Of a DNA stretch of 45,452 nt, positions 1 to 45,452 are shown piece after piece; the first letter of the stretch is position 1, and each line of letters starts with the position of its first letter. Below the pieces are notes generated by a model. It was given only the letters and a program-made list of their open reading frames with translations. It ran no database searches and was not told the DNA's origin. The stretch covers positions 1 through 45,452 of the forward strand of contig JANTGH010000011.1 in the NCBI GenBank assembly GCA_024763055.1, in the 5' to 3' direction. Both the position numbers and the translations under genes were made by a program. Source of the stretch: Desulfobulbaceae bacterium. GTDB lineage: Bacteria > Desulfobacterota > Desulfobulbia > Desulfobulbales > Desulfobulbaceae.

Positions 1-2
1 TT

Positions 3-365
3 CTTTCCCCACCGGCTGCACAACAACAAGCATCCTCTCTCAGTCCCTTTGCCAAGGAAGTAAAAAATTGGCACAACCAGGGAATATCCGGAACAGTTAT
101 TCATAGGACACTCCAGGATAAATACGGCTTTAACGGCAGTTATTCTGCTGTACGACGATTTCTGAAAAAACTCCAAAAAAACAAACCGCCGGAAGCCACC
201 GTCATGCTCGATCACGTGCCCGGTGACAGTGCACAGCTTGACTTCGGCGCCGGCCCCCGTATCATCGATGTGTTCACCGGTGAAGAGTTTAAAACATGGT
301 TTTTCGTCATGACTCTTGCCTGGAGTCGTCACCAATATGTAGAGATGGTACGTGACCCGTCATAG
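3..365 (+). pseudogene. IS21-family transposase (IstA-like) fragment
   Basis: An open frame enters from the left edge and ends at TAG 363-365. It encodes a stretch with VMLDHVPGDSAQLDFGAG followed by a TGEEFKTWFFVMTLAWSRHQYVE-like segment. This matches the start of the rve/DDE integrase core of IS21 IstA proteins, and the Asp of QLDFG would be the first catalytic Asp. The frame stops just after the YVEM strand, so the second Asp, the Glu and the C-terminal domain are missing, and no istB follows. The right side runs directly into unrelated RHS-like sequence. It is a truncated, non-functional transposase remnant. The N-terminal part lies outside the window. Confidence 0.8.
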
Positions 366-558
366 GAAAAAGTTGTATCGAGCTCCCGATCCCGGTCAAG
401 CGGTAGGCCTTGTCAAAGGCATAGTTGGTGGCTCCTCCCTCCTACTTTGAACTAAGCTGGCCCTCCTTGTCACAACTGTACATGGTCGTGACCGTGGACA
501 TGAGCCGGTTCCGGGAATAGGTGGCCGTCTCGTTGCGGGCCGGAAGCGGGAGAGAAAA
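364..558 (-). pseudogene. RHS/YD-repeat protein fragment
   Basis: Read on the minus strand, this stretch gives a frame with YSRNRLMSTVTT, then YSCDKEGQLSS, an in-frame TAG at 442-444, then GGATNYAFDKAYRLTGI. The spacing and the Y-x-YD-x-x-G-like pattern are those of RHS/YD repeats found in large surface or toxin-delivery proteins. Only about 60 codons remain, they carry a stop, and the frame abuts the IS21 fragment. It is a relic of a larger RHS gene, probably cut by insertion and deletion. The family call rests on motif pattern alone. Confidence 0.55.
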
Positions 559-620
559 GAAAAAAATCTGGTACCTTTTCACGATTGTAGCCTCAAACCA
601 CTCTGAGGGTTCTCAGCATT

Positions 621-1748
621 TTATAGTTTTGGCGTTTTATCTTTTATATCCTGTTCTTTTTTATCGTCCATAATTACATGCACTATTTTTCCACTGAAGT
701 CATCAAAATTTATAGCGCTTACATCGACTTTCCTTACCCGCCTATTGTGTTGCGTGTGGTAATTCAAGGTCAGGTCGTCCAGATTCCATACACTGGTCCA
801 AATAGTAGTTGAGCGCATCAAATCAGTACTGCCGCCATGGCCTGATCCCTCTCCACCATCAGGGCCTAATGGGAGATTGAAGTTATCCAATATTCTAAAA
901 GCTTCATAAACAGTTTCTTTGGCTGTTTCGGTTTTTCTTGCTGTTTGTGTCCAGGCAACTGCTCTGATAAAACGTGAAGGTGGCGTATTGTCGCCTGGCA
1001 AGCCTATCATGCCCGATCCTGCCCCGGTGGGTCTAAACGTAATCTCATTCAGTGTTTTAGGCTTTACTGCAAACATGGATAGGTTTAAATAATTGCTTAA
1101 GTTGGTCATGTGCCAATCGTAGTTCGGAGCATTGGTAATAACGCCAAGAGGCGCATCGTGAATCTTTAGTTTTCCGTCAGTATATTCAATAACAATCGAT
1201 TCTCCGGTTTTATCGGTAACTAACCAATGGGCCTGAACAGTGATGCCAATGGCCTTTTCAACAACGCCTACCACTGTTACATTGGATATCCCATCGCGTA
1301 CTTCCTGTACGGTTGCAAATTCACCTAAAATGTAGTTTATCAGTTCCTGGCTCGAAAGGGAGTTTTGGGCATTATCTTTTGTGTACTTGGGATACACGGC
1401 ATAACCGGGGTGATAAAACATACCCATCGCCAATCCTTTTTCATTCATCCCATCTGAAATCAAGTCTTTTTTCATCATATCAAGACCAACGATACCATAC
1501 TTTGTGGTATAGGCTTTCCCATTGTTTCCATCGGGCGTTAAACCGGTAAATGTATAACCCCTTGGAATGATAGCGACTCTTGAGTGGAGGTCGAATGCCC
1601 CCCATTCCATACTTCTGCCATAAACAACCCCACCATCTTGAGCGGTTAAACGAATGCCGGTACAGGCATTAGCAGGGGTTGAGAAAGCGTTAATGAACAA
1701 CGCTGATACTGTCAGCACGTACCAGAATAACAAATTGATCCGATTCAT
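621..1748 (-). CDS. Choloylglycine hydrolase / penicillin V acylase family protein, exported
   Basis: The 375-residue protein belongs to the linear amide C-N hydrolase (Ntn) family. A signal peptide (hydrophobic run LLFWYVLTVSALFI, cleavage after ANA) places Cys at the new N terminus (CTGIRLTAQDG), as expected for the nucleophile. Other family signatures are the Arg in GRSMEW, Asp/Asn in SDGMNEKGLAMG, Asn in ITNAPNYDWH and an Arg in HNRRVRK near the end. The ATG at 1748 is chosen because AAGGAG lies 11 bases upstream. The frame continues open to 1964, but that part overlaps a decayed gene in another frame. The substrate could be bile-salt-like amides, N-acyl homoserine lactones or beta-lactams, and the sequence does not decide. 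It stands alone among mobile debris, so it may be acquired. Confidence 0.85.
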   Translation of the reverse strand: MNRINLLFWYVLTVSALFINAFSTPANACTGIRLTAQDGGVVYGRSMEWGAFDLHSRVAIIPRGYTFTGLTPDGNNGKAYTTKYGIVGLDMMKKDLISDGMNEKGLAMGMFYHPGYAVYPKYTKDNAQNSLSSQELINYILGEFATVQEVRDGISNVTVVGVVEKAIGITVQAHWLVTDKTGESIVIEYTDGKLKIHDAPLGVITNAPNYDWHMTNLSNYLNLSMFAVKPKTLNEITFRPTGAGSGMIGLPGDNTPPSRFIRAVAWTQTARKTETAKETVYEAFRILDNFNLPLGPDGGEGSGHGGSTDLMRSTTIWTSVWNLDDLTLNYHTQHNRRVRKVDVSAINFDDFSGKIVHVIMDDKKEQDIKDKTPKL

Positions 1749-1863
1749 CTTTATATTGTCTCCTTTTTTCATTGCGTAAGTAGCAACATTTTTCGTCGAA
1801 ACACCAAATAAACAGACTATTTTGGAAATAGCATAGTCAATAGAGAGCTCAGTGGACGCCCCC

Positions 1864-2160
1864 TTAAAAACTTTTGATCCATTGATCGATGAAGTTGGGC
1901 ACCACAGGTGTAAAGTTAAAAGAAAGCATCCACTCAGGGCCGAATGCATCGGGCTGTTCAACATTTTAGTTTAATTCACATTCCACCTTGATTGGAAGAT
2001 TACCCCATGAAATAGTTTTACTTGCTGATAAATTTAAAGGGATTGTCCATTCGCTGCTACTCCAGTCGTAATTCATTATTGGCTGAGTCCCTATATTCCA
2101 GCCGCCTCCCGGCAGAAATTTCAAGAAAAACTGGACCTCAGAGAGAAAAGGTGTCAGATC
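1864..2160 (-). pseudogene. 3' remnant of an outer-membrane-type protein gene (transporter / 'neuromedin U'-like family)
   Basis: One minus-strand frame reads FLPGGGWNIGTQPIMNYDW, then WTIPLNLSASKTISWGNLPIKVECELN, a TAA at 1966-1968, and continues in the same frame NVEQPDAFGPEWMLSFNFTPVVPNF to a final TAA at 1864. This resembles the C-terminal beta-strands of the uncharacterised outer-membrane family often mislabelled neuromedin U (GGWYL...P..NYNW...WTVPLG...NVE.PDAFGPEW). The TAA sits where homologs as I recall them have an aromatic residue, so it looks like a nonsense change in a decaying gene. Upstream of about 2160 the frame breaks up with further stops. The family match is from memory of the motif pattern. 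Confidence 0.5.
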
Positions 2161-2464
2161 TAATTTTCGAAGTCAACCTATTTCCACTATATGGTGCTTC
2201 CACAAGCCATCTCTTGTTTCAAACCAACAACCGCCTTATATCACTCAGCTCATGATCAAGAAAACTGTTCCCTTGAATCAGGGTGTTGCAAGTACCAGGT
2301 ACTCCTTACCATTACGGGTCCGGATTTCAAGAAAAACACAGATTGTTTCGGAAGAAGCCTATCCGGAATACCGCAGAGGCATCTTGATCCGGACGAATTT
2401 TATTTTAAAAAAAGTACCGATTTTAAAGAAACCCTTACATATAACAGAGCAGGTAGCAACACTG
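2161..2464. other. Degenerate intergenic sequence
   Basis: No convincing gene is seen. On the minus strand short pieces such as FLEIRTRNGKEYLVLATP can be read between stops, which could be the start of an old transposase or regulator gene, but the match is too short to name. The plus-strand open frames here lack ribosome binding sites and recognisable motifs. It looks like decayed sequence between the outer-membrane remnant and the DUF2156 gene. Confidence 0.4.
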
Positions 2465-3448
2465 TCAACCCAGCTCGTCCACGCATCCGGGAAAACCTGT
2501 TGTACAAACCGGTTCATTACCGGTCAGAGAAAGCGTATATTTTTTCACCAGGTGATGCGGATGGTAACTTTTCTTGGCCTGGCGCAGTCCCGGTACCCCC
2601 ATATCCTGTTCCCGGTTGACAAAGGTAAAACCCGTTAAACCATACAGGGCAAACCATTGATTGATCAATTGCCCCAACCCCTGCATTCCAGGCAGGGCCT
2701 TTTCAAAATGGCAGACTGCCGTCTCGGGATTCAGCTGTTCACCGATGGCAAAGGCCTGGATTTCGCCGTTTACACGGATGGCGCCGCCGATGAGATCCAA
2801 CTCGAAAAAATGTTCAAACATGGTGAGGATGGCCGTATATTCAGCGCAGAGTCCGGGTTCGGTATCACAGGAACGGGAGGTGCACCAGCGTTGCTGCAGG
2901 GCAATGCATTGGGGAACAAGATCGGCGGTTATGGATTCATATGCACAGGAATGAGCTTTCAGGCATTTTTTTATCTGATTGCGTTTTTTCGCATAATGAC
3001 GACCGGACAGCCGGGCAAGATCTTCGACCAGGTAAACATAATCAGCATTATCTCTGTCCGGTTGAAGGGCATAGCCGGCATCCGTCAATTCCGAAGCTGG
3101 TTCGGCAGGAAGACGAATCGCCCCCTCAAGGGAATCTCCCATCATGGCAACTACTTCGGAAATCGGTAATCCGCCGACCGGCGGCCCGAAAAGAATTGTG
3201 GCGGGACGGGGCGCATCTTGTGCGTCTATGAAGACAAGGAGGCTGTTCTCCTTTTCGGCAAAATAAACGGGCCGGGAGTTGCTCCAGACAAAAAGATTGG
3301 TGAAGGTGTGTTCCGATATTTCAGGTGGAAATCGAGCAAAAAAATCTTTAATAAGGGCCTGATGCTCAATGTTGAGGATTTTGGTTTCAATCATATCTGG
3401 ATTTTTCCAGCTACCTGCTTTTTCCTTTGAACCGGCTGAGTCGTTCAT
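2465..3448 (-). CDS. DUF2156 / phosphatidylglycerol lysyltransferase C-terminal-like (GNAT fold) protein
   Basis: The 327-residue protein is all DUF2156, the GNAT-like fold found at the C terminus of MprF-type aminoacyl-phospholipid synthases, here without the membrane half. Visible signatures are HTFTNLFVWSN near residue 47, SGRHYAKKRNQIKKCLK (about 148-164), and the late NREQDMGVPGLRQAKKSYHPHHLVKKY block typical of stand-alone members. The start ATG overlaps the nadK stop by 4 bases, so it is the last gene of proC-nadK-DUF2156 and probably translationally coupled. A lipid or peptide acyl/aminoacyl-transfer role is likely, but the substrate is unknown. The last 30 residues are rich in Gly, Pro and Cys and may be poorly conserved. 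Confidence 0.85.
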   Translation of the reverse strand: MNDSAGSKEKAGSWKNPDMIETKILNIEHQALIKDFFARFPPEISEHTFTNLFVWSNSRPVYFAEKENSLLVFIDAQDAPRPATILFGPPVGGLPISEVVAMMGDSLEGAIRLPAEPASELTDAGYALQPDRDNADYVYLVEDLARLSGRHYAKKRNQIKKCLKAHSCAYESITADLVPQCIALQQRWCTSRSCDTEPGLCAEYTAILTMFEHFFELDLIGGAIRVNGEIQAFAIGEQLNPETAVCHFEKALPGMQGLGQLINQWFALYGLTGFTFVNREQDMGVPGLRQAKKSYHPHHLVKKYTLSLTGNEPVCTTGFPGCVDELG

Positions 3449-4302
3449 CCCTGGTCGGCAAACATATCGGACAAAGGAACATCATCGCTTTTGCCGCCCC
3501 AATTTAACTTATTCCTGAGAATGGCAAAATATCCCTTGTGGGGAGAGCTGATTAAAAGTAACGGTTTTTCAGCAACCTCCACCCGCAATGCCTGTTCCAT
3601 ATCCAGTGTCCAACCCAACCGCCCATCCACCATAATCTTGACATCATCAGCCGCGTGGGCAAGTTGCGTGGTTAAGGAAACCGCAGGGGAAAGCAGGACC
3701 GGCCTGGACTCAAGCATAAAAGGACAGATCGGCGTTACCAGCAGTGTGCCCAGTTCGGCATGAACAATGGGACCGCCGGCTGAAAGGTTATACGCTGTTG
3801 AACCGGTGGGCGTGGAAAAAATCAAACCATCGGCTTTATAGGTGGCGATATACTCTCCGTCCGCCCAGCAGTGCAGGCGTAAAACACGTTCGGTGCTTCC
3901 CTTGATGACCACCACCTCATTTAAAGCAAACAACGGTTCCGTTCGAGCACCATCCTGACCAAGTACCGACGCCTTCAGCATCATCCGCCGCTCAACATGG
4001 GCTTCATTTTCAAGAATGGTTTCCAGGGCCGAATACATCTCACCTGCGGCCACTTCAGTCAAAAAGCCAAGGTCACCCAGGTTGATTCCAACAACGGGAA
4101 TATCAAGCTCACTCGCCCTGGCCGCGACATGAAGCAGGGTGCCGTCGCCGCCAAGGATTATGAGCATTCCCATTTCGACATCAATACGGTCAAGATGGGC
4201 TTTGATTCCCCGCCCTTCCAGCCAGACGGCTAATTCCTCTCCAACCTGCCTAACCCGGGGACTGTCACGCCGGGTGATGATGCCGGCAGAGCGAACGTTC
4301 AT
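3445..4302 (-). CDS. nadK: NAD(+) kinase
   Basis: This 285-residue cytoplasmic enzyme phosphorylates NAD+ to NADP+. The GGDGT motif of the NAD kinase family is at residues 51-55, followed by GINLGDLGFLTE. The NE pair (128-129) and TPTGSTAYNLSAGGP (164-178), which bind the nucleotide and form the active site, are intact. Length is typical. The gene overlaps proC upstream by 4 bases (ATGA) and DUF2156 downstream by 4 bases, a tight three-gene operon. Confidence 0.97.
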   Translation of the reverse strand: MNVRSAGIITRRDSPRVRQVGEELAVWLEGRGIKAHLDRIDVEMGMLIILGGDGTLLHVAARASELDIPVVGINLGDLGFLTEVAAGEMYSALETILENEAHVERRMMLKASVLGQDGARTEPLFALNEVVVIKGSTERVLRLHCWADGEYIATYKADGLIFSTPTGSTAYNLSAGGPIVHAELGTLLVTPICPFMLESRPVLLSPAVSLTTQLAHAADDVKIMVDGRLGWTLDMEQALRVEVAEKPLLLISSPHKGYFAILRNKLNWGGKSDDVPLSDMFADQG

Positions 4303-5105
4303 GATCCAAGCTCTTTTGATCGTTTGCCTGCCCGATCAACGGCTGTCATGATTGCGCCGCGCATGCCGGCCTCTTCCAGAACATGCAGACCGGCAATGGT
4401 TGTGCCACCGGGAGAGGTCACCATGCCCTTCAGCACCGCCGGTGGTTTGCCGGTCTCCAACGCCAGCTTGGCGGAACCATACACGGTCTGCAAAACAAGC
4501 TGCTCGGCAACCGGCCGCGGAATACCGGCAAGAACACCGCCGTCGATCATGGCCTCGATAAAGGTGAATACATAACCGGGACCGGAACCACTGAGCCCGG
4601 TAACGGCATCGAGAAGACTCTCCGGCAGGTGAACACAGGTGCCGATGGCGGAAAAAATCTTCATCCCAAGCTGGAGATCTTCAGCAGAAGCCTGCTCATT
4701 GGGACTGAGCGCCGAGGCACCGGCAAGCACCAGGGCCGGAGTATTAGGCATCACCCTGATAATGCGTTGCCTGCCTATCTCCCGCTCGATGGCACTAATG
4801 GGGACACCAGCGGCGATGGAGATCAGCAAATGATTGCTGCCGACAAACACTTTATACTGGGCAAGCACAGGACGTATAATCTGCGGTTTGACAGCCAGAA
4901 TCAAAACCGAGGCAAAATCGCAGAGAGGTTCAGCAATATCGGTCACCTTGACCTGATACGTTTGGGAAAGAGAATCCCGGCGTTTCCCGTCGGGCTCGGC
5001 CACCATGATTCGGCCGGCCGGGACCAAACCGGAATTAATCATTCCCCGAACCAGGGCCTCGCCCATCTGACCACCGCCAATCAAACCAATTGTTTCTTTC
5101 TTCAT
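4299..5105 (-). CDS. proC: Pyrroline-5-carboxylate reductase
   Basis: ProC makes proline by NAD(P)H reduction of pyrroline-5-carboxylate. The N-terminal Rossmann motif GLIGGGQMG (7-15) is followed by AVKPQ and MPNTPALV, and the C-terminal dimerisation and active-site region holds TGLSGSGPGYVF and TSPGGTTIAGL. At 268 residues it is normal for the family. I chose ATG 5105, which has GAGG 6 bases upstream. The frame extends to a TTG at 5117, but a Shine-Dalgarno sequence there would be only 2 bases away. First gene of proC-nadK-DUF2156. Confidence 0.96.
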   Translation of the reverse strand: MKKETIGLIGGGQMGEALVRGMINSGLVPAGRIMVAEPDGKRRDSLSQTYQVKVTDIAEPLCDFASVLILAVKPQIIRPVLAQYKVFVGSNHLLISIAAGVPISAIEREIGRQRIIRVMPNTPALVLAGASALSPNEQASAEDLQLGMKIFSAIGTCVHLPESLLDAVTGLSGSGPGYVFTFIEAMIDGGVLAGIPRPVAEQLVLQTVYGSAKLALETGKPPAVLKGMVTSPGGTTIAGLHVLEEAGMRGAIMTAVDRAGKRSKELGS

Positions 5106-5242
5106 ATACGACCTCAATTCTCCTACTCAACTGCAGGATTCAGGTATAAATAAACAGGAGGGACAAACTCCTGCTGCAATTCTTCAGGCTCTGGCTTCTG
5201 ATATCTGTACCAGTTTTTCCCTGAAAAATGGATAAAAAAAAA

Positions 5243-5265
5243 GCCCGCCGATTGTATCGGCGGGC
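5243..5265 (-). terminator. Rho-independent terminator of lpxC
   Basis: A perfect 10-bp stem GCCCGCCGAT / ATCGGCGGGC with a 3-base loop is followed on the minus strand by a run of about nine T (plus 5234-5242 is A-rich). It lies about 30 bases past the lpxC stop. On the plus strand an A-rich tract follows, so it acts mainly for minus-strand transcription. Confidence 0.9.
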
Positions 5266-5293
5266 AAGAAAAAAATATGGAGAAAAAGCGTAA

Positions 5294-6292
5294 TCAGGCA
5301 GGACAGGCGGATGGAGCCATTTTACCGTTAAACCCACCGGGAAAAAACAGGGGCAACTGTTTCGGCCGCGTCCTGGAGCTTTTTATGGCCTTGCGCAGCA
5401 TTGCATTCCCTTTTTTCTGGAACTTTACATATTCCCAACAATCCTGGTTGTCGACAATAGCCTGCATCAGCTCCAGATGTAAACCATGGCCGGAACGATC
5501 TGCAATAACATGGCCAAGAACCGGGCCGCCAAGCAGGGCCATATCACCTATCAGATCAAGCACTTTATGGCGGACAAACTCATCGTCAAACCGCAGACCG
5601 TCCTCGTTGAGAATAGAACGGCCATCCCAGTGAATGGCAATAACATTGTTGAGATTACCACCCAACGCGAGCCCATTCTGCCAGAGCTGCTCGACCTGCT
5701 CGACAAAGCCAAATGTCCTGGCCCGTGCTATTTCACTGCAGAAGCGTTCACGGGTTACTTCAACACTGTATGATTGTTCATCGATTACATCGTCATCAAA
5801 ACGGATTCTTCCAGTCACCTTGAAACCGTTATAAGGTTCTATCCGAATGGATTTTTCTCCATCGGTTACCGTAACAGGACTGGTGATACGGAGAATCTTA
5901 CGCAGGGCCCTTTGTTTTTTTCTTCCACCCCGCTTGAGGAGATGAATAAACGGTCCCGCACTTCCATCCATAATCGGGACCTCATGACTGTCGATATCAA
6001 TATGTACGTTATCAATTCCGGATCCGCGCAGGGCGGCCAACAGATGTTCAGTCGTTGAAATTTTTGAGCCCCCGGCTCCGATGGTTGTTGCCAGGGTAGT
6101 ATCCACAACCTTATCCATGCGTGCCGGAACAGGTTTTTCACCGCATAAATCCGACCGAAAAAAACTGATGCCCGAGTTTGCGGAAGCCGGTTTAAGTGTC
6201 ATGTTCACGGTCCGCCCGGTATGCAGACCAATCCCGCAACAACTCACCGGTCGGTTCAAAGTGTACTGATGAGGTTCTATATATGAAGCCAT
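5294..6292 (-). CDS. lpxC: UDP-3-O-acyl-N-acetylglucosamine deacetylase
   Basis: LpxC is the committed, zinc-dependent step of lipid A synthesis. The zinc ligands are His83 (STTEHLLAAL), His242 and Asp246 (RHKVLDLIGD), and the general-acid His269 in RSGHGLH is present. The MDGSAGPF motif starts at 108. The ATG at 6292 has AAAGGA 5 bases upstream. At 332 residues it is about 25-30 longer than E. coli LpxC because of a basic C-terminal tail (from about 290) that could affect turnover. It is transcribed alone between lpxK and a strong terminator. Confidence 0.97.
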   Translation of the reverse strand: MASYIEPHQYTLNRPVSCCGIGLHTGRTVNMTLKPASANSGISFFRSDLCGEKPVPARMDKVVDTTLATTIGAGGSKISTTEHLLAALRGSGIDNVHIDIDSHEVPIMDGSAGPFIHLLKRGGRKKQRALRKILRITSPVTVTDGEKSIRIEPYNGFKVTGRIRFDDDVIDEQSYSVEVTRERFCSEIARARTFGFVEQVEQLWQNGLALGGNLNNVIAIHWDGRSILNEDGLRFDDEFVRHKVLDLIGDMALLGGPVLGHVIADRSGHGLHLELMQAIVDNQDCWEYVKFQKKGNAMLRKAIKSSRTRPKQLPLFFPGGFNGKMAPSACPA

Positions 6293-6469
6293 AAAAATCC
6301 TTTAAGATTTACAGGGTAATGAATAAGTTATCTGTAAATATGCAAGAAACACGCCACCGGTCCGTCAGACTGATAGACACGCCTGGGAAATAAAATAAAT
6401 AGCTAACATTTCAATAAGATAAAACCACATAAAGCACGTAAACCACGTGTTCTGTTTTCCGGCACATCA

Positions 6470-6524
6470 TGTGTCAAAAAGGACACAAACAACACATTAA
6501 CCGTAGCGTGTTGATTTTTCGACA
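6470..6524. promoter_or_regulatory. Cluster of short inverted repeats between lpxK and lpxC
   Basis: Three adjacent dyads share TGTC/GACA-type arms: TGTGTC-6-GACACA (6470-6487), AACAC-12-GTGTT (6491-6512) and TGTTGA-4-TCGACA (6509-6524, one mismatch). They sit in the gap upstream of lpxC, beyond the lpxK stop. They could be operator sites for a regulator of lpxC, or coincidental small hairpins in an AT-rich spacer. No known consensus was recognised. Confidence 0.3.
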
Positions 6525-6540
6525 CATAAAAAACAATACC

Positions 6541-7614
6541 TTATCCGGGTTTATTTTTCCCGGAAGATTGCCGCACGACTTCAAGAATCATGGTATCAAA
6601 CGATTCCTCCGCCTGCACTCCGAGACGAACCCCATAGACAGGCACCTTAAATTCAGCCCTTCCGAGCTTAACCATATCTTTTTCCGTGGTAATAATGGCG
6701 TAGGCGCCGCTTTTATCGACCAGCCTGGCAATCCTCGCAAGATCATGTTCTTTATAGGCATGGTGGTCGGCCATGGCCAGGAAATCAACCGGCGTAATTT
6801 TGCACCCGGCAAGCGTTTTTTTAAAAGAATCAGGCCGGGCAATACCGCAGAGAGCAAAAGATTTATCAAGTTCCGGTGGTTTTTCCTGAAGGACAATAAA
6901 GCGATCATTCTCATCACGATGGACATAGGCAACCTGCCGATAACCGGTTGTATATATCGTCTTTCCTGGAAAACGATCACGCAGCAGGGCGGCAAATCGA
7001 CCAACTCGCTCACGATTATCCTCATCTACCCCGGTCAGAACAAAACAAGAACATCGGCGCAGGGCCGATATCGGCTCCCGAAGATCACCACCGGGAAAAA
7101 TCCTGGAATTACCTGCAAGAAAATCTGCCGAAAACAAAACAAGATCCAGGTCTCTTGCCACTGCCATATGCTGAAAACCATCATCAAGCAGCAGCACATC
7201 AACCCCCATTTCAACGGCACGTCCGGCAGGCATCTTGCGGACAACACCGGTCAGCACTGGTACCCCGGGCAGGGTCTCGGCCAGCAGGCGCGGCTCATCA
7301 CCGACAAGTTCAGCCGGCAGCAGTATGCGACTGTCATCCGACACCACATTAACTGGCTCTTTGGTAGCGCCACCATAACCCCGGCTGACCACGGCCGGCA
7401 TAAAACCATTTGTTAAAAGCAAACGGGCCAGGTACTGTACCAGGGGTGTCTTACCTGTACCGCCAAGAGTCAGATTGCCCACACTGATAACAGGGACCGG
7501 CATCCGGGTTGTTTTGAAAAAACCCCGCTGATAGCAGCTCTCTCTGAGCCGCATCAGCAGTCCGTAGAGAGGAGAGAAGGGTCGGCCTAAACTGAAAAGA
7601 AGTCTGGTCTCCAT
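6541..7614 (-). CDS. lpxK: Tetraacyldisaccharide 4'-kinase
   Basis: LpxK phosphorylates the 4' position of the tetraacyl disaccharide to give lipid IVA at the inner membrane. The P-loop GNLTLGGTGKT spans residues 46-56, preceded by PVPVISV as in the family. SRGYGG, DVLLLDDGFQH and the C-terminal TTEKDMVKL motif are present. The N-terminal 30 residues form the usual amphipathic membrane-contact segment. Length 357 is slightly longer than E. coli LpxK (328). Its promoter must lie in the roughly 225-base gap shared with the divergent livJ. Confidence 0.96.
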   Translation of the reverse strand: METRLLFSLGRPFSPLYGLLMRLRESCYQRGFFKTTRMPVPVISVGNLTLGGTGKTPLVQYLARLLLTNGFMPAVVSRGYGGATKEPVNVVSDDSRILLPAELVGDEPRLLAETLPGVPVLTGVVRKMPAGRAVEMGVDVLLLDDGFQHMAVARDLDLVLFSADFLAGNSRIFPGGDLREPISALRRCSCFVLTGVDEDNRERVGRFAALLRDRFPGKTIYTTGYRQVAYVHRDENDRFIVLQEKPPELDKSFALCGIARPDSFKKTLAGCKITPVDFLAMADHHAYKEHDLARIARLVDKSGAYAIITTEKDMVKLGRAEFKVPVYGVRLGVQAEESFDTMILEVVRQSSGKNKPG

Positions 7615-7825
7615 GATAATCCGGTTTTTTTAAAAAAAATTTCCACCAAACGGTAAAGACTAACCCGGGCGCTGTAAAGCAAAATATTCCCTCTTTATTC
7701 TGCCTGGAAGTAAGCTAATTTCCGGGAACAATCATTTTTGCAGTGAAATTTTTCTCTGATGAGGTATGAAATGCTGATATTATAAAAAGTATTTTTATAC
7801 AAAAGCCCATCAAAACAAAAATCAC

Positions 7826-7831
7826 AGGAGG
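7826..7831 (+). promoter_or_regulatory. Strong ribosome binding site deciding the GTG start of livJ
   Basis: AGGAGG lies 8 bases before GTG 7840. The next in-frame ATG (7846) would be 14 bases away, so GTG is preferred. Confidence 0.8.
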
Positions 7832-7839
7832 TATCAAAG

Positions 7840-8967
7840 GTGAAAATGCATCATAAACTGCTGACAATGATTACCGCAGCCGCCCTGACTGCCGGGGTGG
7901 CATCAGGCGCCATGGCGGCCGACCCAATCAAAATCGGCGTTGCCGGTGCCCACAGTGGAGATCTTGCCTCATACGGTCTCCCCACTGTCAAGGCGGCAGA
8001 GCTCGTCATTAAAGATATCAACGCGAAGGGCGGCATTAACGGCGCCAAGGTTGAGCTGCTGGTGGAAGACGATGTCTGCAAACCTGAAGTAGCCACCAAT
8101 ACGGCGACCAAGCTGGTCAGTCAGAAGGTTAACGTGGTGATCGGCCATATCTGCTCCGGCGCTACCAAGGCGGCGCTTCCTATCTATCGTGATGCAGGCG
8201 TTATCGTCATGTCCCCATCCGCCACCAACCCGGATCTGACCCAGAGCGGTGATTACCCCAACTTTTACCGCACCATTGCCTCGGACGATGCCCAGGCCCG
8301 CACCGAAGTGGATTTTGCCATCAACAACCTGAAAGTCAAAAAGATTGCCGTTATTCATGATAAAGGTGATTACGGCAAGGGTCTGGCTGAATTTGCCAAA
8401 AAATTCATTGAACAGTCCGGCGGCAAGGCTGAGGTTGTCCTTTTTGAAGGCGTCACCCCTGGCGCTGTTGACTATTCCGCCGTTGTTCAGAAGATCAAGC
8501 GTTCCGGCGCTGAAGCAGTAATTTTCGGCGGCTATCATCCTGAGGCTTCTAAAATCGTCACCCAGATACGGAAAAAACGGATGAAAACAACTTTCATTTC
8601 CGATGACGGTGTAAAAGATGATACCTTTATCAAAGTAGCCGGTAAAAATGCTGAAGGCGTTTATGCTACAGGCCCTGCCGATGTATCCAGTAATCCGCTG
8701 ACCAAAAAATACCGGGACAAACACCAGAAAGCCTATAAGGCTGAACCCGGCGCATTTTTTGATAATGCTGTTGCCGCCACCCTGGCCCTGACCAATGCCC
8801 TGGCCAAAGCCGGTTCCACTGATTCGGCCGCCATTGCCAAGGTTCTGCATACACAGGATGTTGCCACCCCCTTTGGTGATATTCGTTTTGACAAGAAAGG
8901 CGATGCCATTGGTGTCGGCTTTTCCATGTACCAGGTCAAGGACGGAAAATACGTTCAGGTTCAGTAA
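7840..8967 (+). CDS. livJ: Branched-chain amino acid ABC transporter, periplasmic binding protein
   Basis: A 375-residue exported binding protein of the Leu/Ile/Val (HAAT) family. The signal peptide has a KMHHK n-region and a hydrophobic core, with cleavage near ASGAMA|ADP (26/27). The mature start IKIGVAGAHSGDLASYGLP and the lobe motifs GHICSGATKAALPIY and MSPSATNP are typical of LivJ/LivK. It is the first gene of livJHMGF but is separated from livH by a strong terminator, a layout that lets the binding protein be made in excess of the membrane parts. Confidence 0.95.
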   Translation: MKMHHKLLTMITAAALTAGVASGAMAADPIKIGVAGAHSGDLASYGLPTVKAAELVIKDINAKGGINGAKVELLVEDDVCKPEVATNTATKLVSQKVNVVIGHICSGATKAALPIYRDAGVIVMSPSATNPDLTQSGDYPNFYRTIASDDAQARTEVDFAINNLKVKKIAVIHDKGDYGKGLAEFAKKFIEQSGGKAEVVLFEGVTPGAVDYSAVVQKIKRSGAEAVIFGGYHPEASKIVTQIRKKRMKTTFISDDGVKDDTFIKVAGKNAEGVYATGPADVSSNPLTKKYRDKHQKAYKAEPGAFFDNAVAATLALTNALAKAGSTDSAAIAKVLHTQDVATPFGDIRFDKKGDAIGVGFSMYQVKDGKYVQVQ

Positions 8968-8991
8968 AAAATCTGTCGAACAATTCTCCAC

Positions 8992-9027
8992 ATCCGGCGC
9001 AGACTACATTGCGCCGGATTTTTTTTT
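8992..9027 (+). terminator. Terminator/attenuator between livJ and livH
   Basis: The perfect 10-bp stem ATCCGGCGCA / TGCGCCGGAT (8992-9001 and 9010-9019) with an 8-base loop is followed by nine T (9019-9027). It starts 24 bases after the livJ stop and 48 bases before livH, so part of the transcription should stop here. Confidence 0.92.
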
Positions 9028-9067
9028 GTTCCAACTTTTTTTTGTTTCTACAGTGTACACTGATATT

Positions 9068-9970
9068 ATGGACTACTTTGTCGAACTCTTTTTCAGCGGC
9101 CTGACCCGTGGTTCAATTTATGCTCTTATCGCCCTTGGCTACACCATGGTCTACGGCATCATCGGTCTGATTAACTTTGCCCATGGCGAGATATACATGA
9201 TCGGCGCCTTTACGGCCCTGATAACCTCCACAGTCCTTTCCATCTTCGGCTTCCCCTTGCCGGCCATTGTAATATTGACCCTGCTTGCCTCCGCGATCTG
9301 GGCCAGTGCCTATGGTTTTACCGTAGAAAAACTCGCTTACCAGCCCCTGCGCAATGCGCCCCGGCTCTCACCACTTATTTCCGCTATCGGCATGTCCATG
9401 TTTTTGCAGAATTATGTTTTGCTGGCTCAGACATCTGATTTTCTTCCCTTTCCAGCCCTGATTCCCGACTTTGATTTCATGGAGCCCTATGCCGGTTTCA
9501 TCGGGTCATCCGACATGGTCATTCTGGTCACCACGACCGTGGTCATGCTGCTGCTGACCTGGTTGATTAAATTCACCCGAACAGGCAAGGCCATGCGGGC
9601 AACGGCCCAGGACAGGAAAATGGCCATGCTGGTCGGCATTAATGTGGATAACATTATTTCCATCACCTTTGTGATCGGCTCAGCCCTTGCTGCCATAGGC
9701 GGATTACTGATTGCCTCCCACATCGGCCAGATCAATTTTTACATCGGTTTTATTGCCGGTATCAAGGCCTTTACAGCGGCAGTCCTTGGCGGCATTGGTT
9801 CCATTCCCGGCGCCGTGTTAGGCAGTTTTATCCTGGGCCTGACGGAATCTTTTGCCACCGGCTATGTTTCCAGTGATTATGAAGATGTCTTTGCCTTTTC
9901 CCTGCTGGTCCTGATCCTGATTTTCCGCCCGGCAGGTATTTTAGGCAAGGCCAGTATTGAAAAAGTATAA
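9068..9970 (+). CDS. livH: Branched-chain amino acid ABC transporter permease LivH
   Basis: The 300-residue inner-membrane permease has about eight hydrophobic segments. The LivH start MDYFVELFFSGLTRGSIYALIALGYTMVYGIIGLINFAHG-type signature is present (given here only as family pattern), and the EAA-like region AALGGIGSIPGAVLG-type (AVLGGIGSIPGAVLGSFILG) follows near the C terminus. I take ATG 9068. The frame is open further upstream to 8795, but that part overlaps livJ and crosses the terminator. No clear Shine-Dalgarno sequence precedes the ATG, which is odd for an abundant transporter. Confidence 0.94.
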   Translation: MDYFVELFFSGLTRGSIYALIALGYTMVYGIIGLINFAHGEIYMIGAFTALITSTVLSIFGFPLPAIVILTLLASAIWASAYGFTVEKLAYQPLRNAPRLSPLISAIGMSMFLQNYVLLAQTSDFLPFPALIPDFDFMEPYAGFIGSSDMVILVTTTVVMLLLTWLIKFTRTGKAMRATAQDRKMAMLVGINVDNIISITFVIGSALAAIGGLLIASHIGQINFYIGFIAGIKAFTAAVLGGIGSIPGAVLGSFILGLTESFATGYVSSDYEDVFAFSLLVLILIFRPAGILGKASIEKV

Positions 9971-10022
9971 TATCTTATATGCAACGAAGCAGCAGTTAGT
10001 TACGATAAACATATAACACATT

Positions 10023-11255
10023 ATGATCTCATTTAAAGATATTCAAAAAGGGCTACTTGTCAGCCTCTGGTTTGTCTTTCTGACCTTCCCTCTGATGGTG
10101 ATCAAGGTAAACCCTATTGAACGAGTCATTACCTGGCGGTGGCAAAACATGGGCTGGGTTGCACTGGGCAGCTTCTGCTACTATCTTGCCACCAAGATCT
10201 ACAAGGCAAGAAAACTGGCCCGCCAGCAGCAGATTAAGCTTGGGTTGATCAAGGAACGTGTCGATTGGGGGCAGCGGTTATTGAGCGAACGCAAAATTTA
10301 CCTGCCTGTTCTTATTGTTGTCGGCCTGGGATTCCTGATATTCCCTTTGGTTTTATCCACCTATCAGACCAATATTATGGTCACAGCTCTTATGTATGTG
10401 GTCCTTGGACTGGGGCTTAATATCGTGGTCGGGGTGGCAGGTCTGCTCGACCTTGGCTATGTTGCCTTTTATGCGGTTGGCGCTTATTCGTACGCACTGC
10501 TGAACATGCATTACGGCCTTGGATTCTGGACCGTTCTTCCCATCGGCGGCTTACTGGCCGCAAGCTTTGGTATTCTGCTCGGTTTTCCTGTCCTGCGGCT
10601 GCGGGGCGACTACCTCGCTATCGTAACGCTTGGTTTTGGTGAGATCATCCGACTTATCCTGGAAAACTGGAATAGCTTTTCCCACGGTCCCAGCGGGATA
10701 TCCAATATTCCGCGACCCGGTTTTTTGGGTCTGCACCTCTCCCTCGGTCACTCCATCACTTACATGTACTATCTTATGATCCTGATGGTACTTTTCACCA
10801 TTTTCGTGGTCAACCGGCTGCAAAACTCACGAATAGGCCGGGCCTGGTTTGCCCTGCGCGAGGACGAAATTGCCTGTCAGGCCATGGGAATCGACAAAAC
10901 CCGGACAAAACTCACCGCTTTTGCCCTGGGAGCGACCTGGGCAGGGATGGTCGGCGTGATCTTTGCCGCCAAAACCACCTTTGTCAACCCGGCAAGTTTT
11001 ACCTTTCTCGAATCGGCAATAATCCTCTGTATTGTCGTACTGGGTGGAATGGGGTCAATCATCGGAGTCATCGTCGCGGCCCTGATTCTTATCCTGATGC
11101 CGGAATATCTCCGTGCCTTTTCCGATTACCGGATGCTGGTTTTTGGTGCTGTTCTTGTCATAATGATGGTGTTCCGACCCCAGGGAATCATAGCTAATGT
11201 ACGAAGAACCTATAAAATTCCAGATGCAATTAAACCTAAGCTGAGCCGAAAATAA
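10023..11255 (+). CDS. livM: Branched-chain amino acid ABC transporter permease LivM
   Basis: The 410-residue permease has a long N-terminal extension (residues 1-95, one or two hydrophobic segments and a basic stretch near 60-75), as in E. coli LivM. The conserved core follows: LNIVVGVAGLLDLGYVAFYAVGAY, LRGDYLAIVTLGFGEI, and a C-terminal VLGGMGSIIGVIVAA. It pairs with LivH in the membrane and is energised by LivG/LivF. It lies 52 bases after livH and 14 bases before livG. The ribosome binding site is weak. Confidence 0.94.
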   Translation: MISFKDIQKGLLVSLWFVFLTFPLMVIKVNPIERVITWRWQNMGWVALGSFCYYLATKIYKARKLARQQQIKLGLIKERVDWGQRLLSERKIYLPVLIVVGLGFLIFPLVLSTYQTNIMVTALMYVVLGLGLNIVVGVAGLLDLGYVAFYAVGAYSYALLNMHYGLGFWTVLPIGGLLAASFGILLGFPVLRLRGDYLAIVTLGFGEIIRLILENWNSFSHGPSGISNIPRPGFLGLHLSLGHSITYMYYLMILMVLFTIFVVNRLQNSRIGRAWFALREDEIACQAMGIDKTRTKLTAFALGATWAGMVGVIFAAKTTFVNPASFTFLESAIILCIVVLGGMGSIIGVIVAALILILMPEYLRAFSDYRMLVFGAVLVIMMVFRPQGIIANVRRTYKIPDAIKPKLSRK

Positions 11256-11269
11256 CGTATAGATTTTAT

Positions 11270-12058
11270 ATGGAACCCCTACTCAATATAATCGGCCTGA
11301 CCATGGATTTTGGCGGCATCAGGGCGCTTGATTCCTTAGACCTGCGTGTTCGCCATGGGGAAATCGTGGCACTGATCGGTCCTAACGGTGCCGGAAAGAC
11401 AACCTTTTTCAACTGCCTGACCGGGATCTATAAGCCATCGGCCGGAGACCTGCTTCTCACCCCGCCCGGCAAGGGAACCCGGCGACTGAACGGGCTCAAG
11501 CCCAACAAGGTTACCCAGCAGGGTCTTGCCCGCACCTTTCAGAATATCAGGCTGTTTCCCAACATGACGGTTCTTGAAAATGTGATGATAGGCCGCCACT
11601 GCCGGACCCGGGCAAAGGTTTTAGGGGCCATTTTTAGAAATCATAAGACTGTCTTGGAAGAAAAAGAGATTGTCCGACTCAGTCTTGAAATTCTTGAAAA
11701 AATCGGCTTGGCCGATATGTATGACGAGTTTGCAAAAAACCTTCCGTACGGTGCCCAGCGCCGCCTCGAAATTGCCCGGGCACTGGCAACCGATCCATTC
11801 ATGCTCCTGCTTGATGAACCGGCCGCCGGTATGAACCCTCAGGAAACAAGTGAACTTGATGATCTCATCACAACCATTCGCGATGACGGCCTTTCCATTC
11901 TTCTTATCGAACACGATATGAAACTGGTCATGAGCCTGTCCGACTACATTTTTGTCCTGGATTACGGAAAAAAAATAGCCGAAGGCACTCCTGAAGAGAT
12001 CCGCAATAATCCAGCGGTGATAAAGGCCTATTTAGGAGAGGACATCGACAATGCTTGA
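11270..12058 (+). CDS. livG: Branched-chain amino acid ABC transporter ATP-binding protein LivG
   Basis: A 262-residue ABC ATPase. Walker A GPNGAGKT is at 37-44, the LivG-type degenerate signature LPYGAQRRLEIARALA starts at 158, Walker B LLLDEPAAG is at 179-187, and the switch His lies in LIEHDM. The modified signature (YGAQ instead of SGGQ) is normal for LivG. The stop overlaps the livF start by 8 bases, so the two ATPases are probably translationally coupled. Confidence 0.96.
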   Translation: MEPLLNIIGLTMDFGGIRALDSLDLRVRHGEIVALIGPNGAGKTTFFNCLTGIYKPSAGDLLLTPPGKGTRRLNGLKPNKVTQQGLARTFQNIRLFPNMTVLENVMIGRHCRTRAKVLGAIFRNHKTVLEEKEIVRLSLEILEKIGLADMYDEFAKNLPYGAQRRLEIARALATDPFMLLLDEPAAGMNPQETSELDDLITTIRDDGLSILLIEHDMKLVMSLSDYIFVLDYGKKIAEGTPEEIRNNPAVIKAYLGEDIDNA

Positions 12059-12758
12059 ACTGAAGAATATCTGTACCTATTACGGAAATATTCAGGCCCT
12101 GCATGATATCAGCCTCAAGATTGAAGAGGGTGATATCATCACCTTGATCGGGGCAAATGGGGCTGGAAAATCAACAACGCTGATGTCTATCAGCGGTATT
12201 ATTCCTCCACGAACCGGAGAAATTCTTTTTAAAGGTCAGCCAATCCACAATCTCAGCCCGGACAAGATTGTAGCGCTTGGCATCTGCCAGGTTCCTGAGG
12301 GCCGTCATATATTTCCCGACCTGACCGTCGCGGAAAATCTGGACATGGGCGCCTTTCTGCGCAAAGACAAAGAACAGACAACAAAAGATCTCGACTATAT
12401 CTATGATCTTTTCCCCATTCTGAAAGATCGGCGCAACCAGCCGGGCGGCAACCTGTCCGGTGGTGAACAGCAGATGCTTGCCATCTCCAGGGCTCTCATG
12501 GCCAAGCCGCAACTTCTGCTGCTCGATGAGCCTTCCATGGGGCTGGCGCCTCTTGTTACCAGGCAAATCTTTGATATAATCAAAAAAATAAACCGGGAAC
12601 ACAATACAACTATTTTCCTGGTCGAGCAGAACGCCAACCTGGCGCTTAAGGTCGCCGACCGTGGCTATGTACTGGAAACCGGCAGAATCACCCTGCATGA
12701 TAAGGCATCTACCCTGCTTGCCGATGAGGATGTACAAAAAGCCTATCTTGGGATATAG
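12051..12758 (+). CDS. livF: Branched-chain amino acid ABC transporter ATP-binding protein LivF
   Basis: A 235-residue ABC ATPase. Walker A GANGAGKS is at 34-41, signature LSGGEQQ starts at 135, Walker B LLLLDEPSMGLAP at 155-167, and the switch His is replaced by Gln in FLVEQNA, as usual for LivF. It is the last gene of the liv operon and ends in TAG, one of only two TAG stops I found among intact genes here. Confidence 0.96.
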   Translation: MLELKNICTYYGNIQALHDISLKIEEGDIITLIGANGAGKSTTLMSISGIIPPRTGEILFKGQPIHNLSPDKIVALGICQVPEGRHIFPDLTVAENLDMGAFLRKDKEQTTKDLDYIYDLFPILKDRRNQPGGNLSGGEQQMLAISRALMAKPQLLLLDEPSMGLAPLVTRQIFDIIKKINREHNTTIFLVEQNANLALKVADRGYVLETGRITLHDKASTLLADEDVQKAYLGI

Positions 12759-12828
12759 ATGAGGAGCCATAGTTCAAAACTGATGGTTCGAAAGGTGCAA
12801 TATATGTTTACCGTACAAGGAGAACGGC

Positions 12829-13044
12829 ATGGATCCAGAAAAATTGATGAATTCCCTCTCTGAAGAACTGTACTCCAACATACAGGAGATGAAACGGGAG
12901 GATGATGTTGAGGAAAAACTGCGGTACAGTGAAATTGTCAGAAACCTGAGCCAGTCTCTTGGTGTTTTTCTCCGACTCATCAGTGACGTAATGGACGCTG
13001 ATTTCGATGATTTTGATGATGACTATGACGAATACGAGGAATAA
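12829..13044 (+). CDS. Small acidic protein of unknown function
   Basis: A 71-residue protein with AAGGAG 6 bases before its ATG. The first 50 residues look like an amphipathic helical pair, and the tail is almost entirely Asp/Glu with Phe and Tyr (DFDDFDDDYDEYEE). I do not recognise a family. It sits between livF and the Gfo/Idh gene, 70 bases from one and 54 from the other, all on the same strand. Good ribosome binding site and clean composition make it likely real. The acidic tail suggests a protein-binding or basic-surface-mimicking role, which is inference only. Confidence 0.7.
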   Translation: MDPEKLMNSLSEELYSNIQEMKREDDVEEKLRYSEIVRNLSQSLGVFLRLISDVMDADFDDFDDDYDEYEE

Positions 13045-13098
13045 CGACTTGGTTTTGGGAGCAGATATCCTGTTTAGCCGGTATAATAGAAAACGAGC

Positions 13099-14106
13099 AT
13101 GCCAGTGAAGATTATCAAGGTTGGAGTTGTCGGGGTTGGTTACCTCGGAAGATTTCATGCCCAGAAATACGCGGCCATGGAGGGTGTGCAACTGATCGGT
13201 GTGGCCGATCCCGATAAGGAACGGGTCCATCTGATTGCCGAAGAATGCGGCACCGCTCCGTTTACCGATTACCAGCAGCTGCTGCCGCTTGTGGATGCGG
13301 TTTCCATTGTTGTTCCCACCGTCTATCATCATGAGGTGGCCAGAGACTGCATTGACCATGGTGTTGATCTGCTGGTGGAAAAACCGTTCACCACCACGCT
13401 GGCCGAGGCGGATGAGCTGATCGCGCAGGCAAATCAACAAAAACTGATCCTGCAGGTCGGGCACCTGGAGCGCTTCAACCCCGCAGTCCTGGCCATGCAG
13501 CCCTTTCTGACGCATCCGCTGTTCATCGAGGCCCATCGGATATCGGTCTTTAAAAACAGAGGCACGGATGTTGATGTTATTCTGGATCTGATGATTCATG
13601 ATATCGATATCATTCTCTCCATCGTCAACTCGCCGCTTGAAACAATGCACACCGTCGGTGCTCCTGTCATTACCCCGCTTACCGATATTGCCAACGCCCG
13701 CCTGATCTTTAAAAACGGCTGTACGGCCAATGTGACGGTCAGCCGGATCTCCATGGACAATATCCGGCGGATGCGCATCTTTCAACCCGGCCAATACCTG
13801 TCCGTTGACTTCAGCAAAAAAGAAGTCATGTCCATACGGCTTAAACAGGGTTTGCAAAACAACCAGCCTTTACCCGACATTAAAAAATACGGTTTTCCCG
13901 ACCAGGATACCCTCGAACTTGAACTGTTGGATTTTATAAATAATATACGCACCCGTTCTACTCCGGTTGTTTCCGGGACGGAAGGCCGACGGGCCCTGGC
14001 CATTGCCCTTGAAGTCGTTCAACAGATAAAGGAAAACAGGGAACGGGTCGAAAAACTCCTCGGACCGGAAGCCAACTTTTCCGGCCTTGATATTGCCGAA
14101 CACTAA
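13099..14106 (+). CDS. Gfo/Idh/MocA-family sugar dehydrogenase next to lpxB
   Basis: A 335-residue NAD(P)-dependent oxidoreductase. The N-terminal Rossmann fold has GVVGVGYLGRFHA (9-21), and the catalytic EKPFTT motif is at 94-99 with the family's GHLERFNP afterwards. It lies 12 bases upstream of lpxB, so they are probably co-transcribed. In Acidithiobacillus and some others a Gfo/Idh enzyme (GnnA) oxidises UDP-GlcNAc at C3 so that an aminotransferase (GnnB) can make the 3-amino sugar for lipid A. No gnnB homolog is in the window, so the role here is open. Confidence 0.88.
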   Translation: MPVKIIKVGVVGVGYLGRFHAQKYAAMEGVQLIGVADPDKERVHLIAEECGTAPFTDYQQLLPLVDAVSIVVPTVYHHEVARDCIDHGVDLLVEKPFTTTLAEADELIAQANQQKLILQVGHLERFNPAVLAMQPFLTHPLFIEAHRISVFKNRGTDVDVILDLMIHDIDIILSIVNSPLETMHTVGAPVITPLTDIANARLIFKNGCTANVTVSRISMDNIRRMRIFQPGQYLSVDFSKKEVMSIRLKQGLQNNQPLPDIKKYGFPDQDTLELELLDFINNIRTRSTPVVSGTEGRRALAIALEVVQQIKENRERVEKLLGPEANFSGLDIAEH

Positions 14107-14118
14107 CAGGTACACACC

Positions 14119-15330
14119 TTGACACTCACCTTTTCTGCCGATCAGAATAAACAGGTGATGATCGTTTCCGGTGAGGCTTCGGGCGACATGCACGGGGCCC
14201 GTCTTGTCCGGTCCATGCTGAACAGGGACCCGGATCTTGTATTCTGTGGAATGGGTGGAAAGGAGCTGCGCGCAGCCGGGGTGGAAATACTCTATGATGC
14301 TGCCGGACTTGCCGTTGTCGGAATTACCGAGGTCATCAGCCATCTCGGTGATATCCTGTCAGCCCGAAAAGCCCTGATCAGGCGGATGCAGATGACTCAC
14401 CCTGCTCTGCTCATTCTCATTGACTATCCTGATTTTAACCTGTTGCTGGCTGCCAAGGCGAAACAATTAGGCATTCCAATTTTTTATTATATCAGCCCTC
14501 AGGTCTGGGCCTGGAGAAAGGGCCGAACCAAAAAAATCGGCAGACTGACCGACCGAATTGCGGTCATCCTCCCCTTTGAACAGGAATTTTACGCCAGCTA
14601 TGGTATCAAGGTCGACTTTGTCGGTCATCCGCTGGTGGATGGCGTCCATGCCAGGGTAGATCGAGACGGGTTCCTGCGGCAACATGACATCCCAATGAAC
14701 AATACCATTATCGGGCTGCTGCCCGGCTCAAGGAGCAAGGAGATACGCAACCTGCTGCCTGATTTCTTAAGAGCCGCTGCCCTGCTTGCCGACCGTATCG
14801 ATCCGGACTGCACCTTCCTTATTCCCAAAGCCTCGACGGTCCCTCTTGCCCTGCTCAGAGAAAACGGGCTTTCTCAATATGAAGACCGACTTGATATTCG
14901 GGTTATCGAAGAAAATCGCTATGACCTGATGGGTGCCTGTGAGGCTGTAGTCGCTGCTTCCGGAACCGTGACGCTCGAGCTTGCCATTCTCGGGGTCCCG
15001 ACCGTGGTTACCTACCGGGTTTCGCCCAAGACCTATCAGCTTGGCAGGATGTTGGTCAGAAACGTCAAATATTTTTCTCTTGTCAACCTGATCGCCGGGC
15101 AACAGATCATCCCCGAACTGCTGCAGGATGAGGTCACACCAGAGGCCATTGCCGCCAAGCTGGAACAACAGCTTATCGATCGCCAGCACCGAAAAACCCT
15201 GCTTAACGGTCTTGCCGAGGTCCGTCATCGTCTTGGCAGAGGCGGAGCATCTGATCGAGCGGCTGATATTGCCCTGGAAATAATTGCATCCTCAGGCGCC
15301 ACCGCTCCTCTGCACCCGACCCATGAGTAA
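14119..15330 (+). CDS. lpxB: Lipid-A-disaccharide synthase
   Basis: LpxB is a peripheral membrane glycosyltransferase (GT19) joining UDP-diacylglucosamine to lipid X. Motifs seen are SGEASGDMHG (17-26), GIPIFYYISPQVWAWRKGR, GLLPGSRSKEI and the donor-binding AASGTVTLELAILGVPTVVTYR. Length is 403 from the TTG at 14119. An ATG at 14158 would leave only four residues before GEASGD, fewer than in homologs, so I keep TTG although the ribosome binding site is weak. It overlaps the next gene by 8 bases. Confidence 0.95.
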   Translation: MTLTFSADQNKQVMIVSGEASGDMHGARLVRSMLNRDPDLVFCGMGGKELRAAGVEILYDAAGLAVVGITEVISHLGDILSARKALIRRMQMTHPALLILIDYPDFNLLLAAKAKQLGIPIFYYISPQVWAWRKGRTKKIGRLTDRIAVILPFEQEFYASYGIKVDFVGHPLVDGVHARVDRDGFLRQHDIPMNNTIIGLLPGSRSKEIRNLLPDFLRAAALLADRIDPDCTFLIPKASTVPLALLRENGLSQYEDRLDIRVIEENRYDLMGACEAVVAASGTVTLELAILGVPTVVTYRVSPKTYQLGRMLVRNVKYFSLVNLIAGQQIIPELLQDEVTPEAIAAKLEQQLIDRQHRKTLLNGLAEVRHRLGRGGASDRAADIALEIIASSGATAPLHPTHE

Positions 15331-16447
15331 ACAACACCTTGTACTCATCGGTGGCGGCCATGCCCATCTCCTCACCCTGACCAATATCCGAACCCTGGTG
15401 GACAAAGGATACCGGGTCACGGTTATTCAACCCTCGCAATACCATTATTATTCGGGCATGGGACCCGGCATGTTAGGCGGCACCTATACCGCAAAACAAA
15501 TACGGTTTCAGACCAGGAAGATGGTGGAGCAACAGGGCGGCCGGTTTATTCTCGACCGGGTTACAGCGATTGCTCCAGAAAAGGGATCGGTTACCCTGAA
15601 ACTGACTGGAGAAAGGGTTCCCTATGATGTTTTGTCCTGCAACGCCGGTTCCTATGTTCCAAGTAACGGTATTACCGGCAACAATTCCAACATCTTCACC
15701 GTTAAACCCATTGAGCTTCTGCTGGCGGCGAGGGAGCGAATCATTGCGTTAAGCGAACATGGAACAATCCGGGTTGCCGTCATCGGCGGCGGCCCCTCCT
15801 CGGTGGAAGTCGCAGGTAATGTATGGCGCCTGGGATATGACCACTGTGAATACCAACCCGAAATGACCCTGATTGCCGGCAGTCAACTCCTTGGCAGGCT
15901 CAACCCGAAGATCAGCAACCTTGCCCGAAATTCCCTGCAGAAAAGAGGCATCAGAATTGTTGAGGGAAAGCGTATTACAGAAATCAATAAACAAGAGATC
16001 CGGTTTACATCCGGGGAAACAATGCAGGCCGACATTATCTTTTCGGCCATAGGGGTTCGTCCCTCACGCATATTTACGAACTCAGGACTCCCCACCGGCC
16101 CGGATGGCGGTCTGCTGGTCAACCGGTTCCTGCAGAGTACCGGTTTTGAAAATATTTTCGGTGGGGGAGACTGCATCTCTTTTGCCCCTGAACCACTGGC
16201 AAAGGTCGGTGTGTATGCAGTACGCCAGAATCCTATCCTTATGCATAACCTGACAGCCTGCCTTACCGGTGAGCCTTTACAGGAATTCGATCCGCACGGG
16301 AGTAATTATCTCCAGATCTATAACCTTGGCGACAATACCGGCATCTTCTGTAAAGGGTCGTTTGTCTTTTCCGGCCGCATGGCCTTTCTACTCAAAGATT
16401 ATATTGACCGCCGATTCATGCGCACTTTTCAGCAGTCAATTTCGTAA
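15323..16447 (+). CDS. FAD-dependent pyridine nucleotide-disulphide-type oxidoreductase
   Basis: A 374-residue flavoprotein with an N-terminal FAD-binding GGGHAH (10-15), a second dinucleotide motif VIGGGPSSVEVAG, and a C-terminal FGGGDC. The family includes NDH-2/SQR-like enzymes. The GGGHAHLLTL and YYSGMGPGMLGGTY segments resemble the oxidoreductase domain fused to SelD in many bacteria. No cysteine redox pair of the disulphide-reductase type is seen, so quinone or another acceptor is plausible. Start ATG 15323 overlaps the lpxB stop by 8 bases. The frame runs back to 15284 but inside lpxB. Its link to lipid A may be only co-transcription. Confidence 0.88.
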   Translation: MSKQHLVLIGGGHAHLLTLTNIRTLVDKGYRVTVIQPSQYHYYSGMGPGMLGGTYTAKQIRFQTRKMVEQQGGRFILDRVTAIAPEKGSVTLKLTGERVPYDVLSCNAGSYVPSNGITGNNSNIFTVKPIELLLAARERIIALSEHGTIRVAVIGGGPSSVEVAGNVWRLGYDHCEYQPEMTLIAGSQLLGRLNPKISNLARNSLQKRGIRIVEGKRITEINKQEIRFTSGETMQADIIFSAIGVRPSRIFTNSGLPTGPDGGLLVNRFLQSTGFENIFGGGDCISFAPEPLAKVGVYAVRQNPILMHNLTACLTGEPLQEFDPHGSNYLQIYNLGDNTGIFCKGSFVFSGRMAFLLKDYIDRRFMRTFQQSIS

Positions 16448-16466
16448 CCGATAGCATGAGGAAATC

Positions 16467-16592
16467 GTGGAAGAATTCAAGGAAACGCAACTGCTTCAAC
16501 AGATGATTAAAAAACAGCTGATTTTATTGACAGGGAAAACAGCTTGCATTATTATGGACATTCAAAATTTAGGTATGAAGTATAGAGCTTGA
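16467..16592 (+). CDS. Possible 41-residue peptide
   Basis: A GTG with AGGA about 4 bases upstream opens a 41-codon frame with a charged first half and a hydrophobic second half (LILLTGKTACIIMDIQ). I recognise no family. It follows the FAD oxidoreductase by 19 bases on the same strand. It could equally be untranslated sequence. Confidence 0.25.
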   Translation: MEEFKETQLLQQMIKKQLILLTGKTACIIMDIQNLGMKYRA

Positions 16593-17124
16593 TCTCCAAA
16601 TCATTATCCCTTTTTGTTCCGTGCCGGTTTTTTTTTACCGTACAACTCTCCCCGTAGACCTTTACCTTCTTACCGACGATTGCTCCGGCCTGCAATCAGT
16701 CCTCAAAGAAGAGTGATCGCTCTTCCCACTTTCTGTTTATCTTCCAACAACTTCCCTATAAAAATGCACAGCAAGGTTTCTTTCCCTCTTATACATAGGT
16801 AAGGATAAAAGTCCGACAGTCTTCTGGCGGAAGCTACTATCTTGTTCCAAACCTTGACAGAGCAATCCTTGCCAGACACTTGACGGAGACAGTCCGAATT
16901 ATCCGGAAAGGTCAACAGCAAGTACAATTCCGTCCCCGCCGATAAGATTGAAGTCAAGAAAGATGATCTTTCATAGTTGGTTACCATCTGCAAATATTTT
17001 CATTTTTCCATAACGGGACAGGAAAACACTCTTGCCGTCAAGCTCACAACGCACTGATACTTCAATCAGGATTTTTCAGATACTACGAAAAGAGATAGGA
17101 TTCCCCGGATCGTTTACATTGATT
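16593..17124. other. Intergenic stretch with a possible decayed gene
   Basis: On the minus strand between about 17070 and 16740, two frames together give VRCELDGKSVFLSRYGK and, after a frame change, LSAGTELYLLLTFPDNSDC...KVWNKIVASARRLSDFYPYL. The pattern is faintly PilZ-like, a frameshifted small domain, but it is too weak to name. No RNA gene, terminator or repeat was recognised in the rest. Confidence 0.25.
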
Positions 17125-17709
17125 TTAGCGGTATTTTATCCAGTTAGGTGAAAAATATCCGGTTGAAGGAAAGCCTTTATTCGAAAAATGGGTAATACCG
17201 TGTTCATCATCCCAACAGAATATCTTCTTGCTGTTTACCTGCAGACAACTTCTGGCAAATTGAAATTCTTTTTCTAATGTAAAACTTGTATTCCCGTAGG
17301 AAGACTTTTTAAACATACATGCGGAGTCTTCACTTTTGTTAACGGTAAGTATTTTTTTCAGCCGGCTGGCACTGTCCGCCTTAACAGCAGCAAGTTGAGG
17401 AGCCTGTACCTTATCGGGAACAATTGTTTTAGTACTGGCCATCAATCCATTCAGACCTTCAGCTATTCCGACTTGTTTATATTTCTTAAAATAGAGAACC
17501 ATGGATATATTCATAATAAAAATGACCAGAACAATCTTCCAGAGCAAACCCCAACCGAAAAATCCTCTTCGAGAAAAGCGTTGTCTTTTATTCTCATCTC
17601 TCAATATTGAAATTTCGCCCTCTTTGAAATTTCGATAAATAACCCGCTCTCCATGAAGATCTTTTGCAAGAGCCCGTGCTAATTTTGAGGTATTGTCTTG
17701 TCCTGCCAT
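17125..17709 (-). CDS. Single-pass membrane protein with C-terminal DUF4124-like motif
   Basis: 194 residues: a charged N-terminal cytoplasmic part (1-50), one transmembrane segment (about 52-73), and a periplasmic part. Near the C terminus IFCWDDEHGITHFSN matches the core pattern of DUF4124 (aromatic-x-DD-x-G-x-x-H-[YF]-S). Four cysteines lie in the periplasmic part and could form disulphides. The function is unknown. It is downstream of the tRNA-Asp terminator and may have its own promoter. The ribosome binding site is weak. Confidence 0.75.
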   Translation of the reverse strand: MAGQDNTSKLARALAKDLHGERVIYRNFKEGEISILRDENKRQRFSRRGFFGWGLLWKIVLVIFIMNISMVLYFKKYKQVGIAEGLNGLMASTKTIVPDKVQAPQLAAVKADSASRLKKILTVNKSEDSACMFKKSSYGNTSFTLEKEFQFARSCLQVNSKKIFCWDDEHGITHFSNKGFPSTGYFSPNWIKYR

Positions 17710-17849
17710 TGTTATTTCTCAAACCTTTTTTCGTAATCATATGCCCCTGAAATCCATATCTAAAAATCTGGATATTCCGTTTGAACACGGCGGGCACCTG
17801 TATGTTCCCTCCTCCTTTTTTAACGTAGCACACGTGAAGCATAAAAAAA

Positions 17850-17879
17850 AGGGAGTTAACCAATAAAGGCTAACTCCCT
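17850..17879 (-). terminator. Terminator after the tRNA-Val/tRNA-Asp pair
   Basis: A 9-bp stem AGGGAGTTA / TAACTCCCT with a 12-base loop is followed on the minus strand by eight T (plus 17843-17850 is all A). It lies just beyond the tRNA-Asp 3' end. Confidence 0.88.
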
Positions 17880-17887
17880 GATAATAC

Positions 17888-17965
17888 TGGCGGGGCCGAC
17901 GAGACTCGAACTCGCGACCTCCGGCGTGACAGGCCGGCGTTCTAACCAAACTGAACTACGACCCC
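17888..17965 (-). tRNA. tRNA-Asp (GTC)
   Basis: The minus strand folds as a full cloverleaf. The 7-bp acceptor (GGGGTCG/CGGCCCC, one G-U pair), D arm, anticodon stem CCGGC/GCCGG with loop CTGTCAC (anticodon GTC), T arm GTTCGAGTC and encoded CCA are all present. Confidence 0.97.
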
Positions 17966-17973
17966 AGTATCTT

Positions 17974-18049
17974 TGGTGGGCGGTACAGGGCTCGAACCTG
18001 TGACCCTCGGCTTGTAAGGCCGATGCTCTCCCAGCTGAGCTAACCGCCC
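17974..18049 (-). tRNA. tRNA-Val (TAC)
   Basis: A full cloverleaf on the minus strand: acceptor GGGCGGT/ACCGCCC, anticodon loop CTTACAA (anticodon TAC), T loop TTCGAGC and encoded CCA. It is 8 bases upstream of tRNA-Asp in the same transcript and about 60 bases downstream of lon. Confidence 0.97.
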
Positions 18050-18108
18050 CAAAGGATGTGGTGTTTCTACCAGTTTACCCCTTGTCCGTCAAGCAAAAAA
18101 GAGGTGAT

Positions 18109-20514
18109 TTACTGGGCCGGTGTGTTATGAGATGAAACCGTAAAATCATTGAAAATAGATTCAAGTGGAACATCCTTAAACAGGGCCTCTCCCTCTTTAA
18201 CAATCAAGGCTTTCTGCAACACCTCATCAACATCATCGACAAGCTCGATAAGCAGACTCTTTCTCACCTTCTGCGGAACATCCTGAAGGTTTCGTTCATT
18301 ATCTTTCGGAACCAGAACCCGGGTTATATTACCACGCCGGGCTGCCAGCAACTTCTCTGTCAGGCCACCAATAGGAAGAACCCGACCCCGCAGGGTTATT
18401 TCACCGGTCATCGCAAGTTGGTGATCAACCGGCAGTTTAAGTATTGCCGAGACAATGCTTGTGGCAATCGTGATACCCGCAGATGGGCCGTCTTTGGGGA
18501 TGGCGCCCTCGGGCACATGGATGTGGATATCAATAGATTTATAAAAGTCCGGATCCAGGCCAAGCCGCATACCCCGTGAGCGAACATACGACAAGGCCGC
18601 CTGGGCGGATTCCTGCATCACATCGCCAAGCTTACCGGTAACTGTCATCTTACCGCTGCCCGGCATTAATGTTGCCTCGATCTGCAGCAATTCACCACCG
18701 ACTTCCGTCCAGGCCATACCGGTTGTCAAACCGATCTCATCGTGTTCTTCGGCAAGACCAAACCGAAACGTCGGCACTCCAAGATACTTTTCAATCGACT
18801 GACGGGAGATGCGGTACTGTTTTGTCGGATCTTTTCTTTTTAACCTGTCGCGTGCGACCTTCCGGCATACTGAGGCAATGGTTCGTTCCAGGTTCCGTAC
18901 TCCTGCTTCCCGGGTGTACCGGCGAACAATTTCAAGAATTGCTCCACTGCTGAACCGAATGCTCTCCTGTCCAAATCCGTTGGCTTCCAACTGTTTGGGA
19001 ATCAGAAATCCCGAGGCGATATTCTGCTTTTCCTCTTCAGTGTATCCACTGAGCTGAATAATCTCCATTCTGTCCTGCAAAGGGAGAGGAATACCATGCA
19101 GGGTGTTGGCAGTGGTAATAAAAAAAACCCCGGACAGGTCATAATCCAAATCCAGGTAATGATCGTTAAAAGCATAATTCTGTTCAGGGTCAAGGACCTC
19201 AAGCAGGGCTGCCGATGGATCACCCCGAAAGTCGACACTCATCTTGTCCACCTCATCAAGACAGAACACCGGGTTAACGACTCCGACCTTCTGCATGGAG
19301 TGGATTATTTTACCGGGCATAGCACCAATATAGGTGCGGCGATGGCCCCGAATCTCGGCCTCGTCACGCACGCCGCCCAGAGAAAGGCGAATAAATTTTC
19401 GTCCCATGGCCCGGGCGATGGATTTGCAGACAGAAGTTTTGCCGACACCGGGAGGACCGACCAGACAGATAATCGGGCCGCGGATCTTTTTTACCTGGGT
19501 CTGAACCGCGAGATACTCCAGGATCCGCTCTTTGGGCTTTTTCAGTCCGTAATGATCTTCATCAAGAACACGCTGAGCCCTGTCAATGTCAATTTTTGAA
19601 CTGCTTTTCTTCTTCCAGGGAAGGCTGAGAATACTGTCTACATAATTGCGAACCACGGTTGTTTCCGCGGACATGGGCGGCATCAGCCGAAGTTTTTTCA
19701 GCTCCTTGCTCACCTTTTCCTTCACCGATTTCGGCAGATTTTTCTTCTCAATAGACTGTTCAAGCTCAGCAAGATCATCGCCTCCTTCTCCCTGCCCCAT
19801 CTCATCCTGGATAACCCTGATTTTTTCACCAAGATAATAATTACGCTGGGTGGCAGCCATTTTCTTTTTGACCTTGGCGTGAATGTTCTTTTCCAGTTCA
19901 GAGAGCTCAATCTCTCGAAAAATAACCTCCAGGACCCTGGTAATGCGCCCGACCACTGAAGCGAGCTCAAGGATTTCCTGTTTTTCCGAGGTGTTCAGCA
20001 GCAAATGGGAACAGATCAAATCAACGAGCCGTGACGGATCTTCAACTGCGGTAACTGATTTCAAAACCTCCTTGGGGAGTTTTTTATTCATATGGGCATA
20101 CTGATCAAAAGCCCTTTTCAGCTCACGTACATACGCCTGCACCTCTCCACTGTCCGCGTCCAGGTCCGACAATTCATTCACTCGCACTGAAAAAAAATCA
20201 GACCCCTCAAAAACAGAATCTACTTCAGCACGTCGTTTACCTTCAACAAGCGCCTTAATGGTACCGTCCGGCAGGCGCAGCAACTGCATCACCGAGGCCA
20301 GTGTTCCGACTTTGTACAAGTGCTCGGGTGCGGGGTCATCCACTCCGGATTCTTTCTGTGTGACAAGAAAAATAAGTGAACGGCTCTCCATAGCGCTTTC
20401 CAACGCCTTGATGGATTTCTTTCGTCCCACAACAAGGGGCGCAACCATACCGGGAAAAAGGACAATGTCCCGCAGCGGCATTAAGGGATATACTTCAGGC
20501 GTTAATTCGCTCAT
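18109..20514 (-). CDS. lon: ATP-dependent protease Lon
   Basis: The 801-residue protein has all Lon domains: LonN substrate domain ([15 protein letters not shown] near 9), coiled region, AAA+ module with Walker [10 protein letters not shown] (about 353-361) and Walker [10 protein letters not shown], then the peptidase domain. Catalytic Ser678 lies in KDGPSAGIT and Lys721 in [11 protein letters not shown], matching the E. coli Ser/Lys dyad. It follows clpX by 5 bases in a tig-clpP-clpX-lon order, so its level may follow the other quality-control proteases. Confidence 0.98.
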
Positions 20515-20519
20515 ATTTT

Positions 20520-21791
20520 TCAGGCACTTTTTTTCTTTTCAATAGTATCATACAGAATAACCGGGTACTCACCATCCCGGATTACCTGTTCATTAATCAC
20601 ACATTCACTCGCATGTTCATCCGAGGGCAGCTCATACATCACATCAAGCATGGCCTCTTCCATGACCGAACGCAGTCCTCGGGCACCCGATTTACGATCA
20701 AGCGCTTTTTCAGCAATGGCCTTCAGGGAACTTTCAGTAAAACGAAGAGTTATCCCTTCAAACTCAAATAACTTCTGGTACTGCTTGGTCAATGCATTTT
20801 TGGGCTCTTTAAGAATTCTGATCAGATCTTCTTCCAGTAATTCCTCCATGGTGGCGACAACGGGGAGGCGTCCAACGAGTTCGGGTATAAGACCGAATTT
20901 GAGAAGGTCCTCCGGCTGTATACCGGCCAGGATCTCACCAAAACTCTTTTTACTCTCGCTGACGACTTCGGCCCCGAACCCGATAGCCTTGGTCCCGGTT
21001 CTGCGCTTAATCACTGCGTCCAGGCCGACAAAAGCGCCACCGACAACAAATAAAATATTGGTAGTGTCAATCCGTACCAGTTCCTGCTGCGGATGTTTGC
21101 GCCCACCTTTAGGGGGAACGGAAGCCATAGTCCCCTCGATTATCTTCAACAAAGCCTGCTGCACACCTTCTCCCGAAACATCACGGGTCAAGGATGCGGA
21201 ATCAGACTTGCGGGCAATTTTATCAATCTCATCAATATAGATAATTCCGCGCTCAGCCCGCTCAATATCATAATCCGCAGACTGGAGAAGATTAACCAGA
21301 ATGTTCTCCACATCATCACCGACATAGCCGGCTTCGGTCAGGGTAGTGGCATCAGCAATGGTGAAGGGTACATTAAGAATGCGGGCCAGAGTCTGCGCCA
21401 TAAGCGTTTTGCCGCTGCCCGTCGGTCCGATGAGGATAATATTGGACTTCTGCAGTTCAACCTCGTCCTCAAATCCGGCCACCTGTGATTCAATCCGCTT
21501 ATAATGATTATGCACAGCCACCGACAAGACACGCTTGGCATAATCCTGTCCAATAACATATTCGTCAAGATGTTCCTTTATTTCTTTTGGTTTGAGAACC
21601 TTACCTGAATAACCAGCATTTGCTGCACCCGGATCTACGGATTCCGTTACAATCTCGTTGCAGAGATCAATGCATTCATCACAGATATACACATTGGGTC
21701 CGGCAATGAGCTTGCTTACCTCATCCTGTTGTTTGCCGCAAAAGGAACAGGAACAGGTAACGGACTTATCATCATGTTTTTTTCCACTCAT
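20520..21791 (-). CDS. clpX: ATP-dependent Clp protease, ATPase subunit ClpX
   Basis: The 423-residue AAA+ unfoldase carries the N-terminal C4 zinc-binding domain (Cys15, Cys18, Cys37, Cys40), Walker A GPTGSGKT (122-129), the GYVG pore loop (155-158), Walker [10 protein letters not shown] and an IGF loop in KAIGFGAE for docking on ClpP. The start overlaps the clpP stop by 4 bases, so synthesis of the two partners is probably coupled. Confidence 0.98.
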
Positions 21792-22396
21792 GACTTTTTC
21801 TCCTCACCGATGTCCTCCCGTTTCGTCAATACTTTATCTATAATTCCGTATCTCCTTGCCTCATCAGCACTCATGAAATTATCGCGTTCAGTATCGTTCT
21901 GGACTTTTTTAATGGTTTTTCCAGTGTGACGGGAAAGAATTTTGTTGAGATCACTGCGCATGCGCAATATTTCCCTGGCATGAATATCGATATCCGTGGC
22001 CTGTCCCTGATAGCCGCCCATGGGCTGATGAATCATTATGCGGGAGTTAGGCAGAGAAAACCGTTTCCCCTTGGCGCCGGCGGTCAGCAACAAAGCACCC
22101 ATGGAAGCAGCCTGCCCCATACAAAGGGTGGCAACGTCGCTGCGCACATACTGCATGGTATCATAAATAGCCAGGCCCGCTGTGACCGATCCGCCGGGTG
22201 AGTTGATATAAAAGGTGATATCCTTATCCGGATCATCGGCCTCAAGAAAAAGCAATTGCGCAATAATCACGCTGGCCACCTCATCGTTCACCTGCGTACC
22301 GAGAAAAATAATGCGCTCTTTTAACAGACGCGAATAAATATCAAATGCCCGTTCACCGCGCGGGCTCTGCTCGACAACCATGGGGACTAAATTCAT
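21788..22396 (-). CDS. clpP: ATP-dependent Clp protease, proteolytic subunit
   Basis: The 202-residue serine peptidase forms the ClpXP core. Catalytic residues are Ser98 (GQAASMGA), His123 (IHQPMGG) and Asp172. I chose ATG 22396, with GGAG 8 bases upstream. The GTG at 22402 would be only 2 bases from it. An N-terminal processing site as in E. coli ClpP is not obvious. Confidence 0.97.
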
Positions 22397-22467
22397 ATAC
22401 ACTTCTCCACTGTAGAGGACAAATTATATTGTGATTTTACTCTTAAAGTACAACTCCGGCCGCTTCC

Positions 22468-22553
22468 AGGGATAACATCGCTCCAGCCTCACTAAAGAAA
22501 GCAGACAGCATGCTGAAATATCAAAAAACTGATACGTAAGCAATGGTATCCCT
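22468..22553. repeat. Short intergenic element with inverted ends, copy 1
   Basis: The left end AGGGATAACATCGCT (22468-22482) and right end AGCAATGGTATCCCT (22539-22553) are inverted copies with two mismatches. A second element with nearly the same ends and a similar sub-terminal CAGCAT motif is at 33193-33293. It lies between tig and clpP. It could be a non-autonomous mobile element (MITE-like) or a structured intergenic repeat. Confidence 0.55.
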
Positions 22554-22612
22554 CCTCTCAAGCCGGGCGTTCCCAGACATCAGAAGTTACAGCATACATG
22601 GGCCGACAGGGC

Positions 22613-23956
22613 TCAGGCATCGTTCTTTGCTTCAACCGCAATTTCACCGTCATCCTCTTTTGTTTCGACAGCTACTTCCGTAAAATTTGCATTATCTCTT
22701 AAGAATTCGAGAATTTTTTCATTGAGCAACTCATTAACAAAGGGCAGTATCTCTTCCCGACGTTTAAAATAGCTCTTCACCTCGGCAAGCGTCATATTAT
22801 ACTCATCCGCCACCCGCTGATATCCTCGTTCAATATCCTCATCGGCCAGTTTGATCTCTTCGACTTCGGCAACCTTTTTTAACAGGAAATCACCGCGAAC
22901 CCGCTTTTCGGCAACCGGCTTATTCCGTTCGACAAGCTCTTCAAGATTAATTCCCGCAGATTCCAGGGTAAGTCCACTACGTTTGAGGTTTTCCTCAGTC
23001 TGTTTCACCATTTCCTGAACCTCATACATGACCAGCCGTGCGGGCACATCAAACGTATTAAGCTCAATGAGCTTTTCCATGATCCGGTCATCGAGCTCCC
23101 CTTCCAGGGTTTTTTCCTTTTCCTTCTTTAACTCATCTCGGATACTTGTGCGTAAATCATCAAGGGTCTCATGGTCCGGATTGATATCCTTGGCAAACTC
23201 ATCATCAAGTTCCGGCTTGATCCGAACCTTGACATCTTTGATATCAACCTTGAACTCAACAGCTTTCCCGGCCAGTATCGGATTCGGATAGTCAGCAGGA
23301 AAATCAATTTCATATAAGGTTTTATCCCCTTGTTTCAATCCCAGGAGCTTACTCTCAAACTCTTCCCCAAGACGTTTTTGACCAACATCTATGGAATAAT
23401 CGGTGTTATGCACTTCTTTCATAGGCTTGCCGTTATGAAAGCCCTGGAAATCAACCATTACCATATCATCATTTTCAATAGCATGATCGGCGTCTGCTGA
23501 TTTCAACACAGCATGATTACGGCGTAACTCCTCAATCTTGGCATTCACTTCATCTTCGGTAACATCAGTAGCCGGTTTCTCAACCTCAAGTCCCTTATAT
23601 TCAGATAAATCAAAAACCGGTTTGACATCCACCATGGCAACATAGGAAAAGGTGCCTTCATCGGCAAAGTTATGTTCAACAATCTCCGGATGGACGACCG
23701 TATCAAGCCCTTCCTTTTCAACGGCATCAAAATAGGTGTCCTGGACCAGTTTTTCTCCAACCTCGGCTTGAACTTGATCCCGGTAATTCTTTTCCAGTAC
23801 GGTCCTTGGAATTTTTCCCCGACGAAATCCCTTTATCCGTACATCCTTTTTCAGCTTATGATAGGCCTTATCCAGCGCTTTTCCCACATCCTCGGACGGC
23901 AATGTTATTGTCAGTTTCCGGGTCAGCTCACTTATGTTTTCGACTACGATATCCAT
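22613..23956 (-). CDS. tig: Trigger factor (ribosome-associated chaperone, peptidyl-prolyl isomerase)
   Basis: 447 residues with the three-domain layout: an N-terminal ribosome-binding domain (MDIVVENISELTRKLTITLP start, with the signature GFRRGKIPRTVLEK containing the F-R-x-G-K loop near residue 45), a central FKBP domain (about 150-245, VMVDFQGF, LGEEFE, DFPADYPN), and a helical C-terminal chaperone arm ending in an acidic tail. I place the start at ATG 23956 to match the family N terminus. The frame is open 27 codons further up. Confidence 0.96.
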   Translation of the reverse strand: MDIVVENISELTRKLTITLPSEDVGKALDKAYHKLKKDVRIKGFRRGKIPRTVLEKNYRDQVQAEVGEKLVQDTYFDAVEKEGLDTVVHPEIVEHNFADEGTFSYVAMVDVKPVFDLSEYKGLEVEKPATDVTEDEVNAKIEELRRNHAVLKSADADHAIENDDMVMVDFQGFHNGKPMKEVHNTDYSIDVGQKRLGEEFESKLLGLKQGDKTLYEIDFPADYPNPILAGKAVEFKVDIKDVKVRIKPELDDEFAKDINPDHETLDDLRTSIRDELKKEKEKTLEGELDDRIMEKLIELNTFDVPARLVMYEVQEMVKQTEENLKRSGLTLESAGINLEELVERNKPVAEKRVRGDFLLKKVAEVEEIKLADEDIERGYQRVADEYNMTLAEVKSYFKRREEILPFVNELLNEKILEFLRDNANFTEVAVETKEDDGEIAVEAKNDA

Positions 23957-24102
23957 TGAAATAATATCCTTTTCACCATTGTCTGCTCCTACAACCTGCA
24001 TGCAGGTAAAATCCCGTTTTACCTGCCCTGCATCCATAAGAACAAAGCATTATTTTTTTGCCCTATCTGCCGGGTCCATTTGACCTGCAGCCCGTCCTAT
24101 CA

Positions 24103-24188
24103 TGGTGCGAGAGGGGGGAGTTGAACCCCCATGCACTTGGTACGCTGGATCCTAAATCCAGTGCGTCTACCAGTTCCGCCACTCTCGC
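24103..24188 (-). tRNA. tRNA-Leu (TAG)
   Basis: The minus strand gives an 86-base type II tRNA: acceptor GCGAGAG/CTCTCGC, anticodon stem CTGGA/TCCAG with loop TTTAGGA (anticodon TAG), a long variable arm, T loop TTCAACT and encoded CCA. It lies between the DUF4105 gene and tig. Confidence 0.96.
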
Positions 24189-24391
24189 GCTGAACACTAA
24201 CAAATAATCAGTTTGCAACGATTCGTCAAGGCCGGCCTCGACCCGGAACTGATGAATTTTCCTGTAACCCGCCATAACCGAACTGAATTTTCAGGCCCCG
24301 TGAGCAAGAAACGATAAAAATCTGCCTAAACCACAGGGTAACACGAATATTTTCCTGTAAGTCGGTAAAAACTTTTCCCAGACAAACAAGG

Positions 24392-26308
24392 TTAAAAGTA
24401 CCAATGCAGCGAAAAGGAAATTTCAGTGGAAGGCGCAGCAAATTCGCGCTTTCGATCAATACCTATACGAAGGGAAAAATTACGTATTATATGCAGGGAC
24501 TGCATAAACTTCAACGACCAGCTCCAGGCAGCATCAGGTAATAACGAGTATCCGCTTTCTCCCTGAAGAACACTGTTCCACCTTTCATGCCCGCTGGTAC
24601 GCACACCGCCGACAACCCCGGGAGCAGCATTCAGACCATACTGAAAATGACTGTTGAAAAACAGTTGCCCTGTAAGCAGACAATACCCTTCAAATCCATC
24701 GGGTAGTTGAGTGGTTACGCCAAAACCGGCCTTGGCCCTGCCGGTGAGCCGATCTCCGCCCTCTGTATAGCGTCTCTGATCCATGCCGATGTAAACAAGC
24801 CAGGAAATCGGTTTAATCAATTTGTCCCCTGGAGCCAGCGAGACAATATCCAGCAGCTTCAACTGCTGGAAGACAAGTTGATTTTTATCCGGATAGAAGC
24901 GCAGGGTTGGTGAAAAAAACTCAACCTCCGCTCCATCAACATAACCCGGGCCGGGATCCATCAGATCATGGAGCACCGGGCGAAATCCCGCATCAAAAAA
25001 ATAATCACTATGATCCACCCCCGGGCCGAAGGAGAACCTTGCAGTTCCATGCCCCTGATCAGGACGCACGGCAGGCATATTGTTATTCATTGACTGTGTT
25101 CCCGCAGGCAGAAGACTCCGGGCCTGGAGCAACTGCAGCAAAAGGGGATCACTGGCGTCATTCTTTCCCGTCGCAGCTGACTGATTATACAAAACAAGAT
25201 CAATGGCCGCATCCAACAAGCCTGCCTGTTGAGTCTTATCAGCAAAAAGCCAACGCGGATCATTGCCCACCCTGCCCTTGTCCGCCAGCTCCGCGACCAG
25301 TTCCAATTGCAGAGACGAAAGATGAGAGGTTTTCCTTGTTAAGTTACTGCGCAATGACGGCCTATATTCAACTCCTCGCAACATGCCCGGCAAAGACACC
25401 ACCTGTCGAATGGTGTCAACCGGGATGGAGGCAACGTGTATATGGTCGGTTAAATCAAGTGAGGGACGTGCGGCCTCAATCAGTGACAGCAACTGATACG
25501 AGCAGTTTTCATCAAAAAAAAAGTAATCAAAAGCGGCCCGTTTCAGCTCAAAGACGTGTAAAAGCAAAAACCTTGTCTCGGAGTCGCTCAAGCCCAGGGT
25601 ATATTCATAAATATCACGATTTTCCAGGGCGCCGTAACTCCGCACCTGATCCACATACAGACCCTTGGAAAACTTGCCGGAATATCCGCCGAAAAGCCCC
25701 TTAACCGCATACAGAAGTCCCGGACTTTCCTCTGTTATGGCGGAAAAATTAATACTTGGAGCCAACAGGGCCGAGCGGGATGCATGCTGCTCAATCCTGA
25801 GAAGCGTATGGCCAAACATGGATGCCGGATTGTTAATATAGGATTCAGGAAAGACCAGGGTAATACCGGCAGGATCCAGGTCCGCCATCCATTGTGCAAG
25901 TCGCGGGCAGCTCTGCTCCGGCAGGAGACCCGCATCAAAGGAAAGCTGATTTTTAAGCCACTGGTATCTTGCCGGGTAACGGCATTGAGGATGGTTGTCC
26001 TTTTGATTCGGTTCCGGTTGCTGAAAAAAAGAACGAAGTGTTGCCGCGCCTTCAGCAGCAGGGTTGTTTCCGCCCTCATGGCTCAAAAAAAAGTCCGGCG
26101 AATCAATTCGGCTTTGTTCAGAACCCTGCAAAGGCATATGCAGCAATGCATGCCATTGGCGTGAATGCCAGAGCCCGAGAAGCTCTGCCTCTTTCTGCAG
26201 GCTTAAGCAATAATTTACCGTTGCTCCGGAAGAATGAGGACAGCAAACAATAAAAAAAACGACGAAACAGAATACCTGTGTGGGTCTACGACCACACGAG
26301 AAAATCAT
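24392..26308 (-). CDS. DUF4105 (Lnb N-terminal domain-like) periplasmic/outer-membrane protein
   Basis: 638 residues with an N-terminal signal sequence (VFCFVVFFIVCC). The DUF4105 core, now linked to the lipoprotein acyltransferase Lnb, is visible at YINNPASMFGHTLLRI (His167) and FFFDENCSYQLLSLIE (Cys269), candidates for a papain-like Cys/His active site. The part after residue 400 is beta-rich, alternates hydrophobic and polar residues and ends in SLHWYF, which suggests an outer-membrane barrel. Upstream on the same strand is a small lipoprotein gene, 6 bases away. An envelope acyltransferase or amidase role is possible but unproven for Gram-negative members. Confidence 0.85.
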   Translation of the reverse strand: MIFSCGRRPTQVFCFVVFFIVCCPHSSGATVNYCLSLQKEAELLGLWHSRQWHALLHMPLQGSEQSRIDSPDFFLSHEGGNNPAAEGAATLRSFFQQPEPNQKDNHPQCRYPARYQWLKNQLSFDAGLLPEQSCPRLAQWMADLDPAGITLVFPESYINNPASMFGHTLLRIEQHASRSALLAPSINFSAITEESPGLLYAVKGLFGGYSGKFSKGLYVDQVRSYGALENRDIYEYTLGLSDSETRFLLLHVFELKRAAFDYFFFDENCSYQLLSLIEAARPSLDLTDHIHVASIPVDTIRQVVSLPGMLRGVEYRPSLRSNLTRKTSHLSSLQLELVAELADKGRVGNDPRWLFADKTQQAGLLDAAIDLVLYNQSAATGKNDASDPLLLQLLQARSLLPAGTQSMNNNMPAVRPDQGHGTARFSFGPGVDHSDYFFDAGFRPVLHDLMDPGPGYVDGAEVEFFSPTLRFYPDKNQLVFQQLKLLDIVSLAPGDKLIKPISWLVYIGMDQRRYTEGGDRLTGRAKAGFGVTTQLPDGFEGYCLLTGQLFFNSHFQYGLNAAPGVVGGVRTSGHERWNSVLQGESGYSLLPDAAWSWSLKFMQSLHIIRNFSLRIGIDRKREFAAPSTEISFSLHWYF

Positions 26309-26314
26309 CGTCTA

Positions 26315-26734
26315 TTAATCATGCGTTAATCGTGGATCGGCTGACATTTCAAGGTGGAGTTGGGCCAGCATTTGTGAGGCGGTCGTCTGTGGTGCCGGAT
26401 ACAGGGCTGCATATTTCCCCCGGCTTAAAGCAAAAAAGATATCTTCCTTTTCAAGAGGAACCTCCAGCAGGACGCCAAGGGCCGTCAGGTACTCCCCGCC
26501 GCCGGCCGCCATATCTCTCTTGACCAGGGCATAATTTTCTCTGGTAAATTGTTCCACCCGCGCTTCACTGCTCTTATTGCCCGGGCTGGTCGAGGAAGTC
26601 GCATCCATGGTCGAATTGGAGGTTTTGTCAAGGGTTTTAGTCGAACTTTCCGTGGGTGCCGACGTGGTGCCGCATCCGGCAAGGAAAAACGGCAAGACGA
26701 CCAGGCAACCAACAAACATTCTAATATATTTCAA
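26315..26734 (-). CDS. Small DUF3015-like lipoprotein
   Basis: 139 residues with a lipoprotein signal peptide and lipobox FLAGC (Cys21), then a Ser/Thr-rich linker and a C-terminal domain with VEQFTRENYALVKRDMAAGGGEYLTALGVLL. That segment fits the DUF3015 pattern of N-aromatic-x-x-L-x-x-D-x-A-x-G-x-G-E-Y-L. The start is a TTG with GAGG 7 bases upstream. An ATG five codons later (26719) would shorten the signal peptide too much. It probably forms an operon with the DUF4105 gene. Confidence 0.8.
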   Translation of the reverse strand: MKYIRMFVGCLVVLPFFLAGCGTTSAPTESSTKTLDKTSNSTMDATSSTSPGNKSSEARVEQFTRENYALVKRDMAAGGGEYLTALGVLLEVPLEKEDIFFALSRGKYAALYPAPQTTASQMLAQLHLEMSADPRLTHD

Positions 26735-26900
26735 AACGTTACCTCAAAAAATATATTTTTTAACTCTCTTTTGAAACGTAATATCAAAGATAGCTGATTA
26801 TCCAAGTCCCTGTCAAGGTTCTGTCACTCTGCCTTGCCGGGCATTTTTCCCGGACACTGCTATAATAGATAAGTTTTTCCTTCTTTTTTCGGCTTGCTGC

Positions 26901-26929
26901 TTGCACATTGGCACCCGGCTCATTATATT
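26901..26929 (+). promoter_or_regulatory. Likely sigma-70 promoter of the DsbA-like gene
   Basis: TTGCAC (26901-26906), a 17-base spacer and TATATT (26924-26929) give a good sigma-70-type promoter, with transcription expected near 26936, about 60 bases before the ATG. Confidence 0.5.
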
Positions 26930-26994
26930 TGGTTGCAAATTGCTCAAATAGAGCTTTTTGACCATTCACCCCTTTAAGTTAACGGAAGAACTCT

Positions 26995-27849
26995 ATGAAA
27001 AAATTTATTTTTACGATTGCCTGTCTCCTGCTCCTGTCGGCTGCATCGCTGCCAGCTGCGCAAAATGCACCGGCAAACGGCCTTGACTGGTCTGTCAAAC
27101 AAACCTGGAAACTAAAAATCGAACCTCTGGACTTTGTACAGTCCCTTGATAATAAAAAGATTTTTGTCCTTGGTGCGGACAGCAAGGTTCATATCTTTAC
27201 CCCGCAGGGAGCCGAGTTAGGATCGATCCCGGTAAACAAGGACGTAACAGCCATTGATATTGCCCCCCGGGGAGAAATGTTGTACCTGATCAGTAAAAAA
27301 GGAAAGAGCTATACCGCTCTTGATATCAGCGTTACCCAGAAGATTGATATCACCGGCGCCCCTTTTCTCGGCAATGAAAACGCACCGGTCGCCCTGATTG
27401 TCTTTTCAGACTTCCAATGACCCTACTGCGGCAAAGTTCAGCCGCTGCTCGAGCAGGTGCTCGAAAATAATCCGGAAAACGTCAAAATTGTCTTTAAACA
27501 TCTTCCGTTACGCATGCACAACATGGCCGAAAAAGCGGCACTTGCCGCCATTGCCGCCCAGGACCAGGGAAAATTCTGGCAGATGCATGACGCCTTGTTC
27601 GGGGCCGGTCCACTGACAAAGGAAAGCATAGAGTCTGCAGCAACAGCGATCGGCCTCAACATGGAACAGTTTAAAAAAGACCTCGCCGATCCCGCTACCA
27701 GGCAAAAATTATACAAGGATATGATGGATGCCAAAAAGGCTGATATCAGTGGGACACCAACCCTGTTTGTCAATGGACACCGGGTAAAAAACCGCAGCCT
27801 GCCGGCCATACAGGAGATGGTCAACCGTGAACTAAAAGCGAGGAAATAA
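26995..27849 (+). CDS. DsbA-like thiol oxidoreductase with a predicted selenocysteine (UxxC), exported
   Basis: Two frames in the same phase, 26995-27417 and 27421-27849, are split only by TGA 27418-27420. Read as selenocysteine the product is 284 residues: signal peptide (1 to about 22), a beta-rich domain of roughly 90 residues resembling one or two propeller blades (FVQSLDNKKIFVLGADSKVH), then a DsbA/thioredoxin fold. The TGA falls at the first position of the redox motif: FSDFQ-U142-P-Y-C145, where family members have FSDFQCPYC. The rest is intact, including PLRMHNMAEKAALAAIAA and the cis-Pro loop SGTPTLFVNG. A SECIS-like hairpin follows. Periplasmic disulphide exchange or reduction is the likely role. 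Nonsense mutation is the alternative, but the otherwise intact sequence argues against it. Confidence 0.85.
27449..27464 (+). promoter_or_regulatory. Candidate bacterial SECIS element
   Basis: TCGAGC (27449-27454) pairs perfectly with GCTCGA (27459-27464) around the loop AGGT. The loop starts 34 bases after the TGA and has G at its second position, which fits the bacterial SECIS rules as I know them (apical loop 16-37 bases from UGA, G in the first two loop bases). A rival hairpin, GCGGC/GCCGC at 27428-27445 with an 8-base loop, is closer to the TGA (12 bases) and fits less well. Confidence 0.5.
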
Positions 27850-27856
27850 CCACTTT

Positions 27857-28855
27857 TTGAAGCCATCACCTGCGTTGAACAACGAGACTGTACGGAACCT
27901 GGAATTTGATGATAACACCATCACCCAGGTTCTGTACGGAGACCTTAATAAAAATTTAGGCACGATTGAACAGGCCGCCGGGGTGACCGTATCAGCCCGT
28001 GGCAGCCATTTACAGATAGGCGGGCCTGTTCATGGAGTGGAGCTGGCAGCTTCAGTACTACGACAGCTGTATGCCCTCATAGGCAAGGGATATCCCATTT
28101 TCAGCCGGGACATTGCCTTTGGCCTGAAAGTTCTTGAATCATCCCCAAAGACACGACTTGAGGAAATCTTCCTCGACAAGGTATATATAACCTCCCGAAA
28201 TCGGGTCATCTCACCTAAAAGTATCAATCAGAAACATTACATCGACGCCATCCGCAACAACGATATTGTTTTCGGCATTGGTCCGGCCGGCACCGGCAAA
28301 ACCTATCTTGCCGTTGCCATGGCTGTTTCCGCGCTGGCGAGTGAAGAGGTCCGTTCAATAATTCTGACCAGGCCTGCCGTGGAAGCCGGTGAAAAGCTTG
28401 GGTTTCTGCCCGGTGACATGGCGCAGAAGGTTGACCCGTACCTGCGCCCCCTTACAGATGCCATCAATGACATGCTCGGTCAGGACAAGGCCCAGGAACT
28501 CGTTGACCGCGGGGTTATTGAAGTCGCGCCGCTCGCTTTTATGCGCGGCCGAACCCTCAATAATGCCTTTGTCATCCTTGATGAGGCCCAGAACACCACC
28601 CGCGAACAGATGAAGATGTTTCTGACCCGGATCGGTTTTGACTCGTGTGCTGTAATAACGGGCGATATCACCCAGATTGATCTGCCGGGCCGCAGCCATT
28701 CAGGACTGATCGAGGCGGAACATATTCTTTCCGACATCCGTGGTATAGCCGTCAGTCATTTTTCTAAATCCGATGTCGTCCGCCATCCGTTGGTCCAGAA
28801 AATAATCCAGGCCTATGAACAGGGCACAGACAAAACATCCGTCCGTGCCGTTTAA
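27857..28855 (+). CDS. phoH: PhoH-like ATPase
   Basis: 332 residues: an N-terminal KH-like nucleic-acid binding part (about 20-75), then the PhoH P-loop domain with Walker A GPAGTGKT (142-149) and Walker B FVILDEAQNTT. The family is tied to RNA metabolism and is commonly next to ybeY, as here. The start is taken as TTG 27857, 7 bases after the DsbA-like stop. A purine-rich GAGGAA lies about 15 bases upstream, so the start is not firmly fixed. Confidence 0.93.
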   Translation: MKPSPALNNETVRNLEFDDNTITQVLYGDLNKNLGTIEQAAGVTVSARGSHLQIGGPVHGVELAASVLRQLYALIGKGYPIFSRDIAFGLKVLESSPKTRLEEIFLDKVYITSRNRVISPKSINQKHYIDAIRNNDIVFGIGPAGTGKTYLAVAMAVSALASEEVRSIILTRPAVEAGEKLGFLPGDMAQKVDPYLRPLTDAINDMLGQDKAQELVDRGVIEVAPLAFMRGRTLNNAFVILDEAQNTTREQMKMFLTRIGFDSCAVITGDITQIDLPGRSHSGLIEAEHILSDIRGIAVSHFSKSDVVRHPLVQKIIQAYEQGTDKTSVRAV

Positions 28856-28894
28856 ACAACAAGGTCCACCTTGAATCTTTACCGATAGATCGGC

Positions 28895-30085
28895 ATGCCA
28901 CTGCACCTTATCGATCAATATTCTCCGGGCAGCTGCCGGATCAACCGTGATATTCTGCAAAACCACGGTCTGCGGCTGCTGGAAATTCTCCACTGCGCGG
29001 ACCAGGTCTTCAGTATTGTCCTGATCGATGATCAGGCCATGGCTGATTTTAATCACCACTACCGCCACAAAAAAGGGCCAACCAATGTGCTGTCTTTCCC
29101 CGCCCGGGAGGGAGAGGAACAATTTCCCGGCCTGGAATCGGAACTCGGAGACATCCTTATCTCCGTTGATACCGCCATACAGGAAGCCGGACAGGCAAAT
29201 ACATCAGCCCACCGCCGAATTACCGAACTTATTATCCACGGTCTGCTGCATCTTCTCGGATATGACCACGAGCGCTCCGAAGAAGAGGCCCGGGTCATGC
29301 GGGAACGGGAAAAAGAGCTCCTGCAGCAACTCCTCACCAAACACTTATCTTCAGGGAGAAGAACCATGCCTCACCTTGCCATTAATGTCGATCATGTTGC
29401 CACGGTCCGTCAGGCCCGGGGAATCACGGAGCCCGATCCGGTCCTTGCCGCCGGCATCTGTGAACTGGCCGGCGCCGAAGGAATTGTCGTTCATCTGCGT
29501 GAAGACCGCCGCCACATGCAGGACCGCGATGTCCGGATCCTGCGCCAGACCATCAAAACAAAACTGAACCTGGAAATGGCCGCCGTGAAGGAGATCATTA
29601 ACATTGCCCTGGATATCAAACCGGACATGATCACCCTGGTTCCTGAGAAACGCAAGGAACTTACCACCGAAGGTGGTCTGGATGTCATCGGTAATGAAAA
29701 AAAACTGAAAAAAACAATCGGGAAGATGCGCAAGGCCTCGATCCCGGTATCCATCTTTATTGATCCTGACGCGGCCCAGATAGAGGCCGCGGCCGATATC
29801 GGCGCCACCTTTGTCGAACTGCATACCGGCCGCTACTGCGATGCAACCTCACAGAAAGAACGAGATATGGAATTTCGTCTTATTGAGCAATCAGCCGAGT
29901 TGGCCTTTGAATCCGGCCTGCGGGTCAATGCCGGTCATGGGCTGGATTATTTGACAACAGCGCGCGTTGCCGCCCTGCCGACCATTGAGGAATTAAGCAT
30001 CGGCCATGCCATCATCAGCCGGGCCGTTCTGGTTGGGCTTGATCAGGCAGTACGCGAAATGATCGCCATTGTCAAGGGCGCTTAA
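28895..30085 (+). CDS. YbeY-PdxJ fusion frame: endoribonuclease YbeY and pyridoxine 5'-phosphate synthase
   Basis: One uninterrupted frame of 396 codons encodes YbeY (1 to about 150) and PdxJ (158-396) with no stop between them. YbeY carries its zinc motif [11 protein letters not shown] (His115, His119, His125), with NVLSFP before it, and acts in 16S rRNA maturation. PdxJ makes pyridoxine 5'-phosphate and is complete: [45 protein letters not shown]. An ATG at 29366 with GGGAG upstream (7-base spacing) could also start a free 239-residue PdxJ. So one fused protein, or both fused and free PdxJ, may be made. The stop overlaps that of the convergent channel gene. Confidence 0.9.
29354..29368 (+). 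promoter_or_regulatory. pdxJ: Internal ribosome binding site and start for free PdxJ
   Basis: GGGAG at 29354-29358 lies 7 bases before ATG 29366, inside the fused frame, exactly at the usual PdxJ N terminus ([15 protein letters not shown]). It suggests that pdxJ was, or still is, translated independently. Confidence 0.6.
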
Positions 30086-31107
30086 GCTTCCCCCTCTAAT
30101 GCATTGATGTGATCTGATTCACCAAGGACAATCATGATATCACCGGGCATAATCATGGTGTCCGGTTTGGGATTAAACAGCATTTCACCACCTTCACGCT
30201 TAACGGCGACCACAATGACATCGTGCCGCTTGCGGATACCGGTATCCATCAGGTTCTTATTGACAAAGGAGGCGTTTTCAGAAACTAATATTTCCTCTAA
30301 TTTCAACCCCAGCTCTCCGGCATACATGGCCAGATCAATAAAGTCGGTCACAGTCGGCCGAAGAATGAGCTGGGCCATACGGCGGGCACCGATATAATAG
30401 GGGGAAATCACCTTGGAGGCCCCGGCCCGAAGCAGCTTGGTCCGGGTCCCGCGAGATCCGGAAGACCGGGCCAGAATAAACAGCTTCGGGTTGAGACCAC
30501 GCGCGGTCAGGGTGATAAAAAGATTATCCGCATCTGTTGAAACCACGGCGATCAGACCGCTTGCCCGTTCAATACCGGCGGCAAGGAGAATGTCGTCTTC
30601 CGCGGCCTCTCCGGCAACCGCGATATAACCCAGATTATCAAGTTCTTTCAACACTTCTTCATCCCGCTCAATCACCACAAAGGGACGGCCGGCATCGGCA
30701 AGAATTTCACAGATCACATCGCCAATCCGGCCAAAGCCGCAAATGATGTAATGGTCATGAAGCCTGGCAATCTTTTTATCCATCTTTCTTCTCTCTAAAA
30801 TTTTCTGCAGTCCACCCTCAACCATGACCTCGGTTATCTTCCCAAAGGTATACATTACCAATCCGGCGCCGGCAAAAACCAGAAAAATTGTAAAAACCTT
30901 TCCTGCCGGATGAATGGGCACCATGTCACCGTAACCAACCGTGGCTATGGTAATGATGGTCAGGTACATTCCATCCCAGAAGGTGGTGTTCTCCAGCAGC
31001 ATGTATCCGAAGGTTCCGCCGAAGATAATTACGATAAACAGAATAAGAACTATCGCGAATTTCCGCATGATCTCAATGTTTGCGAGAAACGGGAAGTACT
31101 CCTTCAA
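30082..31107 (-). CDS. Potassium channel with RCK (TrkA-N/TrkA-C) domain
   Basis: A 341-residue two-TM channel of the MthK type: TM1 about 16-37, pore helix and selectivity filter TVGYG (56-60), TM2 about 70-88, then a cytoplasmic RCK domain with the nucleotide motif CGFGRIGD (123-130) and a TrkA-C domain near 255-335. K+ efflux or uptake gated by a cytoplasmic ligand is expected. The start is set at TTG 31107. An ATG at 31068 is possible and neither has a clear ribosome binding site. Its TAA overlaps the pdxJ TAA on the other strand. Confidence 0.9.
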
Positions 31108-31279
31108 GCGTAAACAAACACTGAAATACCTGAGGCCTGTTTATCTTTAACCGGCTACAAAGAAGTATTTGCAAGGACATTACATTTCGTTTTTTCTTCA
31201 TCATTTGAATATAGCACGATTTCTTCGTCTAATACCAGCCTTAAGCATCCACAACCACTTATTTTTTCCGGTAATCTCG

Positions 31280-31309
31280 TTGACAAATTAATCCGGCTGA
31301 TGATATTAT
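31280..31309 (+). promoter_or_regulatory. Sigma-70 promoter of tRNA-Leu(UAA)
   Basis: TTGACA (31280-31285), an 18-base spacer and TATTAT (31304-31309), 8 bases before the tRNA. The -35 is perfect and the -10 is 5/6. Confidence 0.85.
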
Positions 31310-31317
31310 GCCGCCAT

Positions 31318-31405
31318 GCCCGGATGGCGGAACTGGTAGACGCAAGGGACTTAAAATCCCTCGGCACTTGCGGCTGTGCGAGTTCGATTCTCGCTCCGGG
31401 CACCA
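31318..31405 (+). tRNA. tRNA-Leu (TAA)
   Basis: An 88-base type II tRNA: acceptor GCCCGGA/TCCGGGC, anticodon stem AGGGA/TCCCT with loop CTTAAAA (anticodon TAA), long variable arm, T loop TTCGATT, and encoded CCA. Confidence 0.97.
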
Positions 31406-31415
31406 CGTAAAAACA

Positions 31416-31455
31416 GACTGCTACCTTCTATCCACGAAGGTAGCAGTCCTTTTTT
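31416..31455 (+). terminator. Terminator of tRNA-Leu(UAA)
   Basis: A 13-bp stem (31416-31428 / 31436-31448; GACTGCTACCTTC and its complement) with a 7-base loop is followed by a T-rich tail. It starts 11 bases after the tRNA. Confidence 0.93.
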
Positions 31456-31866
31456 TATGCCGGGCGTACACAAACTAATAACCTAATATACAGTATAATT
31501 TGGTCATCAATGACCTGTTTTTTCATTAAAAAAAACGGAAGGGAATTATAACTGCGTCCCCTCCTCACACACAACTCTTCAACAAGAGGCGACAACTGTT
31601 CTGACACAGGGGTGCTTCCTTCAGTGAGCCTTTGACTGTTCGTTCAACCTCTGCATGCTGTCGTTTCATATTGTCTCTGATAACACAGCTTCAATTCCCA
31701 CACCACACTCCGGCAAATTACTCGTTCTAGCAGGGATAATTTAAGACCCTGTTTCAGAACAGAAAACCTGATTTTATAGTAGCAGAAAACATAAATTTGG
31801 GGACAACACCCGATAAGATTTGCACTTCTTTTTTTTGATATTATGGTTGATAGTTAATCAAAAAAA
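31456..31866. other. Intergenic stretch without recognised gene
   Basis: About 410 bases between the tRNA terminator and the IS110 fragment. No frame with a recognisable product was found. Phrases such as GGAATTATAACTGCGTCCCC and TTTGGGGACAACACCC recall flanks of REP-type or other transposable elements, but this is only an impression. It may hold the lost left side of the IS110 element. Confidence 0.3.
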
Positions 31867-31941
31867 ACCTGCCATCCTTGCAACGTTGGTTAAGATAAAA
31901 GATAAACAATTCGCCCCAAAGCCATAACCAAGGAGGCAGGT
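31867..31941 (+). promoter_or_regulatory. Hairpin sequestering the IS110 transposase ribosome binding site
   Basis: ACCTGCC-A-TCCTTG (31867-31880) pairs with CAAGGAGGCAGGT (31929-31941), 13 bp with a single bulged A. The right arm contains the AGGAGG ribosome binding site of the transposase fragment, so the long hairpin would hide it in read-through transcripts, a known way for insertion sequences to limit expression from outside promoters. Confidence 0.55.
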
Positions 31942-31942
31942 C

Positions 31943-32056
31943 ATGAAAAAAACAGTAAAATATATTGTATTGGATATCCATAAAAACTCTATTTCTATTG
32001 CTATCGCCGACGAAGGCCGTGATACCGAGGCCAGAGCGACCAAGGAGACTAACTGA
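31943..32056 (+). pseudogene. IS110-family transposase N-terminal fragment
   Basis: AGGAGG precedes an ATG that opens MKKTVKYIVLDIHKNSISIAI-type sequence ending at TGA after 37 codons. This matches the start of IS110/IS1111 DEDD transposases, where a first catalytic Asp lies in the LD-x-HK motif. The remaining roughly 300 residues are absent. The next gene begins 22 bases later, so a deletion joined the two. Confidence 0.75.
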
Positions 32057-32078
32057 AAACAGCATCTTTTATCCAACC

Positions 32079-33110
32079 ATGGCAACCATCAGTATCATTC
32101 CACCCATAATGAAATACATTAGAGGCTTCATATTTGATGTGGCAAAAAAACATCATGGAAAAAACAGCTTCAAGAGCAAGAGTCTGACATCATTTGCAAA
32201 GTGGCTGAAAATGCGTTTTAAAGAGGGGCGCTACCCTTTAGTAGATCAAGCTGAAATTGCGCCGATAGTCGGCGAAACCGACTTAAGGCTCATTCATTCA
32301 CCTGCTGATTTACCACGTGCCACCTGGATAGGCCATGCCACCATGTTGGTGCAGTATCGCGGGATTAATTTCCTCACAGACCCGCATCTCACTGATCATC
32401 CTGCCCCCATAGACTGTTTGTTCCCGGGAAGACTTACGCAACCGGCACTGCAGCACGCGGAAATGCCGAAAATTGATTTTATTGTTATTTCGCATAACCA
32501 CTATGATCACCTGGACCGCCGCACCGTGAATATGTTTGGTAATTCCGTAATCTGGTATGTGCCTCTGGGCTTGAAAATCTGGTTTGAAAAACAGGGTATT
32601 CATTCTGATAAGGTAGTCGAACTTGACTGGTGGCAATCACATCAATTTTCTGATGAAGTCTGCGTAACGTTTACACCAAGTGTTCATTGGTCCAAAAGAG
32701 TGCCGTGGGATACAAATAAAAGCCTGTGGGGATCATGGTCTGTCAGGATTGCGGAGTTTAATTCCTGGTTTGCCGGTGATACGGCATATGACGAAGAATT
32801 ATTTATGGAAATAGGCCGCCGTACGGGTCCATACCAATTATCGTTTATTCCCATTGGTGCTTATGGACCAAGGTATTTTATGTCATCGCAGCATGTGGAT
32901 CCTGCCCGAGCAGTATTAATTCATAAAGATATTAAAGCAGAAAAATCAATAGCTATCCATTGGGGAACTTTTCAGCTGACCCATGAACCATTTCTTGAGC
33001 CCCCTGAATTACTTAAAGAGGCAATGAATTTTGAAAACCTGCCGCAGAACCGGTTTGTAATTCTCAAGATTGGCGAAACTCTTGTCCTGGAAAAAACGGA
33101 AACTGTTTAA
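32079..33110 (+). CDS. Metallo-beta-lactamase-fold hydrolase, NAPE-PLD / UlaG-like
   Basis: 343 residues of the MBL fold, COG2220-type. The zinc motif SHNHYDHLD is intact, preceded by TWIGHATMLVQ and FLTDPHLTDHPAP, with later ligands in PSVHWSKR, FAGDTAYD and AIHWGTFQLTHEP. The pattern, with the VPLGLKIWF and WWQSHQ segments, is closest to the N-acylphosphatidylethanolamine phospholipase D branch, so a phospholipid-type phosphodiester is a reasonable but unproven substrate. The start could be ATG 32079 or 32109. Neither has a ribosome binding site, and the true 5' end may have been altered by the IS110 fragment just upstream. Confidence 0.85.
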   Translation: MATISIIPPIMKYIRGFIFDVAKKHHGKNSFKSKSLTSFAKWLKMRFKEGRYPLVDQAEIAPIVGETDLRLIHSPADLPRATWIGHATMLVQYRGINFLTDPHLTDHPAPIDCLFPGRLTQPALQHAEMPKIDFIVISHNHYDHLDRRTVNMFGNSVIWYVPLGLKIWFEKQGIHSDKVVELDWWQSHQFSDEVCVTFTPSVHWSKRVPWDTNKSLWGSWSVRIAEFNSWFAGDTAYDEELFMEIGRRTGPYQLSFIPIGAYGPRYFMSSQHVDPARAVLIHKDIKAEKSIAIHWGTFQLTHEPFLEPPELLKEAMNFENLPQNRFVILKIGETLVLEKTETV

Positions 33111-33411
33111 TGAAAATTTTATGAAGTTTGCCGGTGACAATGGACAACAGGTCATTTAATCGGCTACCTTGAAACCTGGTCGGGCTGGGACCAGGAATAA
33201 CATCGCTCTCATTTAAAAAAAATACTAACCTAAAATCAAAAATAAGCGTTACACCCTTCGATTCAGCATCATGGAAATAGCGATGGTATCCCTTGTTGCT
33301 GAGTAAAGATGGTAATCAAAAAAATTGTGCACTTTGCGGCCCGTCGAGGACATCTATACAACGTATACATGAGGCCGTTTCATTAATCTTTTCCACGGTA
33401 AATTACGAATA
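33111..33411. other. Intergenic stretch holding repeat copy 2 and a hairpin
   Basis: No gene seen. It contains a 7-bp hairpin CCTGGTC / GACCAGG (33175-33181 / 33189-33195) immediately next to the 33193-33293 repeat element. No clear promoter for the MGMT gene was recognised. Confidence 0.5.
33193..33293. repeat. Short intergenic element with inverted ends, copy 2
   Basis: The left end AGGAATAACATCGCT (33193-33207) and right end AGCGATGGTATCCCT (33279-33293) are inverted copies with two mismatches and match the ends of the 22468-22553 element (one mismatch at each end). The shared left core extends to CCAGG before it. The middle is A-rich and differs between the two copies. Confidence 0.55.
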
Positions 33412-33915
33412 ATGACAAATATAAAAACTTACTGCCGAAATATATCCCTCCCGTTAGGTCGGATATGTATCACCGCCGATAGCAGACATTTACTGGCCAT
33501 CACCTTTGAGGATACCAAGCAGGACGTCGCAGATTCAGATGATGGGTGCATCGTTGGATCCAACCCAATTATCCAACAGACAGAAGAACAACTGCGGCAA
33601 TATTTTGCGCTGAAACGCACAACATTTGACCTGCCGATCACCTTTACCGGCACGGAGTTCCAGCGTAAAACATGGCAGTCCCTCCTGGGTATACCCTATG
33701 GCGAAACCCGTTCCTATTCGCAGCAGGCCCGCGCAATCGGTAATCCAAAAGCCGTCCGGGCGGTGGGCAGGACAAATGGACTCAATCCCATTGCCATTGT
33801 GGTTCCCTGTCATCGAGTGATAGGAAAATCCGGCAAACTGACGGGTTATGCGGGCGGGCTGGATAGAAAAAAATTTCTTCTGGCTCTGGAAAGAAAAAAT
33901 CGTTTATCATTATAA
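33412..33915 (+). CDS. ogt: Methylated-DNA--protein-cysteine methyltransferase
   Basis: 167 residues. The active-site PCHRVIG is at 132-138 with acceptor Cys133 and upstream Asn in TNGLNPIAIVV. The helix-turn-helix region GIPYGETRSYSQQARAIGNPKAVRAVG precedes it. It repairs O6-alkylguanine by suicide transfer of the alkyl group to Cys133. Size fits the Ogt type without an Ada domain. The ribosome binding site is weak. It stands alone between the repeat element and the SUMF1-family gene. Confidence 0.94.
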   Translation: MTNIKTYCRNISLPLGRICITADSRHLLAITFEDTKQDVADSDDGCIVGSNPIIQQTEEQLRQYFALKRTTFDLPITFTGTEFQRKTWQSLLGIPYGETRSYSQQARAIGNPKAVRAVGRTNGLNPIAIVVPCHRVIGKSGKLTGYAGGLDRKKFLLALERKNRLSL

Positions 33916-34014
33916 AACCAAGAAAAAAACTAACTGGGCTGATCATTGAAGTGCCTGGTCGTTATCCCCACCTGTTTAAGGACAGTCCTTGTCAAAACTT
34001 AAAAGGAGGATTCA

Positions 34015-34971
34015 ATGAAGCGTTTGCTTTACATCGTCATTATTGCTTTTTTTACAGTATCAGGAAGCGTGAGCTTTAGTGGTGAGTCAAATGTCCGCGC
34101 TGGAGTTTCAATTAGTTTTGATAAAGGTGGCGGGGATGCACATCACGCAGGAGAAACATGGACGGAACCCGTGACCGGCATGGAGTTTGTCTGGGTCCCT
34201 GCCGGCTGTTTTCAAATGGGAACCCCCAAGGGAGGATCGTTTAATTATGCCCATAAAGAAGAATTTGAAAACGGCAATATACTCGTTGCTATGCTTAAAG
34301 CGGCATCTGTTCTTTTACCTGTTGGATGCAGCTCACTTCGAACAAGTATTCCTCAAGATTTTGATAAGTATACCCAAGATGAACGGCCGGTTCATGAGGT
34401 GTGCCTCGATGGTTTCTGGATTGGAAAATATGAGGTAACCCAGGAACAATGGATGAAGGTTATGGGGAAGAATCCATCATTTTTCCCAACGGGTAATGAT
34501 TATCCGGTTGAACAGGTTTCCTGGGACGATATTACGGAGTTTACAAACAGATTAAATAAAAAAGCAGGCGGGACTCTTTCCTTACCCACCGAGGCTCAAT
34601 GGGAATATGCAGCGAGAAGTGGAGGTAAAGATGAGATATATCCCGGCAGCGATGATGTGCGTAAGGTTGCCTGGTACTACGAAGATAGTGGAGGAAGACC
34701 TCATAGAGTTGGAGAAAAGCTTGCCAATGGACTCGGTATTTACGACATGAGCGGTAATCTCCGCGAGTGGTGTAAGGATATGTATGCAAAAGATGCCTAC
34801 AGCAAACACCAGCGCAATAATCCCCTATACATGGCAGACACGGAAAGTCGCGTTATTCGGGGCGGCAGCTGGTATGTTAACCCCTGCGATACTCGTTGTG
34901 CCAGCCGAGGCTGGGACTGGAAGCCTCATCGAAACACCGATGTAGGCTTCAGACTTGTAAAAAAACAGTAA
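34015..34971 (+). CDS. SUMF1/formylglycine-generating-enzyme-fold protein, exported
   Basis: 318 residues with a signal peptide (LLYIVIIAFFTVSGSVSF) and AAAGGAGG before the ATG. The SUMF1/FGE fold is clear from FVWVPAGCFQMGTP, GFWIGKYEVTQEQWMKVMG, YPVEQVSWDDITEFTNRL, LPTEAQWEYAARSG, DMSGNLREWC and RGGSWYV...GFRLV. An insertion of about 50 residues (roughly 75-125, including LLPVGCSSLRTS) splits the early fold. True FGE has two catalytic cysteines near the RGGS motif. Only Cys in NPCDTRC is near, and the first is replaced by Val, so it is probably not an authentic sulfatase activator. No sulfatase gene is nearby. Confidence 0.9.
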   Translation: MKRLLYIVIIAFFTVSGSVSFSGESNVRAGVSISFDKGGGDAHHAGETWTEPVTGMEFVWVPAGCFQMGTPKGGSFNYAHKEEFENGNILVAMLKAASVLLPVGCSSLRTSIPQDFDKYTQDERPVHEVCLDGFWIGKYEVTQEQWMKVMGKNPSFFPTGNDYPVEQVSWDDITEFTNRLNKKAGGTLSLPTEAQWEYAARSGGKDEIYPGSDDVRKVAWYYEDSGGRPHRVGEKLANGLGIYDMSGNLREWCKDMYAKDAYSKHQRNNPLYMADTESRVIRGGSWYVNPCDTRCASRGWDWKPHRNTDVGFRLVKKQ

Positions 34972-35087
34972 ATATCAGTGGATCAGGCCTGAGCGGACTT
35001 TTCCCTGTTCTTCCAGTTGTGCCTGTCGGATCAGGTCTGAACGAATACATCCCAATATTCAGATGCACCCCGGGTTTTCCCGCCGCG

Positions 35088-35840
35088 TTACATGAATGCT
35101 CTGTGAATGAGTTTTGCGCACATGGCCAGAAGAATTATACCAAACAGAATGCGGATGCCTCTTCCCTTCAACTTTTCCACCATAATGCGTGAACCAATCT
35201 GGCCACCGGCAAAAGAGAAGATTGAAGCAAGAATAATAAATTTCCAGTCAAGCGTGGCTGTGGCGGCATGAGTGATAAAGCCTGAAAAGGACGAAAAACT
35301 AACGATAAAAATGGAGGAAGCTGCCGCGACCTTGGTTGGAACTTTGAGCATATAAATCAACAATGGTACCACAAATACTCCGCCACCGATCCCAAGGAGG
35401 CCTCCCATGAAACCGATGAGAAAGCCTATGCCGCCACCGCCAATGATTCTCATCTGCCTGCTCGGGGCCGTACCCCGGCTTTGAATCTTTCTGGAAAATA
35501 ACATCCGCATTGCCGCCAGAAAGAGGACTCCAGCCAGGATGCCGAGAAAGAGAGACATATTGATCCTGTGAGTCATCATTGCCCCTATCGGCGCGCCAAT
35601 CAGCGAGGTTACCACCAACGGGATAGAAATCGAGTAGTCCACCATTTTTTTCCGCATATAGACTATAAAGGCGGAAAGGGCGGCGATGCCGTTTAAGAAA
35701 AGTGATGCCGCGACAGCTGTTGAGATCGGGAAGCCTAACAGGACAAAAAGAGGAGAGAAGATGAGCCCTCCCCCGAGACCGATCATGGTTAAAAGCAATG
35801 ATGAGGCGAATATTACAGGCAGAAGAATAAAGAGATTCAT
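35088..35840 (-). CDS. TSUP (TauE/SafE) family anion transporter
   Basis: 250 residues, about eight hydrophobic segments. The paired half-domain signatures ASSLLLTMIGLGGGLIFSP (near 13-31) and GFMGGLLGIGGGVFVVPLL (near 144-162) are those of the TauE/SafE family of sulfite, sulfonate or other sulfur-anion exporters. In a sulfur-metabolising organism sulfite or sulfoacetate-type substrates are plausible, but the sequence does not decide. It is divergently placed from the two-component genes. Confidence 0.92.
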   Translation of the reverse strand: MNLFILLPVIFASSLLLTMIGLGGGLIFSPLFVLLGFPISTAVAASLFLNGIAALSAFIVYMRKKMVDYSISIPLVVTSLIGAPIGAMMTHRINMSLFLGILAGVLFLAAMRMLFSRKIQSRGTAPSRQMRIIGGGGIGFLIGFMGGLLGIGGGVFVVPLLIYMLKVPTKVAAASSIFIVSFSSFSGFITHAATATLDWKFIILASIFSFAGGQIGSRIMVEKLKGRGIRILFGIILLAMCAKLIHRAFM

Positions 35841-36363
35841 ATTAATTAAAAAGTGAGCTGTGAAGCTGGCAAAAAACCATGCAAAAGACTTCTTCTTTCT
35901 TTAACCCCGGCCCTGATGAACATTTTAAGTGCCATCGGGCAGCCTTTTACTGTCAATTCCGGATTATGTTTGGATCAACAGCATCCGAATACAATTCAAC
36001 AATCATCCAGCCTGTTTTTCGCTGGGCAGAAGATATCTCAACCTTTTGAAACCAGTCCCTGATCAGTCAGTTGCGCAACCAGGATGAATCAAGGCGCATG
36101 TCAGCAGGTGAGAGCAATGGTAGATGATACCCCTCAGGATGATGATGTCAAAGAGTTTTTCAAAGAGGTTGCTCCGTCCAACGTCCAGCGGGAAATTTGC
36201 CGCAAATGCTCTTTTCATACCTCTTGGTGTTTTTGCCTGCAATATCTTACGATTTATCAGCCAGCTTGACCTACCCCGTGATAAATCAGCAGTTCGGCAT
36301 CCTGGAATTGCAGTAATCTGCGTTGGGGTCTTGTTAATCACCAGAACCGGTTGAAAGGTAAAA
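35841..36363. other. Intergenic stretch without recognised gene
   Basis: About 520 bases between the TSUP gene and the response regulator. A plus-strand frame ending at 36354 (hydrophobic, FAANALFIPLGVFACNILRFIS) lies 9 bases before the regulator and could be the end of a decayed membrane protein, but I recognise no family. No terminator or clear promoter was found. Confidence 0.35.
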
Positions 36364-37044
36364 ATGCGCATTCTGATTGTTGATGACGAACCGGAGTTGG
36401 TAGAACAGATTCGGCAGGTCCTTGCAAAGTAGAAATACACTGTTGATACGGCCCTGGATGGTGAAGAAGCATTAGACAGAATATACGTCGATCCCTATGA
36501 TCTTATTCTGCTTGATATCATGCTGCCCAAAAAGGATGGCTTCGGTGTGCTGCTTGAACTGCGCAATGAAAAGAAAAGTACACCGATGCTCATGTTAACG
36601 GTAAAAGGGGCCATCGAAGATAAAATTAAAGAATTGGATCTGGGAACGGATGATTATCCGGCTAAACCTTTTTCCATGGAAGAGTTGCCGGCAAGGATTC
36701 GTACCTTCCTGCGGCCAAGCAATAAGCTTGTTTCACCGATTATGAAAATAACTGATATCATTCTGAACACGGTAGCCAGGGAGGTTTACAAAGGCAGTCG
36801 CGCCATAGAACTTACGCCTAAAGAGTTTTCCATTCTCGAATTCCTGCTGTATAATAAAAATTATACCATCTCACGTTATACAATAGCTGAACATGTATGG
36901 GGTGACGAATTTGACCCTGTAACCATGTCCAACAGCATAGATGTGCATATCAAGAACCTGCGAAAAAAACTCCACAACACCGAAGGGAGAATTATTAATA
37001 CAGTCCAGGGAGTAGGTTATATGATAAAGGATGATCGCTGGTGA
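36364..37044 (+). pseudogene. OmpR-family response regulator interrupted by in-frame TAG
   Basis: From ATG 36364 the receiver starts normally (MRILIVDDEPELVEQIRQVLAK) and is broken by TAG at codon 23 (36430-36432), then continues in phase with YTVDTALDGEEAL, the phosphoacceptor Asp51 in LILLDIMLP, Lys101 in AKPF, and a winged-helix output domain (ELTPKEFSILEFLL, VDVHIKNLRKKL-like). Total 226 codons. No start codon between the TAG and Asp51 would restore the receiver. ATG 36520 begins after Asp51. A simple nonsense change (GAG or CAG to TAG) is the likely cause. Read-through or a sequencing error are alternatives. The stop overlaps the kinase start by 4 bases. Confidence 0.8.
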
Positions 37045-38444
37045 AGATTCGCAACAGAATTACGCTATGGATAACCGGTGCAGGCCTGTTGGCCGGTCTG
37101 CTCTTTTCCATTGTCATTTCTTTTGAGTTGATTGAGCAGCCATATGAACTGCTTGATGGAGAGTTGGACAGTCAGGCCCACACCTTACTCACAGGTTTTA
37201 CGCCACAAAATGACAACCTGGTCCCACAGGCGGACATGGCCATGCTTCATTCTCTTGGCAGGCTTTACTGGTTGAAGATATTTAATAAAAAACAAAACGT
37301 TGTCTATGCCTCAACCATGACGAAATTTACTGAACTGCCCCTCAGAAAAAAATATGGTGGCTATAATGTTCATACGACTATTCCCATAGAAGCGGCCAGT
37401 TTAGAGCAGGACGACAGTGGCGAAGTGACTTTTCGGGTGCGTGTTTTCTCAATTCCTCTCGGGGATCAGGAATATCTTGTCCAGATTGCCCGTCCCATGG
37501 AAAAACTGCAGGAAGAAATTTATGATCTGGTTCTCTCCATCACGGTCGGACTTATCTTTTTTTCACTCTCCTTGATTCTGTTTGGTTATTTTGCTGCCGG
37601 TAAAATTTTAAAACCCATTGCCGAGATAAATACACTGGCCCGGGACATCAGTGAAAAGACCTTGGATAAAAGGATACCCCTGGGCAGGAATCAGGATGAG
37701 CTGTATACATTGTCCTCATCACTGAATCAGATGTTTGACCGTTTACAGTTCTCCTTCCAGCGTCAAAAAGAATTTATCGCTAATGCCGCCCATGAGTTAA
37801 AAACACCTATTGCCATGCAGCGGTTGTTTTTTGACGAAGCGCTTCAACGAGACGATTTGCCAGGTGATTTTAAAGCACGTCTGTCCAGCCAGTCTGAAAT
37901 TCTTTTTCGTCTGAATCGGCTGGTAAAAAACCTGCTTGATTTATCAACCCTTGAGCTCAGGGAAACCTTTGCTTTAAAAAAAGTCGACATGACACGGCTT
38001 GTTTCTGCTGTTCTTTCTGAATTCAAAGAAATTATTCAAACAGCCAAGATTCAACTTGTGGTTGACATTGAAGACTCTGTCTTCCTGCATGGTGACGAAG
38101 AAAAACTCAGGCGAATATTGATCAACCTGATAGACAACGCCATAAAATATAATTATGAGGAAAATGGTGAGATACAGTTATCTCTTCGTAAAAAAACAGA
38201 AGAAGTACAGGTAAATATTTATAATAAAGGTCAAGGTATCCCTGCAGACGAATTGCACAAAGTCTTTAACCAGTTTTATCGGGTAGAAAAATCACGTTCC
38301 ACAATTTTCGGTGGATCGGGGCTCGGTCTAACTATTGTCAAACGAATCGTTGAACTTCATCATGGCCGGATTGAGATCGATAGTGAATTCGGCACCTGGG
38401 TCAGGGTCAGCATCTTCCTGCCGATGGCGCATGGAACAGCCTGA
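37041..38444 (+). CDS. Sensor histidine kinase
   Basis: 467 residues: TM1 (about 8-30), periplasmic sensor (31-160), TM2 (about 163-185), HAMP (186-240), HisKA with phosphorylated His251 in NAAHELKTPIA, and HATPase_c with N box NLIDNAIKYN and G boxes NKGQGIP and GGSGLGLTIV. It is intact although its partner regulator carries a stop. The GTG start overlaps the regulator TGA. If translation is coupled, the upstream TAG would also lower kinase synthesis. The signal is unknown. Confidence 0.93.
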   Translation: MKIRNRITLWITGAGLLAGLLFSIVISFELIEQPYELLDGELDSQAHTLLTGFTPQNDNLVPQADMAMLHSLGRLYWLKIFNKKQNVVYASTMTKFTELPLRKKYGGYNVHTTIPIEAASLEQDDSGEVTFRVRVFSIPLGDQEYLVQIARPMEKLQEEIYDLVLSITVGLIFFSLSLILFGYFAAGKILKPIAEINTLARDISEKTLDKRIPLGRNQDELYTLSSSLNQMFDRLQFSFQRQKEFIANAAHELKTPIAMQRLFFDEALQRDDLPGDFKARLSSQSEILFRLNRLVKNLLDLSTLELRETFALKKVDMTRLVSAVLSEFKEIIQTAKIQLVVDIEDSVFLHGDEEKLRRILINLIDNAIKYNYEENGEIQLSLRKKTEEVQVNIYNKGQGIPADELHKVFNQFYRVEKSRSTIFGGSGLGLTIVKRIVELHHGRIEIDSEFGTWVRVSIFLPMAHGTA

Positions 38445-38528
38445 TTGTTAACCTTAGGATTTCAGCCAACAAAAGAGTGTTCGGATCATATAAGCCAAAA
38501 TACGATAAATAAATTAACATTCAAATCA

Positions 38529-38560
38529 AGCTGGTAATTATGGCGATCAGCTTACCAGCT
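38529..38560 (-). terminator. Possible weak terminator at the end of lpxI
   Basis: A 9-bp stem AGCTGGTAA / TTACCAGCT with a 14-base loop overlaps the lpxI stop on the minus strand. The sequence beyond is only moderately T-rich, so termination is uncertain. Confidence 0.35.
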
Positions 38561-39412
38561 CAGCTCACCATTTTCCGTTTCCTGAACGCCGATCACGGTA
38601 ATACCAGCCTCTTCAGCTGCGGCAATCATCTCGTCACGATCAAAAAGCAGGGACTGCCCGGCCTCAACTGCAAGGACCCTGCCGCTGACCTCGGCCAGAG
38701 TATCTATGGTTGTGGTGCCGGTGGCCGGAAGGTCAAAACGAAAATCCTGCCCGGGTTTTTTCAGTTTAATAACTACCGTTCCTTTCCCGGCAAGCTCCCC
38801 GCCCCGCTTTATAGCCGCATCAGTCCCTTCAATGGCCTCTACTGCCAGTACGGTTCGATTTCTGACAACCACGCATTGACCGATATCAAGTCGCCCGATT
38901 TCTCGAGCGATTTTCCAACCGAACCGGATATCCTCTACCTCGCTGTCAGTAATTTTTTTGTGGGTGAGCACACCCAGGGGAAAAAGGAGATGTTCAAGAT
39001 AAATTGTTGATGCCAGTATACGGACACCTTCCTGTTCAAGGGTTGCCGCCACTGCCCGCAATATGGCATCATCCTGACGGGCATCAATTTTATTCCACAG
39101 GGTCAGCCCTTTTAGATCGGGCAGGACATCTTTAAAAATCCTGGTTTTGGTAATAGTACCGGCAAAAACGGCCTCCCGGACGCCGAATCTCTTAAAATGC
39201 TTTATAATTTTTCCAAGTTGACCCAGCTTGACCCAGCAGAGTTGTTCGACTTCCGTCTCTAACTCAGTATTCGATTCATTGACATGGGCAACCGCGACAA
39301 CGGCCCTTCCCTGCCTGCGGGCCGCTCTGGCAAACAGCAGGGGAAACTGGCCGCCTCCGGCAATGAGACCAATAGGTGATGTTGCCGTATCATTAACCGG
39401 ACGGGGAGACAT
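38552..39412 (-). CDS. lpxI: UDP-2,3-diacylglucosamine diphosphatase LpxI
   Basis: 286 residues of the LpxI family, which cleaves UDP-2,3-diacylglucosamine to lipid X and UMP, replacing LpxH in alphaproteobacteria and many other lineages. IGLIAGGGQFPLLFA (13-27), VFAGTITK, DLKGLTLW, ARQDDAILRAVA and the C-terminal GGELAGKGTVVIKLKKPGQDFRFDLPATG region match (short segments quoted as pattern). No lpxH is in the window. It starts 3 bases after the lpxA stop, last gene of the cluster. Confidence 0.95.
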   Translation of the reverse strand: MSPRPVNDTATSPIGLIAGGGQFPLLFARAARRQGRAVVAVAHVNESNTELETEVEQLCWVKLGQLGKIIKHFKRFGVREAVFAGTITKTRIFKDVLPDLKGLTLWNKIDARQDDAILRAVAATLEQEGVRILASTIYLEHLLFPLGVLTHKKITDSEVEDIRFGWKIAREIGRLDIGQCVVVRNRTVLAVEAIEGTDAAIKRGGELAGKGTVVIKLKKPGQDFRFDLPATGTTTIDTLAEVSGRVLAVEAGQSLLFDRDEMIAAAEEAGITVIGVQETENGELSW

Positions 39413-39415
39413 AAT

Positions 39416-40219
39416 CTACTCCCACTCCTCCTCAATCCGCTTGACCACACCCCGGGTACTGGTACGGAAAAAATCAACGAGTTGCCTGACCTGCGGGCAA
39501 TCAGGCACCTCCTGCATGGTCTTGTCGAGGGCATCTTTGGTAAGCAGATCAGGAGTACGGAAAATTATCTTAAAAGCCTGATCCAGCCTGGAGATAGTTT
39601 TTTTGTCAAGGCCATTGCGGCGCAGCCCTATTTTATTGATACCACTAATTCGCATCCGATTTCTGGTACCGCTTAAGATAACAAAAGGAGGAACATCCAT
39701 GCTTATGCCCGACATGCCGCCGATATAGGTATAATCGCCAATCCGACAAAACTGATGAACCGCGACCAGGCCGCCGAGATTCACATGCCCACCGATCTCC
39801 ACATGCCCCGCAAGAGTGGCTACATTGGCCATTATGACATGATCACCGATACGACAGTCATGGGCAATGTGACTATAGGCCATGATCATATTTTCATTAC
39901 CAATAACCGTCTTGCCACTACCGTCTACAGTGCCCCGATGAATAGAGACATATTCCCGGATATGATTATTGTTGCCGATAATAAGCTCGGTCGGCTCTCC
40001 CCGGTAATGAAGGTCCTGCGGCGGCGCGCCGATAGAGGCAAAGGAGCCGATGGTATTACCGTAGCCGATACTGGTATGGCCGGAAACTACAGTATGGGCG
40101 CCAATGGTTGTTTCAGCGCCGATTCTCACCGGCCCATCAATAACGGCATAGGGCTCAATAGATGCTGTGGAGTGAACTTCCGCCTGCGGATCAACCACCG
40201 CAGTTGAATGAATGTTCAT
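39416..40219 (-). CDS. lpxA: UDP-N-acetylglucosamine O-acyltransferase
   Basis: 267 residues of left-handed beta-helix hexapeptide repeats with the C-terminal helical domain of LpxA. The catalytic His is His120 (SHIAHDCRIG). The IGGMSG segment keeps Gly at the position that acts as acyl ruler in E. coli (Gly173), which hints at long hydroxyacyl chains. This is inference. Ends in TAG. The gap to fabZ is 75 bases, wider than elsewhere in the cluster. Confidence 0.97.
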   Translation of the reverse strand: MNIHSTAVVDPQAEVHSTASIEPYAVIDGPVRIGAETTIGAHTVVSGHTSIGYGNTIGSFASIGAPPQDLHYRGEPTELIIGNNNHIREYVSIHRGTVDGSGKTVIGNENMIMAYSHIAHDCRIGDHVIMANVATLAGHVEIGGHVNLGGLVAVHQFCRIGDYTYIGGMSGISMDVPPFVILSGTRNRMRISGINKIGLRRNGLDKKTISRLDQAFKIIFRTPDLLTKDALDKTMQEVPDCPQVRQLVDFFRTSTRGVVKRIEEEWE

Positions 40220-40294
40220 AGAATTAGTATCCTTTAACGGAACCTGATATTCCGGACATAAGTAAATTGTTTAAAAAAAATTGTCTGCGGGAAA

Positions 40295-40753
40295 TCATGC
40301 AAACGTAGCCATAAGTTCCGCCTCGGTGGCCAACTCATCATCAACATAGGCCATACCTTGCATCTTGGCTATTTTTGTCTTCAGTTTAATCATTTTCAGT
40401 TTAAAGATCAGCTGGTCGCCGGGACGGACAACCTTACGGAAGCGCACCTTATCCAGACCCGCAAAATAAACAAGCCTGTCGGCAATTGTCTCCGGCGTTG
40501 AAAGATAGGCCAACAGGCTGCCCACCTGAGCCATTCCTTCAAGAATCAGAACTCCGGGCATAACCGGTTCACCGGGAAAATGTCCTTGAAAAAACGGTTC
40601 ACCCATGGTGACATTTTTTAAACCTGTAATGGTCTTGCCCTTGTCAAAATCAAGCACCCGGTCAACCATAATAAAGGGATACCTGTGCGGCAGCAGTTCA
40701 AGTATTCCCAGGATATCGATCGATATTTCATTGTTTGTTTTTATGGCTCCCAT
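40295..40753 (-). CDS. fabZ: 3-hydroxyacyl-ACP dehydratase
   Basis: 152 residues, hot-dog fold. His58 and Glu72 in GHFPGEPVMPGVLILEGMAQ are the catalytic pair. FabZ competes with LpxA and LpxD for 3-hydroxyacyl-ACP, and its place between them is common. Ribosome binding site GAGGAG is within the lpxD stop region, 5 bases from that stop. Confidence 0.97.
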   Translation of the reverse strand: MGAIKTNNEISIDILGILELLPHRYPFIMVDRVLDFDKGKTITGLKNVTMGEPFFQGHFPGEPVMPGVLILEGMAQVGSLLAYLSTPETIADRLVYFAGLDKVRFRKVVRPGDQLIFKLKMIKLKTKIAKMQGMAYVDDELATEAELMATFA

Positions 40754-40758
40754 TGCGA

Positions 40759-41814
40759 TTACTCCTCTTCTCCTTTCTTTTGCCCGGCAGCCAAACGATC
40801 CACTTCCCGGCGCAGTTTGCGAATCTCCTTCAGCATCTCCGGCAGGCGTCTATAGACTGCTGCAGCCCGTCCCCAGGTCTTCACATCTATAGCCGGCACT
40901 CCGCCGATAATGGCGCCCTTGGGTTGGTTATTATGCACTCCGCCCATGGCGGCAACCATAACTCCGTCCTCAATGTGCAAATGCCCGGAGATTCCGGCCT
41001 TGGCGCCCAGGATTACGTTTCGGCCAAGAGTCGTACTGCCGGCAACACCGGTCTGGGCCACAAGAATCGCGTTTTCTCCAACAACAACATTATGTCCAAT
41101 CATAACCTGATCATCAAGACGGGCGCCGGCCTTGACGCGGGTCGTGCCAAACGCCGCCCTGTCCACACAGGAATTTGCGCCTATCTGTACGTCATCATCG
41201 AGACGCACTGATCCTACCTGCGGTTTGGACACATGGCGCCCAGTACTCCGGTCGGTGGCAAAGCCAAAACCGGCGCTGCCGATCACCGCTCCATGATGTA
41301 AAACCACACGTTTCCCCAGGTTGCAGCCATGGGCCACCACGGCATTGGCGTGAAGCACGCAATCCTCACCAATCTCCACTTCATCGCCGATGACCACCCC
41401 GGGGTGCAGAGTGACACGGTCCCCGATCCGAACCCGGTTGCCGATACAGACAAGAGGGCCTATGGAAACCTTGTCAGAAATAACACAATCAGCACCAATT
41501 ACAGCGCTTTTGTGGATACCGGCAGCAACAAAGGGTCGGGCCAGTAAATGATTATGGATAATCGCCGAGGCAAGGTCCGGATCATCGACAACAATCTGCG
41601 CCATCAAAATCTTCTTTAGCCTTTTCGGCACAATGCAACCACTGGCCTCACTACCAATCAATGTTTCCGCCTGTTTCACATCCGTAAGAAAGGTCAGCTC
41701 ACCCGGTCCTGCCAGCTCAAGACTGTTCAGCCCGGTTATTCGGACAGAACCATTGCCGACAACCTCGCCCGAGACAAGCCGGGCCAGTTCCTGTAATGTA
41801 TATGATTTAGCCAT
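40759..41814 (-). CDS. lpxD: UDP-3-O-(3-hydroxyacyl)glucosamine N-acyltransferase
   Basis: 351 residues: an N-terminal uridine-binding domain (to about 100, ITGLNSLELAGPGELTFL), hexapeptide-repeat beta helix, then a C-terminal helical tail. The catalytic His is in VMIGHNVVVGENA. LpxD adds the N-linked acyl chain. Its ribosome binding site is weak, and the gap to the upstream NamZ gene is 54 bases. Confidence 0.96.
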   Translation of the reverse strand: MAKSYTLQELARLVSGEVVGNGSVRITGLNSLELAGPGELTFLTDVKQAETLIGSEASGCIVPKRLKKILMAQIVVDDPDLASAIIHNHLLARPFVAAGIHKSAVIGADCVISDKVSIGPLVCIGNRVRIGDRVTLHPGVVIGDEVEIGEDCVLHANAVVAHGCNLGKRVVLHHGAVIGSAGFGFATDRSTGRHVSKPQVGSVRLDDDVQIGANSCVDRAAFGTTRVKAGARLDDQVMIGHNVVVGENAILVAQTGVAGSTTLGRNVILGAKAGISGHLHIEDGVMVAAMGGVHNNQPKGAIIGGVPAIDVKTWGRAAAVYRRLPEMLKEIRKLRREVDRLAAGQKKGEEE

Positions 41815-41868
41815 TTTTTTAATGAAGGTTTGTCTTTAGGGTTTCGGATTTTCAATACGCCGATCGTA

Positions 41869-43080
41869 TTAGTCCATTTCTTGTTCCTCGTAAAGAAAAA
41901 CAGCCTGACACCTCTGCAAAAACTCCTGCAGATCATTGTGCCAGGATTGTTCAAGTTCCATAATATCCACACCCTGCTCAATCCCCTGACGCACAGATCG
42001 GTCTCCTATGATCAGATCCATGGGCAGTCGTTCATACTCATACTCATAGGGAGGTTTTTTGTAGGAAAACTCATCTGGATACAAGGATAACAGGGCTTGA
42101 AGCAGGACAAGGCTCGTTCGGTAGGGCATAAAAACCGTCGAGTCGATAACATGCAGCTGGAATCCATGGCAGGCCTTTCCCGCCCACTTACCCGAGGTGG
42201 GTTCAAAAACAAGGGGACGAAGAATACAACCAGGAAGTTCCATTGTTGCTGCAATATCCAGAATTTCTTGAACATCAAGAAACGGGGCGCCAAAGAGCTC
42301 AAAAGGCAGGGTTGTCCCCCGGCCTTCGGAGATATCCGTTCCTTCCCAGATAACCTGGCCGGGATAAACAAGCGCGGTTGAAAACGCCGGCATATTTGGT
42401 GAGGGAAAGACCCAGGGCATGCCTGTCAGGGGGAAAAGCATATCCCGACACCACCCCTCTACCGGAACGACCTCAAGTCCCGCCCCGATATCCATCTCCC
42501 TGTTGCAGAGCAGGGCAAGCTCACCCACACTCAGACCATGACGCATGGGAATAGGCCAGAGACCGACAAAGGATGCGCAGTCATCTTTGAGCAGGTTGCC
42601 CTCCACCCGGCCGCCGATGGGGTTGGGCCGATCCAGAACCATAACTTTAATTCCGGTCTCAGCCGCGGTCTGCAGGCAGTAAACTATAGTCCAGATAAAG
42701 GTGTAGACCCGGGTTCCGACATCAACAAGATCTATCAGCAGTACATCAATGTCCTCAAACATGGAGGCCTTGGGTTTTCTAATCTCTCCGTATAAAGAAT
42801 AGACCGGCAGCCCGCTGACCGGATCAATACTGTGCTCCGATTCAACCATGTTATCCTGCTTGGCACTGAAAAAACCATGTTGAGGTGAGAACAGACACTG
42901 CAGCTGCCCGGGAAAACGCTGGTGCATCAGGTCCCGGCTGTGGCGAAATCGATGATCGGTTGAGGCCTGATTGCAAAGCAGGCCCAACCGCTTGCCCCGC
43001 AACGCCTCCGGTGGCGAGGCCAGAAATACTTCAAGACCGATACGGATTGTTTTACGCCCCCTTTTTTTAGTTTTACTCAA
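41869..43080 (-). CDS. DUF1343 / NamZ-type exo-beta-N-acetylmuramidase
   Basis: 403 residues of the DUF1343 family, of which NamZ cleaves non-reducing MurNAc from peptidoglycan fragments. Motifs are GLLCNQAS, FSPQHGFF, PVYSLYG, DVLLIDLVDVGTRVYTF, VLDRPNPIGG, FPSPNMPAF and WEGTDISEGRGTTLPFELFG. No signal peptide is visible (N terminus MSKTKKRGRK), so a cytoplasmic place is likely, unlike secreted NamZ. The start overlaps the glmS stop by 8 bases, which suggests coupling of sugar salvage with GlcN-6-P synthesis. Confidence 0.9.
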   Translation of the reverse strand: MSKTKKRGRKTIRIGLEVFLASPPEALRGKRLGLLCNQASTDHRFRHSRDLMHQRFPGQLQCLFSPQHGFFSAKQDNMVESEHSIDPVSGLPVYSLYGEIRKPKASMFEDIDVLLIDLVDVGTRVYTFIWTIVYCLQTAAETGIKVMVLDRPNPIGGRVEGNLLKDDCASFVGLWPIPMRHGLSVGELALLCNREMDIGAGLEVVPVEGWCRDMLFPLTGMPWVFPSPNMPAFSTALVYPGQVIWEGTDISEGRGTTLPFELFGAPFLDVQEILDIAATMELPGCILRPLVFEPTSGKWAGKACHGFQLHVIDSTVFMPYRTSLVLLQALLSLYPDEFSYKKPPYEYEYERLPMDLIIGDRSVRQGIEQGVDIMELEQSWHNDLQEFLQRCQAVFLYEEQEMD

Positions 43081-44911
43081 CAGTCACGCTCTTGGCCAGG
43101 TTGCGGGGCTGATCGACATCACAACCCCTGCGATTGGCTATCTCATAGGAAAGCAGCTGGGCTGGAATCGTATACAACAGGGGATTGAGTTCCTCATGCA
43201 CCTCAGGCAGGTACAAAACATCATCGGTCAGGGTAGCAAGATGCTCATCGCCTGCGGTGCCGATCAACAACAGACGACCCTGACGTGCTTTGATCTCTTC
43301 GACATTGGAGACCGTCTTCTGATACACGGAATCTTTGGGCACCAGGGCCAGAACCGGCATATCCTTGTCAATAAGGGCGATGGGGCCGTGTTTGAGCTCG
43401 CCGGCTGCATAACCTTCAGCATGAATATAAGAAATTTCCTTCAGCTTGAGCGCCCCCTCCAGGGCAATAGGAAAATTCAAACCACGGCCGACAAAAAGAA
43501 AATCACGGGCAGTATAATAGTCTTCTATCAACATTCTGATATTTTCCTGCAGGGCCGGCAGCACTTCCTCAATGACTGCAACTGTCTGCAGCAGCCCATT
43601 GCCCATTTCTTTCACCAGCGCCCGATCCATGATCTTCCGTATTCGACCCAGATAAAGAGTGAGCAGAAACAGGGCGGACAACTGGCAGGTAAAGGCCTTG
43701 GTTGAGGCAACACCGATCTCCGGCCCGGCATGGGTGTAGATCACGCCGTCCGCCTCCCGGGTCATTGTGGATCCCACGACATTACAGATGGTAATTACCC
43801 TGGAACCGAGTTCCGCGGCCAAACGGATGCCGGCCAGAGTGTCGGCGGTCTCCCCGGACTGGGAGATAGCAATGGTCAAGACCTTGTCCGAAAGCAACAG
43901 CTTTCGATAGCGAAATTCGGACGCAATGTCCACCTCAACAGGAATACCTACCCATTTTTCAATCCAATACTTGGCGACCATGGCCGCATGCCACGAGGTG
44001 CCGCAGGCAACCAGGGCAATACGTTCAATCCGGTTAAGCGCTTCTTTATCAAGGCCGATCTCAGGCAGGTCAACCCTGCCGGTATCAGGAACAATGCGGC
44101 CGCTGACAGTATTTAGAATGGCCTGGGGCTGCTCAAAAATTTCTTTGAGCATAAAATGTTTAAATCCACCCTTTTCCGCCATGGAGGCGTTCCAGTCAAT
44201 GGTCTTCACTTCCTTATCGACTATCTCGCCATCATCCAGATCAAAAATCGTATACCCCCCACGTTTCAACACCGCCATTTCCTTATCATCAAGAAAAATC
44301 ACCTGATTGGTATACGGAAGGAGCGCAGGGATATCAGAGGCAATGTAGCAGGCATTCTCATCCACACCCATCACCAGCGGACTGTGATTACGGGCGGCAA
44401 CGAGGATATCAGGATCTTTGGCCCACAGCACGCCTAAAGCATAGGAACCTTCCACCCGGGAGAGAGCCTGGCGTACCGCTGCCACCAGGTCATTCTCAAG
44501 ATATTTTTCTATCAGGTGGGCAAGCACCTCGGTATCAGTCTGGGAAGAAAAGACATGGCCCTCGGCAAGGAGTTCCTCTTTCAGCGTGCCGTAATTTTCT
44601 ATGATGCCGTTATGCACCACCACAATATCCCCGCTGCAATCGATATGCGGATGGGCGTTATCTTTCGTGGGGGCGCCATGGGTTGCCCAGCGGGTATGGC
44701 CCAGGCCCGTTCGACTTGGTATGCCGATTGATTCATCGACTACGGTTTCCAGGTTAACCAACTTTCCTTTAGCCCTGAACCTGTGAAGGGTATTTTCATG
44801 ATGAAAAACAAGACCAGCAGAATCATACCCCCGATACTCCAATCGTCGCAGTCCTTCAATGAGAATAGGGACGACCCGTCTGTTGCCGATATAACCGACT
44901 ATTCCACACAT
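43073..44911 (-). CDS. glmS: Glutamine--fructose-6-phosphate aminotransferase
   Basis: 612 residues: N-terminal glutaminase with nucleophile Cys2 (MCGIVGYIG), HTRWATHG and GDIVVVHNGIIENY, then two SIS domains (ALVACGTSWHAAM, ISQSGETADT, LFVGRGLNFPIALEGALKLKEISYIHAEGY) and the C-terminal RNLAKSVTVE end. It makes glucosamine-6-phosphate for UDP-GlcNAc, the precursor of peptidoglycan and lipid A. The ATG has AGGAGG 7 bases upstream. First gene of the glmS-namZ-lpxD-fabZ-lpxA-lpxI set. No glmS ribozyme was seen. Confidence 0.97.
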   Translation of the reverse strand: MCGIVGYIGNRRVVPILIEGLRRLEYRGYDSAGLVFHHENTLHRFRAKGKLVNLETVVDESIGIPSRTGLGHTRWATHGAPTKDNAHPHIDCSGDIVVVHNGIIENYGTLKEELLAEGHVFSSQTDTEVLAHLIEKYLENDLVAAVRQALSRVEGSYALGVLWAKDPDILVAARNHSPLVMGVDENACYIASDIPALLPYTNQVIFLDDKEMAVLKRGGYTIFDLDDGEIVDKEVKTIDWNASMAEKGGFKHFMLKEIFEQPQAILNTVSGRIVPDTGRVDLPEIGLDKEALNRIERIALVACGTSWHAAMVAKYWIEKWVGIPVEVDIASEFRYRKLLLSDKVLTIAISQSGETADTLAGIRLAAELGSRVITICNVVGSTMTREADGVIYTHAGPEIGVASTKAFTCQLSALFLLTLYLGRIRKIMDRALVKEMGNGLLQTVAVIEEVLPALQENIRMLIEDYYTARDFLFVGRGLNFPIALEGALKLKEISYIHAEGYAAGELKHGPIALIDKDMPVLALVPKDSVYQKTVSNVEEIKARQGRLLLIGTAGDEHLATLTDDVLYLPEVHEELNPLLYTIPAQLLSYEIANRRGCDVDQPRNLAKSVTVE

Positions 44912-45216
44912 CTATACACCTCCTGCCTATGATGATAAAATTTTCTTTTAAAAAAAAATTATATGCCATAGAATAGCACAAGTAAAAAAGAATGAATACC
45001 GGAAAAATATGCCTTTTCCGACAGTTATTAAATAGTATCTTTGCTTGACGATCAAAAACAGTTACATTTCGTAAAAAGGAATAATTAACGTTTTTCTGCT
45101 GGTCTGTCCCCATGCGGACATCCCGGAATAAGCAATGTCAAGACAAGACCCAATCAGGCTGGATTGATTGATTATCATCATCTGCATGTCGATCCGCAGC
45201 ATACCAGGGAATATCA
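44912..45216. other. Intergenic region between divergent glmS and pyrE
   Basis: It holds the glmS promoter (44958-44986), a 7-bp hairpin CGGAAAA/TTTTCCG at 45000-45020, and the upstream region of pyrE, where a TTGACG at 45045 has no well-spaced -10. No small gene with a good ribosome binding site was seen. Confidence 0.5.
44958..44986 (-). promoter_or_regulatory. Likely sigma-70 promoter of glmS
   Basis: On the minus strand TTTACT (44981-44986), a 17-base spacer and a perfect TATAAT (44958-44963). The start of transcription would be near 44951, leaving a leader of about 40 bases with an AGGAGG ribosome binding site. Confidence 0.7.
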
Positions 45217-45452
45217 ATGGACGAACGGCAACGATTAAAAAAGCTTCTCCTTGCAAAATCATACAGGGAGGGGATTTTTACCCTCACCTCGGGAAAAACC
45301 TCGGATTTTTATATTGACGGCAAACAAACCACCTTGGATGCCGAAGGGGGGTATCTCTGCGGTCGCCTGCTGTACGAATTAATACAGGAGGAAACCGGGC
45401 CAATTGGCGGAGTGGGCGGCATGACCCTTGGCGCCGACCCTCTTGTGACGGC
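45217..45452 (+). CDS. pyrE: Orotate phosphoribosyltransferase (5' part)
   Basis: The first 78 codons run off the right edge. The start MDERQRLKKLLLAKSYREG, then FTLTSGKTSDFYIDGKQTTL and GGVGGMTLGADPLV, is typical of PyrE, which makes OMP in pyrimidine synthesis. AGGGA lies 7 bases before the ATG. The phosphoribosyl-diphosphate loop and the C-terminal domain are outside the window. Confidence 0.92.
   Translation, partial: MDERQRLKKLLLAKSYREGIFTLTSGKTSDFYIDGKQTTLDAEGGYLCGRLLYELIQEETGPIGGVGGMTLGADPLVT

Follow-up and report, generated by a model that had tools for sequence, protein, structure and literature searches.

The stretch of Desulfobulbaceae DNA analysed here (contig JANTGH010000011.1, positions 1 to 45,452; the window, 45,452 nucleotides) contains a reading frame that is interrupted by a TGA at the point where a DsbA-like protein would carry its first redox residue. 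Is this triplet the scar of a broken gene, or is it read as selenocysteine (Sec)? And if it is read, by what signal, and with what history among related bacteria? The original prediction, made from the letters of the window, proposed a selenoprotein with UxxC in place of CxxC.

An in-frame UGA at the active site of a DsbA-like protein

With TGA translated as U, positions 26995-27849 (+ strand) give a complete frame of 284 residues that ends in TAA, and the sole internal TGA (27418-27420) is codon 142. As had been foreseen, standard calling splits this gene, the ORF lister giving 26995-27420 (141 aa) and 27457-27849 (130 aa). The Pfam matches to Thioredoxin_4 (88.4 bits, cut-off 23.2) and DSBA (79.4 bits, cut-off 25.6) both span the TGA, which places it in frame at the first redox residue of a DsbA domain, as originally claimed. 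The alignment with solved DsbA-like proteins also runs across the active site. According to Pfam and structure matches the DsbA-like thioredoxin domain, with a UPYC active site, covers residues 121-284 (27355-27846); the codon of the second active-site residue, Cys145, lies at 27427-27429 and those of Thr254-Pro255, the cis-Pro position, at 27754-27759. The family motifs recognized on both flanks of the TGA, including cis-Pro, held up in the homologs: Pro143, Cys145, Thr254 and Pro255 are unchanged across all 131 rows of the alignment described below. Pfam matches, UxxC motif, cis-Pro position and fold all identify a DsbA-like thioredoxin-fold oxidoreductase (PF01323/PF13462). In the genome of the window (assembly of 350 contigs, 97.19% complete, 4.89% contamination), the protein matches one place at E <= 0.001, the gene itself, which is also the only Thioredoxin_4 match.

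A structure model was obtained with AlphaFold2 from 26 sequences (mean pLDDT 83.1; ten-residue blocks at 88-98 in the DsbA domain and ~66-83 in the N-terminal beta domain). The best solved relatives were 3gyk_B (Z 23.5, rmsd 1.8, 167 aligned), BdbD 3eu3 (Z 23.2, rmsd 1.9, 170 aligned) and ScsC 6mhh (Z 22.4, rmsd 1.9, 164 aligned). A hydrophobic stretch at residues 1-22 (26995-27060), judged by eye from the sequence, resembles a signal peptide and would be consistent with export. VKOR gave no match in a family search of the window's genome, and DsbD_TM gave one match above cut-off (49.7 bits, cut-off 27.1). This combination slightly favours work as a reductase or isomerase.

The N-terminal domain had been described as propeller-like. 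This applies to its predicted blades, of which there are about two (residues 34-112; 27094-27330), and not to a whole propeller. Modelled alone (two sequences), the domain showed seven strands forming ~two blades, with a mean pLDDT of 74.7. Foldseek placed designed propeller proteins on top, with 6r5x, an 8-bladed propeller made from four 2-bladed fragments, at rank 5, none of them at E <= 0.001. The best VIA-align match had a Z of 10.6 (rmsd 3.2 over 81 residues), with many tied WD-repeat chains, and the match to the beta-propeller model TIGR03866 was weak, far below cut-off. Since a ring cannot be closed by the two blades of a single chain, we propose that the protein oligomerises, its two-blade domains assembling into a closed propeller. 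Two-blade chains form a trimer in the Ralstonia lectin RSL, which offers a precedent.

Column 142 holds Sec-UGA or cysteine

Homologs were sought in 193 genomes of the order, with matches in 189. Alignment rows were taken from most of the listed, score-ordered matches (29 loci besides the window's and 100 further regions), so that the ratio of Sec to Cys among the rows is not an unbiased frequency. Together with the window and L002 (Desulfobulbus sp. HyVt-436, from the named genomes, 76% identity) this gave 131 rows, or 130 non-redundant rows after removal of L065, a duplicate of L002. One check proposed at the outset was to look for Cys aligned to codon 142: the column contains Sec-UGA in 54 and Cys in 76 of the 130 rows, and nothing else. 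All 55 in-frame UGAs within columns 1-280 of the 131 rows fall at column 142 and the remaining 76 rows have Cys there, in keeping with the original argument that random nonsense at this one position is unlikely. A search of the phylum (297 genomes) yielded matches at E <= 1e-30 in 55 genomes, 12 of them from the window's own order. When 30 phylum loci and 8 outgroup sequences were added to the 130 rows, column 142 was UGA in 71 and Cys in 97 of the 168, again with no other residue. The named genomes contributed 45 loci; all except L002 are free of UGA in the matched part, and the N-termini of these 44 appear by eye unrelated to that of the window protein. Separately, genome G133 has a homolog (C1:2395237-2395959) that contains one internal TGA and one TAG and matches over a reduced length; it may be a copy in decay.

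Against five relatives of the same genus, pN/pS was 0.17-0.21 upstream and 0.19-0.23 downstream of the UGA; against three more distant rows of the same family it was 0.31-0.41 before and 0.26-0.38 after. Purifying selection thus acts on both sides, which indicates that both parts are translated. Within codons 145-158, pS was ~0.10-0.11 in five comparisons (L067, L071 and L072 gave no value), compared to 0.58-0.84 when the upstream or downstream part was taken in full, pointing to an RNA element in this segment. The gene accordingly has an in-frame UGA with conserved coding on both sides, paired with a conserved redox Cys in its homologs, as is typical of selenoproteins.

The UGA might also act as a selenium-gated switch, giving the 141-residue N-terminal product under selenium shortage and the full-length enzyme under ample supply. 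The stop indeed comes after a complete predicted beta domain, but Cys forms, which cannot be gated, stand at the same locus and still have an N-terminal part that can be aligned, two Sec forms (L229 and L230) have no N-terminal domain to release, and the stability of a short product is only hypothetical. We therefore consider such a switch very unlikely.

A tandem hairpin follows the UGA

The case for a selenoprotein was strengthened by a feature that the original prediction had not considered, a bSECIS hairpin downstream of the UGA. The window RNA folds into two consecutive hairpins. Hairpin 1 (27428-27445) has 5 bp and, in the window, an 8-nt loop. Hairpin 2 (27449-27464), the bSECIS core, consists of a 6-bp stem and a 4-nt AGGU loop (27455-27458) that starts 34 nt past the UGA, and has a folding energy of -9.1 kcal/mol for the 23-nt piece alone. 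The published bSECIS criteria, as given in the relevant part of PMC13188914, are a loop of 3-9 nt, an upper stem of 4-16 bp, a G in loop positions 1-2, a spacing of 16-37 nt and an MFE <= -7.5 kcal/mol; hairpin 2 agrees with the four published criteria of that source and lies within each of these limits. As to the 60 nt from the UGA as a whole, these fold modestly better than dinucleotide shuffles (z -1.67, 9/200 as good).

The hairpins go with the UGA. All six inner pairs of hairpin 2 are present in 54/54 Sec rows and 3/76 Cys rows, and the five pairs of hairpin 1 in 45/54 and 2/76, respectively. Scanning for a stem with a GGU loop at the expected place recovered 50 of the 54 Sec rows. Among the other four, two (L152 and L190) had been assigned a rival GGU stem, and the remaining two, L076 and L150, are the Sec rows in which the loop is AGUU rather than AGGU. 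When the codons of the 54 Sec rows were resampled with the protein preserved (500 runs), hairpin 2 appeared in a mean of 1.1 rows (maximum 5) and hairpin 1 in a mean of 5.8 (maximum 13).

Covariation was analyzed in the 51 distinct sequences of the Sec rows, where 8 of 13 pairs had changes on both sides. Four of five covariation measures were reached by 0/500 shuffles and the fifth (further pair types) by 26/500; 89.9% of cells were paired, versus 28-50% in six slid versions. The 76 Cys rows showed no excess of covariation over shuffles on any measure. Hairpin 1 covaries at synonymous positions: the third base of codon 145 (TGC/TGT) tracks that of codon 150 (CCG/CCA), with 39 CG pairs, 9 UA pairs and 3 unpaired.

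Outside the order, hairpin 2 was found at the same place in 14 of 17 Sec places among the matches listed (six of six pairs in 12, five in 2), with a different stem sequence in some. Pooling these 14 with the 54 rows, six of six pairs were formed in 66/68 Sec rows compared to 4/91 Cys rows, and the loop was AGGU in 61 and AGUU in 7 of the 68. The pool leaves out L231-L233, the three Sec places without hairpin 2, which look like another subfamily. In these UxxC DsbA-like genes the RNA past the UGA folds into a hairpin of another kind (near CCACCAGUUUGGUGG in L233), and L231 and L232 each have a Cys paralog as neighbour. L229 and L230, mentioned above as Sec homologs without the beta domain, have hairpin 2 at the same place, which indicates that the signal goes with the thioredoxin domain and not with the architecture.

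These results bear on the possibility that the TGA is a nonsense mutation, the mark of a pseudogene or a sequencing error at a Cys codon. A single substitution separates TGA from TGC or TGT, and the assembly is fragmented, but an error would not account for an identical UGA in 54 of 130 rows, for purifying selection that persists downstream or for the full hairpin 2 that accompanies the UGA in every Sec row. We give this explanation almost no weight.

The genome encodes the selenocysteine machinery

The remaining check suggested with the original prediction concerned selA, selB, selC and selD. All four are in the genome above their cut-offs (selC 72.3 bits, cut-off 47; selB 373.6, cut-off 242.25; selA 614.5, cut-off 267.9; selD 363.7, cut-off 125), on contigs other than the window's. 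ARAGORN called a tRNA-Sec at the selC place, and SelD has an in-frame UGA of its own at residue 25 of the translated stretch. Among 14 named genomes used as a control, selC passed the cut-off in 5, selB in 2, selA in 1 and selD in 2, so that a selC match has limited specificity when taken by itself. Decoding of the UGA as some residue other than Sec, whether the codon is reassigned throughout the genome or simply read through, would also account for a frame that is open through the UGA, but with UGA terminating other window genes (e.g. trigger factor, 22613-24037) and 34 of the 131 homolog rows (Sec rows in 14 cases), a column 142 that is otherwise Cys and never Trp, and tRNA-Sec and SelB encoded, its probability is negligible.

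Across the 193 genomes of the order, selA was above cut-off in 170 and selB in at least 165, probably a lower bound as few candidates were scored. Note that two of 22 selA-less genomes were assigned by elimination. The alignment rows derive from 126 genomes, 54 with a Sec row and 72 with Cys rows only, and a selA match was absent in 6 and 13 of these, respectively. Four of the 6 Sec-row genomes without a selA match have a strong selB match, the others being G086 (63% complete) and G147 (94%), again with few candidates scored. The presence of a selA match in 59/72 Cys-only genomes indicates that the Cys state mostly does not reflect loss of the Sec trait. In genus g7, all four sampled genomes are without a selA match, and the one row taken from each is Cys. 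In the nearly closed genomes G041 and G049 (2 and 1 contigs), a Cys form (L142 and L154, respectively) occurs with selA unmatched and a strong selB; the relic hairpin of L142 is intact, which hints at a recent loss of Sec decoding.

Taking the reading frame, the homologs, the hairpins and the machinery together, we are highly confident that the gene encodes a UPYC thiol-disulfide oxidoreductase whose UGA would be recoded through hairpin 2, probably with an ordered spacer, the Sec form probably being the older one. The product would be an enzyme of the DsbA/BdbD fold, probably exported, with Sec as its first active-site residue. When the ribosome reaches the UGA at 27418, SelB carrying Sec-tRNA(Sec) would dock on the AGGU loop of hairpin 2. 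Hairpin 1 lies in the spacer that separates the UGA from hairpin 2 and probably makes it shorter and more ordered. Sec would then be inserted and translation would continue to the TAA at 27847. In conclusion, the gene is in all but experimental proof a DsbA-like UxxC selenoprotein, and very probably specifies an exported disulfide-handling enzyme with an active-site selenocysteine read from the in-frame UGA.

Sec and Cys forms at one phoH-linked locus

The next gene downstream is phoH (27857-28855, + strand), a conserved neighbour that is context and lies outside the recoding mechanism. Further downstream, a single 396-aa ORF (28895-30085, + strand) fuses YbeY (rRNA maturation RNase) to PdxJ (pyridoxine 5'-phosphate synthase), both above curated cut-offs. 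Despite the strong conservation of the neighbourhood, no mechanism for a functional link to phoH suggests itself.

Sec and Cys forms occupy the same locus just upstream of phoH in 122 of the 130 rows. Of the 129 homolog loci, 121 (47 Sec and 74 Cys) have phoH downstream on the same strand, its extrapolated start lying within 1,000 bases of codon 142. The tree of the 130 rows requires a minimum of 21 Sec/Cys switches, of which 11 are forced by branches with SH-aLRT >= 95 (this tree and that of 168 rows were built quickly under LG+G4, have SH-aLRT values as their only support and carry warnings of long branches). The 8 rows without phoH are Sec in L157, L161, L162, L165, L189 and L192 and Cys in L183 and L193. 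Three of them, L157, L161 and L165 (genomes G190, G149 and G067), are unlinked Sec copies in genomes that also have a phoH-linked Cys copy, and they group with L162 in the tree, so that they look like a Sec paralog. Hidden paralogy may therefore explain some of the switches. Dropping all 8 rows lowers the minimum from 21 to 19 on the 122 phoH-linked rows (121 and the window).

The direction of the switches, as reconstructed from the sequences, depends on the parsimony assumptions. On the midpoint-rooted in-order tree of 130 rows, equal costs gave 16 losses and 5 gains of Sec with a Sec root, a gain cost of 0.5 gave 22 gains and 1 loss with a Cys root, and gain costs >= 2 gave 24 losses and 0 gains. 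The 122 phoH-linked rows gave 14 losses and 5 gains at equal costs, 19 gains and 1 loss at a gain cost of 0.5, and 22 losses at >= 2. With outgroup rooting (168 rows), equal costs gave 15 losses and 12 gains with a Cys root, gain costs >= 2 gave 31 losses and no gains, and gains dominated at half cost.

The hairpins themselves speak to the direction. Cys rows L118, L123, L128 and L142 retain the exact 11-base hairpin core, and Cys row L074 has all six pairs of hairpin 2 with an AGUU loop. Such relics make many switches look like Sec-to-Cys losses. Moreover, the position of hairpin 2 and its near-identical core are common to the order's three deep clades, which would make many independent gains unlikely. 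Probably, then, the Sec form is the older state in the order, with repeated replacement by Cys in place and decay of the hairpin. The passage of a 2026 review that deals with Sec-to-Cys losses calls them rare in bacteria; the relic hairpins argue for a further set of such cases.

A more far-reaching reading, which we offer tentatively and think somewhat more apt to fail than to hold in full, is that the phoH-linked gene was ancestrally a Sec gene in this Desulfobacterota order, perhaps deeper, and that Cys replaced Sec in place at least a dozen independent times, mostly in lineages that kept selenium decoding, leaving relic SECIS elements behind. The two-hairpin bSECIS would be functional and its spacer hairpin required, and the two-blade fragments would close into an oligomeric beta-propeller. 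With Sec and Cys forms at the same place in close relatives and at least 19 switches between them, what selenium costs and what it brings at a single catalytic position can be compared directly, which makes the locus a natural experiment on the usefulness of selenium.

Comparison with known systems

The DsbA-like fold of residues ~93-284 is common to Bacillus BdbD (3eu3), Silicibacter 3gyk and ScsC (6mhh, 5idr), with Z 22.2-23.5; these proteins have Cys where the window protein has Sec. ScsC oligomerises via an N-terminal stalk. In the window protein a predicted beta-propeller fragment stands where ScsC has this stalk.

E. coli fdhF is an example of a single-hairpin bSECIS. Hairpin 2 resembles the consensus model of such elements in agreeing with the criteria set out in that part of PMC13188914, but at this locus the spacer that leads from the UGA to the SelB-type hairpin contains a further conserved hairpin. 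Narrow phrase searches of open-licence PMC papers returned no match for a tandem or second-hairpin bSECIS, which does not establish that none has been published, and a narrow search of the same kind returned none for a DsbA selenoprotein with a propeller. If both parts are needed, the tandem hairpin would sharpen the bSECIS model on which programs that search for selenoproteins rely.

The best NCBIfam match is NF041057, the Rcas_1661 family of thioredoxin-like (seleno)lipoproteins, listed as DsbG-like in the relevant table of PMC13188914. The thioredoxin fold is common to both, but the window protein (77.3 bits) and L002 (83.8 bits) score far below the cut-off of 190, which places them outside this family, and by eye the window protein has no clear lipobox. 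The DsbA-like protein form 1 (PF01323, UxxC) of PMC13188914 and 'DsbA 1' and 'DsbA 2' of PMC2398784 have in common with the window protein a DSBA-like thioredoxin domain with UxxC. The table rows for these forms give no architecture; the gene described here differs in its N-terminal beta domain, tandem hairpin and phoH-linked locus. UxxC DsbA-like selenoproteins are thus already known, and the existence of one more is not in itself news. What seems to be new is the two-hairpin signal, the architecture and the repeated switching between Sec and Cys at one locus.
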